A stretch of 64,000 bases of DNA from a bacterium (lineage in GTDB: Bacteria > Actinomycetota > Acidimicrobiia > Spongiisociales > ZC4RG35): positions 1 through 64,000 of the forward strand of contig JAPPFC010000035.1 of NCBI GenBank assembly GCA_028824015.1, written 5' to 3'. Both the position numbers and the translations under genes were made by a program. Below are positions 1-64,000 of the stretch, piece after piece. Positions within the stretch are counted from its first letter, which is position 1; every line of letters begins with the position of its first letter. The notes beneath the pieces were generated by a model. It saw only the letters and a program-made list of their open reading frames with translations. It was not told the origin of the DNA and made no database searches.

Positions 1-1
1 T

Positions 2-208
2 ATCCCGTGGGCGGTGCAAGGCAACACCGACATCGACGACATGGTCCTCCTATGCTCCCGCTGCCACCACAAAGTGCATGACGACCGATGGCAAGTACGC
101 AAGAAACCATCAGGCCGGTACTACCTCAAACCACCGCCCAAACACCTGCGTCATGCACTCCGAAAGGGCAACAACCTACGCCGCCGGCCCATCAAACAAC
201 GAAAATGA
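2..208 (+). CDS. HNH endonuclease, C-terminal end (partial, starts before the window)
   Basis: Only the last 68 codons are present; the frame is open at the left edge, so the true start is outside. The visible part reads through GNTDIDDMVLLCSRCHHKVHD, the second half of an HNH (beta-beta-alpha metal) nuclease fold: an aspartate-rich turn, then a Cys-x2-Cys-His-His-x3-His cluster typical of HNH proteins in actinobacteria. The remaining 35 residues are basic and carry no further motif. Many such HNH proteins are repeat-associated or selfish genes with DUF222-type N-termini, but that part cannot be seen. The stop is the TGA at 206-208. Confidence 0.75.
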   Translation: MPWAVQGNTDIDDMVLLCSRCHHKVHDDRWQVRKKPSGRYYLKPPPKHLRHALRKGNNLRRRPIKQRK

Positions 209-623
209 AACACGCTCTCCACCCAACTGCCCGAAAAGCGTCCTTCCCCGCTACCGAACCGCCATGGGCGCAATTCTCGTTGCAAGTTGTGAAAAAAACC
301 GGCGCGAAGGGGTTGACTAACGTACAACCGGGAGGGCAAATTGGCAGAAGCTAAACATCAAGACGGATCCCTCAGACGTCAAGGGACCCCGTCGAAGGAT
401 CAAGGGTCCTTCGCTCAGGAAACCCTATAACCGGCTGACCAGACGCGTTCGACCCACGGCAAGGTGGTGGCGGGGGAGGGCACCCAAAATGGGGAACGAG
501 AATTTCGCGACTTTCCCGTCGTTGACAGGACCAATAGACGACCGCCGGTCCGGACCACCCGCCCTTCGCCGACTTTCCGCCGTCGCTACATCTCAAAGAC
601 AGCTCGGACTAGAAGAACAGGCC
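209..623. other. 415-nt stretch without a convincing gene
   Basis: This lies between the HNH stop and the end of dctM. No reading frame here has a recognisable motif. One short hairpin is visible: CGAAGGA (393-399), a 7-nt loop, TCCTTCG (407-413). An overlapping alternative pairs GGACCC (384-389) with GGGTCC (404-409). Neither is followed by a T tract in the dctM direction, so a terminator role is only possible. Confidence 0.5.
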
Positions 624-1988
624 TCAGCCGATGGCGTTCGGCAACCAGATGACGGTCTGGGGGAAGATCATCACCAGCACCAGCGACACGCCCTGGAGGA
701 CCATGAAAGGCAGGGCGCCCCGGTGGATGTCGATTGTCCTCACTTCGGGAGGCGCCACGCTCTGCAGGTAGAAGAGCGAGAAACCCACCGGAGGGGAGAT
801 GAAGGCCATGTTGAGGTTGATCGCCATCATCACAGTGAACCAGATCATCAGGGCCGGAAGGGTGTCGAAGGGAGTGACGCCCGTTTCGAACAGCACCCTC
901 ACCGCCGGGACGAAGATGGGCATCACTATGAAGGTGATCTCGATGAACTCCAGGTTGATCCCCAATAGGAACACGGCGATGTTGGCGATGATGATGAACC
1001 CCCAGAAACCCCCGGGAAGACCGGTGAGGATCTCCTGGGCGAGGCGTTGGCCGCCGAGTTGATCGAAGACCAGTTGGAAGAAAGTCGAGCAGAACAGGAT
1101 CATCAGGACCAGGCCAGTGATGTTGGCCGTGGAGCGGGCCGCTCCGGTGAGGACGGAGCGGTTCAGGTTGCGGTTGGCGACCGCCAGGGCAACCGCGGCG
1201 GTGGCGCCCACCGCTCCCGCCTCGGTGGGGGTGGCGATGCCGGTGAAGATCGAGCCCAGCACCGCCAGGATCAACAGTATCACCGGCACGACCGCGATCA
1301 GCAGTTCCCGTGCGAGGCGCAGGCCCCGGATGGTCCGGGCCTCGTCGGGAAGGGCAGGCGCCGCGTCCGGGTCCTTGTAGGCGCGGTAGATGACGTAGAG
1401 GCCGTATATGGCCGCCAGCATGAAACCCGGAACCATGGCGCCCAGGAACAGGTCCCCCACCGACACTCCCACCACCTGGGCCAGGAGGATCAGCACCAGC
1501 GAGGGCGGCAGGAGCTGGGCCAGGGTCCCCGAAGCGGTGATCAACCCGGTGGCGAGGCGGTGGTCGTAGCCGTAGCGCACCATGGTGGGAAGGGATAGGA
1601 GTCCCATCACGATCACGGTGGCCGCAACCACGCCGGTGGCCGCCGCCAGCATGGCCCCGACCAGGACCACCGTCAAGCCCAATCCCCCCTTCAGGCGCCC
1701 GAGCGCCATGCCGATGGTGGTCAGCATCCGCTCCGCCAATCCGGACTTCTCCAGTATCGCCCCCATGAAGACGAAGAAGGGAACCGCCAGCAGGGTGAAG
1801 TTGTCCACCGCCTTGAACCATCGGCTGAACAGGATGATCAGCCGGTTGAAGTCGAACTCCCCCAGGAGGATGCCGATGGCCCCGAACACGATGGCGGTGC
1901 CCGCGAACGAGAACGCCACCGGATAGCCCGCCAGCAGCAGGACCAGAAAGATCCCGAACATGACCATGGCGAGCCACTCGACACTCAT
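624..1988 (-). CDS. dctM: TRAP transporter large permease (DctM family)
   Basis: The 454-residue product is hydrophobic throughout, with the many membrane segments (about 12) and the length expected of the large TRAP subunit, which carries the sodium-coupled transport path for carboxylates and related anions. Near the N-terminus it reads [13 protein letters not shown], and conserved glycine- and proline-rich stretches such as [15 protein letters not shown] and [12 protein letters not shown] are typical of DctM. The ATG at 1988 is preceded by GAGAGG about 9 nt upstream. It follows dctQ after 37 nt and is surely co-transcribed with it. No periplasmic binding protein gene (dctP) is next to the pair, so the substrate cannot be inferred. 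Confidence 0.93.
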
Positions 1989-2025
1989 CAGCGGATCCTC
2001 TCGGTTGCTCTGCGGCCGGCTCGCA

Positions 2026-2631
2026 TCACTCGATTCTCATCGGAGCTTCGCGTTCTATGAACAGTGCCTCGTCCCGCCCTGTGAAATAAGCGGCCAACCG
2101 TATCAGGGAGGCCAGCGCCTGGAGCCCGAGGAGTAGGAACGCCACCAGGATCATCGCCTTGATCGGCGCCCGGGGGAGACCTCCGGGATCAGGCGACACC
2201 TCCCAGTGCACCCACGCCTCCCGAACCGGCTTCCAGGAAGCCCAGATGGCGAGCAGGGTGAACGGCACCAGCCCGACCAGATGTCCGATCAGATCGATCG
2301 TGGCCTTGACCCGATCGCTGCGCTCGGCGTACCAGAAGTCGACCCGCACGTTCCCGTCGTAGCGGAGAAGGTAGGGAAACATCAGAAGGAATATCACCCC
2401 GTACAGGTACCACTGCGCCTCGATCCAGGTGTTGTTGACCAGTTGCGCCTCCACGTACTGGCCCACGTAGCGAAGGAAGACGTTCAGGAAGCCGATTGGG
2501 ATGAGGATCAGCACCAGCACCCGGGCGATCCAACCCGCCGCATCGGTCAGGCCGTCGGCGATCCTGAGGTAGGTCTGCGCCGTCCAGTCGGTTGCCTTGG
2601 CGACGGCCGCCAAGGCGGGAGGGACTCTCAA
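2026..2631 (-). CDS. dctQ: TRAP transporter small permease (DctQ family)
   Basis: The 201-residue protein has four hydrophobic segments (roughly residues 35-55, 75-95, 120-140, 165-185) as in DctQ. It also has the family signature of an aromatic-rich stretch ([19 protein letters not shown]) followed by a charged [12 protein letters not shown] loop. It forms the membrane complex with the large subunit encoded next. The start is a TTG at 2631 with AGGAG about 7 nt upstream. At 201 residues it is slightly longer than usual because of the N-terminal extension. Confidence 0.9.
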
Positions 2632-2719
2632 CCTTTCGCTCCTTTCGCCCGGCGAAGGTTAGCCGGACAACTCCACTGCCGCGGGTGGCCGGTTTGCCCG
2701 CCAGCCTACCACCCCTTCC

Positions 2720-2773
2720 CCGACGGCTCCGTCAACGGGACCAAAACTTGAAGACGGGCGGGCGTGCCGTCGG
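2720..2773 (-). terminator. inverted repeat directly after ftsK
   Basis: CCGACGGC (2720-2727) and GCCGTCGG (2766-2773) form a perfect 8-bp inverted repeat separated by 38 nt, placed immediately after the ftsK stop codon at 2774. The loop is long and there is no T tract, so this is a candidate transcript-end structure, not a typical intrinsic terminator. Confidence 0.3.
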
Positions 2774-5281
2774 TCAGCGAACTCCCAACTCATCGGGACC
2801 GATCAGCACCTCCCGAGCCTTGGACCCGAGGGAGGGCCCCACCACCCCGCGGCGCTCGAGGATGTCCATCAGGCGGCCGGCCCGGGCGAACCCGACCCGC
2901 AGCTTTCTCTGCAGCATGGACGTGGAGCCAAGCTGGGACCGGACCACCAGCTCCATTGCCTGTCTCAGGAGTTCCTCGTCCTCGTCGTCCTCCTGGGGCA
3001 TCCCGGCCGCCTTTTCGGAGATGGCCATTTCCAACACTTCGTCCACCGACCCGTCGGGCCGGCCCTGGCGGGTCACCCAGGAGACCACCCGGGCAATCTC
3101 GGCCTCGTCAACCCAGGCTCCCTGAATCCGCTGGGGTCGGGGTTGGCGGGCGGTCACAACCAGCATGTCGCCCTGCCCCACCAGCTTCTCGGCGCCGACC
3201 GAGTCTATGATCACCCGGCTGTCGGTCTGGGAGGCCACACTGAACGCCAGCCGGGAGGGGACATTGGCCTTGATCACCCCCGTGATCACGTTCACCGACG
3301 GGCGCTGGGTGGCCAGCACCAGGTGGATGCCGACCGCACGGGCCATCTGGGCGATGCGCACGATCGCCATCTCAACCTCCCGTCCGGCGACCATCATCAG
3401 GTCGTTGAGTTCATCCACCACCACCACCAGGTAGGGGAAGAGATCGAACTTCTCGGGCGCCAGCCCTCCCATCCTCCACTTCGCGGCGTAGCCGGAGATG
3501 TCCCGCACCTCCGCCTCGGCCAGCAGGTCGTAACGGCGGTCCATCTCGGCCACCACCCATTTGAGCCCCTCAGCGGCCTTCTTCGGATCGGTTATCACCC
3601 GGGTGAGCAGATGGGGAACGCCTTCGTACTGGCGCAACTCCACCCGCTTGGGATCGACCAGAATCAGGTTCAGGTCCTCGGGACGGGTCCTGGTCAGCAG
3701 GGAGGTGATCATGGAGTTGATGCACGACGACTTGCCTGCTCCGGTGGCCCCGGCGATCAGGACGTGGGGCAGTTCGGCCAGGTCGAGGAAACAGGGCTTG
3801 CCGCTGATGTCCATCCCCAGCCCCACCACCAGCGGACGCTGTTCCGCCTGGGCCTCGGGGCTGGACAGGATGTCACCCAGCCTCACGATGCGTCGCTGCA
3901 CGTTGGGCACCTCCACCCCGATCGCGGAGCGGCCCGGGATGGGGACCAGCAGCCTTACATCCGGGGTGGCCAGGGCATAGGCGATGTCGTTGGAGAGTGC
4001 CGACAGTTTCTGCACCTTCACTCCGGCCGCCAGTTCTATCTCGAAACGAGTGACCGAGGGGCCCGAGACCACCCCCGTTATCCGGGCATCCACCCCGTGG
4101 TCGGAAAGCGCCTTGCGCAGGGCGGCGGCCGTGGCCTTCAGGCCTTCGGAGTTGCCCGCCGCCTTCTCTCCCTTTCTCAACAGATCGAGCGGGGGAAGCC
4201 GGTACTCGGCCGACGGCGCGGCCCCGCCGTCCGGGGCAGTGCTCTCGGGTGTGCCCGGACCGGCCGGCGCGTCTCCCGCCTCGCTCACCCTCCCGTTCTG
4301 CCCGGACAGGTCCGGACCGACCGGAGCCGGGTCCTCCACCACCTGCAGGCGAGCAGGACCCGAATCCGCCGTCTCGGTCTCCGGTTCATCTTCCAACGCC
4401 GCCAGGACCTCCGCCTCCAGATCCGTCGGATCGTCGTCGGCGTCCGGAACCTCCAACACCGGAGCGATCGGCCACGGGCCCGACCCGAGGGCCTTCCTCC
4501 TCCACCCACGCCGCCTCCCGGCGGCCCTGTTCGGCGCCCTTGCTGGGGTCGATGGCGGATTCGGCGCCGAGGCGGCCACCGCCCTGGTGATGCGGGACAG
4601 CGCCCGGCGGCGACGAATCACCCGGGGCGCCCACATCATCAACTCCCCCACAGCCACGAAGAACTCCCGGAGGGGCGTCCTGCTGACCATCAGCACGCTC
4701 ATGGTCACTCCCCCCACCAGGATCACGAAGGTAGAGGCGTACCCGATCGTGCGGTCGAGGGGGAAGGCGACCAGCGCGCCCACCGCTCCCCCGCGTTCTC
4801 GGATGACCTCGGCCCCGCTGGCCAGGGACGGAGCGCCGGTCAGGAGATGGAACAGTCCCAGGGTTGAAAGGAAGAACACCATCACCGCGAAGAAGAGCCG
4901 CCGCTTGCTCAGGGCCGGCTTTCCCAATACCAGAACCAGGCCCATTCCCAGGAGGGCGAGCGGAGTCAAGGCCGACCACTGACCGAACAGGTACGTGAAC
5001 GTAATCTTGACCGCTTCGCCGGCCGGTCCTCCGGCGCCCACCAGGAACAGGGTGAGGATCACCGAAAACAGCACGAGGGTCACTCCCCACGCCTCGGAAC
5101 CCACCTGGCCCAGCCGCGAAGAGACGGCGGACCACAGCCGGCTCCGCAGGGGTAGCTTGGGTTGAGGGGGGCTCACCGGCCTCCTGGGCGCTGACTTCCC
5201 TTTGGCCGGCTTCTTGGTCTTCTTGGAGGACACCCGCCTCCGCCCGCTTTGCCTCCGACGGGTGGGCGTCCTGGTAGCCAC
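2774..5281 (-). CDS. ftsK: FtsK/SpoIIIE-family DNA translocase
   Basis: The 835-residue protein acts at the division septum, pumping chromosomal DNA to clear the dimer-resolution region. It has a basic N-terminal tail (residues 1-50), about four membrane segments between residues 65 and 205, and an acidic, proline-rich linker to about residue 365. The translocase motor follows, with Walker A GATGAGKSS near residue 510 and Walker B YLVVVVDELNDLMM. The C-terminal gamma winged helix (STSMLQRKLRVGFARAGRLMD), which recognises oriented sequence motifs, is present. The start is a GTG without a Shine-Dalgarno; a TAGAAT hexamer lies 13 nt upstream. Length and order match ordinary actinobacterial FtsK. 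Confidence 0.96.
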   Translation of the reverse strand: MATRTPTRRRQSGRRRVSSKKTKKPAKGKSAPRRPVSPPQPKLPLRSRLWSAVSSRLGQVGSEAWGVTLVLFSVILTLFLVGAGGPAGEAVKITFTYLFGQWSALTPLALLGMGLVLVLGKPALSKRRLFFAVMVFFLSTLGLFHLLTGAPSLASGAEVIRERGGAVGALVAFPLDRTIGYASTFVILVGGVTMSVLMVSRTPLREFFVAVGELMMWAPRVIRRRRALSRITRAVAASAPNPPSTPARAPNRAAGRRRGWRRKALGSGPWPIAPVLEVPDADDDPTDLEAEVLAALEDEPETETADSGPARLQVVEDPAPVGPDLSGQNGRVSEAGDAPAGPGTPESTAPDGGAAPSAEYRLPPLDLLRKGEKAAGNSEGLKATAAALRKALSDHGVDARITGVVSGPSVTRFEIELAAGVKVQKLSALSNDIAYALATPDVRLLVPIPGRSAIGVEVPNVQRRIVRLGDILSSPEAQAEQRPLVVGLGMDISGKPCFLDLAELPHVLIAGATGAGKSSCINSMITSLLTRTRPEDLNLILVDPKRVELRQYEGVPHLLTRVITDPKKAAEGLKWVVAEMDRRYDLLAEAEVRDISGYAAKWRMGGLAPEKFDLFPYLVVVVDELNDLMMVAGREVEMAIVRIAQMARAVGIHLVLATQRPSVNVITGVIKANVPSRLAFSVASQTDSRVIIDSVGAEKLVGQGDMLVVTARQPRPQRIQGAWVDEAEIARVVSWVTRQGRPDGSVDEVLEMAISEKAAGMPQEDDEDEELLRQAMELVVRSQLGSTSMLQRKLRVGFARAGRLMDILERRGVVGPSLGSKAREVLIGPDELGVR

Positions 5282-5294
5282 GTTGTGCTAGGAC

Positions 5295-5300
5295 ATTCTA
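5295..5300 (-). promoter_or_regulatory. candidate -10 element for ftsK
   Basis: On the minus strand the hexamer reads TAGAAT, ending 13 nt before the GTG start of ftsK. It fits the TANNNT consensus for group 1 sigma factors in actinobacteria. No clear -35 was seen. Confidence 0.35.
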
Positions 5301-5326
5301 GGTCTGCGAGGTCCGCTCGCCAACGT

Positions 5327-6103
5327 TTATTCGGAGGGACGGGTGCTGGCGGGAGGCGGAAACAGGTGGGCCCGGGACGGCGAGTTCTCGAACGGGAGGA
5401 CGCCCTGGGAATCCGGACGGCGGTACCGGGGAACGCCGGTCCAGACCAGGCCCTCCATGAACACCCAGGACCGGCGATGGATGGCGCTCGGGCCAACCGC
5501 GTGCAGAGCGGCCCGGTGCACCGGACATGGGTAACCCTTGTTGTCCTCGAAGTTGTACGCGGGAAAGCGGGGTGATTCGGCGATCATCATCCGGTCGCGG
5601 GTCACCTTGGCCAGGACCGAAGCGGCGGCGATCGAGAGGGACGTCCGATCACCTCCCACTATCCGGCGGGTGCTCCGATGGCCCACGAAGTCCCACCGCC
5701 CGTCCACCAGCACCCCGTCCACCGGCATGCCCAGCCCGGCCAGGGCTCGACGAGCCGCCAACCGCTGGGCGTCGGACATCCCCAGCCGGTCGCACTCCGC
5801 GGCGCTGGCGTGCCCCACCGCCCAGGCCAGGCACCAACCGGCGATCCTGTCGAAGAGAGCCTCCCTTTCCGACGGCTTGAGGAGCTTGGAGTCCCGGACC
5901 TTGTAGACGCGACGATCCCGGGGCGCCACCACCGCTCCCACCGTGATCGGCCCCGCCCACGCTCCCCTGCCCACCTCGTCCATCCCGGCCACCACCTCCC
6001 GGCCTGCCTCCCACATCTCCCGCTCCGCCTTCAACCCCGGGGGACGGGCGGCGATGGACTTGCGCAACCGGGGTACGGTGGTGGTCACCACCCGGCCCAG
6101 CAT
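5327..6103 (-). CDS. rnhB: Ribonuclease HII
   Basis: This enzyme removes ribonucleotides and RNA primers from RNA-DNA duplexes. The 258-residue product carries the RNase HII signature VAGMDEVGRGAWAGP with the first catalytic Asp-Glu pair, the second acidic site in GVLVDGRWDF, and SIAAASVLAKVTRDRMM followed by the GYPCPVHRAAL segment with its conserved histidine. An upstream extension of 53 codons is open but looks non-coding. The ATG at 6103 was chosen because GAGGAAG lies 10-16 nt before it and homology begins soon after. It ends 45 nt before ftsK begins, but ftsK has its own promoter-like hexamer. Confidence 0.92.
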   Translation of the reverse strand: MLGRVVTTTVPRLRKSIAARPPGLKAEREMWEAGREVVAGMDEVGRGAWAGPITVGAVVAPRDRRVYKVRDSKLLKPSEREALFDRIAGWCLAWAVGHASAAECDRLGMSDAQRLAARRALAGLGMPVDGVLVDGRWDFVGHRSTRRIVGGDRTSLSIAAASVLAKVTRDRMMIAESPRFPAYNFEDNKGYPCPVHRAALHAVGPSAIHRRSWVFMEGLVWTGVPRYRRPDSQGVLPFENSPSRAHLFPPPASTRPSE

Positions 6104-6484
6104 AGACGTGCCCACTTCCTCGGGAGGGCCTTGTGGGCAGCCCCGCCGTCTCGGGGACCGTCTCCCATCCCCAGGGTGGGAAAATATTCTCTCGGTTGCG
6201 GAAAACCCGGGGACCACCCCCTGGCAAAGTGTCTCACCGCCCGACCACACTGTCAGCAACAAACATCACGAATGGCCCGGGCCATATTCGATCATCATCA
6301 AGTCTCCCGTTTCCGGAGATGTCCACTCGCCATCCCCGGACAGGGAGCAAACTAGCCGACGACCAGATCCTCGGTTCCGGAAGGGCCTGCGCCCATCCGG
6401 AAAATTTCGACCGGAACGGCGGCGGCGGGTCGGGAGGGTAAACCCAAGAATTAAAAACCGGCGGACGGCGTTTTTGCGCCTGGC
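6104..6484. other. 381-nt non-coding stretch between algH and rnhB, with hairpins
   Basis: No gene is supported here. It contains a clear two-part hairpin at 6375-6402: TTCCGG and CCGGAA form the outer stem and GGGC/GCCC the inner stem, with a CTGC tetraloop and a 2x2 internal loop. A terminator-like structure follows algH at 6453-6475. The region also holds the promoter of rnhB, which I could not place. Confidence 0.5.
6453..6475 (-). terminator. A/T-tract hairpin terminator after algH
   Basis: Read on the minus strand, an A5 tract, a CCG/CGG stem and a T5 tract follow each other within 23 nt, 10 nt after the algH stop. The A and T tracts pair and extend the stem, with a 2-nt bulge, and TTTTTAATT follows the hairpin. 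This is the most typical intrinsic terminator in the first 10 kb. Confidence 0.55.
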
Positions 6485-7072
6485 TCAGTTGAGTTCGGGG
6501 TCGAGGGGCATGGAGGCCAGGAGGGCGATCTGGCCGCCCTGGCGGCTCAGGACCTCGGCCCACAGGTCGTCGGGAAACGGGGAGAAGACATCCCTGGCAA
6601 AGGCGGGCACGGTGATCCAGGACTCCTCCTCGATCTCCTCCTCGAGTTGGCCGGGCCCCCATCCGGCGTAGCCGGCGAAGACCCGCACCCGGCCCTCCGT
6701 CACGTCTTCTCGCTCCTCACCGAAGTCGACCATGCCCAGTCCCCGAATGGGGGTGGAGTTGGCTCCGGCGTCGAAACCCTCCCGGAGCCCGATGGCGACC
6801 GACTGCTCCACCGGACCGCCGCGGAAAACCACCTCCGGAGGCGCCAGACTGTCCGCCCACTCGGGAAGGTGATCGGCGACCGGGATCTCGCTGGGACGGT
6901 TTATCACCACTCCCATGGCGCCCTGCTCATCGTGGTTCAACAGCACCACCACCGTGCGGACGAAGTTGGGGTCCACCAGCCGGGGCGAGGCAACCAGTAG
7001 CTGTCCGGCCAGATAATCCACCTCCCTAATGTTGGCGCGAACCGCCTCCCGATAAAAGCCACGATGCGCCAC
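6485..7072 (-). CDS. YqgE/AlgH family protein
   Basis: This is a protein of about 195 residues of the UPF0301 family, which has no settled biochemical function. The N-terminal part reads LAGQLLVASPRLVDPNFVRTV followed by LLNHDEQGAMGVVINRPS, a near-consensus match. The middle FRGGPVEQ and the later VFAGYAGWGPGQLE are the other family blocks. The start is uncertain. The GTG at 7072 overlaps the divergent adenosine deaminase start by 9 bp, while a second GTG at 7021 starts closer to the conserved core but has its AGGGAG directly against the codon. A hairpin terminator follows, so it appears to be monocistronic. Confidence 0.88.
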   Translation of the reverse strand: MAHRGFYREAVRANIREVDYLAGQLLVASPRLVDPNFVRTVVVLLNHDEQGAMGVVINRPSEIPVADHLPEWADSLAPPEVVFRGGPVEQSVAIGLREGFDAGANSTPIRGLGMVDFGEEREDVTEGRVRVFAGYAGWGPGQLEEEIEEESWITVPAFARDVFSPFPDDLWAEVLSRQGGQIALLASMPLDPELN

Positions 7073-8119
7073 CTACCCAAAGTCATCCTGCATGAGCACC
7101 TCGACGGCAGCCTTCGCCCCCGCACGCTCCACCGCCTGGCCGAACAGGCCGGACACCGGCTCCCGGTGGACAGGCCCGACCTGCTGGGCGACTGGTTTCA
7201 CCAGTCCGGCGCCCACAGCCTGGAGCGGTACCTGCAAGCCTTCTCCCACACGGTGGGGGTCACACAGACGGCCGGAGCGCTCAGACGGGTGGCCTCCGAG
7301 GCGGTGGAGGACCTGTCTTCCCACTCAGTGGTGTACGCCGAGATCCGCTTCGCACCCCATCTCCACACCGGCGGGGGCATGAGCCCCACCCAGGTCGTGG
7401 AGGCAGTGGCCGAAGGCCTCTCCGAAGGCGCCGCCGCCACGGGTATGGGCTGGTCCCTGATCCTGTGCTCCCTCCGCCAAACCTCCACCTCTCTCGAGAC
7501 GGCTCGCCTGGCCGCCCGCACCTCCCCCCTGGGCGTGGTGGGGTTCGACCTTGCCGGACCCGAGGCGGGATATCCCGCCGTGGAGCACCTGCCGGCCATC
7601 GAAGCGGCGCTGGACGCAGGGGTGAGGGTGACGCTCCATGCCGGGGAAGCGGCCGGGGTTCCCAGCATCCGCGACGCCCTGATCTGCGGTGCGGAGCGGA
7701 TCGGCCACGGCGTGGAGGTGATGGAGGACTGCCGTGTGGCGGGCGGCGAGATAGCGGAGATGGGACCGGTGGCCACCGAGGTGTTGGAGCGCCGGGTGCC
7801 GCTCGAGGTCTGCATCAAGTCCAACCTGGACACCAAGGGGTGGGCGCCGGAGCGCCACCCGGTGGGGATGCTGCACCGGGCCGGCCTGACGGTGACTCTC
7901 AACACCGACAACCGGCTGATGAGCAGCACCTCGCCCACCAACGAGTTCGGGCTGGCGGTCGACCACCAGGGGTTCGGGGTGGATGACCTGGCCCGGGTCA
8001 CCCGTCAAGCCCTCGAGGCGGCCTTCTGCGACGAGCGGCTCAAGGCCGAGTTGTGGGAGCGGCGGATCGTCCCCGCCTACCGGGCCGAGGGGGCTCGCCT
8101 GTCCCCCTGGAGCGGATAG
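7064..8119 (+). CDS. add: Adenosine deaminase
   Basis: This converts adenosine to inosine (or deoxyadenosine to deoxyinosine) in purine salvage. The 351-residue protein begins within its first metal-binding motif (LPKVILHEHLDGSLRP, His-x-His). It has the catalytic VTLHAGEAAG, ERIGHGVEV with the third metal histidine, and TLNTDNRLMSSTSPTNEF with the last metal aspartate; the TDN variant is usual in actinobacterial enzymes. The start codon has no Shine-Dalgarno and lies inside the possible start region of the divergent algH gene, so one or both transcripts are probably leaderless. The hypoxanthine it yields could be used by Hpt, encoded 14 kb away. Confidence 0.95.
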   Translation: MRHLPKVILHEHLDGSLRPRTLHRLAEQAGHRLPVDRPDLLGDWFHQSGAHSLERYLQAFSHTVGVTQTAGALRRVASEAVEDLSSHSVVYAEIRFAPHLHTGGGMSPTQVVEAVAEGLSEGAAATGMGWSLILCSLRQTSTSLETARLAARTSPLGVVGFDLAGPEAGYPAVEHLPAIEAALDAGVRVTLHAGEAAGVPSIRDALICGAERIGHGVEVMEDCRVAGGEIAEMGPVATEVLERRVPLEVCIKSNLDTKGWAPERHPVGMLHRAGLTVTLNTDNRLMSSTSPTNEFGLAVDHQGFGVDDLARVTRQALEAAFCDERLKAELWERRIVPAYRAEGARLSPWSG

Positions 8120-8121
8120 CC

Positions 8122-8784
8122 TCACAGCCCTCCGGCCGGCCACACCCTATCGCTGCGGCCCAGGAGAGGAGGTCTCTCCCCCCGGGCCACACACTCCACC
8201 GCCCCCACCAACGCATCCAGCCGTGACCGGGTCTGCCACCAGCCGACCTCGCACAGCATCAGCCCGGGCCATCCGTCCACCGGCCGCTCGGGAACCGAGA
8301 GCTCTTCGGCCACCCCCTCCAGCAGTGGGGCCGGCTCGGTGGGCATCAGCACGGGAAGGCGCCTGCCGAGGGGGAGAGACGGTATGTGAACACCCCGGAG
8401 TTGGCGGATCCTGCGAACCAGGTAATCGGCCGCCCGCCGGCAGCGCTCCGATGCCTCGGTCACCGGGCGTCCCTCCGGGAGAGGGACCGGGGCGGTCACC
8501 CGGCGTACCCGGGGGGCGTCCCGGTAGCGCGAGCGATCGGCGCACAGCGGGTCCGACCACCACCAGATCTCCGCCCACCCCTCTCCGGGGGGCAGAGGCT
8601 CATGGACGCCCAAACGGTTGGGACAGGCCACCACCACCCTCACCCCGTCGGTGGGCTCCTCCCCCCACACGGTCGTCCCTCCCACCAGGGGGAGGAGGGA
8701 CACCGGCGCTTGCCAGGTTGACGAATATCGCGCCAGGACCTCGGATGGGACCCCGCCGGAGACCCAGGCTTCGGTCGGGGCCAC
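8122..8784 (-). CDS. Unidentified protein linked to gcvT; resembles the small domain of a PLP-dependent aminotransferase
   Basis: This 220-residue protein starts with a GTG 3 nt after the gcvT stop and is therefore coupled to it. I do not recognise the family with confidence. The final third, GWPGLMLCEVGWWQTRSRL then DALVGAVECV, resembles the C-terminal end of class V aminotransferases (a hydrophobic strand, then a Thr-x4-Leu-Asp turn, then a helix). The N-terminal half has many tryptophans (LVGGTTVWGE, AEIWWWSDP). There is no obvious PLP-binding lysine motif, so a whole active aminotransferase is unlikely. Its position suggests a role linked to glycine or one-carbon metabolism, but that is inference only. 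Confidence 0.6.
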   Translation of the reverse strand: MAPTEAWVSGGVPSEVLARYSSTWQAPVSLLPLVGGTTVWGEEPTDGVRVVVACPNRLGVHEPLPPGEGWAEIWWWSDPLCADRSRYRDAPRVRRVTAPVPLPEGRPVTEASERCRRAADYLVRRIRQLRGVHIPSLPLGRRLPVLMPTEPAPLLEGVAEELSVPERPVDGWPGLMLCEVGWWQTRSRLDALVGAVECVARGERPPLLGRSDRVWPAGGL

Positions 8785-8787
8785 GAC

Positions 8788-9834
8788 TCAGCCCCGGCGG
8801 TAGAAAGGCCCCTCCACGACCTCGGTCGGGACCCAGCGGCCGCGGATCTCAACCTCTAACGAGGAGGCGTCGAAGGGCGTCGACACATACCCCATCCCGA
8901 TGCCCACTCCCAGCATGGGGCTGAAGTTGCCGCTGGTCACCGCGCCGGCGGCCTCCCCCGCTCTGAGCGCATACCCCTCCCGGGGGATGCGGCGATCAGC
9001 CATACGGAAGGAAACCAGTCGCTTCCGAAGACCCTCCTTCCTGGAACGCTCCAGGGCATCCCTGCCCACGAAGTCACGGTTGAACCGCACCGTCCAGTCC
9101 AGGCCCGCCTCCAACGGAGTGATGTCGTCGTTCAGGTCGTGACCCCACAGCATCAGGCCCGCCTCCAGCCGCAGCAGGTCGCGGGAGGCCAACCCGCAGG
9201 GCGTGGCGCCACCGGCGGTCAGGTCCCGGGCCAGCGCCTCCCCGGTCTCCGGATCGGTGATCAGTTCCACTCCCCGCTCTCCCGTGTAGCCGGTCCCCGC
9301 CATCCAGACCTCCTCGCCGCGGTAGCCGGCTCTCGTCACCCTGAAGGGACCGGGGACGGTTCCCAGCAAAGCCTCCACCCGGGCGGGAGCCTCGGGACCC
9401 TGCACGGCGAGGCTGACGGTGAGCGGACGCAGGTCAACCAACTCGGCGCGGGGTTCGGCCGTCCTGAACGCCTCCATCACCCGCAGATGGTTCACCCCGT
9501 TGGGCATGACCGTCACTCCCTCGGCGGTGGGCTTCCAGATGATCAGGTCGTCGATAACCCCGCCGCGGGCGTTGAGGATCATCGTGTACTGGGCCCGCCC
9601 GGCTCCGATCCGCTCATGGTCGTTACACAGCAGCTTCGACAGGGCAGACGCCGATCCCTCTCCGCTCCATCCGAAGCGTCCCAGGTGAGATACGTCGAAC
9701 CATCCCGTCCCCTCCCGCACGGCCCGGTGCTCGGTGAGGGCGGACCCGTACGACAGGGGCATCTCCCAACCCCCGAAGTCCACGAAGCGGGCGCCGAGTT
9801 CCTGGTGATAGTGATGAATCGGAGACTGGGGCAT
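8788..9834 (-). CDS. gcvT: Aminomethyltransferase (glycine cleavage T protein)
   Basis: T protein transfers the methylene group from aminomethyl-lipoyl H protein to tetrahydrofolate, releasing ammonia. The 348-residue product has VDFGGWEMPLSYGS near the N-terminus, FDVSHLGRF, the folate-binding stretch around YTMILNARGGVIDDLI, AGTGYTGERGVEL, and the diagnostic GHDLNDDITPLEAGLDW. Length is normal. gcvH lies about 16 kb away on the same strand; gcvP is not in the window. It is followed without a gap by the unidentified 220-residue gene. A member of the wider family (YgfZ, sarcosine oxidase) is less likely given the conserved folate and lipoyl-site motifs. Confidence 0.92.
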   Translation of the reverse strand: MPQSPIHHYHQELGARFVDFGGWEMPLSYGSALTEHRAVREGTGWFDVSHLGRFGWSGEGSASALSKLLCNDHERIGAGRAQYTMILNARGGVIDDLIIWKPTAEGVTVMPNGVNHLRVMEAFRTAEPRAELVDLRPLTVSLAVQGPEAPARVEALLGTVPGPFRVTRAGYRGEEVWMAGTGYTGERGVELITDPETGEALARDLTAGGATPCGLASRDLLRLEAGLMLWGHDLNDDITPLEAGLDWTVRFNRDFVGRDALERSRKEGLRKRLVSFRMADRRIPREGYALRAGEAAGAVTSGNFSPMLGVGIGMGYVSTPFDASSLEVEIRGRWVPTEVVEGPFYRRG

Positions 9835-9913
9835 GGTCCTCAGGGGAGCGGCGATCGAATCCGTAGTCTAAGGTCGCCCGGCTTTCCGGGAGTCGACCGG
9901 CCGGTCCGGACGC

Positions 9914-10399
9914 CTACACGACCTCCGACTGCGACGGGGAAGCCCGGTACCCCTCCTCGACCTCCGAGGTCCTGGCCAGTTGGTGGACCTCTCCGGCAAT
10001 CTCTTCGACCAACGGACCCAGGGCCACCCCGAACACCCCCTGGCCCTTCTGAAGAAGGTCGATCACTTCTTCGGGACTCCTCAATGCGTAGATCGAGGCG
10101 CCGTCGGACGCCAGGGTCACCCCACCGTCCTCCCAGTTCCAGGAACTCTTCTGATTGGACAACGCCCCGAAGGCCGCCCTGATCCGCCTGAGGTCCATTC
10201 CGGCGTCCAGGAGCTTCTTGATCACCTTCAGCTGCACCAGGTCCGCAAAGGAATAGAGGCGTTGGCTGCCCGACCCTCTGGCCTGCTGCAGGGAGGGCAC
10301 CATGAACCCGGTGCGGGCCCAATAGTCCAACTGCCGGTAGGTGATGCCCACCATCCGGCAGACCTGGGGAGCGCGATAGCCCCTCTCGGCTTGGTTCAC
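9914..10399 (-). CDS. MerR-family transcriptional regulator (Rv1830-like)
   Basis: The 161-residue protein begins with a MerR DNA-binding domain: YRAPQVCRMVGITYRQLDYW forms the first helix-turn-helix, then an arginine-rich wing with SGSQRLYSFADLVQLKVIK. A second part (residues 75-160) has no cysteine cluster, so it is not a metal sensor. In mycobacteria a MerR gene of this type follows the bifunctional-nuclease gene, exactly as here. Regulation of the neighbouring glycine-cleavage genes is plausible but not shown. The gap to the upstream nuclease gene is 101 nt. Confidence 0.85.
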   Translation of the reverse strand: MNQAERGYRAPQVCRMVGITYRQLDYWARTGFMVPSLQQARGSGSQRLYSFADLVQLKVIKKLLDAGMDLRRIRAAFGALSNQKSSWNWEDGGVTLASDGASIYALRSPEEVIDLLQKGQGVFGVALGPLVEEIAGEVHQLARTSEVEEGYRASPSQSEVV

Positions 10400-10500
10400 C
10401 GCCTTACTCCTCTGTGATTACATCGGTGATTTTTCCAGGGCATCAACCATAACGGGTCCGCCCCCCATTTCCAACCATCTCCCCACCCGGATGGAACCCC

Positions 10501-11040
10501 TCAGGGGGAAGCAGGGTCCGGGTCGGGATCGTCCGGACCCGCGGAAGGCTCGCCGGACGAGAAGTCCTCCGGGCTGACGGCTTCCAGGAAACGCCGGAAT
10601 TCCTCGATCTGTTCCTCGGACTCCTCGGCCGCTTTGATCATCACCCCGGCTTCGTCCAGCACTTCGTGGTGTGCGAACACCGGCGCCTCGGTTCTCACCG
10701 CCAGGGCGATGGCGTCCGAGGGGCGACAGGAGACCGTCACCTCTCCCCCGCCGGTCGTCAGCACCAACTCGGCGTAGAACACGTTGTCTCGCACCTCGGT
10801 GACGACCGCTCTGTCCACCTCCGCTCCCAGGGATTCCACCGCCATCCGCAACAGGTCGTGGGTGAGGGGACGGGGCGGCACCATCTCCTCCAACGCCGCC
10901 ACGATCGCGGTGGCCTCGACCGCCCCGATCCAGATGGGAAGGTACCGCTCCCCATCGGCCTCCTTCAGCAAAACGACCGGAGTGGCGGAGGAGAATCCGA
11001 CCTGGACACCGTCGATGGCCATGGGAATGTTTTCCGACAT
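10501..11040 (-). CDS. Bifunctional nuclease (BFN/DUF151) domain protein
   Basis: The 179-residue protein matches the BFN domain over residues 5-135: VVLLKEADGERYLPIWIGAVE, then EATAIVAALE, LTHDLL, and the later CRPSDAIALAVRTEAPVF. Plant relatives have RNase and DNase activity, and the mycobacterial member lies beside MerR genes as here. An acidic tail (residues 135-179, rich in Asp, Pro and Ser) follows. The ATG at 11040 starts only 12 nt after the stop codon of the truncated hpt remnant, suggesting that this gene once directly followed hpt in an operon. Confidence 0.9.
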   Translation of the reverse strand: MSENIPMAIDGVQVGFSSATPVVLLKEADGERYLPIWIGAVEATAIVAALEEMVPPRPLTHDLLRMAVESLGAEVDRAVVTEVRDNVFYAELVLTTGGGEVTVSCRPSDAIALAVRTEAPVFAHHEVLDEAGVMIKAAEESEEQIEEFRRFLEAVSPEDFSSGEPSAGPDDPDPDPASP

Positions 11041-11052
11041 CGCCAGCCGATA

Positions 11053-11160
11053 CTACCTCTCCGCGAACACCTGACGGTCGAGAATGTGGGGATCGGTTTC
11101 GAGCGCCGACCGATCGAGCACCGCCCTGATCAAAGGCGGTTCCCGATAACGGCTGTCCAT
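11053..11160 (-). pseudogene. Truncated hpt: last 36 codons only, at the left border of the purine block
   Basis: On the minus strand this encodes a tail reading RAVLDRSALETDPHILD then RQVFAER and a TAG stop. The intact hpt tail reads AVLDRSALENDPHILD then RYVFAER. Comparing the last 31 residues by eye, 25 are identical. At the DNA level there are about 19 mismatches in 108 ungapped positions (offset 11043), or roughly 82% identity. Similarity fades upstream of about 11166, where an in-frame TAA follows. The phosphoribosyltransferase active site is absent, so this is a remnant and not a working gene. It is a direct repeat of 22096-22203. Confidence 0.85.
11053..11160 (-). repeat. Left direct repeat flanking the purine operon
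   Basis: This is the left copy of the hpt 3'-end repeat. It is in the same orientation as 22096-22203, and the two copies bracket the whole purine operon. Direct repeats that include the 3' end of a target gene are what site-specific or Campbell-type integration leaves behind. Confidence 0.75.
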
Positions 11161-11183
11161 CTCGAGGCTCTCCGCGCTTTACC

Positions 11184-11206
11184 CGGCTGCGATCACCGCG
11201 CAGCCG
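11184..11206. promoter_or_regulatory. Strong hairpin upstream of purL
   Basis: CGGCTGCG (11184-11191) and CGCAGCCG (11199-11206) form a perfect 8-bp stem with a 7-nt loop, in the 117 nt between the hpt remnant and purL. Neither strand has a T tract after it. It could be an operator, a structure that ends antisense transcripts, or a scar at the border of the block. Confidence 0.35.
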
Positions 11207-11264
11207 CCAGAGCGCAGCGGGGGGAGGCCGGCGGGAATACACCCCATCTGCCGTTGGCCCGGCT

Positions 11265-11270
11265 AAGTTC
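11265..11270 (+). promoter_or_regulatory. Candidate -10 element of the purine operon
   Basis: TAAGTT ends 7 nt before the GTG start of purL. With no Shine-Dalgarno in front of that GTG, this spacing fits a leaderless transcript that begins at or next to the start codon. No good -35 was recognised. Confidence 0.4.
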
Positions 11271-11277
11271 AGTGTGC

Positions 11278-14133
11278 GTGACCACCCGCATCGAGGTGAC
11301 CGCTGTCGACGACCCGAGAGCGGACCAGATCGTCCACCTCGTTCGTCTTCTGGGGGTGGTGGGCCTGGTCGCCTGTCGGGTAAGCAGGGTCTATTACCTG
11401 CAGGGCGATCTGTCTACCGAGGATATCGATCGGCTGAGTCGAGAGGTCCTGGTCGACCCGGTCGTGGACAAGATGATCGTGGGTTCTCCCACGCCCACTT
11501 CCCATCCGGTGGTGGAGGTTGCACCGCGTCCGGGCGTGACGGATGTGGAGGCCAGGGAACTGGAACGAGCAGCGGCCGCCCTGGGCCTACCCCCGGTGCG
11601 GGCCTCCACCGCCCGCTGTTACGAGCTGATAGGCGATCTTGACGACGAAGCCGTATCCGCCATAAGCCGCCAGCTCCTGGCCAACGAGATTGTCGAGTTG
11701 CACTCGCTTGGCACGGTCCAGCCCTGTTTCGACTCGCCGGCTTCGGGGGAGGCGCAGGTCAATACCGTGAAGCTGGCCGGTCTGGCGGACGCCGATCTCG
11801 TGCGGCTCAGCAGAGAAGGCCTACTCTCCCTTGACCTTGAGGAGATGAGAGCCATTCAGGATCACTTCGAGCGCGAGGGAAGGGATCCGACCGACGCCGA
11901 ACTCGAGACCCTGGCCCAGACCTGGTCCGAACATTGCATGCACAAAACGTTCCGGGCTCGTATCCGGCTGGAACACACGAAGTCGGACGGCTCGGTCGCG
12001 GTCTCCTCCCACGAGGGCCTGCTGGCCGCACTCAGAAGGGTCACGGAGGAAATTGCTCCACCCTGGCTACGTTCCGCCTTCGATGACAACGCCGGCATCG
12101 TAGCCTTCGACAGTGAGTTCGATCTCGCCTTCAAAGTCGAGACCCACAATCATCCATCGGCCCTCGAACCCTTCGGCGGCGCCAATACGGGTATCGGTGG
12201 AGTGGTTCGGGACGTCATGGGGGTGTCGGCGCGCCCGATCGCCTGCACGAACGTCCTGTGTTTCGGCCCGCCCGACCCTGCCGACCGTGAACTGCCCCCG
12301 GGTGTACTCCATCCCCGTCGGGTGCGCGACGGCGTGGTGGCCGGTATAGGTGACTACGGCAACAAGCTGGGCCTTCCCACGGTCAACGGCGCGGTGGTCT
12401 ATGACGAGGGATACGTCGCGAACCCGCTCGTCTACTGCGGGGCCCTGGGCTTGCTGCCCTCGGGATCGCATCCCACCGAGCCGCGGGCCGGCGATCGGAT
12501 CATCGCCATCGGAGGCCGAACCGGCCGGGACGGCATCCATGGCGCCACCTTCTCCTCGGCAGGGATGGACGAAGCCACCGCCGAGCAGGCGGGAACTGCC
12601 GTGCAGATCGGCGACCCGATCACCCAGAAGGGTTGCATCGAGGTGGTCGAGCAGGCTCGGGACCTGCGCCTCTATCACGCCATCACCGACTGCGGAGCCG
12701 GCGGGTTCTCCTCGGCGGTCGGTGAGATGGGAGAGCACCTCGGCGCAGAAGTGGACCTGGCGGGCGCGCCCTTGAAGTACGCCGGCCTGGAGCCGTGGGA
12801 GATCTGGCTCTCCGAGGCCCAGGAGCGCATGGTCCTGGCAGTGCCGAGCAGCAGGGTTGAGGCTCTGCGGGCACTGTGCGAGCACCATGGAGTGGAGATG
12901 ACCGACCTCGGGCGGTTCACGGGAACCGGGCGTCTGGTGGTGGGACATGGCGATACGCCGGTGGTGGATCTTCCCATGGAGTTCCTCCATCGCGGAGTCC
13001 CGCAGAAGGAGATGGTCGGGCGCTGGGCGGATCCGGTACCCGAGCCCGTGGAGATGCCCGAGGTCGATCCCGCCCGGGTGCTCCTCGACCTCCTGTCCCA
13101 TCCGACCGTAGCCTCGAAGGAGGCCATCGTACGCACCTACGACCACGAGGTGCGGGGCGGCACCATCGGCCGCCCGTTCGTCGGCGTCCGGGGTGATGGC
13201 CCGGGGGACGGCGCGGTGCTCAAACCCCTGGGCACCTGGCGCCATGATGCGGCCGTTGCTCTGTCGGTGGGCATCAATCCTCGTATCGGCCGTCTCGATC
13301 CCTGGTCGATGGCGCTCCATGCCATCGACGAGGCGGTCCGGAATCTGGTGGCAGTGGGGGCCGATCCGGCCCGGGTCGCCCTGCTCGACAACTTCTGCTG
13401 GGGCGACCCCACCAAGCCCGACCGGCTCGGATCGCTGGTCAGGGCGCTGGAGGGATGCTTGGAGGGAGCGCGCCGCTACCGCATGCCGTTTATTTCCGGG
13501 AAGGACAGCCTGTTCAACGAATTCGCGGGAAAGGCAATCCCCGGTACGTTGCTGATCTCGGCCCTCGGGCTGGTACCCGACCTGCACCGGGCGGTTAGCA
13601 GTGCATTCACCCGGGCCGGGAGCGACCTCTGGCTGGTCGGCGACCCATCGGACCGACTCGGCGGATCTCTCGTCGACGACCTGCTGGGGATCTGCGACCG
13701 CCGGGTGCCGCCGACCTTGGGCAAGCCACTGGAGCGCTACGTGGCGGTTCATCGCCTGATCGCCGACGGCAGCGTGACTGCCGCCCACGACGTGAGCGAC
13801 GGGGGCGTGGCGGTGGCGATCGCCGAGATGGCCATCGGCGGAAGGCTGGGGGTCGAGGCAACCGTCCCAATGGCGGGTTCAGGAGGCGTTCTCACCGCCC
13901 TCACCAACGAGGCGGCCGGCCGACTGCTGTTGGAGTCGCCTCCGGCAAGGCGCGATCACCTTGCGGCCCGGCTCGGCCCGCTGGGTCGTCGCATCGGAGT
14001 CGTGACCGGGAGTTCCTCGATCGAGATCGCGGTCGGCGGAAGGGCTGAACCGCAACCGGTAAACGGGGAGCCGGTCTCGATCGATCTCGATGCAGCCGTG
14101 CGGGCCTTCACCGGACGGGGGGCAGGGTCGTGA
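11278..14133 (+). CDS. purL: Phosphoribosylformylglycinamidine synthase, PurL with fused N-terminal PurS-like domains
   Basis: This is the synthetase subunit of FGAM synthase, step 4 of purine synthesis (FGAR + glutamine + ATP to FGAM). The 951-residue protein has two PurS-like segments in tandem at residues 1-75 and 80-155; each has the pattern of a strand, helix, strand, then a short helix ending in a conserved DPVV or ANEIV turn. The PurL core follows: QTWSEHCMHKTF with the active-site histidine, FKVETHNHPSALEPFGGAN, GGRTGRDGIHGATF, ITDCGAGGFSSAVGEMGE and the second ATP-fold half. The frame is open upstream into unrelated sequence; GTG 11278 was chosen because PurS homology begins there (GTG 11272 is the alternative). 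It overlaps purQ by GTGA. No separate purS is present. Confidence 0.95.
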   Translation: MTTRIEVTAVDDPRADQIVHLVRLLGVVGLVACRVSRVYYLQGDLSTEDIDRLSREVLVDPVVDKMIVGSPTPTSHPVVEVAPRPGVTDVEARELERAAAALGLPPVRASTARCYELIGDLDDEAVSAISRQLLANEIVELHSLGTVQPCFDSPASGEAQVNTVKLAGLADADLVRLSREGLLSLDLEEMRAIQDHFEREGRDPTDAELETLAQTWSEHCMHKTFRARIRLEHTKSDGSVAVSSHEGLLAALRRVTEEIAPPWLRSAFDDNAGIVAFDSEFDLAFKVETHNHPSALEPFGGANTGIGGVVRDVMGVSARPIACTNVLCFGPPDPADRELPPGVLHPRRVRDGVVAGIGDYGNKLGLPTVNGAVVYDEGYVANPLVYCGALGLLPSGSHPTEPRAGDRIIAIGGRTGRDGIHGATFSSAGMDEATAEQAGTAVQIGDPITQKGCIEVVEQARDLRLYHAITDCGAGGFSSAVGEMGEHLGAEVDLAGAPLKYAGLEPWEIWLSEAQERMVLAVPSSRVEALRALCEHHGVEMTDLGRFTGTGRLVVGHGDTPVVDLPMEFLHRGVPQKEMVGRWADPVPEPVEMPEVDPARVLLDLLSHPTVASKEAIVRTYDHEVRGGTIGRPFVGVRGDGPGDGAVLKPLGTWRHDAAVALSVGINPRIGRLDPWSMALHAIDEAVRNLVAVGADPARVALLDNFCWGDPTKPDRLGSLVRALEGCLEGARRYRMPFISGKDSLFNEFAGKAIPGTLLISALGLVPDLHRAVSSAFTRAGSDLWLVGDPSDRLGGSLVDDLLGICDRRVPPTLGKPLERYVAVHRLIADGSVTAAHDVSDGGVAVAIAEMAIGGRLGVEATVPMAGSGGVLTALTNEAAGRLLLESPPARRDHLAARLGPLGRRIGVVTGSSSIEIAVGGRAEPQPVNGEPVSIDLDAAVRAFTGRGAGS

Positions 14134-14921
14134 CCCCGCCGCCGATACTCATCCTTCACGCTCCGGGAACCAACCGCGACGCCGAGGCCGCAGTAGCTGT
14201 GGAGTTGGCCGGGGGCGACCCCCGCATCGTGTCCATGACCGACTTCCGTGCGGGAGCCGCCTCGATCTCCGACTTCGCCGGCCTGGTGCTGCCCGGGGGG
14301 TTCTCGTACGGCGACGCTCTCGGAGCCGGAGTGCGTCTCGCCCTTGAGTTGCGCACCTGGTTGTTCGAGGAACTTGCCAACGCGGTCCGGTCGGGGCGGC
14401 CCGTGCTCGGGATCTGCAACGGTTTCCAAGCGCTTCTCAAGTCCGGCCTGCTGGGGGAAACGAGCGGACCGGAGGGGCGACGGGGGGTGACGCTCACCGA
14501 CAATGCCAACGGACGCTTCGAATGCCGGTGGGTGACGCTGCGGGTCGAGCCGGTGTTCGGGTCCGGTTGGCTCGCCTCCCTGTCTGGTATGAAGATCCGC
14601 TGCCCTGTGGCCCATGGCGAGGGCCGGGTGGCGGTGAGCGATGCCCAGGTGATCGGCATCCTCGAATCCGAGAGAAGGATCGCCTTCCGTTACCTGTCGG
14701 AGGACGGCCGCGACGGTCGGGACCGGTTGGCGGGCGGTCTGTACCCGGCCAATCCCAACGGCTCGGTGGGTGACATCGCCGGTCTCTGCGACGCCACCGG
14801 GGCGGTGGTGGGTCTCATGCCGCATCCCGAGGACCACGTGGTCGACTGGCAACGGCCCGGAGGGCCGCCCGGGGCGCGGGGTCTACCCCTCTTCAAGGCA
14901 TTCGTCGATGCCGCCCGTTGA
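14130..14921 (+). CDS. purQ: Phosphoribosylformylglycinamidine synthase glutaminase subunit
   Basis: This class I glutamine amidotransferase supplies ammonia to PurL. The 263-residue protein starts with the strand LILHAPGTNRDAEAA, has the oxyanion-hole region LVLPGGFSYGDALGAG, the nucleophile cysteine in VLGICNGFQALL, and the catalytic His-Glu pair in GLMPHPEDHVVD. It is slightly longer than small PurQ proteins (about 225-230). It overlaps the purL stop by 4 nt (GTGA) and runs 14 nt into purC, so translation is coupled along the operon. With the fused PurS-PurL it should form the complete enzyme. Confidence 0.95.
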   Translation: MTPPPILILHAPGTNRDAEAAVAVELAGGDPRIVSMTDFRAGAASISDFAGLVLPGGFSYGDALGAGVRLALELRTWLFEELANAVRSGRPVLGICNGFQALLKSGLLGETSGPEGRRGVTLTDNANGRFECRWVTLRVEPVFGSGWLASLSGMKIRCPVAHGEGRVAVSDAQVIGILESERRIAFRYLSEDGRDGRDRLAGGLYPANPNGSVGDIAGLCDATGAVVGLMPHPEDHVVDWQRPGGPPGARGLPLFKAFVDAAR

Positions 14922-15918
14922 GCAGCCCGACGAGGTCGAGTTGGTGAGACCCGACTTCGCGCTCCCCCTGGCCCAACCCTTCACGGGAATCGAAGCTGCC
15001 GCCCTGGCCGACATCGGTCCCATCGTGCGAGGCAAGGTGCGGGACGTCGTCGATCTGGGTGACCGGTTGGCATTGATCGCCACCGATCGTCTGTCGGCGT
15101 TCGACCGGGTGTTGGGAACGGTGCCGTACCGGGGCCAGGTTCTCAACCAGTTGTCGGCTTGGTGGTTCGACCGGATCGCCGATCTGGTTCCCACCCACAT
15201 GGTCGAGGCGCCGGACCCCAACGTGACGATCGCCCGCAAGTGCCGGCCTCTGCCGGTGGAGGTAGTGGTCCGGAGCCGGCTGACCGGAACGACCGGCACC
15301 TCGCTGTGGACCCTCTACGCAGCCGGGGCCCGCCACGTCTACGGCATGAGTTTTCCTGATGGTATGAAGAAGAACGACCCGCTGCCCCGACCGATCATCA
15401 CCCCCACCACCAAGGGCGCCATGGGCGCCCACGACCTTCCGATCAGCGAGCTGGACATCGTCGAGACCGGCCTGGTGGAGGCCCGATGCTGGGATGAGGT
15501 GCGCAGCATCGCTCTCTCCCTGTTCGAGCGGGGCGGACGGATGGCTGCGGAAGCCGGATTGGTGCTGGTCGACACCAAGTACGAGTTCGGTCTCGACCCA
15601 GGGGGACGCGTCGTCATCATCGACGAGGTCCACACACCCGACTCGTCCCGGTTCTGGAGGACGGCCACCGTGGAGGAGCGCCTCGCCGCCGGTGGGCAGC
15701 CCGAGAATCTGGACAAGGAGATCGTCCGCATCGCCTTCGCCGCTCAGGGCTTTGTGGGCGAGGGTGACCCGCCGCCGCTGGAAACCGAGTTGGCGGTCAG
15801 GACCGCCGGAGCTTACCTGGAGGTATTCGAGGCCCTCACCGGCCGGCCCCTGGTTCCGGCGTCCTACCCGGCGACGCCTCGCGTCGTTACCGCGCTTGGC
15901 TCGTACCAGCGTGCATAA
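14908..15918 (+). CDS. purC: Phosphoribosylaminoimidazole-succinocarboxamide synthase (SAICAR synthetase)
   Basis: This ligates aspartate to CAIR with ATP. The 336-residue product is of the longer, yeast ADE1-like type: RGKVRDVVDLGDRLALIATDR at the ATP site, SAFDRVLGTVPYRGQVLNQLS, the CRPLPVEVVVRSRLTGT region, and LVLVDTKYEFGL followed by IIDEVHTPDSSRFW. The ATG at 14908 was chosen over upstream in-frame codons inside purQ because it gives a normal N-terminus. A 136-nt gap, the only sizeable gap inside the operon, separates it from purE. Confidence 0.95.
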   Translation: MPPVEQPDEVELVRPDFALPLAQPFTGIEAAALADIGPIVRGKVRDVVDLGDRLALIATDRLSAFDRVLGTVPYRGQVLNQLSAWWFDRIADLVPTHMVEAPDPNVTIARKCRPLPVEVVVRSRLTGTTGTSLWTLYAAGARHVYGMSFPDGMKKNDPLPRPIITPTTKGAMGAHDLPISELDIVETGLVEARCWDEVRSIALSLFERGGRMAAEAGLVLVDTKYEFGLDPGGRVVIIDEVHTPDSSRFWRTATVEERLAAGGQPENLDKEIVRIAFAAQGFVGEGDPPPLETELAVRTAGAYLEVFEALTGRPLVPASYPATPRVVTALGSYQRA

Positions 15919-16054
15919 TGGTGCACAAGACTCCGGCGGGTGGACCAGTTCCTCGTCGGCTTTGGAAGCGGGAAAGGACCGGTGCACTGGTCTGTGTACA
16001 TAGAGTGATTGCTTCATCCGGCAACTCGCCGACAGGGGGCGGAGGGGAAGGAGC
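15919..16054 (+). promoter_or_regulatory. 136-nt gap inside the purine operon with a possible internal promoter or stem
   Basis: GACCAGT (15943-15949) and ACTGGTC (15986-15992) can pair across a 36-nt loop. A TAGAGT hexamer (16001-16006) fits a -10 element for purE. The segment does not match a ZTP, purine or tetrahydrofolate riboswitch that I can recognise. The strong GGAGGGGAAGGAG directly before purE is its ribosome binding site. Confidence 0.35.
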
Positions 16055-16546
16055 TTGACCGGACGCCCGCTCGTTGGGATCATCATGGGCAGCCAGTCCG
16101 ACTGGCCCACTATGCAACAGGCCGCCGAGGTGCTCGAAGACTTCGGCGTTCCATACGAGTCCAGGGTCGTCTCGGCCCACCGCACTCCCGACCTTATGGC
16201 GGACTACGCCCTCTCTGCTTCCGATCGGGGCCTGGAGGTGATCATCGCCGGGGCCGGCGGCGCCGCCCACCTGCCGGGGATGGTGGCCGGGCACACGATC
16301 GTTCCGGTCATAGGTGTTCCGATCAGGAGCCGGGCCCTGAGTGGTATGGATTCACTCCTGTCGATCGTGCAGATGCCGGCAGGGGTACCGGTCGGCACCA
16401 TGGCGATCGGCGAGGCGGGGGCCACCAATGCCGGACTGTACGCGGTGGCGTTGCTGGCCCGTCACGATTCCCGGCTGGCCGGGCGGCTCAAGGCCTACCG
16501 TGCAACACGGGCGGCGGCGGTGAGCGAGATCGAGCTCGAACCGTGA
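16055..16546 (+). CDS. purE: N5-carboxyaminoimidazole ribonucleotide mutase
   Basis: This moves the carboxyl group of N5-CAIR to give CAIR, the substrate of PurC. The 163-residue protein shows the class I PurE signature [13 protein letters not shown], then [11 protein letters not shown] with the catalytic histidine, [16 protein letters not shown], and [20 protein letters not shown] with [13 protein letters not shown]. The start is a TTG at 16055 with a very strong purine-rich Shine-Dalgarno 4-7 nt upstream. It overlaps the purK ATG by one nucleotide. Confidence 0.96.
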
Positions 16547-17709
16547 TGGACCGTCCGATAGGACCCGGAGGCACGGTCGGCATCGTGGGCGGTGGGCAGC
16601 TGGGTAGGATGCTGTCCTTCGAGGCTCATCGGCTCGGCTACCGCGTGGCCGTGCTGACCGGAGGGGCCAAGGACACGCCGGGCGGCCGGGTGGCGGACGT
16701 CGAGGTGGCGGCCGCCTACGACGACGATCTGGCCGTGCAGCGGTTCGTGGATCTCTCCGACGTAATCACGTGGGAGTTCGAGAATGTCGAAGTGCGGCTG
16801 CTTGCCGAACTGGCCTCACAGTCGGGTGTACCGGTCCGGCCGTCCCGATCGGTCATAACGGCCGCCCAGGACCGGGGTCGGGAGCGCCGCGCCCTGATAG
16901 CCGCCGGGGCGCCGGTGGCGGCGTTTCGGGAAGTCGCCACGGCAACCGAGTTGGATCGGGCCGTAGCGGATCTCGGTCTGCCGGTCATCGTCAAGCGCAT
17001 GCGGTTCGGATATGATGGCCGGGGCCAGGTGCGACTCGCGACGGCTGACGAGGCGGCGGTGTGCGGGGTTGTGGAGGTACTCGGCCGCGAGCGCCTGCTG
17101 GTCGAGGAAGTGGTTCCCTTCGATGCGGAGATCTCGGTTGTCGTGGCCCGGGGGATCAATGGCGAGACGGCCCATCACGGCGTCATGGAGAACGTCCACG
17201 TCAACCGGATCCTCGACACTACCGTTACGCCTCCCATGTCGGTCCCGCCGCGGGTGGCCGGAGCCGCCGTGGACCTCGCAACCGCGATCGTCCGCCACCT
17301 CGACCTGGTCGGGATGCTGTGCGTGGAGATGTTCGTGATCGGAGACAGCCTGATCGTGAACGAGATCGCTCCGCGTCCCCACAACAGCGGCCATTGCACC
17401 ATCGAGGCGGCTTCCACCAGCCAGTTCGGCCAGCACATCCGCGCGATATGCGGCCTGCCCCTGGGTGAGGGCTCGTGCCGTCCGGCGGCGATGGTGCAGC
17501 TTCTCGGTGACTTGTGGAACGATCTCTCCGGCTGCCAACCTGCATGGTCGGAGGCCATGTCCGACCCCGGCGTGCATGTTCACCTATATGGCAAGGAAGA
17601 GGTCCGTCCCGGTCGCAAGATGGGACACATCACCTGCACGGACACCACAGTCGAGCGGGCCTTGCAGCGCGCCCTGGCGGCGCGGCGCAGGCTCCGGCGG
17701 CAGTCATGA
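16546..17709 (+). CDS. purK: N5-carboxyaminoimidazole ribonucleotide synthase
   Basis: This is an ATP-grasp enzyme that makes N5-CAIR from AIR and bicarbonate, feeding PurE. The 387-residue protein starts with TVGIVGGGQLGRMLSFEA, the standard PurK opening. It has ITWEFENVE, the ATP-grasp block VKRMRFGYDGRGQ, the VVPFDAEISVVVAR strand, and NEIAPRPHNSGHCTIEA with the metal-binding residues, followed by TSQFGQHIRAICGLPLG. The ATG at 16546 shares its A with the purE TGA. It ends in an ATGA overlap with purF. Confidence 0.96.
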   Translation: MDRPIGPGGTVGIVGGGQLGRMLSFEAHRLGYRVAVLTGGAKDTPGGRVADVEVAAAYDDDLAVQRFVDLSDVITWEFENVEVRLLAELASQSGVPVRPSRSVITAAQDRGRERRALIAAGAPVAAFREVATATELDRAVADLGLPVIVKRMRFGYDGRGQVRLATADEAAVCGVVEVLGRERLLVEEVVPFDAEISVVVARGINGETAHHGVMENVHVNRILDTTVTPPMSVPPRVAGAAVDLATAIVRHLDLVGMLCVEMFVIGDSLIVNEIAPRPHNSGHCTIEAASTSQFGQHIRAICGLPLGEGSCRPAAMVQLLGDLWNDLSGCQPAWSEAMSDPGVHVHLYGKEEVRPGRKMGHITCTDTTVERALQRALAARRRLRRQS

Positions 17710-19136
17710 TCCGCGGGTTGGACCTCGACAGCCCCCGTGAGGAGTGCGGGGTGGTCGGCGTCTATGCACCCGGCCGGGAAGCGGCCCGGATTGCGTTCTT
17801 CGGGCTCTTCGCCCTGCAGCATCGGGGGCAGGAAGCCGCCGGGATCGTCAGTTACGACAGCCTCTTCACCCACGTGCACAAGGGTGAGGGACTGGTCGGT
17901 TCGGTTTTCAACGAGGACGTCCTCTCGACTTTGAAGGGCTCTGTGGCGATCGGCCACAACCGCTACAGCACCACCGGCGGTTCCACCCTTCGCAATGCCC
18001 AGCCGCAGGTGATCGAGACCATCGACGGTCCGCTGGCCGTCGCGCACAACGGCAACCTCGTGAACGCTCCCCAGCTTCGCCGGGAGCTCCTGGAACAGGG
18101 GATCGGCTTGCAGACCTCCTCCGACACCGAACTGATGGTGCATGTCCTCACCGGGGCGTCGGGTAGTTGGCTGGATAGGATCCGGGGGCTCATGAGACGG
18201 GCCGAGGGAGCCTACTCCCTCACGATTCTCACTCGCAAGGCTGTCTACGGAGTCCGCGACCCCCGTGGCTTCCGTCCCCTCGTGATCGGAGAGATCAATG
18301 GCGGCTACATACTGGCGTCGGAGACCTGTGCGTTCTCAACGACCGGCGCCGAATTCATAAGGGAGCTGCAGCCGGGGGAGATCGTCCGGATCGACGATTC
18401 AGGGCTGCACATCGAACAGGGGGCGCCGCCGCCGCCGCAGGCCTTCTGCACTTTCGAACACATCTACTTCTCGCGGCCCGACACCGTCCACGACGGCGAC
18501 CTGGTGCACAGCGTCCGGCAACGGCTCGGCCGGGAGTTGGCGCGAGAAGCCCCGGTCGAAGCGGACCTGGTCCTGTCGGTACCCGACTCGGGAACGCCCC
18601 ACGCGGTCGGATTCGCCCAGGAGTCTGATCTGCCCTACACCGAGGGGCTGATCAAGAACCGCTACGTGGGCCGGACCTTCATCGAACCGACCCAGGAACT
18701 GCGCGACGCGGGGGTGGCCATGAAGTTCAATCCCCTCCGGGACAACCTTGCCGGCCGGCGGATCGTGATGGTCGACGATTCGATCGTAAGGGGGACGACC
18801 GCCGGACAGTTGGTGGGTATGTTGCGCGATGCCGGGGCCGCCGAGGTACATGTCCGCGTTGCGTGTCCCCCGATCACTCATCCCTGCTACATGGGGATCG
18901 ACATAGACTCCCCGGAGCATCTGGTCGCCGCGCGCCTGTCCGTTGACGAGATTCGTGATGAGATCGGCGCAGACTCACTCGCCTTTCTCTCGCTCGAGGG
19001 CCTGATGAGGGCACTCTCTTCCGAGGACGGCTACTGCAACGCATGTTTCACCGGCAGGTACCCGTTCGAGCCCGAGCGTTTCGTTCAGCTGCAACTTGGC
19101 CTCAAGAACCGCTTCGCTTCGGTGTGGGGAGAGTAG
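17706..19136 (+). CDS. purF: Amidophosphoribosyltransferase
   Basis: This catalyses the committed step of purine synthesis, PRPP plus glutamine to phosphoribosylamine. The 476-residue product begins with a short propeptide ending before the N-terminal nucleophile cysteine in REECGVVGVY. It then has FALQHRGQEAAGI, IGHNRYSTTG, VAHNGNLVN, the PRPP loop VMVDDSIVRGTTAGQLV and IKNRYVGRTFI. The Cys residues ACPPITHPCYMG and GYCNACFTG fit the Bacillus-type iron-sulfur enzyme. The ATG at 17706 overlaps the purK stop by 4 nt. The pathway is expected to be feedback-inhibited at this enzyme by purine nucleotides. Confidence 0.97.
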   Translation: MIRGLDLDSPREECGVVGVYAPGREAARIAFFGLFALQHRGQEAAGIVSYDSLFTHVHKGEGLVGSVFNEDVLSTLKGSVAIGHNRYSTTGGSTLRNAQPQVIETIDGPLAVAHNGNLVNAPQLRRELLEQGIGLQTSSDTELMVHVLTGASGSWLDRIRGLMRRAEGAYSLTILTRKAVYGVRDPRGFRPLVIGEINGGYILASETCAFSTTGAEFIRELQPGEIVRIDDSGLHIEQGAPPPPQAFCTFEHIYFSRPDTVHDGDLVHSVRQRLGRELAREAPVEADLVLSVPDSGTPHAVGFAQESDLPYTEGLIKNRYVGRTFIEPTQELRDAGVAMKFNPLRDNLAGRRIVMVDDSIVRGTTAGQLVGMLRDAGAAEVHVRVACPPITHPCYMGIDIDSPEHLVAARLSVDEIRDEIGADSLAFLSLEGLMRALSSEDGYCNACFTGRYPFEPERFVQLQLGLKNRFASVWGE

Positions 19137-19140
19137 GCAG

Positions 19141-20457
19141 GTGGCCACGGTGCTTGTCGTCGGTGGAGGGGGCCGCGAGCACGCGCTCACCTGGTCCCTG
19201 GGCAAATCCCCCCACGTGGACCGGATCCTCGTGGCGCCCGGCAACCCGGGCACGGCTTCGGAGAGGCGATGTAAGAACATAGCCGTCGGAGCCGATGACA
19301 TAGCCGGGCTGGTGGCGGCTGCCCGCCATGAATCGGTCGATCTGGTAGCCGTGGGTCCCGAGGCTCCGCTGGCTGCGGGACTCACCGATGCCCTGGACGC
19401 GGTCGGTATCCCTGCCTTCGGCCCCACCGCCGCATGCGCTCGCCTTGAGGCTTCGAAACCCTACTGCAAGACATTCTTGGACGCCCTGTCGATACCGACC
19501 GGCGCGTCGGCCTCGTTCCGTGATCCGGACCTCGCCCTCGCCTATCTCGAGCGACTCCCTTCCGCCCCGGTCATCAAGGCCGGCGGACTGGCGGCCGGTA
19601 AGGGAGTGGTGGTTGCCGAGACGCATGGGGAAGCGGCTGCCGCTATCCGGGCGATGCTGATCGATGGGCGGTTCGGAGAGGCGGGCAGTGAAGTCGTGGT
19701 GGAGGAGCGGCTGTGGGGTACCGAGCTGTCGGTGCTTGCCTTCAGCGACGGAACCGACTTCGTCGTGATGCCGTCGGCCCAGGACCACAAACGGCTCCTC
19801 GACGGTGACGGCGGACCGAATACGGGAGGAATGGGCGCCTTCGTACCCTCCCCGGTGGCCACCGGCGCGCTCATCGACGAAGTGAGCGACCGCATCATCC
19901 GCCCGACCCTTGACGCACTCGGTGAAGCCGGTACGCCTTATCGAGGCGTGATCTACTTCGGACTGATGATCACCGACGCCGGACCCAAGGTGCTGGAGAT
20001 CAACTGCCGCCTGGGCGATCCTGAGGCGCAGGCCGTGCTGCCACTGTTGGAAAGCGATCTCTTCGAGGTCATGCTCGGATGCGCCGGCGGTTCGCTCGAC
20101 GGCGTGGCGGTCGACTGGTCGCGGTCCGCATCCACCACCGTGGTGATGGCTTCTGCCGGTTATCCGACCGGTTCCGCGCCGCCCATGCCGATTACGGGTC
20201 TCGAAGAGGCGAAACTCGAAGGATGCCTGGTGTTCCATGCCGGGACCGAGCGCATCGACGGCGCGACCCTTGCCGCCGGTGGGAGGGTGCTGGGCGTCAC
20301 CGCCCTGGGGAGCACCCTGGCGGAGGCTACGGAGCGCGCCTACGCGGGTGTGAAGTCCATCTCCTTCGATGGTGCGCATTACCGGCGGGACATCGGCCGC
20401 CGCCGCCCGCCCGAAGCGGACCGATCGGCGCCCTTCCGGGAGCCCTACATCGGATGA
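19141..20457 (+). CDS. purD: Phosphoribosylamine-glycine ligase (GAR synthetase)
   Basis: This ATP-grasp ligase joins glycine to phosphoribosylamine, step 2 of the pathway. The 438-residue protein has VLVVGGGGREHALTWSL at the start, GPEAPLAAGLTD, the SKPYCKTFL segment, VIKAGGLAAGKGVVVAET at the ATP site, EERLWGTELSVLAFSDG, and INCRLGDPEAQAVLPLL with metal ligands. The GTG at 19141 is 4 nt after the purF stop. The reading frame is open upstream, but only as a shadow of purF. It ends with an ATGA overlap into purM. Confidence 0.96.
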   Translation: MATVLVVGGGGREHALTWSLGKSPHVDRILVAPGNPGTASERRCKNIAVGADDIAGLVAAARHESVDLVAVGPEAPLAAGLTDALDAVGIPAFGPTAACARLEASKPYCKTFLDALSIPTGASASFRDPDLALAYLERLPSAPVIKAGGLAAGKGVVVAETHGEAAAAIRAMLIDGRFGEAGSEVVVEERLWGTELSVLAFSDGTDFVVMPSAQDHKRLLDGDGGPNTGGMGAFVPSPVATGALIDEVSDRIIRPTLDALGEAGTPYRGVIYFGLMITDAGPKVLEINCRLGDPEAQAVLPLLESDLFEVMLGCAGGSLDGVAVDWSRSASTTVVMASAGYPTGSAPPMPITGLEEAKLEGCLVFHAGTERIDGATLAAGGRVLGVTALGSTLAEATERAYAGVKSISFDGAHYRRDIGRRRPPEADRSAPFREPYIG

Positions 20458-21455
20458 TCACCTATCGCGACTCCGGAGTCGATATAGACGCCGGCAACAG
20501 GACAGTGGAACTCCTGGCCTCGGCGGTGGCATCCACCGCTACCGATGAGGTGCTGGAGGGCGGGGGAGGATTCGGCGGTCTCTACGCGGCCGACGGGCTC
20601 GGACCCGGGAAGGTGCTGGTGGCATCCACTGACGGCGTCGGCACGAAGGTCGCACTGGCGGCTCGGTACGAACGCTGGCGCGGAGTAGGCGTCGACGTTG
20701 TGAACCACTGCATCAACGACATCCTGGTGGTGGGCGCCGAGCCGAGGTTTTTCCTCGACTACATCGCAACATCGAAACTGGTACCCGAAGTGGTGGTCGC
20801 AATCGTTGCGGGCATGGCCGACGCCTGCCGGGAAGCGGGCTGTGCCCTGCTGGGAGGCGAGACAGCAGAAATGCCGGGCGTCTATGCGGCCGGAGCGGTG
20901 GACGTCGTCGGAACGATCGTCGGGACGGCCGACCGTGATGGCCTTCTCCCCCGTTCCGAGCAGGTGCGGGAGGGGGACCTGCTGGTCGGCCTACCCAGCA
21001 GCGGGCCGCACACGAACGGGTATTCGCTGATCCGTCGCCTGATCGAAGACCGGGAACTGCCGCAAGCCATGATCGATCGCCTGCTGGCTCCGCACCGCAG
21101 CTATCTGCCGTTCATTCGCTCGCTTCAAGCCCAGGGAGTGGCGCTCAAGGCCTTGGCGCACATAACCGGTGGTGGCCTGGTCGAGAACCTTCCCAGGGTG
21201 CTCCCCTCTGGCTTGGGTGTGACCGTCGAACTCGGATCGTGGGAGATACCGGAGCCCTTCGTCACCCTCGTGGACTGGAGCGGGATCGACGATGGTGAGG
21301 CCTTCCGCACATGGAACATGGGTATCGGCATGGCGGCGGTCATCGACAGGCTCCTCGGCGAGAGAGCCATCGAGTCGGGTTGTCTGGAGATCGGGGAGGT
21401 GATACCCGTCGAGCACGGGCGTGACCGGGTGGCGTTCGCCGGGTCGTGGCGGTGA
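20454..21455 (+). CDS. purM: Phosphoribosylformylglycinamidine cyclo-ligase (AIR synthetase)
   Basis: This closes the imidazole ring (FGAM to AIR), step 5, and belongs to the same fold family as PurL. The 333-residue protein shows YRDSGVDIDAGN, then GGFGGLYA, VASTDGVGTKVALA, DVVNHCINDILVVGAEPRFF, LLGGETAEMPGVYAAG, LPSSGPHTNGYSLIRRL and HITGGGLVENLPRVLP, all standard PurM blocks. The ATG at 20454 shares ATGA with the purD stop. It is followed by purN with a GTGA overlap. Confidence 0.96.
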   Translation: MITYRDSGVDIDAGNRTVELLASAVASTATDEVLEGGGGFGGLYAADGLGPGKVLVASTDGVGTKVALAARYERWRGVGVDVVNHCINDILVVGAEPRFFLDYIATSKLVPEVVVAIVAGMADACREAGCALLGGETAEMPGVYAAGAVDVVGTIVGTADRDGLLPRSEQVREGDLLVGLPSSGPHTNGYSLIRRLIEDRELPQAMIDRLLAPHRSYLPFIRSLQAQGVALKALAHITGGGLVENLPRVLPSGLGVTVELGSWEIPEPFVTLVDWSGIDDGEAFRTWNMGIGMAAVIDRLLGERAIESGCLEIGEVIPVEHGRDRVAFAGSWR

Positions 21456-22117
21456 CGGGACGGCTCGTCGTCCTGGCCTCCGGCTCGGGCACCAACCTCC
21501 AAGCGTTGATCGACGCGGTCGCGGCCGGTCAGATCCAAGCCGAAGTGACCAAGGTGATCGTCAATCGCCGGGGGGCGCCCGCCCGGGAACGGGCCCGCCG
21601 TGCAGGAATCCCCGAGGAATGCCGCCTGCTCGGGCCGTACATCGAAGGTGATCCTGATCCCTTGGCGGCCCGTCACCGCTACGACGCCGACCTGGCCGAC
21701 GCCGTAGCCGCCGGCCGACCCGATCTGGTGGTGCTGGCCGGCTGGATGCACCTGTTGTCAATGGCGTTTCTCGATCGATTCCCGAAACAGGTGATCAACC
21801 TCCATCCCGCGCTTCCCGGGATGTTTCCCGGGGCTAACGGAATTCAGGACACATGGGCGGCCTATCGAGCCGGGGAAGTCACCTCTGCGGGCGTGATGGT
21901 TCACTACGTTGTGGACGAGGGCGTGGATGACGGGCCGGTCATCACCTCCGAAGAGATACCGATACACAGCGACGAGTCGATCGAGATCCTTACCGAGCGG
22001 ATCCACCGGGTAGAGCACCGGCTGCTGGTCGACGCAGTGACGACCCTTCTCGAAGAGCGGCCCCAAACCCGTCGCGCCCTCTCGACACCGGAGGGCTACC
22101 TCTCCGCAAACACGTAG
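21452..22117 (+). CDS. purN: Phosphoribosylglycinamide formyltransferase
   Basis: This transfers a formyl group from 10-formyltetrahydrofolate to GAR, step 3. The product of about 221 residues has LVVLASGSGTNLQALID at the phosphate site, the folate-site segment VVLAGWMHLLSMAFLDRF, the catalytic region INLHPALPGMFPG with Asn and His, and GVMVHYVVDEGVDDGPV with the final aspartate. GTG 21452 (GTGA with the purM stop) is preferred; GTG 21446 adds two residues. The last seven codons lie inside the 3' end of the convergent hpt gene (22-bp overlap), so the purN terminus is built from hpt antisense sequence. No purH gene follows. Confidence 0.94.
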   Translation: MTGRLVVLASGSGTNLQALIDAVAAGQIQAEVTKVIVNRRGAPARERARRAGIPEECRLLGPYIEGDPDPLAARHRYDADLADAVAAGRPDLVVLAGWMHLLSMAFLDRFPKQVINLHPALPGMFPGANGIQDTWAAYRAGEVTSAGVMVHYVVDEGVDDGPVITSEEIPIHSDESIEILTERIHRVEHRLLVDAVTTLLEERPQTRRALSTPEGYLSANT

Positions 22118-22203
22118 CGGTCGAGAATGTGGGGGTCGTTTTCGAGGGCCGACCGGTCGAGCACCGCCCAAATCGAAGGCAGCCCCCGATAGCGGCCATC
22201 CCA
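22096..22203 (-). repeat. Right direct repeat: 3' end of intact hpt
   Basis: This segment of the working hpt gene is repeated, in the same orientation and without gaps, at 11053-11160. The two copies enclose the purine operon (about 10.9 kb). Confidence 0.75.
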
Positions 22204-22686
22204 GTCCAAGCCGTATCCCACCAGGAAGTCGTATTCGACCTCAAAGCCGCGGTATTCCAGGGGCGCCTCCATCAGCCGACGTCCCTTCCGGTCCAGAAGG
22301 GCAACCGTGGTTATCGAAGCCGGGGCACGCTCTCTCAACAACTGGTGGATGGCGTCGAGGGTGAAACCGGTGTCCACCATGTCAATGACCACAATCACGT
22401 CCCGTCCACCGATATCGGTGAAGAGATCCATGGCGATGCCGACATAGGCGCCCTCCCTGTAGCGTTTGAGCGCCAGAAACTCGATCTCCATCTCGAGATC
22501 CATGTGCCTGACCAGGTCCGCCAGAAAACACACCGATCCCTTCATTATCCCCACCACCACCGGTGAGCGGTCCCGGTATTCGGCGGCAAGCGCCCTGCCC
22601 AGTTCGGCCACCCGCTCCGCTATCTCCTCGGAGGTGAACACCTCCGAGACGGTGCCCGGGCCGAACAGCCGGTCAGCGTCCCTCAT
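22096..22686 (-). CDS. hpt: Hypoxanthine phosphoribosyltransferase
   Basis: This salvages hypoxanthine (and probably guanine) to nucleotides with PRPP. The 196-residue protein has the VVGIMKGSVCFLADLVRHM loop, the PRPP-binding stretch VIVVIDMVDTGFTLDAI (the family consensus has acidic residues followed by DTG-x-T), VALLDRKGRR, and FLVGYGLDWDGRYRGLP near the end. Length is normal. It converges on purN with a 22-bp overlap. A diverged copy of its last 36 codons lies at the other side of the purine operon, just upstream of the BFN gene, suggesting that hpt and BFN were once adjacent. Confidence 0.95.
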   Translation of the reverse strand: MRDADRLFGPGTVSEVFTSEEIAERVAELGRALAAEYRDRSPVVVGIMKGSVCFLADLVRHMDLEMEIEFLALKRYREGAYVGIAMDLFTDIGGRDVIVVIDMVDTGFTLDAIHQLLRERAPASITTVALLDRKGRRLMEAPLEYRGFEVEYDFLVGYGLDWDGRYRGLPSIWAVLDRSALENDPHILDRYVFAER

Positions 22687-22783
22687 GGTCCCTATCCATG
22701 ACGCCCATTTTATGACCGAGGATCAGACGGCCCGTCAAGACTGCAGGCGATCGCCATCCCGACCGGTTTAGCATCTCATCGCC

Positions 22784-23539
22784 ATGCCGCCAAACTACTG
22801 TCCCATGATGGAGTCGGAGAGGGAAACCGGGGGTGGGCAGTCGGGGCCGGCGGTCCCCTTCTCGGTTCTGATGCCCGCCTACAACGAGACGGACGTCATC
22901 GGGACCACCCTGGCCGAGTTGTTGGAGCTCCTTCCGCAAGACGCCGAGGTCGTGGTGGCCGCCGCCGACCAGGCTGGGGACTCGGTGGTGAGAGGGGAGA
23001 ACAGCCCGACCGGGCGCACAGCCCTGGCCGTCGGAGACCGCCGGGTTCGAGTGTGCGAGGGGGGAGGCCTCGCCGAGGCGGTCCGCAGCGCCGCGCATGC
23101 AGCCCGCAATGAACTGGTGGTGGTGATGGACGCCGACGGACAGCACGATCCGGCCGTGGTGGAAGAGATGGTGGCGGCCCTGGTGGGTGGGTATGACCTG
23201 TGTGTGGGAGAGTTGCAGCAGCAGGGGAAGAGTTGGTACCGCATGGCCCTCACCCGGACCTCGATACTGCTGACCCGCCTGCGGATGCCGCGCCGGACCA
23301 GGGGACTGTCATTCCCCCAGTCCGGTTTCTTCGCGACCCGCCGGTCGGTCCTGGCCGAAGCTCTGGAAGGGATGGCGCCCCACGGCTTCAAGGTCCTCAT
23401 CGCGGTCCTGATGTCCAAACGGCTCCGGGCAACCGGAGTCGAGACGGTGATCCGGGACCGGGTCGCCGGGGAGTCCAAGTTGAACTGGCGCACCATAACC
23501 TCCGATACCCGGTTGCTCCTGAGGAGGTGCGGGCGCTGA
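22784..23539 (+). CDS. Family 2 glycosyltransferase, polyprenol-phosphate-mannose-synthase-like
   Basis: The protein of up to 251 residues has a GT-A fold: FSVLMPAYNETDVIGTTL at the nucleotide-sugar site and VVVMDADGQHDPAVVEEM with the metal-binding DxD-like aspartates. A basic region follows with SGFFATRRSVLAEALEGM and GFKVLIAVLM. This arrangement is typical of dolichol/polyprenol-phosphate mannosyltransferase-like enzymes without C-terminal membrane segments. The sugar and acceptor cannot be fixed from sequence. A TAGCAT hexamer (22769-22774) lies 9 nt before the ATG. It converges on the carboxypeptidase gene with 8 nt between stops. Confidence 0.8.
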   Translation: MPPNYCPMMESERETGGGQSGPAVPFSVLMPAYNETDVIGTTLAELLELLPQDAEVVVAAADQAGDSVVRGENSPTGRTALAVGDRRVRVCEGGGLAEAVRSAAHAARNELVVVMDADGQHDPAVVEEMVAALVGGYDLCVGELQQQGKSWYRMALTRTSILLTRLRMPRRTRGLSFPQSGFFATRRSVLAEALEGMAPHGFKVLIAVLMSKRLRATGVETVIRDRVAGESKLNWRTITSDTRLLLRRCGR

Positions 23540-23547
23540 GGCCGTTA

Positions 23548-24618
23548 CTACGGGTCTTCGGAGGAGAACATCCCCAGCATCCAGCCCAGGAGATCGGCCA
23601 GCCCCCCCGGAGGCTCACCGACCCGGATCGCCACCGGCCGGCGGGTGACCGTCACCTCCACCTCCGGGGCCTCGGCGGCCTCCACCGTGAGGTCGGCGCT
23701 CGTGGTGGGGGTAGCGGCTTCGGCCAGTAGCTGGCTACGGCTGATCCGCAGATCGGCGAAGGCCAACCCGGGGACCGACCCGAAGGAGTCGAACCCGTAG
23801 TCAAGCAGCGTCCCGGCTTCGCTGAAATGCTCGTCGGTGTTCATCACCACCGCCAGCAGCCTCCTGCCCTGCCTCTCGGCGCCCGCCACCAGCACCCTCC
23901 CGGCGTCGTCGGTGTACCCGGTCTTCACCCCGATCGCCCCCTCGTAGTCGAAGAGCAGTTGATTGGTGTTCGTGAAGACCCGCTCCTGGCCGTCCGGCGA
24001 ATCCCGAAGGGAGATCTGGCGGGTGGCAACCGCTTCCGCCAACTCGGGGTGCGAGAGGACCGCCCGCGTCAGGACCAGGAGATCCCGGGCCGTGGAATAC
24101 TGGTCGGGATGATCCAGACCGTGGGGATTGGCGTACGAGGTGTCGTGCAGGCCCAGTTCGGAGGCCCGCTGGTTCATGATCGCCACGAACTCCCGGGCGC
24201 TTCCACCCACGTTCTCGGCAACGGCGTAGGCCGCGTCGTTGCCCGAGCGGATCAGAAGGGCCCTCACCAGGGTCCGCAGCAGGAAGACCTCTCCCTCCAC
24301 CAGGTCCACTCCCGCTTCCCCCACCGACACGGCAGCCTCGCTGACCCGCACCGGAGATGAGAGATCACCCACCTCCACCGCCAGAAGGGCAGTCATGAGC
24401 TTGGTGGTTGAAGCCATGGGCCTGCGCTGGTCGGCGTTGTGCTCGGCCAGCACCGCCCCGTGGCGTTCGTCGAACAGCAGCCACGACTCGGCGGAGAGAT
24501 CGGGCGGATCGGGGACCAGAGTCCAGGGAAGCGGAGGTGGCTCGACCCACAGGGGGCTGGCCGTGGCGGTGGCGCCCATCACCCCCACCAGGAGCGTGGC
24601 CGCGAAAGCGACCCTCAA
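23548..24618 (-). CDS. D-alanyl-D-alanine carboxypeptidase (peptidase family S11)
   Basis: This trims the terminal D-Ala from peptidoglycan stem peptides outside the membrane. With the chosen start the protein has 356 residues: a signal peptide (VAFAATLLVGVMGATATA), then the three penicillin-binding motifs in order: MASTTKLMTALLA (Ser-x2-Lys), LIRSGNDAAYAVAE (Ser-x-Asn) and GVKTGYTDDAG (Lys-Thr-Gly). A C-terminal beta domain and a hydrophobic tail (GLADLLGWMLGMF) that may anchor to the membrane follow. The start is uncertain: TTG 24618 lies 20 nt after the MerR stop and places the signal peptide correctly, whereas ATG 24711 would overlap MerR by 73 nt. Confidence 0.92.
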   Translation of the reverse strand: MRVAFAATLLVGVMGATATASPLWVEPPPLPWTLVPDPPDLSAESWLLFDERHGAVLAEHNADQRRPMASTTKLMTALLAVEVGDLSSPVRVSEAAVSVGEAGVDLVEGEVFLLRTLVRALLIRSGNDAAYAVAENVGGSAREFVAIMNQRASELGLHDTSYANPHGLDHPDQYSTARDLLVLTRAVLSHPELAEAVATRQISLRDSPDGQERVFTNTNQLLFDYEGAIGVKTGYTDDAGRVLVAGAERQGRRLLAVVMNTDEHFSEAGTLLDYGFDSFGSVPGLAFADLRISRSQLLAEAATPTTSADLTVEAAEAPEVEVTVTRRPVAIRVGEPPGGLADLLGWMLGMFSSEDP

Positions 24619-24638
24619 CCCGAGGCGGGCGGCGGTCT

Positions 24639-25322
24639 TCAGCGGCGCAACTCCGCCCGGAGAGAGGCCTGGAGCAGGGCCCGATGGATGCCGACCAATG
24701 CGTCGGCGCATCCCACCAGCAGGTCCTGGACGTGGTCGCCGCCCTCCCCCAGCCACTGCACCCTCACCAGGGGGCCGGCCACCGACCGGAACAGGTCCAC
24801 CTCCCGGTCTACCGCCAGACGGATGGAGCGCAGATGGCGACCGCCCAGGCCCCGGTCCATCAGGCGCTTGGCCTCCGACGCCACCGGACCCGCCTCGGGT
24901 GGAAAGATGTCCTCATCCCCCGGCAGCGGGGAGATGAGTCGATGGGCAACCAGGTCGTCCAGTTGATCGGAGCGCAGGCCGCTGCGTCGCAACACGTCGG
25001 CGCGGGTAATCGGCTCGCCCGCCTCCTCCAAGAGGGAGCCGTCCGAGCCCGCCGGGTCATGGGGATCGTCTCCCCTTTCCCAGGCGGCCAGCTTGGACTT
25101 GATCACCTTGAGCGGGAGGAAGTGGTCCCGCTGCTGCTGCAGGATGTATCGGAGCCGGGCCACGTCGGCCCGGTCGAACCGCCGGTACCCCCCTTCGGTT
25201 CGCCGCGGCAGGATCAAGCCCTTTGTCTCCAGGAACCGTACTTTGGAGACGGTGACCTCGGGAAAGTCCTTCTTGAGGACCCTGATCACCTCCCCGATGG
25301 AAAGGGCCTGGCGCTCAGTCAT
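24639..25322 (-). CDS. MerR-family regulator, Rv1828 type
   Basis: The 227-residue protein begins LSIGEVIRVLKKDFPEVTVS then KVRFLETKGLILPRRT, the winged helix-turn-helix of the Rv1828 subgroup, with GGYRRFDRADVARLRYILQQQ continuing the wing and dimerisation helix. The C-terminal half (about residues 100-227) is a second domain containing ITRADVLRRSGL and a long helix-rich end; it has no metal-binding cysteines. It overlaps the FHA gene by 8 nt. In mycobacteria this regulator follows garA and gcvH in the same order as here, so control linked to glycine or central nitrogen metabolism is a reasonable inference. Confidence 0.88.
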   Translation of the reverse strand: MTERQALSIGEVIRVLKKDFPEVTVSKVRFLETKGLILPRRTEGGYRRFDRADVARLRYILQQQRDHFLPLKVIKSKLAAWERGDDPHDPAGSDGSLLEEAGEPITRADVLRRSGLRSDQLDDLVAHRLISPLPGDEDIFPPEAGPVASEAKRLMDRGLGGRHLRSIRLAVDREVDLFRSVAGPLVRVQWLGEGGDHVQDLLVGCADALVGIHRALLQASLRAELRR

Positions 25323-25764
25323 TGCCCCGGACTACAACCAGGTGGAAGCGTCCCACCATCAGCCTGTCCCCGGGCTGCAGCCGGCTTTCCTCCATCCTGG
25401 CGCCGTTCACGTAGGTTCCATTGGTGGAGCCCTCATCCTCCACCGTCAATCGGTCCGCCTCGGCGGTCAAGCGGCAATGCCGGCGGGACACGGTGATGTC
25501 GTCCAGGAGGATCCCGCTGTGCAGATGGCGCCCCACCTCGGTGATTCCCTTCGAAAGAGGATAGGTCCTGCCCGCCTGCGCCCCCTTCTCCACCATCAGC
25601 CCCCAGCCCCCGAACCCCTCCAGGCGGCCGAGTTCCTCCCTGCGAAACGCCGAGTGGGGATCCACCGGCCGGAAAACGGCGGTGGGATCACTCCCCCGAC
25701 CGGACGACGCCCCGGAACCGGAGGATTGTTCCCCAGACAGCAGCGGAAAATGCACACCAATCAT
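25315..25764 (-). CDS. FHA-domain protein, GarA-like phosphorylation-controlled regulator
   Basis: The 149-residue protein carries an N-terminal tail with SDPTAVFRPVD, close to the mycobacterial GarA phosphorylation motif (Thr before Val-Phe-Arg). A forkhead-associated domain follows: TEVGRHLHSGILLDDITVS, then RRHCRL with the phosphothreonine-binding Arg and Ser, and EDEGSTNGTYVNG. Mycobacterial GarA binds and controls 2-oxoglutarate dehydrogenase and glutamate dehydrogenase, switched off when its tail is phosphorylated by serine/threonine kinases and bound by its own FHA domain. The motif here has one threonine where GarA has two. It lies between gcvH and the MerR gene, as in mycobacteria. 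Confidence 0.88.
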   Translation of the reverse strand: MIGVHFPLLSGEQSSGSGASSGRGSDPTAVFRPVDPHSAFRREELGRLEGFGGWGLMVEKGAQAGRTYPLSKGITEVGRHLHSGILLDDITVSRRHCRLTAEADRLTVEDEGSTNGTYVNGARMEESRLQPGDRLMVGRFHLVVVRGND

Positions 25765-25817
25765 TGTAACTTGCCCTCCCCCCGGCGACCTGCCGGTTCG
25801 GCCTTAAGGGACCGGTC

Positions 25818-26207
25818 TCAGGTGACCAGGTCCCGGTAACCCGCTGCGTCCAGGAGGGCTGAGGGCAGCGATCCGGCCTGGGAGATATCCAGGATCCAGC
25901 CCACGCCGTAGGGATCGTGGTTGACCAACTCCGGTCGGCTTTCCAATTCCTCGTTCACCGCCAGAATCTCACCGTCGAAAGGCGCGTAGATCTCTCCCAC
26001 CGACTTGGTCGACTCCAACTCGGCGATGATCTCTCCCTCGGTAACCTCGTCGCCCACCTGAGGCAACTGCGCATAGACCACATCGCCCAAGGCGTCCTGT
26101 GCGTAGTCGGTGATGCCCAGCCGGGCCTTGCCGTTTCCGACCAGAACCCACTCGTGCTCGCTGGTGTACAAGAGGTGGTCGGGGATCTCGATACCGTTTT
26201 CTTCCAT
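25818..26207 (-). CDS. gcvH: Glycine cleavage system H protein
   Basis: This lipoylated carrier moves the aminomethyl group between the P, T and L proteins. The 129-residue protein has the expected YTSEHEWVLV opening, RLGITDYAQDALGDVVY, and the lipoyl lysine in AELESTKSVGEIYAP. The C-terminal GWILDISQAG follows. The ATG has a GGTATGTCCCC leader rather than a strong Shine-Dalgarno. It heads the gcvH-FHA-MerR run and is separated by 85 nt from the end of the phosphatidyltransferase gene upstream. No glycine riboswitch is visible. Confidence 0.96.
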   Translation of the reverse strand: MEENGIEIPDHLLYTSEHEWVLVGNGKARLGITDYAQDALGDVVYAQLPQVGDEVTEGEIIAELESTKSVGEIYAPFDGEILAVNEELESRPELVNHDPYGVGWILDISQAGSLPSALLDAAGYRDLVT

Positions 26208-26292
26208 GGGGACATACCTTATCAGGAAACGGGCATGGTCCTGTCGCTTCTCCGCCTCCTTCCCGGCCCCGTGCCACCCTCCCTAAGCGCCG

Positions 26293-26865
26293 CTAACTCT
26301 TCCTGACCACCGCCAGTCCGTCCCGGACATACAAGGCTCCCGACCACCAGTAGAGGCCCATCCCCCCCACCACCGCCACCCAGGCGATGGCATCGAGGGC
26401 GGCCCCGAAGGGACCGCTGAGGTCCGAGGAGAAGTAGAACAGGGGAATCGCAATGTAGAGAAAGGTGATGGCCACCTTTCCGCTCATGCGGACATCCAGC
26501 GCGCATCTCCGGGCGGTCATCCACCCCGACCAGAAGCCCACCACCGCCGACCTGGAAAGGATGACCGTCCCCACCCAGACGGGCAGCAGATTCTCGATCA
26601 TCCCACCCAGCACAGCCGACGCCATCATCAGCCAATCGCCGACCGGGTCCAGGAAGGTCCCCAGGTCGGTCACCTGGTCCAGGCGTCGGGCCAGCCATCC
26701 GTCCAGCCAGTCGGTGACTCCCATCACCACCAGGATCAGCGCGGCCGGGGTGGGACGGCCCTCCAGCAGGACCCACCAGAACAGCGGGACCAGAAGAATG
26801 CGGAGGAAAGAGACCAGGTTGGGAACGGTCAATCTCCGCGACCTGCCGGAACGTGTCCCGCTCAC
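26293..26865 (-). CDS. CDP-alcohol phosphatidyltransferase (PgsA-like)
   Basis: The 190-residue membrane enzyme has the complete CDP-alcohol motif in TDWLDGWLARRLDQVTDL followed by GTFLDPVGD (D-x2-DG-x2-AR-x8-G-x3-D-x3-D). It starts with VPNLVSFLRILLVPLF, typical of PgsA and cardiolipin-synthase-type members, and has about five to six membrane segments. The natural alcohol substrate (glycerol 3-phosphate, phosphatidylglycerol or an inositol phosphate) cannot be told from sequence. The GTG at 26865 overlaps the holB stop by 4 nt (GTGA). In mycobacteria pgsA2 lies a few genes before gcvH, so the synteny agrees. Confidence 0.9.
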   Translation of the reverse strand: MSGTRSGRSRRLTVPNLVSFLRILLVPLFWWVLLEGRPTPAALILVVMGVTDWLDGWLARRLDQVTDLGTFLDPVGDWLMMASAVLGGMIENLLPVWVGTVILSRSAVVGFWSGWMTARRCALDVRMSGKVAITFLYIAIPLFYFSSDLSGPFGAALDAIAWVAVVGGMGLYWWSGALYVRDGLAVVRKS

Positions 26866-27935
26866 TGCATGACCAGCCTGCAGAAGAGCTCCGCCAACCG
26901 GGCCCGGGGACGGAGGTTGAGCCGGGAAAGCTCCACGCCCGCCTCCAGGATCAGATCCGCCGAGCGAAGCGCCCTGGCGGGGTCGACCGACGGCCGCCGC
27001 ATCGTCTCTCCCGGTCCTCCGCCGGAGTCCGACAGTTCCCGACCTGCGGCGTCCACGAACCACCCCGCCATGATCTCCAGTCCCGACACCCACAGCAACC
27101 GGCGCTGTCGGCGCGTCTCCCGTCTCGCTTGTTCCCTTTCCCGGCCGGCCATCGACCGGGACGGCCGCACCTTATCGAGCATCCGCTCGGTGTGAGTCAA
27201 CACCTCATCCACCATGGCCAGGGCCTGGCCCGCCCCCAGGTGGTCGCGCTCGGCCAATTGCTCCGCCTTCTCCCTCCAGGCGGAGCGAAACCTCGCGGCC
27301 GGAGCCTCTCCCCTGAGCTGCAGCGCCATCATCGGCCGGCCCCCCGCCACCTCCGCCAGCACCTCCGCCTCCGAGCGTTCCACCCCTCTCCTCAACAACG
27401 CATCCACCATGTCTGCGGTCCCCACCTTGCCGAAGTGGATGATCCGGCACCGGCTGGCCACCGTGGAGGGAAAATCCTCGGCGGAGGCCGACACCAGTAT
27501 GAACACCGTGGAGCCGGTGGGTTCCTCCAGGGTCTTCAGCAGCACGTTGGCCGCCGGCTCGGTGATCTCCCGGTCGATTATGAAGACCTTGCGGGACGAC
27601 TCCACCGGAGTCCGCGCCGCCCTCCGGACCACCCCCCGGGCGTCATCCACCCCGATACGCTGTCTCTCGGAGGGACTCACCACCACGATGTCCGGATGCC
27701 CGCCCGTCCGGGCCTTCTCACAGGAGGGACACCCATCGGGACGGTCACAGCCCCGCCCGCAGACCAACCGCTCGGCAAAGCGCCGGGCCACCAGGCTCTT
27801 GCCGACCCCCCGCGGTCCCACGAACAGGTAGGCGCCCGCCGGAGCGCCGGACTCGGCGACCAGCCTCTCCCAGACAGGCCCATGCCCGATGATCGGCCGG
27901 GGCTCTTCGCGCGCCGCTAGCAGTCCCTCAGCCAT
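26862..27935 (-). CDS. holB: DNA polymerase III delta-prime subunit
   Basis: This AAA+ subunit belongs to the clamp loader that places the beta clamp on primed DNA. The 357-residue protein has a Walker A-like AYLFVGPRGVGKSLVARRF and a zinc-binding cysteine module CGRGCDRPDGCPSC. Then come SSRKVFIIDREITEPAANVL, LLKTLEEPTGSTVF and the sensor 1 stretch LVSASAEDFPSTVASRC with the SRC motif. Its Walker A keeps the GKS lysine. The order topA, MFS, tmk, holB is common in actinobacteria. It is separated from tmk by an overlap of 19 nt. Confidence 0.92.
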   Translation of the reverse strand: MAEGLLAAREEPRPIIGHGPVWERLVAESGAPAGAYLFVGPRGVGKSLVARRFAERLVCGRGCDRPDGCPSCEKARTGGHPDIVVVSPSERQRIGVDDARGVVRRAARTPVESSRKVFIIDREITEPAANVLLKTLEEPTGSTVFILVSASAEDFPSTVASRCRIIHFGKVGTADMVDALLRRGVERSEAEVLAEVAGGRPMMALQLRGEAPAARFRSAWREKAEQLAERDHLGAGQALAMVDEVLTHTERMLDKVRPSRSMAGREREQARRETRRQRRLLWVSGLEIMAGWFVDAAGRELSDSGGGPGETMRRPSVDPARALRSADLILEAGVELSRLNLRPRARLAELFCRLVMQ

Positions 27936-28537
27936 CCCCGATCCTCCAAGACAGCCACCAGACGCTCGGCGATCCCTTCGGCGGGAGCCGAGGCGTCAAC
28001 TCTCAGCATCCGGCCGGGATCGGAGGTCCACAGACTCCGATAGCCCTTCCACACTTCCCGGTGCCACGCAGGATCGGCCGCCCCGATGCGATCTCTCCCC
28101 TGCTGGCGGGCGAGGGCCGCCTCGGCGTCCATATCCAGCCACACCACCAGGTCGGGCAGGGTCCCGCCCAGAGCCGGGCCGTTCACCGACCACACCCGGC
28201 CGACCCCCAGCCGGCGCGCATGCCCCTGATACGCCAGGGACGAGTAATAGCACCGATCCGACAGCACCCACTTTCCATCCGAGAGCGAGGGGCGTACGAC
28301 CCGGTCCATCAACTCGGCTCGCTGGGCGGCGAACAGGAGCGCCTCGCTCCAATCGCTCATCTCACCTCCATGCAGCAGCACTTCCCGGACCGCCTCCCCC
28401 AGCCGGGTTCCTCCCGGCTCCCTGACCCTCACCACCTCGACGCCGCGCTCTGCCAGTCGGGCGGCCAGGAGGTCGCACAGGGTGGACTTGCCCACCCCCT
28501 CGGTTCCCTCGGTCGCCAGGTAGCGGGCCCGCCTCAC
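27917..28537 (-). CDS. tmk: Thymidylate kinase
   Basis: This phosphorylates dTMP to dTDP. The 206-residue product has the P-loop TEGTEGVGKSTLCDLLA, the dTMP-binding VREPGGTRLGEAVREVL, LLFAAQRAELMD, and the DR-Y segment VLSDRCYYSSLAYQG. A lid region with the RQQGRDRI stretch follows. The GTG at 28537 overlaps the stop of the MFS gene by 4 nt (GTGA); the frame is open further upstream, but only as a shadow of that gene. It is translated with the exporter gene upstream and holB downstream. Confidence 0.94.
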   Translation of the reverse strand: MRRARYLATEGTEGVGKSTLCDLLAARLAERGVEVVRVREPGGTRLGEAVREVLLHGGEMSDWSEALLFAAQRAELMDRVVRPSLSDGKWVLSDRCYYSSLAYQGHARRLGVGRVWSVNGPALGGTLPDLVVWLDMDAEAALARQQGRDRIGAADPAWHREVWKGYRSLWTSDPGRMLRVDASAPAEGIAERLVAVLEDRGWLRDC

Positions 28538-29931
28538 GGCTTCTCGGACCTCCGGCTCCTCAGCGTCCCCAACGCCTGGCCGGTGTCTCTCATGGCAGTC
28601 ATCGACGTGTCGAGCACCACTCGCAACTGCGACCGCACCGCCCAGATGGTCACCAGTCCGGTGAGCAGCACCGCCACGCCGCTGATGAACAGAACGGCCC
28701 GGATCCCGTCGCTCAGCAGGCCGGGCAGAACTCCCTCCAGCGCCACCGCTCCCACCCCCGCCACCGTCAGTGAGACCAGAAGGGCCATCCGCCCCAGGGT
28801 GTAGAGCGCTCCGAAAGTCCTCCCCCTGATCTCGTCGGTCACCACCGAGTGGAGTTGGGTGAACCCGGCCACATACGCCATGCCGGTCCCGACGCCCAGC
28901 AGGAGCACCCAGCCCAATGCCGAGATGACCGACCGGGAGAAGCTGGTGAAGATTATTCCCGCTCCGGCCGCCCACAGGCCCAGACAGAAGATCGGCTCGC
29001 GGTGCAACAGGTTCTTTCCCAGTCCCGCCAGAAGCACCATGCCGACCGTCATCCCCACCCCGAGCGAGGTGAGCAACGCCCCGTACCCGCTCTCGGTGGC
29101 CTCCAGGACTTGCTGGCTGAACGGTTGTCCCATCACGAACAGCCCCCCTCCTCCCAGGAGGGCCACCGCCATTCCCCACACCAGCCGGCGCACCGGTCCC
29201 TTCTTCCCCACCAGGGCCCACCCTTCCAGCAGGTCCCGCACGGGGGCCGCCAGCGACTTGGCCTGGAGCCGCATGCGCCGCCGCTCCGGCAACCGGGTCC
29301 GCTTGATGGGAATGGTGAGGGTGATCAAACCCGAGACCAGGAAGGTCGCCATGTCGAACACGAAGGCGGGCAGCACCCAGGCGCCGAACTGCCCGACCTC
29401 GGGAAGCAGTTCGCTGAATTCGGTGAGCAGGGCGAACAGCGCCGAGCCGATCGGGGCGGTGCCGTACATCGAGACCAGGTTGAGCCCATTGGCCGCCGCC
29501 AGATGCCGTGAGGCGATCAGCGTGGGCACCACCGCTTCGCGGGCCGGCTGGCGGAAGAGCCCCAGGAGTTCCACCAACACGATGATCAGGAAGAGTTGGG
29601 AGAGGGTGGACACGAACAGCAGGCTGCACACCAGGGCCGCCCGGCCGAAGTCGGAGACCACCATCGTCACCTTCCGGTTCCAGCGGTCCGCCACCACCCC
29701 TCCCAGCATTCCCACCACCATGCCCGGCAGAAACCGCGCCGCGAGAGGAACGATGATGGCCACCGTGGAGGCGTCCCCCCCGCCTCCGATGCGGGCGGCG
29801 AGGGCTAGCGTGGCGAAGATGTTCACCCAGTCGCCCAGGCTGGAGACACTGTTCGCCCACCACAACTTGGCGAATGGACCTCGGCGTATCAGATCCCTGC
29901 CGCGGATGTTTTCCACCGAATCCACCGTCAC
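28534..29931 (-). CDS. MFS transporter (EntS-like multidrug/metabolite exporter family)
   Basis: The 465-residue membrane protein has about 12 hydrophobic segments. FAKLWWANSVSSLGDWVNIF at the N-terminus and the GGVVADRWNRKVTMVVSD loop after the second or third segment are typical of the MFS_3 group that includes enterobactin and macrolide exporters. A second GRTFGALYTLGRM loop follows in the C-terminal half. It is inserted between topA (divergent) and tmk, where several actinobacteria keep an MFS gene. The substrate is unknown. Its start is 75 nt from the topA start on the other strand. Confidence 0.85.
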   Translation of the reverse strand: MTVDSVENIRGRDLIRRGPFAKLWWANSVSSLGDWVNIFATLALAARIGGGGDASTVAIIVPLAARFLPGMVVGMLGGVVADRWNRKVTMVVSDFGRAALVCSLLFVSTLSQLFLIIVLVELLGLFRQPAREAVVPTLIASRHLAAANGLNLVSMYGTAPIGSALFALLTEFSELLPEVGQFGAWVLPAFVFDMATFLVSGLITLTIPIKRTRLPERRRMRLQAKSLAAPVRDLLEGWALVGKKGPVRRLVWGMAVALLGGGGLFVMGQPFSQQVLEATESGYGALLTSLGVGMTVGMVLLAGLGKNLLHREPIFCLGLWAAGAGIIFTSFSRSVISALGWVLLLGVGTGMAYVAGFTQLHSVVTDEIRGRTFGALYTLGRMALLVSLTVAGVGAVALEGVLPGLLSDGIRAVLFISGVAVLLTGLVTIWAVRSQLRVVLDTSMTAMRDTGQALGTLRSRRSEKP

Positions 29932-29989
29932 AACACTATCACCCGCCCGTTTCTCCGACTTCGGTTAGGCATTGGCCGCTGCATGGGGG

Positions 29990-29995
29990 TAACTT
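29990..29995 (+). promoter_or_regulatory. Candidate -10 element of topA
   Basis: TAACTT ends 10 nt before the topA ATG, in a region with no clear Shine-Dalgarno. It is in the 74-nt divergent region shared with the MFS gene. Confidence 0.3.
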
Positions 29996-30005
29996 GATAA
30001 GCCAG

Positions 30006-32561
30006 ATGAGCAAGGCGTTAGTAGTCGTCGAATCGCCCACCAAGGCGCGCAACATCTCCTCCTACCTGGGGCCCGACGTGGTGGTGCAGTCCTCGATGGG
30101 GCATGTGAGAGACCTGCCCGAAAAGGAACTGGGAGTGGACGTGGACGACGGATTCCAACCCAAGTACGTCACCTCACCGGGCAAGTCCGGGCAGGTCAAG
30201 AAGCTCCGGGAGGCCCTGGCGACCGCCGACTCCCTGTACCTGGCCACCGACCGCGACCGGGAGGGAGAGGCCATTGCGTGGCACCTGACGCAGTTGTTGA
30301 AGCCGAAGGTGCCGGTGAAGAGAATGGTGTTCTACGAGATCACACGCGACGCCATCCGCCAAGCCTTCGACAACCCCCGGGAACTCGATACCGCCCTGGT
30401 GGACTCCCAGGAGGCGAGGCGGATCCTGGATCGCCTGTACGGGTACGAGGTCTCGCCGGTGCTTTGGAGGAAGGTCAAGACGGGACTCTCCGCCGGACGG
30501 GTGCAGAGCGTTGCCGTCCGCCTGGTGGTGGAGAGGGCCCGGGAGCGCATCCGGTTCGTGAGGACCGAATACTGGGACCTCGCCGGGGTCTTCCACCCGG
30601 TCGGCAAGCCCGCCGACCGGTTCGAGGCCAGCCTCGCCTCGGTGGAGGGACGGCGGGTGGCCACCGGCCGGGACTTCACCTCCCGCGGCGAACTGAAGAA
30701 CGCCAAGGCGCTCAAGTTGGACAAGGATGACGCCGAGCGCCTGGTGGCCGGACTGGCCGACTCGGCATTCTCGGTCACGGCCCTGAAGAAGAGGCCGTAC
30801 AAACGCTCGCCCTCTCCCCCCTTCCGTACCTCCACCCTCCAGCAGGAAGCCTCCGGCAGGCTCAGGATGAGCCCTTCCCGCACCATGCGAGCCGCCCAGC
30901 AACTCTACGAGAACGGATACATCACCTACATGCGCACCGACTCGGTCTCCGTCTCCGACGAGGCGATCGCCACCGCCCGGGACCTGATTCGGAGCGACTT
31001 CGGCGACCGGTACCTTCCCTCCCGGCCGCGGTTCTACAAATCCAGGGTGAGGGGAGCCCAGGAGGCGCACGAAGCCATCCGGCCCTCCGGCACATCCTGG
31101 AAGACCCCCCGGCAGGTGACCTCCGCGATCGGCGAAGGGGACGCGTCCCGGCTCTACCAGTTGATCTGGAGACAGGCCGTTGCCTCCCAGATGAAGGACG
31201 CCACCGGGGAGAGCGTCACGCTCACGCTGGGCGGCGTCTCGTCGGCGGGTGAGTCCGTGGAGTTCGAATCGCAGGGTCGGACCATCGCCTTCCCGGGATT
31301 CCTCAGGGCCCTCGGATCCGCCGGCCGCGCCGACGCCGACAATAGGAAGGACGGGACCAAGACCCTTCCGGCGCTCTCGGTCGGCCAGGAGATAGAGGCA
31401 GACAGCCTGACCGCCAAGGACCACCGGACCAGGCCGCCGGCCTGGTACACCGAGGCCTCCCTGATCAGGACGCTGGAGAGGCTGGGCGTGGGCCGGCCCT
31501 CGACCTACGCCTCGATAATGAGCACCATCCAGGACCGCGGCTATGTCTGGAGCCAGGCCCGGGCCCTGGTGCCCACCTTCACCGCCTTCGCGGTGGTCAC
31601 CCTGCTGGAGCAGAGTTTCCCCAGGCTGGTCGACTACCAGTTCACCGCCAAGATGGAGGACGACCTGGACCGGATAGCCTCGCGCGAGGAGCAGACCAAG
31701 CCGTGGTTGGAACGTTTCTACTTCGGCCCCGATGGCCTCCGGGCCGGCGTGGAGACGAGTCTCGAGAAGGTCGACACCCGTCTCTCCCGAAAGATCACGA
31801 TAGGCCAGGACCCCGAGGGGAACGAGATCGCCGCCCGGATCGGCAGGTACGGACCCTACCTGTACTGGGAGGGCCAGACCGTTTCCATCCCCGATCGGAT
31901 GCCCCCTGACGAACTGACCCCGGAGAAGGCGCTGGAGATGCTGGCCGAAGCGAAGTCGGGGGGCGATCGCAAGATCCTCGGGACCGATCCCGAAAGCGGG
32001 CTCGAAGTGCTGGCCCTGGACGGCAGGTACGGTCCATACCTGCAACTGGGAGAGACGGAGAGCGGAAAACCCAAGCCCAAGCGCGTCTCCCTGCCCAAGG
32101 GGACCGAGTTGGGCGGCGTCAGCCTTCCCGAGGCCCTGCGCTGGCTCGGTCTTCCCCGGACCGTGGGTGTGGACCCCGAGAGCGGCGAGGAGGTGATCGC
32201 CCGGTACGGCCGGTACGGTCCCTACATCTCCCGGGGCAAGACCAACCGCAACATCCCGGATGTGGAGCAACTCTTCACCATCACCCTGGAGGAGGCGCTG
32301 GCGGTGCTGGCCACACCGTACCGGCGGGGAGCAAGCCCGGCCCTCCGGAAGCTCGGAGCCGATCCCCGCACCGGAAAGCCGGTCGAACTCCGGGACGGCA
32401 GATACGGCCTGTATGTGAGCGACGGGGTAACCAACGCTTCCCTCGGTGAGACGGACACCCCCGACGCCATCACCGTCGAACGGGCCAGTGAACTCCTGGA
32501 GAGACGCCGCCAGACCAGGGGCGCCTCGAAGAGGAGAGGCCGTTCACGGCGTCGCCGGTAG
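30006..32561 (+). CDS. topA: DNA topoisomerase I
   Basis: This type IA enzyme relaxes negative supercoils. The 851-residue protein starts KALVVVESPTKARNIS (TOPRIM), has YLATDRDREGEAIAWHL with the acidic metal site, LSAGRVQSVAVRLV, and the active-site tyrosine in YITYMRTDSVSVS. PSTYASIMSTIQDRGYV closes the core. The C-terminal 250 residues hold four copies of a topoisomerase I repeat, each with an RYGPY- or RYGLY-type block (GRYGPYLYW, GRYGPYLQL, GRYGPYISR, GRYGLYVSD), and a basic RRR-rich tail, but no zinc-finger cysteines, as is usual in actinobacteria. The start was placed at the first conserved residue. Confidence 0.96.
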   Translation: MSKALVVVESPTKARNISSYLGPDVVVQSSMGHVRDLPEKELGVDVDDGFQPKYVTSPGKSGQVKKLREALATADSLYLATDRDREGEAIAWHLTQLLKPKVPVKRMVFYEITRDAIRQAFDNPRELDTALVDSQEARRILDRLYGYEVSPVLWRKVKTGLSAGRVQSVAVRLVVERARERIRFVRTEYWDLAGVFHPVGKPADRFEASLASVEGRRVATGRDFTSRGELKNAKALKLDKDDAERLVAGLADSAFSVTALKKRPYKRSPSPPFRTSTLQQEASGRLRMSPSRTMRAAQQLYENGYITYMRTDSVSVSDEAIATARDLIRSDFGDRYLPSRPRFYKSRVRGAQEAHEAIRPSGTSWKTPRQVTSAIGEGDASRLYQLIWRQAVASQMKDATGESVTLTLGGVSSAGESVEFESQGRTIAFPGFLRALGSAGRADADNRKDGTKTLPALSVGQEIEADSLTAKDHRTRPPAWYTEASLIRTLERLGVGRPSTYASIMSTIQDRGYVWSQARALVPTFTAFAVVTLLEQSFPRLVDYQFTAKMEDDLDRIASREEQTKPWLERFYFGPDGLRAGVETSLEKVDTRLSRKITIGQDPEGNEIAARIGRYGPYLYWEGQTVSIPDRMPPDELTPEKALEMLAEAKSGGDRKILGTDPESGLEVLALDGRYGPYLQLGETESGKPKPKRVSLPKGTELGGVSLPEALRWLGLPRTVGVDPESGEEVIARYGRYGPYISRGKTNRNIPDVEQLFTITLEEALAVLATPYRRGASPALRKLGADPRTGKPVELRDGRYGLYVSDGVTNASLGETDTPDAITVERASELLERRRQTRGASKRRGRSRRRR

Positions 32562-32574
32562 ATCGAAGGAAACG

Positions 32575-33342
32575 GTGAGGTCCTCTCCCGGCGCCGCCAC
32601 TGCGGGAGGGCTCTGCCTGCTGGCCGCCCTGGCGTGGGCCGGCGCCATCTCCGTGGGCGGGGGCCCCTGGGCGCCCGCCCAGTCGGCCGTGTTGGCCGGC
32701 GGCCTGGTGGCGCTCTCCACGGCCGCGCTGGTGGGAGTGGTGATGAAGAACTCCCGGTGGGGACGCAGGATGGCCGGTTGGCTGGCTGCGGGAGAGTTGG
32801 GCCTGGCAATGGCCATCCCCCTGTCGGGGTGGTGGTGGGCGGGAGTCGGCGCGGCCGCGACAGCCCTCACCCTGGTGGCGGGCCCCTGGCTCTCGGAGTC
32901 CGGGCGGCGACGGGCGCCCACCCTCGGTCCTCCCGCCCGGGCCGTGCTGCTCCTCTGCGTGCTGGCCGGTCTGCCCGTGGCCATAGCGGCGGTCTCTGTC
33001 AACGGTCTGGGCGGGGGCTGGGCGTTGGCGGCCCTCTCCGCGGCCGCCGCGGGGCTCTACGCCAAGGCGGTCGCCGGTTCTCTCCTCGTCACCCGCTTCG
33101 TCGTGCCGGCGGTTGCTGTGCCGGCCGCCTTCACCACCCCCTGGCCGGGTTGGACCGTGGTTGTCGCCGGGGCCGGCGTCGCCGCCTGGGCCGCCTGGTC
33201 GGAGGATGCGCGTCTGGCGGTGCGCCCCCTGGTGGACACCCGACCGGACCCCGTCCCGGGCCCCACGCCCCTCCGCATCAGGTCGGCCCGAGAGACCGCC
33301 CGGCCCCGTCCGGCGGCCACACCTAACCGAGACCGGGCATGA
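32575..33342 (+). CDS. Unidentified multi-spanning membrane protein
   Basis: The 255-residue product starts at GTG 32575 with GAAGGA 5-10 nt upstream, 13 nt after topA. It is alanine-, glycine- and valine-rich with about seven predicted membrane segments (for example LCLLAALAWAGAISVGG, AVLAGGLVALSTAALVGVV, GELGLAMAIPLSGWWWAG), and it ends in a basic, proline-rich cytoplasmic tail. I do not recognise a family. It overlaps the next small gene by ATGA, so the two probably act together. Confidence 0.65.
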   Translation: MRSSPGAATAGGLCLLAALAWAGAISVGGGPWAPAQSAVLAGGLVALSTAALVGVVMKNSRWGRRMAGWLAAGELGLAMAIPLSGWWWAGVGAAATALTLVAGPWLSESGRRRAPTLGPPARAVLLLCVLAGLPVAIAAVSVNGLGGGWALAALSAAAAGLYAKAVAGSLLVTRFVVPAVAVPAAFTTPWPGWTVVVAGAGVAAWAAWSEDARLAVRPLVDTRPDPVPGPTPLRIRSARETARPRPAATPNRDRA

Positions 33343-33599
33343 GGCGCCGACCCAACCCCTGGATAGCCGTCCCGTCGCTGGCGGCCGGGCTGTTCGGCGG
33401 CGGTTTGGGGTGGGTCGTGAACGATGTGGCCTGCCGCTCCGACTCCGGATCGGGATGCGTGGGCAGGTCCCTCTTCTGGGGAGGCGTGGGTCTCGTCCTG
33501 GGCCTGGTGGGGATGGCGGTGATCATGGTCCTGGTCTCCCGCTCGATCGCCGAGTGGCGCGAATACCAGGAACGGGAGCCCGAAGACCCCCGTTCCTGA
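33339..33599 (+). CDS. Small membrane protein, unidentified
   Basis: This 86-residue protein has two hydrophobic segments (roughly residues 10-27 and 45-67). They are separated by a loop with two cysteines (VACRSDSGSGCVG) that would lie outside and could form a disulfide. A charged C-terminus (EWREYQEREPEDP) follows. It starts in an ATGA overlap with the upstream membrane gene. No family was recognised. Confidence 0.6.
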   Translation: MRRRPNPWIAVPSLAAGLFGGGLGWVVNDVACRSDSGSGCVGRSLFWGGVGLVLGLVGMAVIMVLVSRSIAEWREYQEREPEDPRS

Positions 33600-33629
33600 A
33601 CGGCTGGAAGATCCCTGGCGGGGGATGAC

Positions 33630-34541
33630 TCAGCCGGAGACGAATCCCTTGTCGGACAGCCACTCGGCTGCTATGTCCGCCGGATCCTCCTGGTCGATCC
33701 CGGCCCGGCGGTTCATCTCGGTGAGTTCCGGGGTGGTTATGGCCGCCGAGACTCCGTCCAGGAGTTCGACGAAGTCATCGCCGTAGGCGTCCACGATGTC
33801 CATCCGGACCGCCGGCACGATGTTCTCCGCCGGGTTCAGGCCCCGGTCGTCGTCGAGCAGCACCAGACCCTTGGCGGCGATCACCCCGTCGGTGGTGAAG
33901 AGCACCCCGACATCGACATCGCCTCCCTCCAGGGCCGCCACCGTGAGGGGACCCCCTACATCCAGAGGCTTGAACTCGGCGAACACCAGGCCGTAAACGC
34001 TTTCCAGGCCGGGAAGGCAATTGAGTCTCTCCGGGCACTCCGGCGGACCTCCGAACACCAGGTCGGAGGCGTGGGGCGCCAGGTCGCTTACGCTGGCGAG
34101 GCCGAGAGCGGCCGCCGTCTCGCCGGTGACCACGAACCCGTTCTTGTCCTGTGCGGGGGCGTAGGCCAGGAGCGTCACGCCGTTGGCCTCGAACGCGTCC
34201 TTGACCTCCTGCCAGGTGGACTGCTCGTCCGCGGTCGGCACCACCCCGAGGAAGTTGCCCAGGCTTCCCGTGTATTCGGGAACCAATCCGATCTCGCCCG
34301 ATTCGAGGGCGGGCTTGACCACCTCCCGAGATCCGAGGCCAAGGTTTCTCTCCACCGAATATCCGGCGTCCTCCAACGCCTGGGCGTAGATCTCGCCCAG
34401 GATCAGGCTCTCTCCGAAGTTGAAGGAGGCCACCACGATGGTGGGGCCGTCGGCGTCGTCACCCGACCCGCAGGCTCCGGCCAGCAGAGCCAAAGCCAGA
34501 ATGGTCGCCCCAACGACGCCCTTGCGCAACAAATGCAACAT
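33630..34541 (-). CDS. Glycine-betaine/choline-type substrate-binding lipoprotein (OpuBC/ProX family)
   Basis: The 303-residue protein has an N-terminal signal ending at a lipobox-like ALLAGACGSGDD, so it should be anchored by a lipidated cysteine. The mature part has VASFNFGESLILGEIYAQAL near its start and GLVPEYTGSLGNFLGV, which are typical of OpuAC/OpuBC-type binding proteins for quaternary ammonium compounds. Later come LFTTDGVIAAKGLVLLDDDR and the end MNRRAGIDQEDP. The substrate is inferred as a betaine, choline or a similar osmolyte. The ATG at 34541 has AGGAG 10-14 nt upstream. It is last in a four-gene operon. Confidence 0.88.
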   Translation of the reverse strand: MLHLLRKGVVGATILALALLAGACGSGDDADGPTIVVASFNFGESLILGEIYAQALEDAGYSVERNLGLGSREVVKPALESGEIGLVPEYTGSLGNFLGVVPTADEQSTWQEVKDAFEANGVTLLAYAPAQDKNGFVVTGETAAALGLASVSDLAPHASDLVFGGPPECPERLNCLPGLESVYGLVFAEFKPLDVGGPLTVAALEGGDVDVGVLFTTDGVIAAKGLVLLDDDRGLNPAENIVPAVRMDIVDAYGDDFVELLDGVSAAITTPELTEMNRRAGIDQEDPADIAAEWLSDKGFVSG

Positions 34542-34642
34542 GGGTTTCCATCTCCTGTCAGTAGTTCGTGGGAGGGAGTCCCTCGCAGACACCTCCTCCC
34601 GAGTCATGCTACCGGCCCGCCGTTTCTTTCTCCCGGCCGGTC

Positions 34643-35326
34643 CTACCGGCCGCCCTCGGGGCGGAGACCCGCCGGTGTCAGGCGGCGTTGTCCGAGGGTG
34701 AACGCCCTTTCCGCCGCCACCGCCAGGATGGCCACCAGCACCGCTCCGATCAACAGTTCTCCCTGGTCCCGCTTGGCGAAGCCGTCCACTATGAAACGAC
34801 CCAACCCCCCGCCCGCCGCCAGAGCGGCCAGGGTGGCGGTGGCTATCACCTGCGACGTGGCGATCCGCACCCCCTCGGAGATCACCGGCAGGGCCAGGGG
34901 CCACTCCACGTCCATCAGGATCCGCCTTCCGGTCATCCCCATCCCCCGAGCCGACTCCAACACCGCGGCGTCGACCGCCAGAACCCCGGCGACCGTGTTG
35001 GTGAACATCGGCGGTCCGCTCAGGGCCACCAGGGCCACCAGGGCGGGCCAGGGACCCAACCCCAGCCACACCACCACTATCACCAGGATGCCGAACGTGG
35101 GCACCGCCCGGCCGATATTGACCACCGCCGATGCCGCCGCTATCCCCCGCCTGCGGTGAGCAGCCCACAGGGCGGCGGGGATGACCAGCGCAGCCGCAAT
35201 GATCACGGCCACCGCCGAAAGGAGCAGGTGCTCGGCCAGCCGTAGTGGGATGCTCCCCGGTCCCCACCAGGTCTCGGGATCGCCCAGGAACAGTTGGAGT
35301 TCCTCGGTGAGGGGACGGTCGGTCAT
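34643..35326 (-). CDS. Glycine-betaine-type ABC permease (OpuB/OpuC family)
   Basis: This is a 227-residue permease with about six membrane segments. It has NIGRAVPTFGILVIVVVWLG, GPPMFTNTVAGVLAVDAAV and the ATPase-contact region ESARGMGMTGRRILMDVEWP, where permease and nucleotide-binding domains couple. It starts in an ATGA overlap with the second permease gene. A 101-nt gap separates it from the binding-protein gene. Confidence 0.9.
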   Translation of the reverse strand: MTDRPLTEELQLFLGDPETWWGPGSIPLRLAEHLLLSAVAVIIAAALVIPAALWAAHRRRGIAAASAVVNIGRAVPTFGILVIVVVWLGLGPWPALVALVALSGPPMFTNTVAGVLAVDAAVLESARGMGMTGRRILMDVEWPLALPVISEGVRIATSQVIATATLAALAAGGGLGRFIVDGFAKRDQGELLIGAVLVAILAVAAERAFTLGQRRLTPAGLRPEGGR

Positions 35327-35970
35327 GCCGTCCTGCTCCTGCTCCAGGGGGTCAGCAGTCGCTCCACGCGGAGCAGCCCGACATCGATCACCACCGCCAG
35401 CAGCACCGATCCCACCGTACCGACAATTATCTGGGTCCAGAAGAAGCTCCGGAGACCCGCCAGGATGAAGTATCCCAAGCCCCCCTGGCCGAGGATCGCC
35501 GTGATGGTGACCAGTCCCACCGTGGTGACCGCAGCAATGCGGATACCCGCCATGATCACCGGCAGCGCCAGGGGGAACTCCGCTTTCCAGAAACGACTGC
35601 GGGCGGTGAACCCCATCCCGTCGGCAGCCTCCCTCACGCCCGCCGAGACGCCGTCGATCCCCGCCACGGTGTTTCGCACGATTATCAGCAGGGTGTAGCT
35701 GACCAGGCCGATCTCCGATGTGAGGGTGGACAGGCCGGTGAACGGCACCAGGAAGGCGAACAGCGCCAGGGAGGGGATCGTGTAGAGGATGTTGGTGACC
35801 GACGTGATCGGCCCGTACCAGCGGCGACGCCGGACGGCCACCAGCGACAATCCCATGGCGATCACCGTCCCCACCCCCACGGCCACCCCGGTCAGGAACA
35901 CATGCTCCCAGGTCCTCTCCAGGATGGAAGTCCAGTTGCGAGCCACCCAATCCCAGTTGAAAAAGCTCAT
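35323..35970 (-). CDS. Glycine-betaine-type ABC permease, second subunit
   Basis: The 215-residue permease starts SFFNWDWVARNWTSILERT, then has VTNILYTIPSLALFAFLVPF and IVRNTVAGIDGVSAGVREAA before the coupling helix MGFTARSRFWKAEFPLALP. It resembles OpuBB-type permeases. It is 10 nt downstream of the ATPase gene and overlaps the other permease by 4 nt. Two different permeases with one ATPase and one binding protein is the usual OpuB/OpuC arrangement. Confidence 0.9.
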   Translation of the reverse strand: MSFFNWDWVARNWTSILERTWEHVFLTGVAVGVGTVIAMGLSLVAVRRRRWYGPITSVTNILYTIPSLALFAFLVPFTGLSTLTSEIGLVSYTLLIIVRNTVAGIDGVSAGVREAADGMGFTARSRFWKAEFPLALPVIMAGIRIAAVTTVGLVTITAILGQGGLGYFILAGLRSFFWTQIIVGTVGSVLLAVVIDVGLLRVERLLTPWSRSRTA

Positions 35971-35980
35971 GCGCGGCCCT

Positions 35981-37093
35981 TCATTCCCCCGATGACCCCA
36001 GCGCCTCCCAGACCGTCCTCATGTCCACCAGTCCGCAATAGAAGCCGTCCTCGGCCACCACCGCCACCTCCTGGCGGGCGCCCACCATCGAGTCCACCGC
36101 CTGGCGCAGGGTGGAACTCCGACGGATCGAGGCGGAGAAGGGGCGGGCCGCCAACTCCTCGAGGGAGGACACGCCCTCCAGTTCGGAAGCGGGCGCCCAG
36201 CCCAGGATCATCCCGTCGGAGAGCAGGCCCACCCAGTCGGCGCCCTCCCTTCGGGCCGCGTCGCGAGCGGCCCGTGGGGTGGAGGAGATCTCCAGCACCG
36301 GACCCCACCTGAGGGTCAGCCCCGCCACCCTCCTCAGGGCCAACTGCTGGAGGTTCCGCTCCGCTCCGATGAAGTCCTCGACGAAGCGGTTGGCGGGACG
36401 ACTCAGGATCTGGCGCGGGGAGCCCACCTGCTCCAATACCCCGCCCTGGTTGAGTATCACGATCCGGTCCCCCAGCTTGATGGCCTCCTCGATGTCGTGG
36501 GTGACGAACACGATGGTCTTGCGGAGGCGTCTCTGGAGATCCAGGAGTTCGTCCTGCAGTCGGTGGCGGACGATGGGATCCACCGCCCCGAACGGCTCGT
36601 CCATCAGCAGCACCGGCGGGTCGGCGGCCAGCGCCCGGGCCACTCCCACCCGTTGCTGCTGGCCGCCCGACAGGGCTGCCGGATAGCGACCCAGCATCGA
36701 CTCCTCCAGTCCGACCAGCCGAGCCAACTCGGCCACCCGCTCGGCGGTCCGTTCCGGCGACCAGCCCAGCAACTCCGGGACCGTGGCGATGTTGCGACCC
36801 ACCGTCCAGTGCGGGAACAGCCCGACCTGCTGGATCACATAGCCGATCGAGCGGCGCAGCACGTGCGCCTCGCTCTCCCCGATGGGTGCGCCATCCACCT
36901 CGATGGCGCCGGAGGTGGGCTCCACCAGCCGGTTGATCATCTTCAGGACGGTGGTCTTCCCACATCCCGAGGGACCCACCAGCGCAACCACCTCCCCCCT
37001 GGCTATCTCCAGGGTGAGGGAACCCACCGCCGGCCGGGAGGAATCACCATAGGTCTTGGAGACGTTTCTCAGAGCGATCATGGGTCGGCTCAT
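35981..37093 (-). CDS. Glycine-betaine-type ABC ATPase with C-terminal CBS domain
   Basis: The 370-residue protein has Walker A VGPSGCGKTTVLKM, the Q-loop, the LSGGQQQRVGVARAL signature, Walker B LLMDEPFGAVDP and the H-loop VTHDIEEA, as in OpuCA. Residues 240 to the end carry a CBS-like region with STLRQAVDSMVGA and VVAEDGFYCGLVDM. In OpuA-type importers the CBS pair senses ionic strength, so this importer may be regulated by osmotic change. Only one full CBS motif is obvious; the other is weaker. It is the first gene of the operon. A TACTCT hexamer lies 10 nt before the ATG. Confidence 0.92.
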   Translation of the reverse strand: MSRPMIALRNVSKTYGDSSRPAVGSLTLEIARGEVVALVGPSGCGKTTVLKMINRLVEPTSGAIEVDGAPIGESEAHVLRRSIGYVIQQVGLFPHWTVGRNIATVPELLGWSPERTAERVAELARLVGLEESMLGRYPAALSGGQQQRVGVARALAADPPVLLMDEPFGAVDPIVRHRLQDELLDLQRRLRKTIVFVTHDIEEAIKLGDRIVILNQGGVLEQVGSPRQILSRPANRFVEDFIGAERNLQQLALRRVAGLTLRWGPVLEISSTPRAARDAARREGADWVGLLSDGMILGWAPASELEGVSSLEELAARPFSASIRRSSTLRQAVDSMVGARQEVAVVAEDGFYCGLVDMRTVWEALGSSGE

Positions 37094-37183
37094 CTATGAC
37101 CTCAGAGTATTCCCCCGCTCGCCCGAGAGGAGAAACCGGAGACCGGTAACGTCGTGACGGAGCCACCGGGAAAGAAGGCAGCC

Positions 37184-37774
37184 ATGGAGTTCACAGAGAC
37201 GATCCGGCGGAGACGGATGGTGCGAAACTACCAGCCTCTGCCGGTCTCTGCCCAGGCGGTGGAACGGATCGTCACCGCCGGGCTGTCCGCTCCCTCGGCG
37301 GGCCATTCACAGGGACAGTCCCTGGTCGTGGTGACAGATGCGCCGATCCGGGCACAGATCGCCCGGTTGGCCGGGGAGCACCGCTACTCAGAGCGCGGCT
37401 TCGACCCGTGGATATCGGGCGCTCCGGTGCACATGGTGGTGTGCGTCTCCGCCGACGCCTACCACCGTCGCTATCGGGAACCGGACAAGGGAGGCGCCGA
37501 CGCCTGGCCGGTCCCCTACTGGTGGGTGGACGGCGGCGCCACGCTGATGGCCGTCCTGCTGGCGGCGGTCGATGAGGGCCTGGCCGCGGGTTTCCTGGGC
37601 GCCCACTCCATTCCGGGGCTGTCCCGGCTGCTGGGAATCCCCGAGGACGCCGCTCCCCTGGGCGTGGTGACCGTCGGTCACGCCGCTCCCGACCGCCCCT
37701 CCGGCTCCCTGGCCCGGGGTAGGCGGCCCCGGTCGGAGACCGTCCACTACCAGCGATGGGGTAGCGGCGGCTGA
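37184..37774 (+). CDS. Nitroreductase-family flavoprotein
   Basis: The 196-residue protein starts MEFTETIRRRRMVRNYQ, the FMN-contacting opening of nitroreductase-fold enzymes, and has AGLSAPSAGHSQGQSLVVV and GGATLMAVLLAAVDEGLAAG in the dimer core. LGVVTVGHAAPDRPSGS is near the end. The substrate is unknown; family members reduce nitro compounds, quinones or flavins with NAD(P)H. The ATG at 37184 is preferred because AAAGAAGG lies 7-14 nt upstream; a GTG at 37154 is an alternative. It is divergent from the ABC importer and 90 nt away. Confidence 0.85.
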   Translation: MEFTETIRRRRMVRNYQPLPVSAQAVERIVTAGLSAPSAGHSQGQSLVVVTDAPIRAQIARLAGEHRYSERGFDPWISGAPVHMVVCVSADAYHRRYREPDKGGADAWPVPYWWVDGGATLMAVLLAAVDEGLAAGFLGAHSIPGLSRLLGIPEDAAPLGVVTVGHAAPDRPSGSLARGRRPRSETVHYQRWGSGG

Positions 37775-37793
37775 CCTCCGCACCGGTCTCAAC

Positions 37794-37799
37794 TAGCCT
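37794..37799 (+). promoter_or_regulatory. Candidate -10 of the lipoprotein gene
   Basis: TAGCCT ends 6 nt before the ATG at 37806, and that ATG has no Shine-Dalgarno. This is the clearest leaderless arrangement in the window. Confidence 0.4.
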
Positions 37800-37805
37800 G
37801 GGTAG

Positions 37806-38732
37806 ATGCTTCGCAGGGGGCTCATGGCCGGGTTGGTTCTGATTGCGGCCTGCATACCGGCGGAGGGGCCCACCTCCACCTCCACCTCCACCACCGCTCC
37901 GGTTGCCGTGACGGTCGCTCCAACCTCCACCACCGCCGCTCCCACCACCACAACCATCAGCCCGCCTCCCCTGATCACCACCTCCACGACCAGGGTCTCG
38001 GAGACCGCCGATCCCCGGCCCATCCCTCCCTGCCTGACCCCCGATCCCCCTTTCGGAGATGAAGGGGAGATCGCCAGCTACGACCCGACCGGGTCGGACT
38101 CGGCGATCCTGGCCTCCGTCGACTGGCAGTCCTGGGGGGAATGCGAGCGATTCCTGTTCTCCATGGCCAGCCCGGAGGGAGCGCCCACCCTGGTTCCACC
38201 CTCCGCACTGTTGACCTCCTTGGCCGAGCGAGGGGTGATCCGTCTACAACTTGGCGAGGGGGATGAGACCTCGGCGCTCTCCTTCCAACTGGTCAACACC
38301 CCGCTGGTCGACCGCATCTACGTGGTGAAGGCTCCCGACGCAGGACTGATCGTGGATCTTCACATCTCCGAGCCGGTCTCGGCCAGGATGATTCCCAGTT
38401 CCGCACCCGCCACCCTGACGCTCGATCTCCGGCCCGGGGACATCCCCGTCTTCCACAGGCCGGTGGTCGGCTCCCGAGCGGTCCTGTTCCTGCCGTCGGG
38501 TCGGGAGGAGATCCACTATCCCTTCACGGTCAGTGGGTATCTGCGTCCCGGGATCGATGAGTCGGTGGCGACCCTCACCGGCCCGAACGGGACCGTGACC
38601 GAAGCCAGATTCCCCCTGGCGGGCACCGACGACCTGTGGTCGAGTTTCGTGGCGGTCTTCCTGGAGGGGCCGAGTGGATGGGCCACCGTGCAGGTGGAGG
38701 ACGCCCAGGCCCGGGTGTTCTTCGAGAACTGA
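37806..38732 (+). CDS. Putative lipoprotein with a Gmad2-like immunoglobulin domain
   Basis: The 308-residue product has a signal peptide with lipobox VLIAAC. A threonine-, serine- and proline-rich linker (residues 20-65) follows, as in surface proteins that span the cell-wall layer. The middle part (residues 80-220) is unrecognised. Residues 230-305 resemble a Gmad2-type immunoglobulin-like domain: PFTVSGYLRPGIDESVATL, then a GTDDLWSSFVAVFL stretch. The sole gene in its unit, it converges on rimM with a GC-rich hairpin between. Its function is unknown. Confidence 0.65.
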   Translation: MLRRGLMAGLVLIAACIPAEGPTSTSTSTTAPVAVTVAPTSTTAAPTTTTISPPPLITTSTTRVSETADPRPIPPCLTPDPPFGDEGEIASYDPTGSDSAILASVDWQSWGECERFLFSMASPEGAPTLVPPSALLTSLAERGVIRLQLGEGDETSALSFQLVNTPLVDRIYVVKAPDAGLIVDLHISEPVSARMIPSSAPATLTLDLRPGDIPVFHRPVVGSRAVLFLPSGREEIHYPFTVSGYLRPGIDESVATLTGPNGTVTEARFPLAGTDDLWSSFVAVFLEGPSGWATVQVEDAQARVFFEN

Positions 38733-38762
38733 CCCGTCGTCTCTTTCGAAGCCGGACCGGCG

Positions 38763-38784
38763 GCGGCCGGGGGCATCCGGCCGC
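38763..38784. terminator. GC-rich hairpin between convergent genes
   Basis: GCGGCCGG (38763-38770) and CCGGCCGC (38777-38784) form a perfect 8-bp stem with a 6-nt loop, exactly between the stops of the lipoprotein gene and rimM. It has no T tract, as is common for actinobacterial terminators, and could serve both strands. Confidence 0.5.
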
Positions 38785-38801
38785 TAAGGCACGGGGCCCT
38801 G

Positions 38802-39284
38802 CTAGAGCAATCCGGGAAGGTCCGCGAGGGTCAGGTACCCCTGGACCAGGTCCACCGTGGGCACGAGTTCGTCCACGAAGGGGACCTCCCGCAGACCGGA
38901 CTCGGTCTCGATCACCAGCCGGCTCTGGGCGTCGGAGGACTCCACTCGCCTCACCCTCCCCACCGTCCGGCCCGTCGGCGACCTGACTTCCAGCCCCTCC
39001 AGTTCGTCGGGCCAGAATTCCTCCGGGCCCAGCGGTCGACGTTGGCGCTCCTCTACGTAGAGATCGGCGCCCCGCAGCCGCTCGGCCGCTGCCCGGTCGG
39101 ATACCTCCGCGAATTTGACCAGCAGTCTCTCCAGGTGGACGCGGGTCCCCTCCACCTCCAGGGCTCCCCTTCCCGACGCCAGAACCCTCGCACCGGACTC
39201 GAAACGGCGGGGATCGTCGGTGTCCGGCCACACGTAGACGGTGCCGTCCAATCCGTGCGGGCGTCCCACTCGCCCGACCACCAC
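38802..39284 (-). CDS. rimM: Ribosome maturation factor RimM
   Basis: RimM binds ribosomal protein S19 and helps mature the 30S head. The product of about 160 residues opens VVVGRVGRPHGLDGTVYV, has RLRGADLYVEERQ at the end of the first barrel, then the PRC-barrel domain with PDELEGLEVRSPTGRTVGRV and VPFVDELVPTVDL. GTG 39284 starts just after the stop of the KH gene; a longer form from GTG 39329 would overlap that gene by 41 nt, and neither has a strong Shine-Dalgarno. trmD and rplS, which usually follow, are absent. Confidence 0.9.
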   Translation of the reverse strand: MVVGRVGRPHGLDGTVYVWPDTDDPRRFESGARVLASGRGALEVEGTRVHLERLLVKFAEVSDRAAAERLRGADLYVEERQRRPLGPEEFWPDELEGLEVRSPTGRTVGRVRRVESSDAQSRLVIETESGLREVPFVDELVPTVDLVQGYLTLADLPGLL

Positions 39285-39288
39285 CCTG

Positions 39289-39543
39289 TCAGTCGAGGAA
39301 CTCGATCTCGACAATCCAGTCATCGTCACAGACCAGTTGGGCCAGGGTGCGTATGGCGTTGGCGGTCCTCCCCCGACGACCGATCAGCCGCCCCATGTCC
39401 TGTTTGGCCGCCCGGACCTCGGCCAGCACCCGCCTCGGCCGGTTCTTCACCATTGTCACGGTTACCTCCGAGGACCGCTCGACGATCTCCCTCACCACGT
39501 ATCCGACCAGCCGCTCCACTCTCTCGGTGTCGCTCATACCCAT
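39289..39543 (-). CDS. khpA: KH-domain RNA-binding protein (KhpA/YlqC family)
   Basis: This small 84-residue protein consists of a single type II KH domain with the RNA-binding loop MGRLIGRRGRTANAIRTL (GxxG). It sits between rpsP and rimM, its standard place. KhpA proteins bind many RNAs and affect cell division and translation in Gram-positive bacteria. It is 5 nt from the rpsP stop. Confidence 0.94.
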   Translation of the reverse strand: MGMSDTERVERLVGYVVREIVERSSEVTVTMVKNRPRRVLAEVRAAKQDMGRLIGRRGRTANAIRTLAQLVCDDDWIVEIEFLD

Positions 39544-39548
39544 CTCGA

Positions 39549-39932
39549 TCAGGATGCCGGGGTCTGGGCGGCGGCCACCGGTTCCTCCACCGAGGCCTCC
39601 CCCTCGCCCGGAGCGGGTCCGGGATCCGCTGCCGCGGCGGGCATCTCGTCACTGACTCGATGGGCCTTGCCCGCCGTCACCCGGTAACGGGTCCAGGCGC
39701 CCGAGATCTCCATCAGTTTGCGAACGCGATCGGACGGCTGGGCTCCCTTTACCAGCCATTCCACTGCCCGGTCGTTTTCAATCTCGATCAGCGACGGCTC
39801 GGCCAGGGGATCGTAACGGCCGATCTGCTCTATGTACCGCCCGTCGCGGGGCTTCCTTCCATCGGTCACCACCACCCTGTAGCTGGGCGTCTTCTTCTTC
39901 CCCATCCTCATGAGACGGATGCGTACCGCCAT
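39549..39932 (-). CDS. rpsP: 30S ribosomal protein S16
   Basis: The first 80 residues match bS16: [20 protein letters not shown], then [21 protein letters not shown] and [20 protein letters not shown] 45-residue alanine-, proline- and glutamate-rich tail follows, an extension often seen in actinobacteria. It lies 6 nt after ffh. Confidence 0.97.
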
Positions 39933-39938
39933 GTTCTC

Positions 39939-41294
39939 TCACCTCTTACGTCGTCGTCGGGTCCTGGCCGGCTGGAGAAGCCCTTCCATTCCCATTCCGG
40001 GGAACTTCCCCCCTCCGGACAGCATGTTCATCATTTTCTGGGTATCGGCGAACCTCTTCAACAACCGGTTCACCGCGGTTACGGTCGTACCCGATCCCGT
40101 GGCGATCCGGCGCCGACGGCTGCCGGAGATCAACTTGGGATTGCGCCGCTCCTCGGGAGTCATCGAGTGGATGATCCCCACGGTCCGCCGCATTTCGTCA
40201 TCGCTCAACCCGGCGATGCCTGATCGGGCCCCACCGGGCATCATAGCAAGAACCGCGTCCAATCCCCCCATCCGGCGCAGGCTGTGGAGTTGCTCGAGAA
40301 AGTCGTCGAGTCCGAGGCTCTGGGATGTGGCGGCGCGGACAAACTTCTCGGCATCCGCCCGCGGGGTCACCGCTTCGGCCTTCTCTATCAGGGTGAGCAC
40401 GTCCCCCATCCCCAGAATGCGGGACGCCATCCGGTCGGGATGGAACACCGAGAGGGCCGACAATTCCTCTCCCTCGCCCACCAGTTTCACCTTCTGGCCG
40501 GTGACCTCGCTGATCGAGATAGCCGCCCCGCCCCGGGCGTCGCCGTCCAGCTTGGAGAGCACTATGCCGGTCAGGTCAACCCGTTCGGCGAACCCCTTGG
40601 CCACCGTGACCGCGTCCTGGCCGATCATGGCGTCCACCACCAGCAGCGTCTCCTGGGGTCGTGCGATCTCGGCCATGCCGGCCAGTTCGTTCATGAGCCG
40701 CCGATCGAACTGCAGCCGGCCGGCGGTGTCGATCACCACTGCGTCGTTGCCCCGGGCGCGTGCATGCCTCAGACCGGCGCGCACCACCCGCTGGGGACTG
40801 GACGCCTCCGGCTCGCGATAGACGGCCACCCCCGCTCTCTGTCCAAGCGTGACCAACTGCTCGACCGCGGCGGGGCGCTGCAGGTCGGCGGCCACCAGGA
40901 GCGGCCGCTTATGGTGCTTCTCCCGCAGATGGAGCGCCAGCTTGGCGGCAGTCGTGGTCTTCCCCGACCCCTGGAGACCCACCAGCATCACCGTGAGCGG
41001 CGATCCCTTCACCACCAGGGGAGCGGGCTCCTCGCCCAGGGTCTTGACCAACTCCGACTGGACGATCTTGATCACTTGCTGGCCCGGCGTGAGGCTCTTG
41101 GAGACCTCGGCGCCCCGGCCTCTCCTGCCGATCCGCTCGCAGAGGCTGTTGACCACCTGGATGTTGACATCCGCCTCCAAGAGCGCCAGGCGCACCTCCC
41201 GGAGGGCCGAGCGCAGGTCCGCCTGCGAGATCCGTCCCTTACCCTTCAGGCGGGTGAAGATGGACGAGAATCTCTCGGTGAGGGACTCGAACAT
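39939..41294 (-). CDS. ffh: Signal recognition particle protein Ffh
   Basis: Ffh binds signal peptides and 4.5S RNA and delivers ribosomes to the membrane. The 451-residue protein has the N domain with ALLEADVNIQVV, the GTPase motifs GLQGSGKTTTAAKLA, DTAGRLQ and LSKLDGDARGG, and a methionine-rich M domain with the ISGSRRRRIATGSGTTV RNA-binding helix and MMNMLSGGGKFPGMGM. The ATG at 41294 has GAGG 6-9 nt upstream; a GTG directly before it is also open. It heads the ffh-rpsP-khpA-rimM operon. Confidence 0.97.
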   Translation of the reverse strand: MFESLTERFSSIFTRLKGKGRISQADLRSALREVRLALLEADVNIQVVNSLCERIGRRGRGAEVSKSLTPGQQVIKIVQSELVKTLGEEPAPLVVKGSPLTVMLVGLQGSGKTTTAAKLALHLREKHHKRPLLVAADLQRPAAVEQLVTLGQRAGVAVYREPEASSPQRVVRAGLRHARARGNDAVVIDTAGRLQFDRRLMNELAGMAEIARPQETLLVVDAMIGQDAVTVAKGFAERVDLTGIVLSKLDGDARGGAAISISEVTGQKVKLVGEGEELSALSVFHPDRMASRILGMGDVLTLIEKAEAVTPRADAEKFVRAATSQSLGLDDFLEQLHSLRRMGGLDAVLAMMPGGARSGIAGLSDDEMRRTVGIIHSMTPEERRNPKLISGSRRRRIATGSGTTVTAVNRLLKRFADTQKMMNMLSGGGKFPGMGMEGLLQPARTRRRRKR

Positions 41295-41363
41295 CACATC
41301 CTCTGTTCAGGCGTCAACGGAGCGGCGCCGGGTGCGCCTTCCGTCCCCCGCCCGTCGACGGAG

Positions 41364-41369
41364 TAGCCT
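41364..41369 (+). promoter_or_regulatory. Candidate -10 of the enoyl-CoA hydratase gene
   Basis: TAGCCT lies 24 nt before the ATG at 41394. The leader then carries a strong AAGGAGG, so this gene, unlike several others here, would have a short leader with a ribosome binding site. Confidence 0.3.
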
Positions 41370-41393
41370 GGCAATTGTCCGTCAAGGAGGGAC

Positions 41394-42185
41394 ATGGAAC
41401 GCCAATTGCCAACCATCGGTATCCAGCGTACAGGAGATGTGCTGACAGCCGTCATAGATAACCCCCGTTCCGGCCTCAACACCGTGGACGGCCAACTCCA
41501 CGAGGACCTGACCTCCCTGTTCAGGATGCTGAAGCGAGAAGACGAGGCGCGGGTGGCGATTCTCACCGGAAGCGGGCGGGCGTTCTCGGCGGGCGGGGAC
41601 TTCGGGTGGTTTCCCAGTCTGCGGGACACAGCGACCCTGGATCATCTCCGGCGGGACGCCAAGCAACTCATCTGGGACCTGGTGGACATTGAGATCCCGA
41701 TCATCGCCGCCGTCAACGGCCCGGCGGTGGGCCTGGGCGCATCCATCGCCCTGTTGTGCGATGTGATATTCATGTCCGCCGACGCCATCATCTCCGATCC
41801 TCACGTCCGGGTCGGGCTGGTGGCGGGAGACGGGGGCACGGCCATCTGGCCGCTCCTGGTGGGTCCGGCCCGCGCCAAGGAGTACCTGATGACCGGGGAC
41901 CCCATCACCGCCGAGGAGGCGGAGCGGATCGGGCTGGTGAACAGGGTCTTTCCTCCCGACCGGCTTCTCCCCGAGACCACCGCCTTTGCGGAACGGCTGG
42001 CCCGGGGCGCTCCCCTGGCCATCCGCTTCACCAAGATGGCCGTCAACAAGCTGATCAAGGACGCGCTGAACGTGGCCTTCGACTCGGCGGGGGGATGGGA
42101 GCTCCTCACCTTCCTGTCCGACGACCACGACGAAGCCCTCCGGGCCATAGCCGAGAAACGACCCCCCAACTTCCAGGGCCGCTGA
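41394..42185 (+). CDS. Enoyl-CoA hydratase/isomerase-family protein
   Basis: This 263-residue crotonase-fold protein hydrates or rearranges acyl-CoA double bonds. It has AILTGSGRAFSAGGDFGWF, the oxyanion-hole glycines in PIIAAVNGPAVGLGASIALL, LCDVIFMSADAIISDPHVRVG, and IGLVNRVFPPD. The Glu usually found in the ALxGE-type position is not obvious, and the GLVAGDGG segment carries an aspartate, so the reaction may be another crotonase-type one. AAGGAGGG precedes the ATG by 3-10 nt. It is the only gene of its unit and is followed by a terminator. Confidence 0.88.
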   Translation: MERQLPTIGIQRTGDVLTAVIDNPRSGLNTVDGQLHEDLTSLFRMLKREDEARVAILTGSGRAFSAGGDFGWFPSLRDTATLDHLRRDAKQLIWDLVDIEIPIIAAVNGPAVGLGASIALLCDVIFMSADAIISDPHVRVGLVAGDGGTAIWPLLVGPARAKEYLMTGDPITAEEAERIGLVNRVFPPDRLLPETTAFAERLARGAPLAIRFTKMAVNKLIKDALNVAFDSAGGWELLTFLSDDHDEALRAIAEKRPPNFQGR

Positions 42186-42190
42186 CCGTC

Positions 42191-42213
42191 TGGCCCGGTC
42201 GTTTCCCGGGCCA
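42191..42213 (+). terminator. Hairpin terminator after the enoyl-CoA hydratase gene
   Basis: TGGCCCGG (42191-42198) and CCGGGCCA (42206-42213) pair perfectly around a 7-nt loop, followed by TTT, 6 nt after the stop codon. Confidence 0.6.
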
Positions 42214-42312
42214 TTTGGCGTGCGGCGATGTGTAGTGATCACATACTCCCACGGTGGGGGTGCGGTGCAGTGGAATACTCGGGAAGCCAGCCGGGAAGGG
42301 GGACGACGTAAG

Positions 42313-42606
42313 ATGGCAACAACCGTGGATACTCATAGAGAGGTGAAGAATCTCGTGGGCGCCGGAATGGAGGAGTCTCATGCAGAGGCGGTGGTCGGGA
42401 CCGTCATGGCAGTGCGTGCCGGACTGGCAACCAAGGCAGACCTGGATGTCCTACGGACGGAGTGGCGGGCGGATCTGGACCTCCTGCGGGCAGAAGTCCG
42501 AGCAGATCTGAGAGAACTGAAACTGGATCTGATCAAGTGGCTGGGAGGCACGACCATTGCCATGGCCGGCATCGCGGTCGCGGCGTTGAGCCTGATCCTG
42601 GGTTAG
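42313..42606 (+). CDS. Small coiled-coil protein with C-terminal membrane anchor (DUF1640-like)
   Basis: The 97-residue product has a helix EVKNLVGAGMEESHAEAVVG, then the phrase LATKADLDVL and heptad-like repeats of DL, RADL and ELK (RADLDLLRAEVRADLRELK), typical of coiled coils. It ends with one membrane segment (TTIAMAGIAVAALSLILG). The pattern matches the DUF1640/CCDC90-like small bacterial proteins, which are common but unexplained. The ATG at 42313 was chosen because the upstream part has no homology. Codon use is less GC-biased than in neighbours, suggesting recent arrival. Confidence 0.7.
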   Translation: MATTVDTHREVKNLVGAGMEESHAEAVVGTVMAVRAGLATKADLDVLRTEWRADLDLLRAEVRADLRELKLDLIKWLGGTTIAMAGIAVAALSLILG

Positions 42607-43071
42607 GGCTGTCGCCCTCGACGGGGCTGGACACAACCAGACTCTCCCGCACGCTACCTCTTCTCACCCCGAACTCCATCCCTCAGGTCCCAGGCAGGGC
42701 GCCGTTTGGGTGGGGATTTGTAAGGACGACACTTGGTGGGTAGGCCGGGTTTGGCAGTGGTATTGTCCTGGGTATGTTCGTGAAAACGACCCGCCGCCGC
42801 GGGAGCGACAAGGAGTACAACTATTCGCCGTTGGGGGCCACCCCGATCATGACAGCGACCTCCCAACAAACGGGGGAATCCAGTATGAGTGATTTCACTG
42901 ATCGCCGTCACCGGAGCCTGCCGTCACCGGGCTGGCCGGGGGTTGGGCGCTGAGTCCGGACCGGCTCGGTGGAGGATGCCGGCCCGTCGAGACAGCTGAA
43001 GCATCGAGTTTCGTTATGACAGGACCGGGGCTCGAAGCGTTGACCGCCAAGCCGGGTAGGATTCTCGGGCC
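42607..43071. other. 465-nt stretch with a transposase remnant and otherwise nothing recognised
   Basis: The interval between the small coiled-coil protein and pheA holds only the short transposase-like start at 42774. The rest, including the part directly before pheA, has no supported gene. TAGGAT (43057-43062) lies 10 nt before the pheA GTG. Confidence 0.5.
42774..42953 (+). pseudogene. Remnant of an IS1634/IS4-type transposase N-terminus
   Basis: The 59-codon frame begins MFVKTTRRRGSDKEYNYSPL, which resembles the usual opening of IS1634-type transposases (MFVRTTxRRRGDKxYxYL). After about 20 codons the likeness stops, and no catalytic DDE region or terminal inverted repeats were found. This looks like the decayed 5' end of an insertion sequence; the similarity is short, so the call is tentative. 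Confidence 0.45.
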
Positions 43072-44088
43072 GTGATGTCTACTCCTGGTACAAGTTCGCG
43101 CTCTTTGGGCTACCTGGGACCTGCCGGCACCTTCACCGAGGAGGCGCTGGTCACCCGCAAGAACCTGGCCGGGATGCGCCGTCAACCGTTCAACTCGATG
43201 ATGCAGGTACTGAAGGCTGTGGAGTCCGGCAGGGTGGACCTCGGGTTCGTCCCGATCGAGAACATGATCGAGGGGGCCGTCACCTCCAGCATCGATTCCC
43301 TCGCCTTCGGAACCGGCCTGTTGATCCAGTACGAGGTGATAATGGATGTCCGCCTCACGCTGATGGCGCTTCCGGGCGCGGATCTCGACCGCGTCAAGTA
43401 CCTCCTTTCCTACCCCGTCGCTTATGCCCAGTGCAGTCAGTACCTCACGCGGCGGCTGCCCGACATCGTGATGGTTGCCGCGAACTCGACGGCCGCGGCC
43501 GCCCGTGACCTGGCCGCCCGGGGGGACTTGGACACGGTGGTGATCGCACCGCAGAGAGCCGCCGATGTCTACGGCCTAGAGGTGCTGGGGGTGGATATAG
43601 AGGACCAGCCCGGCAACAAGACGCGCTTTTTGCTGGTCGGCCGCGATACCGTTCCGCCACCGACCGGAGAGGACAAGACGAGCCTGGTCGTGTATCAGCG
43701 CGCCGACGAACCAGGGTCGCTGGTCGGGATCCTGGGCGAGTTCGTTGCCAGGTCCATCAACATCACCAGCCTGCAGACCCGCCCGACCAAGGCCAGCCTC
43801 GGAAGCTACTGCTTCCTCATCGACTGCGAGGGTCACATAATGGACGAACGGTTGGGCGATGCGCTACGCAACCTCCAGATGCGCGCGGCCAGCGTCAAGT
43901 TCCTCGGTTCCTATCCGGCGGACTCTGTCAGCCATGAGCGCGGTCCGGCCGACCGGGCAGCGCGCGAGGATGTGGATGCTTCCTACGTGGACGATGAGGG
44001 ATACTTGATGTTGGCGGGCGTTCCGGACCAGACGAGCCGTGACCAAGCAGATGCATGGCTCGCCGACGTACGCTCCAGGGTCGTCTGA
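43072..44088 (+). CDS. pheA: Prephenate dehydratase with ACT domain
   Basis: This converts prephenate to phenylpyruvate for phenylalanine synthesis. The 338-residue protein has YLGPAGTFTEEAL, IENMIEGAVTSSID, and the catalytic stretch GNKTRFLLVGRD. The ACT domain that binds phenylalanine follows at residues 205-285 (DEPGSLVGILGEF, ITSLQTRPTKASLGSYCFL). The usual ESRP motif reads QTRP. A 50-residue tail beyond the ACT domain is unusual. The GTG at 43072 is followed at once by an ATG that is equally possible. It is alone, and feedback inhibition by phenylalanine is expected. Confidence 0.94.
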   Translation: MMSTPGTSSRSLGYLGPAGTFTEEALVTRKNLAGMRRQPFNSMMQVLKAVESGRVDLGFVPIENMIEGAVTSSIDSLAFGTGLLIQYEVIMDVRLTLMALPGADLDRVKYLLSYPVAYAQCSQYLTRRLPDIVMVAANSTAAAARDLAARGDLDTVVIAPQRAADVYGLEVLGVDIEDQPGNKTRFLLVGRDTVPPPTGEDKTSLVVYQRADEPGSLVGILGEFVARSINITSLQTRPTKASLGSYCFLIDCEGHIMDERLGDALRNLQMRAASVKFLGSYPADSVSHERGPADRAAREDVDASYVDDEGYLMLAGVPDQTSRDQADAWLADVRSRVV

Positions 44089-44202
44089 TTCGATATCACG
44101 TGACCACCGCGCCAGCCCCACAGCGGAAGTCTTGTCCCTGATTTTTCGCAGCCTGTGGCAAAACCGTGCGGCAGGTGTCGTCCAACACGACGACTGCTTC
44201 CC

Positions 44203-45225
44203 CTAGCCGGCGTCCATGTAGGCCCGGCCGGCTTGGGCTGCGGTGTTCAGGGCGCCGCCCAGCATCGATTGAAGGGAGAGGATCCTGCGGTAATAGAGGT
44301 GGAGACCGTATTCCCAGGTGAAGCCGATCCCTCCGTGCACCTGGATGGCGGACTCGCACACCTCCCGTGCGTACGCCGGGACCGACCACAGCAGGCCCGC
44401 CAGGAACGCAGGGTCCCAGTTGCCCTCATCCATCACGAAGGCCACTCGGGCCACCGCGGAGCGCATCAACTCCAGGCGAGCCTTCATCTCCGCCAGCAGA
44501 TGCGTCACCGCTTGGAAACGGGTGAGAGGACGTCCGAACTGGTTGCGGCTCCGGGCATGGGAGACCGACAGCGACATGATCCGCTCCGCGCCGCCCACCA
44601 GGTCGGCCAGTAGGCCCGCCAGCCATCCGGCGGCCACGGCCCCGCCGTCGGCCCAGCCATCCAGCACCACCTCGGGACGAACGCCGGCGGTTGAGAGGAC
44701 GTGAACTCCTTGGGCCCGGTCCAGGGCGTCGGCCCGCTCCAGGTCCACACCGGGGTCCTCCAGGGAGATCACCGCCGTCCAGCGAGGATGGCAGAGAGCC
44801 GCCAGCCCGGCTCCCGGCGACAGCCTCACTCCCACCCCTGACACCGCCAGCATCCCGCCGGCATCCATGTCGCCCGAACCCTCGGTGACATATCCCCCTC
44901 CCCCGGCCACCTCGCCGTCGACCACCCCCACCAGACCGCTGTGACCGGCCGCGGCCAGAGCCGGCGCCAGGAGGAGCGACTCATCCAGCAACGCCACCGG
45001 CAGGAGGTGCTCGCCGGCCACCGCGCACAAATCGATGACCTCCCCGACTCCCAACCCCAGACCACCGGCCTCCTCGGGCGTCATCAGGCCGTTCCAGCCC
45101 ATGCCGACTATCTCCGCACGCGCGCTGGCGGAGAGCGACCGGTGCTCCCTGGCCCGTTCCACCGCCTCCGAGAACGGGAGCAACTCCCCCAGGGCCTGGT
45201 GGAAAGCCGCGGCGAGTTCGCTCAT
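44203..45225 (-). CDS. Acyl-CoA dehydrogenase family protein (FadE type, short)
   Basis: At 340 residues this is shorter than common acyl-CoA dehydrogenases. The N-terminal helical part is present (residues 1-100), the central beta part is compressed, and the C-terminal helices are clear: SHARSRNQFGRPLTRFQAV, then IQVHGGIGFTWEYGLHLYYRR. In actinobacteria such proteins pair with a second FadE to make alpha2-beta2 dehydrogenases acting on steroid side chains and similar CoA thioesters. The partner is directly upstream with an ATGA overlap. The substrate is unknown. Confidence 0.85.
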   Translation of the reverse strand: MSELAAAFHQALGELLPFSEAVERAREHRSLSASARAEIVGMGWNGLMTPEEAGGLGLGVGEVIDLCAVAGEHLLPVALLDESLLLAPALAAAGHSGLVGVVDGEVAGGGGYVTEGSGDMDAGGMLAVSGVGVRLSPGAGLAALCHPRWTAVISLEDPGVDLERADALDRAQGVHVLSTAGVRPEVVLDGWADGGAVAAGWLAGLLADLVGGAERIMSLSVSHARSRNQFGRPLTRFQAVTHLLAEMKARLELMRSAVARVAFVMDEGNWDPAFLAGLLWSVPAYAREVCESAIQVHGGIGFTWEYGLHLYYRRILSLQSMLGGALNTAAQAGRAYMDAG

Positions 45226-46334
45226 CTGATCCCCAGGAGGCGGCCGACGATGATGTTCTTCTGAATCTCCGACGTTCCCGAATAGATGCTCACCGAGCGG
45301 GACTCCAGGAGGTCATGCGTCCAGCCGTCGTCGGCCAGCGTCACCTCCGGTCCCAGAATCTCCGCGGCGGTCGAGAATAGGTCCTGGTAGACCTCGGCCA
45401 GATAGAGCTTGTCCACCGAGGTGGCGCCCGGGAGTAGCGTCCCCGCCTGCTGATGGGCAAGCGTCCGGTAGGCCTGGGCGGTGAGCATCTCCAGCGATGC
45501 GTGGATGCGTCCGATTCCGGCCAGCCCGGCCCGGTCGGCGCCTCCCGCAGCGCGGACCCGGTCCGCCAGTTCCGACAGCCTTCTTCGCAGCCGGATGGAA
45601 CGCTCCAGCACGAAGATTCCCCGCTCATACCCCATGGCCTTCATCGAGACCCGCCATCCCTCGTTGACGCCGCCCAGCACGTTGGCGACCGGGACTCGCA
45701 CCTCGTCGAAGAACACCTCGCTGAAGTGGGGCTCGCCGAGCATTTGGGGCAGGGGGCGGATGGTGATTCCGTCGCTCTTCATGTTGGTAATCAGCAGGGT
45801 GAGCCCCCGATGCTGCCCGGGGTCCCCGGCGGTCCGCACCAGGAGGGCGTTCCAGGTCGACAACTCGGCCCGCGAGGTCCACACCTTCTGGCCGGTGACC
45901 ACCAACTCCTCGCCGTCCATCTCCGCCCGGGTCCGGACTCCCGCCAGGTCCGAGCCGGCGTCGGGTTCGGAAAAACCCTGGCACCACAGTTCCGAGGCGT
46001 CCAGCATTCCCGGCAGGAAACGCCGCAACTGGGAGGGATCGCCCATGTCCATCAGGGTGGGACCCCACGTGTACAGGGCCAGGCGGTTGATCAGTTCCGC
46101 GGCGCCGCTCCGGGCCAGTTCCTCGGCCAGCACCGCCTCGGCGGCGAGGGACATCCCGCGCCCGCCGTACCGCACCGGCCAGGAGAGTCCCATGAAGCCG
46201 GCCTCGCACAGGGCGGCCTGCCAGCGGGTCAACGCCTCGATGCGAGCCCCGTACTCGGCGGGAGGCGGGCCCGGGTCGTGATCCGAGATCCAGGCGCGGA
46301 GTTCGGTGCGGAGATCCTCCTCCGCTCCGCCCAT
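45222..46334 (-). CDS. Acyl-CoA dehydrogenase family protein
   Basis: The 370-residue flavoenzyme has the usual order: GLSWPVRYGGRGMSLAAEAV, ELWCQGFSEPDAGSDLAGV, VVTGQKVWTSRAELSTW at the FAD site, and a C-terminal SRSVSIYSGTSEIQKNII with the GTSEIQ signature. The partner gene follows with an ATGA overlap, which supports a two-subunit enzyme. ATG 46334 was chosen as the first in-frame ATG before homology. It follows the ABC ATPase gene after 38 nt. Confidence 0.9.
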   Translation of the reverse strand: MGGAEEDLRTELRAWISDHDPGPPPAEYGARIEALTRWQAALCEAGFMGLSWPVRYGGRGMSLAAEAVLAEELARSGAAELINRLALYTWGPTLMDMGDPSQLRRFLPGMLDASELWCQGFSEPDAGSDLAGVRTRAEMDGEELVVTGQKVWTSRAELSTWNALLVRTAGDPGQHRGLTLLITNMKSDGITIRPLPQMLGEPHFSEVFFDEVRVPVANVLGGVNEGWRVSMKAMGYERGIFVLERSIRLRRRLSELADRVRAAGGADRAGLAGIGRIHASLEMLTAQAYRTLAHQQAGTLLPGATSVDKLYLAEVYQDLFSTAAEILGPEVTLADDGWTHDLLESRSVSIYSGTSEIQKNIIVGRLLGIR

Positions 46335-46372
46335 GGCAAGCGTCTCAGGAAAGGTCTGCAGAACGACCTCGA

Positions 46373-47362
46373 CTATGTCGCAGACAGCGACATTTCTTCG
46401 GACGGCGAGTGCAGCCAGCACAGCACCCGATGGCGGTCGCCCGTGGTGGCCTCGCCGGGAAACTCCTTCCGGCAGATGTCCATCACCTCCGGGCACCGGG
46501 GCGCGAAGGAACAACCCGGGGGGAGATCGATGGCGAGGGGAGGCTGCCCGCTCACCGTCAGCAGGCGCTTCTTGCGCGACTCCACGCTGGGAAGGGTGGC
46601 CAGGAGCGCCTTGGCGTAGGGATGGGCGGGCTCGTTGAAAATCTGGCGCGTGCTTCCCGTCTCGACGATCCGACCCGCGTACATCACCGCCACCCGGTCG
46701 CACAGCCGGGCGACTATTCCCAGGTCGTGGGTGACGAAGATCATCCCGAACCGGAACTCCTGCTGCAACTCGGAGAGAAGCCGCAGGTACTGGGCCTGGA
46801 CGGTTGCGTCCAGGGACGTGGTGGGCTCGTCCGCGATCAGAAGCGAAGGACGGCACGACAGGGCGATGGCGCCCGCCACCCTCTGGCGCATCCCGCCCGA
46901 CATCTGGTGCGGGTACTGCTTGAGGCGCCGCTCCGCCTGGGGGATGCCCACCTGGCTGAGGATCTCGACGACGCTGTCCCGCAGGGCCCTTCCCCGCAGG
47001 CCCTGGTGGATGCGAATCGCCTCGGCCACCTGGTTGCCCACCGTGTATCCGGGGTTCAGGGAACTGAGGGGGTCCTGGAGGATCAGGGAGATCTGGCCCC
47101 CCCTGATCTGTCTCATCTCCCGCTCGGAGAGGTCCAGCAACTCCTGTCCGTCCAGGCGGACGCTCCCTCCGACGATGCGCCCGGCAGGCGCTTCCACCAG
47201 CCGCATCAGCGCCATGCAGCTCACGCTCTTTCCCGACCCGGACTCTCCCACCAGTCCCAGCGTCTCCCCCCGGTCGAGGGAGAAACTCACCCCGTCGACC
47301 GCTTTAACCACTCCCCGACGGGTGTGGAACTGGACGCGCAGGTCTTTTACTTCCAGCAACAT
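46373..47362 (-). CDS. Oligopeptide/dipeptide-type ABC transporter ATP-binding protein (OppD/DppD)
   Basis: The 329-residue ATPase has Walker A GLVGESGSGKSVSCMAL, the MSGGMRQRVAGAIAL signature, Walker B LLIADEPTTSLDATVQ, VTHDLGIVARL, and the C-terminal OppD/DppD Cys-rich block (CSFAPRCPEVMDIC then CWLH). It lies 2 nt after the DppC-type permease gene. The partner ATPase is 3.8 kb upstream in the same direction. The binding protein that would set the substrate is not in the window. Confidence 0.92.
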   Translation of the reverse strand: MLLEVKDLRVQFHTRRGVVKAVDGVSFSLDRGETLGLVGESGSGKSVSCMALMRLVEAPAGRIVGGSVRLDGQELLDLSEREMRQIRGGQISLILQDPLSSLNPGYTVGNQVAEAIRIHQGLRGRALRDSVVEILSQVGIPQAERRLKQYPHQMSGGMRQRVAGAIALSCRPSLLIADEPTTSLDATVQAQYLRLLSELQQEFRFGMIFVTHDLGIVARLCDRVAVMYAGRIVETGSTRQIFNEPAHPYAKALLATLPSVESRKKRLLTVSGQPPLAIDLPPGCSFAPRCPEVMDICRKEFPGEATTGDRHRVLCWLHSPSEEMSLSAT

Positions 47363-47364
47363 GG

Positions 47365-48264
47365 CTACAACTGCCTGAGCTTGGGATCGAAACGGTCCCT
47401 CACCCAGTCGCCGAACAGGTTGGCGGCCAGCACCACCCCGAAGATGGCTATCCCGGGAATGATCGAGACCCACCAGGCCCGGCCCAGGATGTCCCGACCG
47501 TCGGCCACCATCAGCCCCCAGGCGGGCGTGGGTGGCGGGATGCCCACCCCCAGGAAGCTGAGGGAGGCCTCGAGGAGAATGATCAACGCCACCTGCAGGG
47601 TGGCGAGCACCCCGATGGTGGGCATCACGTTGGGAAGGATGTGCCTCCACAGGATGCGGGGACTGGAGAGACCGGCCACCCGGGCCAGGTCGACGAAGTC
47701 CTCTTCGCTTATCGCCAGGGCCTCCCCCCGGATCTGCCTTGCGTAGTAGGGCCACAGCAGTATCACGATCACCATCAGCACATTGGTGAGGCTGGCGCCC
47801 AGCAGCGCCACCAGGACGATGGCCATCAACATCAGCGGAAGCGCCAGGGTCATGTCGGTGATCCTCATCAGGAGAATCTCCACCCAGCCCCGGTAGAAGC
47901 CGGCGATCAGACCCACGATGGTCCCCAGCACCCCGGCCAGCCCGGTCGCCAGGATCGCCACCATCAAAGAGACCCGGGCGCCATAGAGGATGCGAGTGAA
48001 GATGTCACGGCCGAGGGTGTCGGTTCCCAGCAGGAAATCGCTGTTGCCTCCCTCTTGCCAAACAGGAGGAATCAGCTTGTTGGAGAGTTGCCCCACCTCC
48101 GGGTCGTGGGGGGCGATGAGGGGCGCGAATACCGCCACCAGCACCACCAGGACCAGCACCACCATGGAGACGAAGGGGAAGCGGATGGTGGTGGCCGCCC
48201 CCCGCACCTTCACCCTGGGCTCCTCGGCCCGGGGCGCTCCCGAGTCAGACTCGGTGGTGGTCAT
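47365..48264 (-). CDS. Oligopeptide/dipeptide-type ABC permease (DppC/OppC)
   Basis: The 299-residue permease has the OppC N-terminal domain with VLVLVVLVAVFAPLIAPHDP, then DFLLGTDTLGRDIFTRILYG, the coupling stretch DFVDLARVAGLSSPRILWRH and LEASLSFLGVGIPPPTPAWG. ATG 48264 was chosen because it gives an ATGA overlap with the DppB-type gene; a longer start is open. Confidence 0.93.
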   Translation of the reverse strand: MTTTESDSGAPRAEEPRVKVRGAATTIRFPFVSMVVLVLVVLVAVFAPLIAPHDPEVGQLSNKLIPPVWQEGGNSDFLLGTDTLGRDIFTRILYGARVSLMVAILATGLAGVLGTIVGLIAGFYRGWVEILLMRITDMTLALPLMLMAIVLVALLGASLTNVLMVIVILLWPYYARQIRGEALAISEEDFVDLARVAGLSSPRILWRHILPNVMPTIGVLATLQVALIILLEASLSFLGVGIPPPTPAWGLMVADGRDILGRAWWVSIIPGIAIFGVVLAANLFGDWVRDRFDPKLRQL

Positions 48265-49184
48265 CGGGTGTACCTGATCTTGGGATTGATCCATGCGTAC
48301 GCCAGGTCGGCCAGGAAATTACAGAGCACGAAGGCCGACCCGATGAGGATCACCGACCCCTGGATGACCGGGAAGTCCCGCTGTATCACCGCCCGGATCA
48401 GGAGGCTCCCCAGACCCGGCCAGGCGAACACGTACTCGGTGACGATGGCGCCGCCGATCACCGCCGCGAAGATGACGGTGGCGTAGGTGATCACCGGCAG
48501 GGCGGCGTTCTTGAAGGCATGCTTCCAGATCACGACCGACTCGCGGACCCCTTTGATGCGAGCCAGTTTCACATAGTCTCCGTACAGGGACTCCAGCATG
48601 GAGGAGCGGGTGAGTCGCATGATCCCCGCCGATACGAACCAGCCCAGGGTGAAGGTGGGCAGTACAACGGACCAGAGGCCCTCCCTCCCCCCGGTTGGAA
48701 ACCACTGCAATTGCACCGAGAAGATTCGCAGCATCACCAGCCCGACCAGGAACGACGGCGCCGCCCCTCCCAGGATGGAGAAGATCCGAGCCACATAGTC
48801 ACTCCCCCGTCCCCGGTATTTGGCGGCATAGACCCCCAGGGGCAACGCGATCAGCAAGGCGAACACCATCGAGAAGAACGACAGTTCCAGGCTGGGGAGG
48901 ATCCGAAGCGACATGAGTTCGCCGACGGTGCGCCCCCGGAAATACAGCGAGGTCCCCAGGTCTCCGGTCACCAATCCTCCCAGGAACACCCCGTACTGGA
49001 CGATGAGAGGCTTGTCCAGCCCGTAGGCAGCCTTCAGTTGGTTGGCCATCTCCTCGGTCACCTGGGGCGGAATCATCCTCTCCACCGGGTCCCCGGTCAG
49101 CCTGACCAGGAAGAACAACACCGTGATCAGGACGAAGATCGAGACGACCGCCTGGGCCAGCCTCGCCAGTACGAAGCGCCTCAT
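48261..49184 (-). CDS. Oligopeptide/dipeptide-type ABC permease (DppB/OppB)
   Basis: The 307-residue permease starts MRRFVLARLAQAVVSIFVLI, has FFLVRLTGDPVERMIPPQ and the coupling block ESLYGDYVKLARIKGVRES. It ends with AWPGLGSLLIRAVIQRDFPV and the usual DLAYAWINPKIRY. It heads a dppB-dppC-oppD-FadE-FadE run with very short gaps. Confidence 0.93.
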   Translation of the reverse strand: MRRFVLARLAQAVVSIFVLITVLFFLVRLTGDPVERMIPPQVTEEMANQLKAAYGLDKPLIVQYGVFLGGLVTGDLGTSLYFRGRTVGELMSLRILPSLELSFFSMVFALLIALPLGVYAAKYRGRGSDYVARIFSILGGAAPSFLVGLVMLRIFSVQLQWFPTGGREGLWSVVLPTFTLGWFVSAGIMRLTRSSMLESLYGDYVKLARIKGVRESVVIWKHAFKNAALPVITYATVIFAAVIGGAIVTEYVFAWPGLGSLLIRAVIQRDFPVIQGSVILIGSAFVLCNFLADLAYAWINPKIRYTR

Positions 49185-49283
49185 CTTTTCATCACTCTCC
49201 GGGATTCCCGCTCTTCTCCGAAACCAACCACTTTCAGACTAGGGGACCGCTCGGGCCGAATGGGAATAATCATCGCCGCCATC

Positions 49284-50168
49284 TCAGAAAATGCATAGGG
49301 GATTGACAGCCGATCCGGTCCCTCCCTTGAGGCGCAGCGGCGACATCATCAGCACGAACTCTGCCCGGCCCTCCGCGGAGCACACCGCCCTGAGCGCCTC
49401 GGTGTCCGGCCAGTCCAGGAGTGCGAGGCCCATCCCCGCCAGACCGAGGGAGTGGAGGGGGAGTTCGAGACCCGGGTAGGGAGAGGGCATCCGCTCGATG
49501 CAGTCTCCCCCGTACACCGCCACCTCCCGGCGATGAAGCCAGCGGATGGCGTCGATGTCGAGACCCGCCCGCCGTCCAGGCTCGGGGGGGTCGTCCTGCG
49601 CTTCGTGGACCATCCGCCCCGAGCGGACCAGCACCGCGTCACCGGACTCCGCTTCGACCCCCCAATACTCCTCGGCGGCCTCCAACTCGGCGGGGCCGAT
49701 GGTGGCGGTCGGTTCGAGGTAGTCCACCCCCAGGGCCGAGGCCACATCCAGGAACACCCCCCTGGTCACCACCCCCTCCGCCATCGCCTCTATCGACCCG
49801 AACCTCATCCCGGAGCGATCCACCTCCTCCGCCGCCTGGCGGCCGTTGTACATCTCGCCCTCGAAGTAGACATGACCGACCGCGTCGAGATGGGTCACCG
49901 AGAGGCCGTGGGGTGCGATCCCCACGAAGTCCATGGTCGCCTCGGCGTGATGCGCGGCGTAGAGGAGGTAGTGGACCACCGGCCGGGGATTGGAGGGCCC
50001 CGACACGGTGTCGAGGTCCCTTCCTATCGAGACCACCCGGCCCGATCGCACCAGGGAGAGCGCCTCCTTCACCTTGGCGGGCGTTATGTAGTTGAGCGTC
50101 CCACGCTGATCGTCGGCGCCCCACCGGCCCCGGTTGGAGAGTTCTGAGAAGATCTCCCGGTAATTCAA
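49284..50168 (-). CDS. Cyclase-family metal hydrolase (kynurenine-formamidase-like)
   Basis: This 294-residue protein belongs to the cyclase fold, whose members are metal-dependent amidases, formamidases and isatin hydrolases. It shows GTLNYITPAKVKEALSLV, the metal-binding GLSVTHLDAVGHVYFEGEM (His-x-Asp-x3-His), and near the C-terminus GLELPLHSLGLAGMGLALLD with a second acid-base region. The exact substrate is unknown. The start is TTG 50168 in a TTGA overlap with the upstream LLM gene and has GAGAGGGG about 7-14 nt before it. Confidence 0.85.
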   Translation of the reverse strand: MNYREIFSELSNRGRWGADDQRGTLNYITPAKVKEALSLVRSGRVVSIGRDLDTVSGPSNPRPVVHYLLYAAHHAEATMDFVGIAPHGLSVTHLDAVGHVYFEGEMYNGRQAAEEVDRSGMRFGSIEAMAEGVVTRGVFLDVASALGVDYLEPTATIGPAELEAAEEYWGVEAESGDAVLVRSGRMVHEAQDDPPEPGRRAGLDIDAIRWLHRREVAVYGGDCIERMPSPYPGLELPLHSLGLAGMGLALLDWPDTEALRAVCSAEGRAEFVLMMSPLRLKGGTGSAVNPLCIF

Positions 50169-51142
50169 GTGCCCGCCCCTCTCACCCATGAGAGCCTGGG
50201 GCGGATCTCGGTCACGAACAGTTCCAACTGCTCCAGGATGTCCTCGGTCTCCGGGCCGGGCGGGGTGGCGATCTGGAGGTGGGTGGTCCCCGCCTCTGCG
50301 TACCTCTCCATCGAATCGACGATCCGCTCCACCGACCCCCGGCACGGGTGTTCCGGGTCGGAGCGGTCCGTAACCTCCAGGTTCACCCGGTTCGAGTACA
50401 CGAACCCCTCCGGATCCCGCCCGTACCCTGCCAGCCTCTCCTCGATGTCCTCCCGGACTCTGGGGATCCGGTCGTGGGGAACGAACGCTCCGTGCCAACC
50501 GGTGCCTATCCGGGCGGCCCGCCGGCGAGCCGGCAGGCTGTTCCCCCCCACCCAGATGGGGATGGTGCGCTGAACAGGCTTGGGGAAGAAACAGATGTCG
50601 GGCGGGAGGCTGTAGAAGCGTCCCTGGAAGCCGGGATGGTCCTCTCGCCACAACAGGGTCATCACGTCCAGGTACTCGTCGGTGACCGCTCCCCGGTCCG
50701 ACCAGGAGGCGTCCACCGCCGCATACTCCTCGGGGATCCATCCCACCCCCACGCCCAGGATCAACCGCCCGCCGCACAGCACGTCGAGGGTGGAGAGCAT
50801 CTTGGCCGCCACCACCGGGTGCCGGAGGGGCACCACCAGCGTCCCCAGGGCCAGCCGGATCCGCCGGGTGAGCGCCGAGAGGAATCCGAGCAGCGTCAAC
50901 GGTTCGTACACCGGTTCGTCGGCATCCATGTCCCCGATCCCCGCTTCGCTCCACGGCCGGAGGCCGCTCATCTCTCCCTTCCCGCTGTAGGGATGGGGAG
51001 AGGTGATGTTCCTGGCCAGCACGATGTGGTCTCCTATCCACACATCGTCCAACCCCGCCTCCTCGGCCGCTTCGGCGACCCTGCGAAAGGTCCCGACATG
51101 GGCGGCTCCCCTGAAATTGGGGATACTGATTCCGAATTCCAT
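50165..51142 (-). CDS. LLM-class F420- or flavin-dependent oxidoreductase
   Basis: The 325-residue protein has a luciferase-like TIM barrel. It begins MEFGISIPNFRGAAHV, then WIGDHIVLARN, a loop with SPHPYSGKGEMSG, the LGTLVVPLRHPVVAAKML strand and GRLILGVGVGWIPEEYAAV. IPIWVGGNSLPARRRAARIG closes the active site. In actinobacteria this subgroup mostly uses coenzyme F420, though some use FMN. ATG 51142 was chosen as the start; a longer frame upstream is a shadow of oppF. Confidence 0.88.
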   Translation of the reverse strand: MEFGISIPNFRGAAHVGTFRRVAEAAEEAGLDDVWIGDHIVLARNITSPHPYSGKGEMSGLRPWSEAGIGDMDADEPVYEPLTLLGFLSALTRRIRLALGTLVVPLRHPVVAAKMLSTLDVLCGGRLILGVGVGWIPEEYAAVDASWSDRGAVTDEYLDVMTLLWREDHPGFQGRFYSLPPDICFFPKPVQRTIPIWVGGNSLPARRRAARIGTGWHGAFVPHDRIPRVREDIEERLAGYGRDPEGFVYSNRVNLEVTDRSDPEHPCRGSVERIVDSMERYAEAGTTHLQIATPPGPETEDILEQLELFVTEIRPRLSWVRGAGT

Positions 51143-51146
51143 CGAC

Positions 51147-52172
51147 CTATCGGCTCCCCACGGCCACCTGTTGCCACGACCGGGTGCCCGATCCCGGATA
51201 GAGATGGCATGAGACCCCGTGACCCGGCTCCAACTCACCATGCTCGGGGGCCAGGTCGGAGCACTGCTCCATCACATAGGGACAGCGCGGGTGGAAGGTG
51301 CATCCGCCCGGGGGGTCGATGGGGCTCGGGACCTCTCCCTCCAGAATGATCTCCTGGCTCTCTATGTCGGGATGGGCCGGCGGGACCGCCGACAGGAGTG
51401 CCTCGGTGTACGGATGGGCGGGGGTGGAGAACAACGACTCGGCGCCGGCCAACTCGATCACCCTGCCCACGTACATCACCATCACCCGGTCGGAGAGGTG
51501 AGCCACCCCGCTCAGGTCGTGGGAGATGAGCAGGTAGGCCAGGTCGAAGCGCTCCTGGAGATCGGCCAGCAGGTTCATCACCTGGGCTCGGATGGAGACG
51601 TCCAGGGCGGAGACCGGCTCGTCCAGGATCACCACCTTCGGGTTGGGCGCCAGGGCGCGGGCGATGGCGATCCGCTGTCGCTGCCCCCCGCTGAACTCGT
51701 GGGGGTAGAGGTCGGCGTGCGCCCCGTAGTCCAGTCCCACCTGGCTCATCACCTCCCCCACCCGGTCGTAGGCCTCCTCGCGGGTCCGGTCACCGGCCGA
51801 CTGGATCGGCTCGGCGATGATGTCGCGAATCCTCATGCGGGGAGAGAGCGAGGAGAAGGGATCCTGGAAGACCACCTGGACGTTCCGGCGGTAGTCCACC
51901 AGTTGCTCTCTCGGGTAGTCGATGCTCACCTCGTCGCCCTGGAAGAAGATCCGCCCCTCGGTGGGAGACTCCAGGAGCAGGAGCAGGCGGGCCAATGTGG
52001 TCTTGCCGCATCCCGACTCGCCCACCACCCCCAGCGTCTCCCCGGGCCACAGCCGCAGATCGATCCCGTTCACCGCCTTCACCACCCCCTGGCCGCCGAA
52101 TCCCAACGCTCCGGTCATGGCGAAGTGCTTGTGGAGGCCCTCGGCCTCCAGCAGGGGCCTGGCTTCGGTCAT
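51147..52172 (-). CDS. Oligopeptide/dipeptide-type ABC transporter ATP-binding protein (OppF/DppF)
   Basis: The 341-residue ATPase has Walker A GVVGESGCGKTTLARLL, the FSGGQRQRIAIARAL signature, Walker B VVILDEPVSALDVSIR, and the C-terminal GGCTFHPRCPYVMEQC block typical of OppF/DppF. It lies 4 nt before the LLM gene and shares 4 nt with the acyl-CoA ligase gene. Together with OppD and the two permeases it would complete the importer, but it is separated from them by two enzyme genes. Confidence 0.92.
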   Translation of the reverse strand: MTEARPLLEAEGLHKHFAMTGALGFGGQGVVKAVNGIDLRLWPGETLGVVGESGCGKTTLARLLLLLESPTEGRIFFQGDEVSIDYPREQLVDYRRNVQVVFQDPFSSLSPRMRIRDIIAEPIQSAGDRTREEAYDRVGEVMSQVGLDYGAHADLYPHEFSGGQRQRIAIARALAPNPKVVILDEPVSALDVSIRAQVMNLLADLQERFDLAYLLISHDLSGVAHLSDRVMVMYVGRVIELAGAESLFSTPAHPYTEALLSAVPPAHPDIESQEIILEGEVPSPIDPPGGCTFHPRCPYVMEQCSDLAPEHGELEPGHGVSCHLYPGSGTRSWQQVAVGSR

Positions 52173-53800
52173 ACTCTCTCTCCTGGCGGGCGCGAACGCC
52201 GACGATCTCCCAGCATCTGTCTCAACTCGCGCTTGCGGACCTTGCCCTGGGAATCGATCGGCAGATCAGAGACGAACTCTACACGCTTAGGCGTCTTGTA
52301 ACCGGCCAGGCGCGCCCGGCAGAACTCGATCAAATCCGCTTCGGAGACGCCGGCATCCCGGCCCAGCACCACCGCCGCGGTCACCGCCTCGGTCCACTCC
52401 GGGTGAGCCATCCCGACCACGGCCGCCTCCATCACGCCGGGGTGGGTCCGGATCGTCTCCTCGACCTCGGCCGAGGAGACGTTCATCCCTCCCGTCTTGA
52501 TCATGTCCTTCAGCCGGTCGTGGAAGAACAGGTTTCCGACCGAGTCGAGGCGGACCACGTCGCCGGTGTGCAGCCAGCCGTCCCGGAGCACGGCGGCGGT
52601 GGCCCGGGGGTTCCGGTAGTAGCCCTCCATCACCCCCGGAGAGCGGCACAGCAACTCGCCCACCTCGCAGTCGGCGCCACTTTCGTCCACCACCCGCACC
52701 TCCACGTGGGGAGTCGGTCTGCCGATCCAGCGGGAGTCCCTCTCCGGAATCTCCGAGGGGTCTCTGAAGAACCCGATCACCCCCAGTTGGCTGAGTTCGG
52801 ACTGTCCCCAGTAGGTGGCCCAGGTCACCCCCCGAGCCCGCTTGGACAACTCCGAGACCACCCCGAAGGGGATCGGGCCGCCGTACACGTGCGCCTGGCG
52901 AAGGGAGGAGAGGTCCCTCCACCCGAAGTCGGGGTGGCGGATCATGCGGTGATAGAAGGTGGGGGTCTGGGAGGTGTTGGTCACCCCCTCGGTCTCGATG
53001 GCCACCAGCACCGCCCCCGGCTCGGTGCGGGGAATCATCACCAGCGTCGCCCCCATCGAGATCAGATTGGTCACCGCTCCCGTGCCGGCCATGGTGTAGA
53101 CGGGGGCCAGCAGCAGGAACACATCCGACGCCTCCACGTACCTCTCATAGGACCAGGAGGGGGTGGTGGAGATCATCATCGCCCGGTGGGTGACCATCAC
53201 CCCCTTGGGGACGCTCTCGGTGCCGCTCGTGTACATCACCATCGCCAGGTCGTTCTCCTCCACCAGCGCCTCGGGCATTTCCTCGGAGACGCCGTCCAGC
53301 ATCTCGGAGAAGCTGATCTCGCCCGGCCGGGGGGTCCCGTCCATGACCACCAGGCGGGGATTGCCCCGGGCTCTCGCCACACCCTCCCCGGCCCGCCCGG
53401 CCATTCCCGGCCCGGCGATCACCATCCGGGGAGTGGAGTGATCGACTTGGCGCGCCACTTCCGCCGGGGTGTAGGAGGGGTTCAGGGAGGTGAACACCGC
53501 ACCCTGTTTCAGGATGCCGTAATAGACGCCCACCGCCTCGGCCACGTTGTGGCTCATCAGCGCCACCAGGTCGCCCCGGCCCACCCCCAGGCGGGCCAGC
53601 CCGCCAGCCACCCGGTTGGAGAACCGGTCCAGGTCCCGGTAGGTGATCACCCGCCGGTTCCCGCTCCCCGATCGGGCGATGATCGCCGGCTTGTCCCCCT
53701 GTCGAGCCGCCTGCCTCCGGACCATGTCTCCCAGGGCGGCCCGTCGCAACAGGTTCTCGACCAGATCATCCCCGCGTCGAGCGGACCCGTCCGAGGTCAT
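52169..53800 (-). CDS. Acyl-CoA synthetase / AMP-binding ligase
   Basis: The 543-residue ANL-family enzyme activates a carboxylic acid as an adenylate and transfers it to CoA. It shows the A3 motif as YTSGTESVPKGV (the usual TTG tripeptide reads ESV), then TWATYWGQSELSQLG, DGWLHTGDVVRLDSVGNLFF, RLKDMIKTGGMNVSSAEVEE and the catalytic lysine in SQGKVRKRELR. The substrate is unknown; the surrounding genes suggest an acid derived from a nitrogen-containing or branched compound. It starts 13 nt after the E2 stop and overlaps oppF by 4 nt. Confidence 0.9.
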   Translation of the reverse strand: MTSDGSARRGDDLVENLLRRAALGDMVRRQAARQGDKPAIIARSGSGNRRVITYRDLDRFSNRVAGGLARLGVGRGDLVALMSHNVAEAVGVYYGILKQGAVFTSLNPSYTPAEVARQVDHSTPRMVIAGPGMAGRAGEGVARARGNPRLVVMDGTPRPGEISFSEMLDGVSEEMPEALVEENDLAMVMYTSGTESVPKGVMVTHRAMMISTTPSWSYERYVEASDVFLLLAPVYTMAGTGAVTNLISMGATLVMIPRTEPGAVLVAIETEGVTNTSQTPTFYHRMIRHPDFGWRDLSSLRQAHVYGGPIPFGVVSELSKRARGVTWATYWGQSELSQLGVIGFFRDPSEIPERDSRWIGRPTPHVEVRVVDESGADCEVGELLCRSPGVMEGYYRNPRATAAVLRDGWLHTGDVVRLDSVGNLFFHDRLKDMIKTGGMNVSSAEVEETIRTHPGVMEAAVVGMAHPEWTEAVTAAVVLGRDAGVSEADLIEFCRARLAGYKTPKRVEFVSDLPIDSQGKVRKRELRQMLGDRRRSRPPGERV

Positions 53801-53813
53801 CTCAAAGGCTCAC

Positions 53814-54992
53814 CTACTCCGATTCCAGGACAGCGCCGAGCGCCCGGAGGAAACGGGCCCCCGTGGCCCCGTCCACCACCCGGTGATCGAAGGCGCCCGA
53901 CACATAGCAGGTGGGCCCGGCCACCACCTGGCGGTCCACCACCATGGGCCGCTCCGCAATCGTCCCGAAGTAGATGGTGGCCGCCGTGTTCAGGCTGATG
54001 ATCGGGGTCCCGAAGTCGACGCCTCTCGGGCCCAGATTGGAGGTGGTGATGGTGGCGCCCCCGATGTCGGAGAAGGTGAGCTTTCTTCGACGGGCGGCAT
54101 CGGCGAGGCGGCGTATCTCCCCGGACAGTTCCTCCAGCCCCATCCGGTCGGCGCCCTGCACCACCGGGGCCGCCAAGCCGTGCGGGGTGTCGACCCCTAT
54201 GGCCACGTTCACTTCGTCGTACACGATCACCGATTTGTCGGACAAGGCGGCATTCACCTCCGGGACCTCGCGACAGGCTTCGACCACCGCCGCCACCATC
54301 AGGTCGTTGAGAGAGACCTCCAGGCCTTCGGACCGGCAAGCCGCCAGACGGATGATGAGAGGACCGGCCCACACCGACACCGTCTGGGAGAAGTGGGGGA
54401 TCTCCGTCCAGTTGCGCGCCATGGCGGCCGCCATCGCCCGGGGATATCCGCGCAGGGGACGCCGTTCCCTCACCCGGGGACCGGAAGGGCCCGCCTCGGC
54501 GGCGGCCGCCTCCACGTCGTCGGGCGTGATGATCCCCGCCCGGCCGGTGCCCTGCACGCCGGCCAGGTCGATCCCGAGGCTCTTGGCCAGGGCCCGGGCC
54601 TTGGGCATGGCCCTGATACGTTCCTTTGCAGCCGGTTCCGTCCTCCCCGGCCTCGGCGCGGGGCTCGGACCGGGCGCCGCCGGCCCCCCGGACGGAGCGC
54701 CGGGAACCGTCTCCCCCGAGAGGAGTTCGGCGATCTGCTCGGGGGTGGGCGTGCTGCCCACCTCGGCCATGACCGCCACCGGCGCGCCCACCCGGACTTC
54801 GGTGGATACCGGAGCGACGATCTTCGCCAGCAGGCCCGCCCCCATCGCCTCCACCACGATGGCGCTCTTCTCGTTCTCCACCTCATAGAGGGCGTCGCCG
54901 ACCGCCACTTCCTCTCCCTCGGCCTTGTACCAGGCGATGATGGTGCCCATCTCCATGGTTTCCCCCAGTGCGGGGAGTCGCAGGACGTGCAT
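53814..54992 (-). CDS. 2-oxoacid dehydrogenase E2 (dihydrolipoyl acyltransferase)
   Basis: The 392-residue protein has one lipoyl domain (residues 1-80; lysine in EVENEKSAIVVEAMG), a proline-rich linker, a peripheral subunit-binding domain (PKARALAKSLGIDL, GTGRAGIITPDDV) and the catalytic domain (residues 160-390) with the active-site HRVVDGATGARFL. SNLGPRGVDFGTPIIS is also typical. The E1 subunits are directly upstream, but there is no E3 gene here. It may act on branched-chain oxoacids, acetoin or pyruvate. The gap from E1 beta is 5 nt. Confidence 0.93.
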   Translation of the reverse strand: MHVLRLPALGETMEMGTIIAWYKAEGEEVAVGDALYEVENEKSAIVVEAMGAGLLAKIVAPVSTEVRVGAPVAVMAEVGSTPTPEQIAELLSGETVPGAPSGGPAAPGPSPAPRPGRTEPAAKERIRAMPKARALAKSLGIDLAGVQGTGRAGIITPDDVEAAAAEAGPSGPRVRERRPLRGYPRAMAAAMARNWTEIPHFSQTVSVWAGPLIIRLAACRSEGLEVSLNDLMVAAVVEACREVPEVNAALSDKSVIVYDEVNVAIGVDTPHGLAAPVVQGADRMGLEELSGEIRRLADAARRRKLTFSDIGGATITTSNLGPRGVDFGTPIISLNTAATIYFGTIAERPMVVDRQVVAGPTCYVSGAFDHRVVDGATGARFLRALGAVLESE

Positions 54993-54997
54993 GAGAG

Positions 54998-55984
54998 TCA
55001 GTCGAGCCTCCTCACCGCTTCGGTCACCGAGGCGGCCGTCGGTATCAGGAACTGCTGGAGATAACGGCTCTGGGGGATGGGGACGTCGGCGGAAGCCACC
55101 CGGATGATCGGCGACTCCAGGTACTCGAGCGCCTCCTCGGCGATGATGGCCGCCACCTCCCCTCCGGCGCCGCCGGTCTTGGGCGCCTCGTGGGCGATCA
55201 CCACCCGGCCGGTCTTGGCCACCGACTCCAGGATGGTGTCGAGGTCCAGCGGACGAAGGCCCCGGGGATCGACCACCTCCACGTCTATTCCCTCCGCCTC
55301 CAACTGCGCGGCGGCCCGAAGCGACTCGCCCACCATACGCGACCAGGCGATCACCGTGACGTCGCTCCCCTCCCGCTTCACCGCAGCCTCGCCCAGGGGC
55401 ACCAGGTGGTCGCCGGCGGGGACCTCCCCCCGGTGGGCGTACAGACCGGCATGCTCGAAGAACAGCACCGGGTTGTCGTCCCGGATGGACGACTTCATGA
55501 GCCCCAGCGCATCGGCGGGGTCAGACGGGATCACCACATACGCTCCCGACGCGGAGAGGAACAGGGCCTCGGGGCTGACGTCGTGCTCGGGACCGGCCCC
55601 CTTGGCGCCTTCGGGAAGCCTTATCACCAACGGGACGGTGAAGACGCCCCCGTGCATGTACCGCCAACGCGCCGCCTTGTGGTAGATCTCGTCCATGGCG
55701 ATCCCGAAATACCCGCTCGACTGCAACTCCGCCACCGGCCGCAGCCCGGTGATGGCGGCGCCGACCGCCGCTCCCACGATCATCGTCTCCGAGATGGGGG
55801 TGTCGATCACCCGCCCGGGGCCGAACTGCTCCAGCAACCCGGCGGTCGCCCCGTAAATACCTCCGTAGACGGCCACGTCCTCTCCCCAGACGAACACCCG
55901 GTCGTCGCGTTCCATCTCCTCGCGGAGCGCCTCCCGGATTGCCTGGGAGAAAGTGAGGGTGCGGGTGGCGGTGGCCTGGCTCAT
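54998..55984 (-). CDS. 2-oxoacid dehydrogenase E1 beta subunit
   Basis: The 328-residue protein has TFSQAIREALREEMERDDRVF then VWGEDVAVYGGIYGATAGL, the TPP-site ISETMIVGAAVGAAI, and the C-terminal domain with VEVVDPRGLRPLDLDTILE and VVIAHEAPKTGGAGGEVA. ATG 55984 overlaps the E1 alpha stop by 4 nt (ATGA). A longer frame upstream is a shadow of E1 alpha. Confidence 0.94.
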   Translation of the reverse strand: MSQATATRTLTFSQAIREALREEMERDDRVFVWGEDVAVYGGIYGATAGLLEQFGPGRVIDTPISETMIVGAAVGAAITGLRPVAELQSSGYFGIAMDEIYHKAARWRYMHGGVFTVPLVIRLPEGAKGAGPEHDVSPEALFLSASGAYVVIPSDPADALGLMKSSIRDDNPVLFFEHAGLYAHRGEVPAGDHLVPLGEAAVKREGSDVTVIAWSRMVGESLRAAAQLEAEGIDVEVVDPRGLRPLDLDTILESVAKTGRVVIAHEAPKTGGAGGEVAAIIAEEALEYLESPIIRVASADVPIPQSRYLQQFLIPTAASVTEAVRRLD

Positions 55985-56943
55985 ACGTAGAGACCCTCGA
56001 AGAGCCGCTCGGGACCGGGCATGGGCGCCGACGACGCTTCCTCCACCGCCCGGTCTATCGTGTCCTGGACCCTCGCCTCCAGCTCGTCGAGGCCCTCCTC
56101 GGTGGCGATCCCGTCGGCCACCAATCGGGCCGCCAGGTTGGTGATCGGGTCCAGGGCCAGCAAGCGCTCGGTCTCCTCCTCGGTGCGGTAAACCTGTGGG
56201 TCTCCCTCGTAGTGTCCCCGGAAGCGATGGCACATGGCCTCAATCAGGGTGGGGCCCTCCCCGGCCCTGGCCCGGTCCACCGCCTCGCAAGTGGCCCGGT
56301 AGACCTCGGTCACGTCCATGCCGTTGATGCGAACCCCAGGCATCCCGTATCCCGCCGCCCGGTCCACTATCCGGCCGGCGGTGGAATCGGCAGCCGGCAC
56401 CGACACCGCATACCCGTTGTTCTCGCATATCCACACCACCGGCAGCTTCCAGGCCGCGGCGGCGTTGACCGATTCATGAAAGGCCCCCCGGTTGGCGGTC
56501 CCGTCCCCGAAGAAGCACACCACCACCTGGTCGGTCCCCCGGTACCTGGCGCTGAACGCCGCCCCGGTGGCGATGCCGAAGCAACTCCCCAGGGTGCCCC
56601 CCTGGCCGAGTATCCCCAACTCGGGGTCGGCGAAGTGAGGTATCCCCGCTCCCAGCCCGCCGGTGGCGCCGGCGGTGTTGGCCATCAGGTCGCCGAACAT
56701 GGCGGCCAAAGACATCCCCTTGGCGATGGTGTACCCGAACCCCCGGTGGGCGTACATCAGATAGTCGTCGCGGCGCAACGGCGCCACGCCGCCCGCCGGT
56801 ATCGCCTCCTGTCCCCGTCCGGAGTGGTACCCGGCCAGGACTCTCCCCTCCTGCAGCAGACGCAGGGCGGTCTGGTCCCAGAGCTTCATGGTCACCATCG
56901 ACTCGTAGAGTTCCAGGAGCGTTGCGGGAGTGATCGCGGTCAT
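55981..56943 (-). CDS. 2-oxoacid dehydrogenase E1 alpha subunit
   Basis: The 320-residue thiamine-diphosphate subunit has GYHSGRGQEAIPAG, YLMYAHRGFGYTIAKG, the TPP motif CFFGDGTANRGAFHES with NNGYAVSVP, and YRATCEAVDRARAGEGPTLI. The short, compact form is closest to acetoin-dehydrogenase and branched-chain types, not the long pyruvate E1. It follows the SDR gene after 77 nt. Confidence 0.94.
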   Translation of the reverse strand: MTAITPATLLELYESMVTMKLWDQTALRLLQEGRVLAGYHSGRGQEAIPAGGVAPLRRDDYLMYAHRGFGYTIAKGMSLAAMFGDLMANTAGATGGLGAGIPHFADPELGILGQGGTLGSCFGIATGAAFSARYRGTDQVVVCFFGDGTANRGAFHESVNAAAAWKLPVVWICENNGYAVSVPAADSTAGRIVDRAAGYGMPGVRINGMDVTEVYRATCEAVDRARAGEGPTLIEAMCHRFRGHYEGDPQVYRTEEETERLLALDPITNLAARLVADGIATEEGLDELEARVQDTIDRAVEEASSAPMPGPERLFEGLYV

Positions 56944-57020
56944 TTGCTGCTCACTTCGTTCTTGCCAAAACCATCACCTTACTCAGAGCGCCCGGCCGGC
57001 CTCCTCGCCGGGGTCCGGGG

Positions 57021-57788
57021 TCAGTACATCACTATCCCGCCGTTGACGTTCAGGTCCTCTCCGTTGATGAACACCGCGGCCGGGCTGAGCAGGAACAACA
57101 CCGCCGAGGCGATCTCCTCGGGCCGGGCGGGCCTGCCCAACTGGGCGGTGGCCGCCGCTGCGTCGAGGTCCACTCCCTCCACCAGTTGGCCCGCCTCCTC
57201 GCCGAACCCGCTCCTCATGGGGGTGTCGACGTGTCCGGGACAGATGGAGTTGACCGCGATGTCGGGCGCTAGGGCCTTGGCCGAGGATCGGGTCAGGCTG
57301 ATCACCGCCGCCTTGGAGGAGTTGTATGGGGCGGAGTAGGGGCCGGGGACCTTCGCTGCGTTGGAGGCGATGTTGACGATCCGACCCCCTCCGGCGGCGC
57401 GCAGCAGGGGGGCGGCGTACTTGGTCATCAGATAGGTCCCGAACACGTTCACCTTAAACTCCACCTCCCAGTCCTCCCAGGTCATCTCCTCGAACAGGTA
57501 GGCCCGTCCGATCGCCGCGCAGTGAGCCAAGCCTGACAGCACTCCTCCGGTTGCCTCCGAGACCTGTCGGTAGCCTTCGGCCACCGACCCCTCGTCGGAG
57601 ATGTCGGCCACCACGGGTACCGCTGCTCCCGGTCCCTCCATGCCATCGGTGGCCTCCCGGAGACGGTCCTCAGCCAGGTCGAAACACCAGACCTTCCCTC
57701 CCTCGGCCACCAACTGCTCCGCCGTGGCCAGACCGATCCCCCGCCCTGCTCCGGTTACTACGAAATGTTTGCCTGCAAAATAGCTCAT
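57021..57788 (-). CDS. Short-chain dehydrogenase/reductase
   Basis: The 255-residue protein has the Rossmann opening VVTGAGRGIGLATAEQLV, the NNAG-like GLAHCAAIG, the active site IVNIASNAAKVPG with YNSSKAAVISL, and ICPGHVDTPM. The C-terminus ends in LNVNGGIVMY. Substrate and cofactor (NAD or NADP) are not fixed; WCFDLAEDR at the end of the second strand carries an acidic residue, favouring NAD. It is probably the first gene of the long minus-strand run. Confidence 0.93.
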   Translation of the reverse strand: MSYFAGKHFVVTGAGRGIGLATAEQLVAEGGKVWCFDLAEDRLREATDGMEGPGAAVPVVADISDEGSVAEGYRQVSEATGGVLSGLAHCAAIGRAYLFEEMTWEDWEVEFKVNVFGTYLMTKYAAPLLRAAGGGRIVNIASNAAKVPGPYSAPYNSSKAAVISLTRSSAKALAPDIAVNSICPGHVDTPMRSGFGEEAGQLVEGVDLDAAAATAQLGRPARPEEIASAVLFLLSPAAVFINGEDLNVNGGIVMY

Positions 57789-57860
57789 ACCGGCCAGACT
57801 ACCGGCCCCTCCAAGCCCTGTTGCCAGGCGCCTTCTCCGGCCGAGGCGTACCTGGTGGGT

Positions 57861-58937
57861 CTATCCGATCCGGGGATCGCCAATGTGGGAAGGAGACGGC
57901 CCGGCGGGCTTGCGGGCCAGGAAACAGTACAGGGGCGTGAAGATTCCGGTTTTCCCGCCCGCGACATAGGCGTCTGCGGTCCGGTCCAGCAGCCTTACGA
58001 CGCCCGCCGATCCCTTGGGGAACATCCTCAGCACCTCAGCCGCCTTCAACACCATGCCGATCGCTCTACGACCCACCGGAATCCGGTACAGGGCCCCGCC
58101 CCTTATCTTGTGCGGGGTCTCCATGGGCTGGTACCACGGTGTCGTCCGGCCGTTCTCCCCCACGGCCCGATCGATCCCTTCGAGGACCTCGAATCCCGCC
58201 GCCGCAAGGTCTCGGTCAACCTGACCCGTTGTGGCGATGTCCGCCAGCGCGATGCCGCGCATCAACTCCCGCTTGATGGCCCGGTGCCGTTTGTCGTCAG
58301 GATCGAAGCGGTCCGTCATGCACATTTCCTGGCCCCAGAAGAGCGCTCCGGGTTTCAGCACCCGGTATATCTCGGTGAACGCCCCCACCTTGTCCGGCGC
58401 ATGGCAAGTCGACTCGATGGCGTAACCCCGGTCGAAGGCGTCGTCCGGAACGGCGCCCATGTCCATGAAGCTGCACTCCAGGTAGTCGACCATGTGGTCG
58501 AGCCCCGCCTCTGCGTTCAACGACTTCGCCTTGTCAAGCTGGACCTTGCTGGTGTTGACCCCGACCACTCTGACGCCGGCCTCACGGACCACGCGGCGCA
58601 TCGGGCCTCCGATCCCGCAACCCACATCCACCACGTTCATGCCCTCGCGCAGGTCCAGCTTGTCGATCATCAGGCGCTGATGCCGGATCTTGGACTCCTC
58701 CAAGCTCTCATGGGGCGACAGCGGAGCGAAGTGCAGGGACTCACCCCAGCCGAACACCATGAGATCGCTGCAAAGGTCGTAGTACTCCTCGACCGTTTCG
58801 GTGTGGTCGTAGTCTTTCCCGTCGGTCTCGCTGGATGACGTTCTGTCGATCCAGCCGTCGAAGCGTTGCAACCGACGGACCACATCCGACCCGCGGTAGG
58901 CGGTCTGCAACCCCCTGGACAATTTGCGGAGTCTCAT
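57861..58937 (-). CDS. Sterol C24-methyltransferase-like (ERG6/SMT family) SAM-dependent methyltransferase
   Basis: The 358-residue protein has the sterol-methyltransferase arrangement. Residues 52-72 hold YYDLCSDLMVFGWGESLHFA (yeast Erg6 and plant SMTs have a similar YY-x-L-x-T/S-D-x-YGWG-x-SFHF). The SAM-binding VVDVGCGIGGPMRRVV follows at 101-115, then FDRGYAIESTCHAPDK at the third SMT region. DKRHRAIKRELMRGIALADI and RTTPWYQPME match the C-terminal SMT domain. This family normally alkylates C24 of the sterol side chain. No squalene- or sterol-forming enzyme is in the window. ATG 58937 shares ATGA with the stop of an upstream small frame; ATG 58967 is also open. Confidence 0.85.
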   Translation of the reverse strand: MRLRKLSRGLQTAYRGSDVVRRLQRFDGWIDRTSSSETDGKDYDHTETVEEYYDLCSDLMVFGWGESLHFAPLSPHESLEESKIRHQRLMIDKLDLREGMNVVDVGCGIGGPMRRVVREAGVRVVGVNTSKVQLDKAKSLNAEAGLDHMVDYLECSFMDMGAVPDDAFDRGYAIESTCHAPDKVGAFTEIYRVLKPGALFWGQEMCMTDRFDPDDKRHRAIKRELMRGIALADIATTGQVDRDLAAAGFEVLEGIDRAVGENGRTTPWYQPMETPHKIRGGALYRIPVGRRAIGMVLKAAEVLRMFPKGSAGVVRLLDRTADAYVAGGKTGIFTPLYCFLARKPAGPSPSHIGDPRIG

Positions 58938-59209
58938 AAACGCCGACCGCCGACCGAGAAAGGGCATCCAACCCGACGGTCGCCCCGGCTACCGGATAGC
59001 CATGATTTGGTGATCATCCCGCCTCGACTGCGGGCCGAACCGAGAGGCCCTGCAGGCATGGGAACCGACGACCCGGCAGGAGCGCCGGCCTCCCCCCGAG
59101 CATCAATGCGGGAGTTGATGGGTGAAACGACCTCCATCTGTTTGCCGTGTGGCTCCTGCCAACGGCAGGCATCATAGAAGGTCTTTCGCCAAAGAGCAGG
59201 ATCAGCCAT
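58934..59209 (-). CDS. Possible small protein translated into the SMT-like gene
   Basis: The 91-codon frame starts ATG with GAGGAG 7 nt upstream, and TACAGT lies 15-20 nt before the ATG. The first 27 residues (MADPALWRKTFYDACRWQEP then HGKQMEV) use many A/T-ending codons, unlike the neighbourhood. The rest is glycine-, serine- and arginine-rich without motif. Its stop overlaps the downstream ATG by ATGA, as most coupled genes in this window do. It may instead be a decayed gene; no family was recognised. Confidence 0.35.
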   Translation of the reverse strand: MADPALWRKTFYDACRWQEPHGKQMEVVSPINSRIDARGEAGAPAGSSVPMPAGPLGSARSRGGMITKSWLSGSRGDRRVGCPFSVGGRRL

Positions 59210-59331
59210 ATAAGACTCCTCACTGTACCCATTCCGGAGAACCGCAGAACGGCACGGTCGAAATGTAGCCTTACCTTCCGCCATCACGCCGGGTAGCCGC
59301 GCACGGCACCCGCCACTCCCCCAGCTTTGGG

Positions 59332-59805
59332 CTACCTCCGGGGTCGGCGAGGCAGCCACCGGCCCACCTGCGCTTTGTATGCCTCGTATTCGTCCCCGAA
59401 CTGCCGTTGTAGATGCGGCTCTTCATAGAGACGCACGAACAGCGAGAAGAAGACGAACAAGAACAATGCGCACCACGCCAGGATCACAGACCCGAACATG
59501 ATGGCCCACCCGGCGATCAGAGTTATCAACCCCACGTACATGGGATTGCGGGAGTACCGGTAGAGACCCCGAATGACGAGTCGCTCAGGAGCGTCGATGG
59601 GAGAGGGCGTCCCCTTCCCGAACACCACGAAGTCCCACACGCAACGCAGGTACATGGCCGATCCGATCGCCATCAGGCAGGCAGCCAGCACCAGCCGCGC
59701 CCCATCGGCCGCCTCCTGACCCCGCACCAGCAGGGCGGGCACCAGGACCCCGAACCCACCCGGCACCACCAGGGTGAACACCGCTGCCTTCACATAGAGC
59801 TTCAT
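59332..59805 (-). CDS. Isoprenylcysteine-carboxylmethyltransferase-like membrane methyltransferase
   Basis: The 157-residue protein has four hydrophobic segments and the ICMT/PEMT signature: VIRGLYRYSRNPMYVGLITL then the final EEPHLQRQFGDEYEAYKAQV. Members methylate lipids, prenylated cysteines or small compounds using SAM within the membrane. Its proximity to the SMT-like gene may be incidental. The ATG at 59805 was chosen because the longer frame would overlap ackA. Confidence 0.8.
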   Translation of the reverse strand: MKLYVKAAVFTLVVPGGFGVLVPALLVRGQEAADGARLVLAACLMAIGSAMYLRCVWDFVVFGKGTPSPIDAPERLVIRGLYRYSRNPMYVGLITLIAGWAIMFGSVILAWCALFLFVFFSLFVRLYEEPHLQRQFGDEYEAYKAQVGRWLPRRPRR

Positions 59806-59857
59806 TCGTCCCAATGTACCGCTGATGGCCCGATTCCATACCCGGAACGGCCCATCC

Positions 59858-61051
59858 TCAAACCTGGCCGCCAACCACCAACCGCACGGTGTCGCGGGCT
59901 ATCAGCGACTCCTCGTCGGTGGGGATCACCCACGCAGAGATCGGGCTCCCGGCGGCGGAGATCCGCCGTTCCCCCTCACCCCCGTTCCGGGACAGGTCCA
60001 GCGCCAGGCCCAGGTCCTCCAAGCCTTCGAGCGCCCTTCGCCGGACCTCGGGACTGTTCTCTCCGATCCCGCCGGAAAAGACCACGCCATCGCACGGCGC
60101 CGCCTGCACCAGGAACGCCCCCAGGTAGCGGCGGATGCGGTGGACGAAGACCTCCACCGCCAGGGCGGCGGAGGGATCCCCGGCGCGGGTCGCCTCGGCC
60201 AGCCTCCGGAAGTCCGACGAGATCCCGCTCAGGCCCAACAGGCCTCCCTCTCTCTCCAGGCCCCGGCGGATCTCGGATGCCGACAGGCCCGCCTCCAGGA
60301 GGTGAAACACCACGGCTGGGTCGAGGTCGCCGCTCCGGGTGCCCATCACCAACCCCTCCAGGGGGGTCATCCCCATCGAGGTGTCCACGGCCCTCCCCCG
60401 GCGGACCGCGCAGGCCGAGGCGCCCGCGCCCAGGTGGAACGTCACCAGGTTGGGGCGGGGCTTGCCCAGCACCTCGGAAGCCCGCTCCACGAGATAGCGG
60501 TGGCTGATCCCGTGAAAGCCGTAGCGGCGCACACCGTGGCGTCTCCACCAGTGCGCCGGGACCGCGTACCGGTAGGCGCGCTCTGGAAGCGTCGAGAAGA
60601 AGGCGGTGTCGAAGACCGCCACGCCGGTCGCCCCCGGCAGCAGTGCCCCCGCAGCCTCGATGCCGGCCCGGTTGGCAGGATTGTGAAGGGGCGCCAGGGA
60701 GTCCAAGCCTTCGATCGTCTCCATCACCGCGGGGTCGATGATCACCGACGCCGAGAAGCGTTCCCCGCCGTGCACCACCCGATGACCCACCCCCACGATC
60801 TCCCGGGAGTCGGCCACCGGGGGGACCGGCCCCCACTCCAGCAGCGCCTCGACTATGCGTGCCACCCCGGAGTGGTAATCGGTGACCGAGACCTCCACCG
60901 CGGTCTCCCAGTCGCCCACCCGGTGCCGGTGCCGGGCGTTCGGCGCGCCGATCCCCTCAATGATCCCCTCCGCCAGACAGTCGCCCACCTCCACTCCGTA
61001 CAGCTTGTACTTGATAGACGAACTGCCGCAGTTGATGACCAGTATGCGCAT
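59858..61051 (-). CDS. ackA: Acetate kinase
   Basis: This interconverts acetate + ATP and acetyl phosphate + ADP. The 397-residue protein starts RILVINCGSSSIKYKLYG, has GHRVVHGGERF, FDTAFFSTLPERAYRYAVP, RRYGFHGISHRYL, VTFHLGAGASACAVRRG, and VVFSGGIGENSPEVRRR near the end. No phosphotransacetylase gene is adjacent. ATG 61051 opens at the conserved strand. It may serve acetate or propionate scavenging. Confidence 0.95.
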   Translation of the reverse strand: MRILVINCGSSSIKYKLYGVEVGDCLAEGIIEGIGAPNARHRHRVGDWETAVEVSVTDYHSGVARIVEALLEWGPVPPVADSREIVGVGHRVVHGGERFSASVIIDPAVMETIEGLDSLAPLHNPANRAGIEAAGALLPGATGVAVFDTAFFSTLPERAYRYAVPAHWWRRHGVRRYGFHGISHRYLVERASEVLGKPRPNLVTFHLGAGASACAVRRGRAVDTSMGMTPLEGLVMGTRSGDLDPAVVFHLLEAGLSASEIRRGLEREGGLLGLSGISSDFRRLAEATRAGDPSAALAVEVFVHRIRRYLGAFLVQAAPCDGVVFSGGIGENSPEVRRRALEGLEDLGLALDLSRNGGEGERRISAAGSPISAWVIPTDEESLIARDTVRLVVGGQV

Positions 61052-61085
61052 CGGCCCCAACCCTACGGCATCCCGGCCCTGGCCT

Positions 61086-62207
61086 CTACTTGAGAAGCGG
61101 CTCCCGCGGGAGCCCCAGCATCCGCTCGGCTATCACGTTGAGAAGGATCTGTGACGTGCCCCCTCCGATGGTGAGCGCCGGGGAGAACAGAAACCCCCAG
61201 TTCCACTCACCGGTCTCCTCTCCGAAGGGACCCCGGTCGGTGCGCATCCCGTCGGCCCCGGACAGGTCCTTGGCCAGGTTCATGATCCGCTGACCGGCGC
61301 GGTCTGCCATCAGCTTCTTGACCTCGGCAATCGCTCCCGGCTCCCGCCCGGCCACCAGGTCGGTGAGGATCCGCAGGCCGATGAGATGGATGATCTTGTC
61401 CTCGGTGTACAGCCGGGCAAGCTCCTGGCGGTGGGCCTTTCGCTCGACCCCGGCGGCGCGGGCCCGCTGCAGGAGATCATGGACGCTCGGTCCCATCCCC
61501 CAGATCGCTCCTCCCCCCGAGAGCGCCACCCGCTCGTTGGCCAGGGTGTAGCGGGCGGCCCGCCATCCGGCGTGGAGTTCTCCCACCACGTTCTCGGCGG
61601 GAATCCGCACGTCGGTGAAGAACACCTCGTTGAAGTGCCGGTTCCCGGTCATCTCGATTATCGGGCGGATCTCGATCCCGGGTTGTTCCATCGGGCAGAT
61701 GAACCAGGTGATCCCCCGATGCTTGGGCGCGTCGGAATCGGTCCGAGCCAGCAGCATCCCGTACCGGGAGATCTCCGCCCCGCTGGTCCAGATCTTCTGG
61801 CCGTTGATGACCCACTCGGCCCCGTCCCGCTCCGCCCGGGTCTGGAGGGAGGCCAGGTCGGAACCGGAGTTGGGCTCCGAGAAGAGCTGGCACCACTGCT
61901 CCTCGCCGGTGAGAATCGGCCACAGGTGCTTGTGCTGCTGGGCGGCGTTGCCGAAGGTGAGGAGCGTGGGAGCCGCCCAACCCAGGGCGATGGCGTTGTC
62001 GGGGCGACTCACGCCCGCCGAGGCCAACTCCTCGTCGATGATCAACTCCTCGAGGACATCGGCGCCCTGGCCGTACGGCTCGGGGAAACGGGGTTTCACG
62101 TATCCGGCCCTGGCCAACTGCTCCGGACTGGGATCGGGATGATCGGAGAGCCATTCGCGGACCCGCAGGCGCCTGGGATCATCGGCAGAGGCCAGAGCGA
62201 AGTCCAC
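61086..62207 (-). CDS. Acyl-CoA dehydrogenase family protein
   Basis: The 373-residue protein opens with a helical part, then KPRFPEPYGQGADVLEELII, WCQLFSEPNSGSDLASLQ, VINGQKIWTSGAEISRYG and MTGNRHFNEVFFTDVRI. The C-terminal helix carries IGGGTSQILLNVIAERMLGL, typical of actinobacterial FadE for CoA esters of larger acids. It is not clearly linked to ackA, which is 34 nt downstream. Confidence 0.9.
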   Translation of the reverse strand: MDFALASADDPRRLRVREWLSDHPDPSPEQLARAGYVKPRFPEPYGQGADVLEELIIDEELASAGVSRPDNAIALGWAAPTLLTFGNAAQQHKHLWPILTGEEQWCQLFSEPNSGSDLASLQTRAERDGAEWVINGQKIWTSGAEISRYGMLLARTDSDAPKHRGITWFICPMEQPGIEIRPIIEMTGNRHFNEVFFTDVRIPAENVVGELHAGWRAARYTLANERVALSGGGAIWGMGPSVHDLLQRARAAGVERKAHRQELARLYTEDKIIHLIGLRILTDLVAGREPGAIAEVKKLMADRAGQRIMNLAKDLSGADGMRTDRGPFGEETGEWNWGFLFSPALTIGGGTSQILLNVIAERMLGLPREPLLK

Positions 62208-62351
62208 CGTTAGCGCTCCTTCCTTCGTTGTCCGCCTGTGTCGCTGGTGATTGTAGAGACGAAGGAGGGGGATGGAAGATTACCGGCCATTCCGACCTTA
62301 ACTTCTTGTACGAGAGGCAGAATGGGAGTGTCGAAAAGCACACATCTTTCC

Positions 62352-62786
62352 ATGACGCGGTCAAGGAGGTGCCTGATAAATCCTGAAGAGATCACCCGGC
62401 GGCTGACCGAGGCCCGGTCGGCCACTCTGGGAACCCTCGACCACACAGGCCGGCCTCACCTGGTTCCGATCGTCTTCGCCTACCGCGATGGGCGCCTCTA
62501 TACCGCCGTGGACCGCAAGCCCAAGTCCACACTCCGACTGAAGCGTCTCCGCAACATCGAGGCCAATTCCAATGTCTCGGTGCTGCTGGACCACTACGAC
62601 GACGACTGGACACGGCTGTGGTGGATAAGGATCGACGGAGAGGCGAGGGTGATCGACTCCGGCCCGGCCTTCCAGGAAGGACTCGCCCTACTCACCCGCA
62701 AGTACCAGCCCTATGGCGCCCAACCCCCACCAGGACCGGTCATAGAGATCCGAGTCGAGACGATCCGGGCCTGGTCGGCCACCTGA
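62352..62786 (+). CDS. PPOX-fold flavin/F420-dependent protein (TIGR03668-like)
   Basis: The product of about 144 residues has a split-barrel FMN/F420-binding fold: EARSATLGTLDHTGRPHLVP, VFAYRDGRLYTAVDRKPKST, NSNVSVLLDHYDDDWTRLWW and RIDGEARVID. F420-dependent members are typical of actinobacteria. The ATG at 62352 has no Shine-Dalgarno. A perfect AAGGAGG (62363-62369) is followed by CTG (62373) and ATA (62376) in frame, so translation could begin at a non-standard codon and give a protein about seven residues shorter. Confidence 0.85.
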   Translation: MTRSRRCLINPEEITRRLTEARSATLGTLDHTGRPHLVPIVFAYRDGRLYTAVDRKPKSTLRLKRLRNIEANSNVSVLLDHYDDDWTRLWWIRIDGEARVIDSGPAFQEGLALLTRKYQPYGAQPPPGPVIEIRVETIRAWSAT

Positions 62787-62827
62787 CAGAACAACGGCGC
62801 CCCACCCCGGTCGCTCGCCGGGGCGCT

Positions 62828-63133
62828 CTATTCAGGTAGGCCCTTGGCCATCAGCGGCCTGCAGAAGGAGACCTCCGGCGGCGAAGCCAGCAGTTCGGCC
62901 ATCTCCTCCACCGCCCCCGCCGCCCACTCGGCATGGGCCGCCAGCGCCTCCCGGCTGGCATAAACCTCGTATGCCCAGAAGGCGTCGGGATTGCGGAAGT
63001 CGACCTGCCAGGAGAAAACCAGTGTCCCCTCCTCATCCTGCACCCGCTCAAAGTGCTCCGTGAGGCGAGCCTGGAGTTCCTCCCGCCTCCCCTCGGCGGC
63101 CACCAGCTTGGCAACAACGGCAATTCGGCCCAT
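62828..63133 (-). CDS. Antibiotic-biosynthesis-monooxygenase (ABM) domain protein
   Basis: This compact 101-residue protein has a ferredoxin-like fold (IAVVAKLVAAEGRREELQA, then TLVFSWQVDFRNPDAFWAYE and VYASREALAAHAEW), matching the ABM/YgiN family of quinol monooxygenases and related proteins. The exact substrate is unknown. The ATG at 63133 is the first codon of the family-matching region. Confidence 0.85.
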   Translation of the reverse strand: MGRIAVVAKLVAAEGRREELQARLTEHFERVQDEEGTLVFSWQVDFRNPDAFWAYEVYASREALAAHAEWAAGAVEEMAELLASPPEVSFCRPLMAKGLPE

Positions 63134-63267
63134 GAACCCACAGCCTAGAGGATCTCGCCCACCCCACCTCGGCTTGGCGGTGACCACACTGGAACGGTCC
63201 GGACCCGTGGACACATCCGAAACGTCCGTGAGCCCAATAATGTTCACACGTTTTTCACACTTTTCTT

Positions 63268-63273
63268 TACACT
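63268..63273 (+). promoter_or_regulatory. Candidate -10 of the L,D-transpeptidase gene
   Basis: TACACT ends 8 nt before the ATG at 63282. The preceding 35 nt are unusually A/T-rich for this region, as in strong promoters. TTCACA (63243-63248) could act as a -35 with a 19-nt spacer. Confidence 0.4.
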
Positions 63274-63281
63274 GCCAGGAA

Positions 63282-64000
63282 ATGCTCGGTCATTTCTCGC
63301 GAAAATCGGCATTAACCCTGGCGGCAACGCTCACGATTTGCATGGCCCCATTGTCCGGCCTGGCCCTGGCGGACCCGGGTCACAACGTTCCCGACGACTA
63401 CCTGATCGACTTCGAAGTGGTCCGGATCCAAGCCCTGCTGGCCGACAAAGGGTTCTACCGGGGACCGGTGGACGGATTCCAGAGGGGGGAGATACGACAC
63501 TCCATCATGGCCTTCCACAAGGCGGCCGACCTGGATCGCGTCCCCACCCTGATGCCGGGTGACATGGAGGTCCTGGCGGCATGGGAACCGCAGATTCCAG
63601 AACTGCCGGATCAGCCCGACAGGGTGGAAGTCGACCTCGAAAGGCAGGTGCTGCACCTCGTTGAGCAGGGACGGGTGGTGGCTACCCTGCCGATATCCAG
63701 CGGGAGCGGAAGGAGGTACTTCAGCTCCATCCCCGGGTTCGGGTGGGCCTGGGCGTTCACCCCTCAGGGAAGTTTTCGCATCGAGGCACACATACCCGGA
63801 TGGCGTTACGCAGGTCTCGGCGCCTTGTATCGGCCCTGGTATTTCAAAGGAGGGTTCGCCATACACGGCTCGACCAGCGTTCCCACCTTTCCCGCTTCCT
63901 ACGGGTGCATCAGGGTCACCATCGAGGACGCCGACTGGCTGTCCGAGCGCCTGTCCATCGGATTCCGGGTCAACGTGAGAAGCACCATTCCCCGAGAGGA
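63282..64000 (+). CDS. L,D-transpeptidase (YkuD) with peptidoglycan-binding domain, cut by the right edge
   Basis: The frame is open from ATG 63282 to the window end (239 codons seen). It has a signal peptide (TLAATLTICMAPLSGLALA) and a short peptidoglycan-binding repeat (FEVVRIQALLADKGFYRGPV followed by DGFQRG and IRHSIMAFHKAADL). The YkuD catalytic domain follows, with VEVDLERQVLHLVEQGRVVA and the active site FAIHGSTSVPTFPASYGCIR (His, then Ser-x-Gly-Cys-x-Arg). These enzymes make 3-3 crosslinks in peptidoglycan. The C-terminus is beyond the window. Confidence 0.88.
   Translation, partial: MLGHFSRKSALTLAATLTICMAPLSGLALADPGHNVPDDYLIDFEVVRIQALLADKGFYRGPVDGFQRGEIRHSIMAFHKAADLDRVPTLMPGDMEVLAAWEPQIPELPDQPDRVEVDLERQVLHLVEQGRVVATLPISSGSGRRYFSSIPGFGWAWAFTPQGSFRIEAHIPGWRYAGLGALYRPWYFKGGFAIHGSTSVPTFPASYGCIRVTIEDADWLSERLSIGFRVNVRSTIPRE

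Follow-up and report, generated by a model that had tools for sequence, protein, structure and literature searches.

Locus and host genome

The window, a stretch of 64,000 nucleotides, is contig C36 of a 2.9-Mb genome that is 95% complete. Its minus strand carries a gene for a divergent member of the sterol methyltransferase (SMT) family, here called SMT-B (Table 1). The open reading frame is real, and its first ATG gives the longer of the two versions listed. A long plus-strand open reading frame (57765–58838) overlaps the gene and is, given the high GC content, an antisense artifact.

Table 1. Features of the SMT-B locus and of related genes. Plain coordinates are positions in the window; C and L numbers denote contigs and loci.
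Feature	Location	Strand	Basis or remark
SMT-B gene, 368 aa, divergent sterol-methyltransferase-family enzyme	57861..58967	-	Pfam, alignment, tree
SMT-B, alternative start at second ATG, 358 aa (start in the preliminary description)	57861..58937	-	ORF reading
Region I (sterol-binding), MVFGWGESLHF, residues 70–80; canonical SMTs YEYGWGxSFHF	58728..58760	-	Alignment
Region II, SAM-binding motif VDVGCGIGGP, residues 113–122	58602..58631	-	Sequence, alignment
Region III, YAIESTCHAP, residues 182–191; canonical YAIEATCHAP	58395..58424	-	Alignment
Region IV, GQEMCMTD, residues 212–219; canonical xYEWxMTD	58311..58334	-	Alignment
Sterol_MT_C domain (PF08498)	57906..58076	-	Pfam; 63 bits in genome search
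SDR-family oxidoreductase, downstream of SMT-B	57021..57788	-	Context only
PEMT/ICMT-type membrane methyltransferase, upstream of SMT-B	59332..59874	-	Context only
Block of four consecutive genes (flavoprotein, GPP34-P450 fusion, MMPL transporter, Rieske), window genome	C44:25737-33010		
GPP34 (Golgi phosphoprotein 3 type)-P450 fusion, window genome	L173:9903-11921 = C44:27302-29320		
ERG4/ERG24-family reductase paralogues, window genome	L191:4379-5515 (C10), L192:2313-3482 (C41)		
HpnC, HpnD, HpnE-like (squalene synthesis), window genome	C8:30967-34040 (L005:8767-12043)		
Second, non-B SMTs close to SMT-B	L025:4654-5712, L028:3893-4930, L033:3422-4459, L041:2835-3893		

In Pfam searches, SMT-B matched Methyltransf_11 (PF08241; 63.4 bits) followed by Sterol_MT_C (PF08498; 59.8 bits, cut-off 21.7), which is the architecture of the superfamily: a class I SAM methyltransferase domain with a C-terminal Sterol_MT_C domain. 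The preliminary description had claimed a sterol-specific motif ahead of the SAM site, a SAM motif and a C-terminal SMT block, and all three are present, as YYDLCSDLMVFGWGESLHF, VDVGCGIGGP and GGKTGIFTPLYCFLARKP, respectively. SMT-B aligns over ~330–340 amino acids with Arabidopsis SMT1 (41% identity, E 9e-86) and yeast ERG6 (34% identity, E 8e-66), giving full-length scores of 202–253 bits. The SMT1 and ERG6 references, and the SMT2 used later, were typed-in sequences. Non-SMT methyltransferases of the PDB matched mainly over the N-terminal half, the best chain scoring 81 bits over the N-terminal 150 amino acids only, and the UbiE Pfam model scored 30 bits. By these comparisons SMT-B appears closer to SMTs than to tocopherol/UbiE/RebM-type methyltransferases, and placement among general small-molecule methyltransferases, an outcome the preliminary description had raised, is disfavored by the margin between 202–253 and 81 bits. 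A fold search of the PDB with a model of SMT-B (pLDDT 83.7) was nondiscriminating: it returned generic small-molecule methyltransferases only, the nearest being natural-product enzymes such as AtmM, TleD, MitM, SpnF and RebM, with no eukaryotic SMT structure among the matches.

An RpoB tree of the window genome and 27 genomes holding related loci recovered each named phylum represented by two or more rows as a single group. The window genome fell within Actinomycetota, with Acidimicrobiia (SH-aLRT 99), so its description as an actinobacterium is correct. Rhopaloeides odorabile, Coscinoderma, Ircinia and Aplysina are among the sponges of Robbins et al. 2021 (PMC8163846), and the prefixes RHO, COS, IRC and APA of related records match sponges in that study. 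The closest relatives of the window genome are the R. odorabile (RHO) bins, with 96–97% RpoB identity. Many further record prefixes are ones we take to be sponge projects, and a few records have no assignable habitat.

SMT-B is a distinct subfamily

A scan of 84,980 species genomes found at least 553 relatives of the window protein, the best 80 of which are 60–92% identical to it. By the ranks in submitters' record titles, the relatives occur in Chloroflexota, Acidimicrobiia, Nitrospirales, Nitrospinota, Alpha-, Gamma- and Deltaproteobacteria, Gemmatimonadota, Acidobacteriota, Bacteroidota and Latescibacterota. The distribution of SMT-B spans about ten phyla of apparently sponge-associated metagenome-assembled genomes (MAGs). 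In a 58-row tree, made by a short, quick search without bootstrap, 44 rows group as a single SMT-B clade (SH-aLRT 100), the stem of which measures 1.52 changes per column. The clade is exclusively bacterial and lies apart from ERG6, SMT1, SMT2 and the canonical bacterial SMTs. SMT-B is a distinct subfamily of the sterol methyltransferase superfamily. A recent transfer from a eukaryote to a bacterium was considered and rejected, as SMT-B is a bacterial clade separate from the eukaryotic enzymes.

The subfamily is altered in regions that identify canonical SMTs. Region I, which corresponds to Tyr81–Phe91 of Erg6p, is an aromatic segment that steers methylation and deprotonation in characterized SMTs (PMC5711494). 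This sterol-contacting region, YE[YFW]GWGxSFHF in canonical enzymes, reads M-[VIQE]-[FWY]-GW-[GNS]-xSLHF in SMT-B, with the equivalent of Tyr81 replaced throughout the subfamily and that of Glu82 in nearly all members. Region III is YAIESTCHA (canonical Y[SA]IEATC), and Region IV is GQEM (canonical YE[WY]); the window protein has YAIESTCHAP and QEMCMTD in place of the YAIEATCHAP and YEW-x-x-TD of C24-SMTs. Because Region I has lost its YEYGWG core and Region IV its YEW, C24 regiochemistry cannot be assumed. The lost Tyr-Glu-Tyr segment includes aromatic residues held to stabilize cationic intermediates, so its loss would be expected to change either the substrate double bond or the end point of the reaction. 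From the alignment, the altered Region I is predicted to go with another regiochemistry or another substrate than in simple C24 methylation of desmosterol.

A second, canonical SMT is encoded on contig C13 of the window genome and groups with canonical bacterial SMTs in the 58-row tree. Elsewhere, several loci in three phyla have a second, non-B SMT within the SMT-B cluster (L025, L028, L033 and L041). Two of these second SMTs, in L025 and L041, have diverged strongly in their own right. An ordinary C24 activity, converting desmosterol or cycloartenol-type Delta24 sterols to 24-methyl(ene) sterols in the manner of ERG6 and SMT1, would fit the full-length similarity to SMTs and the conserved SAM site and C-terminal block. 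It would also fit Brown et al. 2023 (PMC10070321), in which 8 of 10 sponge-symbiont SMTs tested methylate desmosterol and whose thresholds (30% identity and 1e-50 to ERG6) would admit SMT-B. We nevertheless consider this activity unlikely, as the changes from YEY to M-V-F in Region I and from YEW to QEM in Region IV characterize the entire subfamily, and a redundant C24 step is not expected beside the C13 enzyme and the second SMTs of L028, L033 and L041. Since this genome, and some of the clusters, also supply a canonical SMT, SMT-B may act second, on already alkylated sterols.

The preliminary description of a eukaryote-like C24-methyltransferase is thus partly supported. Membership in the SMT family is confirmed. 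The phylogeny, which it had proposed as a check, sets the protein apart from eukaryotic and canonical bacterial SMTs in a bacterial-only clade, so that "eukaryote-like" does not hold, and the replacements in Regions I and IV leave C24 as a position that is not to be assumed.

Horizontal spread

Mean identity between phyla was 66.6% for SMT-B and 57.3% for RpoB, and SMT-B identity exceeded RpoB identity in 254 of 257 genome pairs; the pairs are non-independent and MAG bins may be contaminated, with the pattern covering dozens of bins. Within phyla the mean SMT-B identity was 67.2%, barely above the between-phyla value. The greater likeness of SMT-B than of RpoB across phyla indicates horizontal movement. 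AU tests rejected a single clade for all Acidimicrobiia SMT-B sequences (p-AU 0.001) and a single SMT-B clade for the window's own genus (p 0.0004). We also considered a vertically inherited actinobacterial gene and rejected it: phyla were recovered by the RpoB tree and not by the SMT-B tree, and the AU tests agree.

One member of the window's genus (locus L162, genome G263) has an SMT-B that groups with those of other phyla and not with those of its congeners, a placement that suggests replacement or repeated acquisition.

Genomic partners of SMT-B

Among 80 related loci, many of which end early at contig ends, SMT-B lies near a GPP34-cytochrome P450 fusion in 58, a KshA_C Rieske oxygenase in 49, a flavin amine-oxidase-like flavoprotein in 34, an AcrB-type RND transporter in 28, and an MMPL transporter with a sterol-sensing domain in 20. 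These partner genes recur across phyla. The window locus has no block genes, as is also the case for two loci of the same genus (L007 and L008). In the window genome, four of the genes form a block on contig C44 (Table 1), away from SMT-B, so that in this genus the fifth member of the module stands apart from the rest. This lack of adjacency counts against the function proposed below.

The closest solved relatives of the Rieske protein are 3-ketosteroid 9alpha-hydroxylases (1.5e-25). The P450 part of the fusion is about equally similar to several P450s, with sterol 14-demethylases (CYP51) among the best, and an AlphaFold model of the fusion (pLDDT 60.6) was too poor for use. A literature search returned nothing relevant on bacterial GPP34-P450 fusions. 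The fusion is kept in about ten phyla, apparently sponge-associated, and standalone GPP34 proteins occur in the same Acidimicrobiia genomes.

Immediately around SMT-B, the downstream SDR gene is kept in several sampled members of the genus (L007, L008, L174, L177 and L178) and is not found in L175 and L176. The PEMT/ICMT-type gene is kept in genus members that share the SDR, and has weak, sub-cut-off similarity to ERG4/ERG24. An acyl-CoA dehydrogenase pair lies at 44203–46856 of the window on the minus strand, the small one being nearest to IpdE2, an enzyme of steroid ring catabolism, at a score far under the curated cut-off. The preliminary description had regarded nearby FadE-type genes as suited to steroid side chains. 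That suggestion is weak, as the acyl-CoA dehydrogenases fall far under every curated NCBIfam equivalog cut-off, including that of IpdE2; as candidate partners they were rejected, with no curated steroid FadE model at cut-off and the context lost outside the genus. The four-gene block on C44, rather than the neighboring FadE genes, holds the informative partners of SMT-B.

Across 395 genomes of the class, PF08498 was found in 25, the fusion in 25, and both in 24 (Fisher p 4e-36). The same 6 of 184 genera carry SMT and fusion (p 2e-11). Single genomes depart from this pattern: in G109 the search found a canonical SMT only and no fusion, G349 carries the fusion with the Rieske and flavoprotein genes but has no SMT, and G397 has the block with a canonical SMT only. 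Within the window's genus, SMT and fusion occur together in all six members sampled; the pair is found in no other listed genus of the family. The co-occurrence could come in part from a shared sponge habitat rather than from one pathway.

These partners also bear on whether SMT-B, with its SMT fold kept, tailors some other small molecule, such as a polyketide, an alkaloid or another sponge metabolite. The natural-product methyltransferases nearest in fold would agree with such a role, as would the flavoprotein and P450 families, which are also frequent in natural-product pathways. We regard it as very unlikely, because the SMT-specific C-terminal domain is kept; because the sterol-sensing-domain transporter, KshA-type Rieske protein and ERG4/ERG24-type reductases (see below) point to steroids; and because the recurrent neighbors at the 80 loci included no conspicuous PKS, NRPS or terpene-cyclase gene.

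Sterol and squalene genes

The preliminary description had noted no sterol-synthesis gene nearby, which is correct for the window, and had proposed a search of the whole genome. In the 95% complete window genome there were no candidates for oxidosqualene cyclase (PF13243) and no match for squalene epoxidase (PF08491), the two enzymes expected of a de novo bacterial sterol pathway. A cyclase could be hidden by MAG incompleteness. The genome encodes two ERG4/ERG24-type reductases that are 74% identical (115–119 bits, cut-off 27) and lie away from the P450 block on C44 and from each other. This family was over its cut-off in 32 of 37 genomes with SMT or block and in 0 of 14 controls, a comparison that left out SMT-negative genomes of the class.

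A cyclase-family protein was found in 14 of 28 SMT-B genomes; judged by motif, squalene-hopene cyclases (DxDD) occur in 11 genomes and oxidosqualene cyclases (DCTAE) in only 4. As most SMT-B genomes lack a sterol-ring gene, SMT-B probably acts on sterols supplied by the sponge or by other members of its microbiota. For the window genome, with neither cyclase nor epoxidase, a host- or environment-derived sterol is likewise the most economical substrate, as the preliminary description had suggested.

The window genome has HpnC, HpnD and HpnE-like proteins and no squalene or oxidosqualene cyclase. Among Acidimicrobiia, the restriction of hpnCDE to sponge-associated UBA5794 was already known (PMC12008989). 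Three genomes of genus g94 (G275, G332 and G397; 93–95% complete) have SMT and the P450 block and lack squalene synthase, and SMT-B itself is present in G332 and G275. This gene set is as expected for users of imported sterols.

Since the window genome makes squalene, an endogenous linear triterpenoid is a possible substrate here, and SMT-B could methylate squalene, a derivative of it or a hopanoid, in the manner of the Botryococcus triterpene methyltransferases. The occurrence of squalene/phytoene synthase-family genes in 32 of 34 SMT-B genomes is consistent with this activity, as is the lack of a cyclase to consume squalene in the window genome. We consider it quite unlikely, given that the g94 genomes keep SMT and block without any squalene synthase, that ~77 of the 101 SQS_PSY-positive genomes of the class have no SMT, and that the Rieske partner is nearest to steroid ring oxygenases. 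Endogenous squalene as the general substrate of SMT-B is weakened by genus g94 in particular.

Proposed function

We estimate a probability of about 0.6 that SMT-B acts as a side-chain methyltransferase on a sterol acquired from the sponge or from co-symbionts rather than synthesized by the cell. Imported sterols are favored over an endogenous product by the absence of cyclases, the gene content of genus g94, the KshA-like Rieske protein, the clustered second SMTs and the ERG4/ERG24 reductases taken together, none of these being proof alone. We infer the sterol nature of the substrate, its import, the sequence of reactions and which carbon is methylated, as follows. The MMPL transporter with its sterol-sensing domain would take up or export sterols. 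The canonical SMT on C13 may perform the ordinary C24 step, and SMT-B would transfer a methyl group to a side-chain double bond. The product could be saturated by the ERG4/ERG24-type reductases, the flavoprotein or both, and the KshA-type Rieske oxygenase and GPP34-P450 fusion could oxidize it. By analogy with other SMTs, SAM would be placed beside the side-chain alkene, the methyl would pass to one alkene carbon, and the resulting cation would be discharged by deprotonation.

A more specific proposal is that SMT-B, within a horizontally shared bacterial module, alkylates sponge-derived sterols at positions other than C24, for example at C26 to give aplysterol-type or 26-methyl sterols. We think this improbable. 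If true, the precursors of the steranes that serve as the oldest animal biomarkers would be products of bacteria and not of the sponge. Alkylated sterol side chains in rocks are read as evidence of early animals and algae. Working bacterial C24-SMTs were shown in 2023, whereas C26 and similar regiochemistries are still without an enzyme, Brown et al. describing 26-SMTs as undiscovered (PMC10070321). SMT-B is tied almost one-to-one to a P450/Rieske/flavoprotein/transporter block in genomes that mostly lack sterol-ring synthesis, and offers a concrete, assayable candidate for the reworking of host sterols by sponge microbiomes.

Comparison with known systems

Eukaryotic C24/C28 SMTs (ERG6, SMT1 and SMT2; EC 2.1.1.41 and 2.1.1.143) share with SMT-B the Methyltransf_11 and Sterol_MT_C domains, the SAM motif, and the GW[GN]xSxHF, TCHAP, PWY and FTP blocks, at 34–41% identity. 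Unlike these enzymes, SMT-B has a Region I without the YE[YW] core, QEM for YEW in Region IV, and S for A in Region III. The squalene and botryococcene methyltransferases of Botryococcus (TMT1-3) are SMT relatives with a changed substrate; they are algal and act on linear triterpenes. We liken them to SMT-B by description rather than by sequence, and they have no gene block comparable to the SMT-B module. A supply of linear triterpene from the cell itself, in the form of a squalene synthase pair, is present in the window genome and absent in genus g94.

In the sponge Ircinia, clusters of ERG24, CYP51 and lanosterol synthase are common to several phyla (Kelly et al. 2022; PMC9531527). Like SMT-B, these clusters have spread horizontally across phyla in sponge microbiomes, and an SMT1/ERG6 gene often lies at one flank. 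Their core differs from that of SMT-B, which consists of the GPP34-P450 fusion, KshA-type Rieske protein, flavoprotein and RND-type transporter, and SMT-B genomes, unlike the Ircinia clusters, mostly lack an oxidosqualene cyclase. The window genome has no operon of the Ircinia type: a cyclase is missing and its ERG4/ERG24-like genes are scattered.

Functional bacterial SMTs are known, including sponge-symbiont enzymes that make 24-isopropyl sterols (PMC10070321). In that study, the SMTs are also sponge-symbiont and some, as in a chlamydial MAG, come from genomes without other sterol genes, while 13 of 24 are in sterol-synthesis clusters or in MAGs with a cyclase. The GPP34-P450 fusion and RND transporter typical of SMT-B loci go unmentioned in its text, and SMT-B proteins may be among those tested. 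Neither the SMT-B subfamily nor the GPP34-P450 module was found in the open literature searched; bacterial SMTs are known, and this subfamily with its module appears undescribed in that literature. The module is an unusual instance of a single lipid-tailoring module common to several phyla, and SMT-B is better described as a new subfamily of SMTs, belonging to a module that sponge symbionts share horizontally and that probably tailors sterols.
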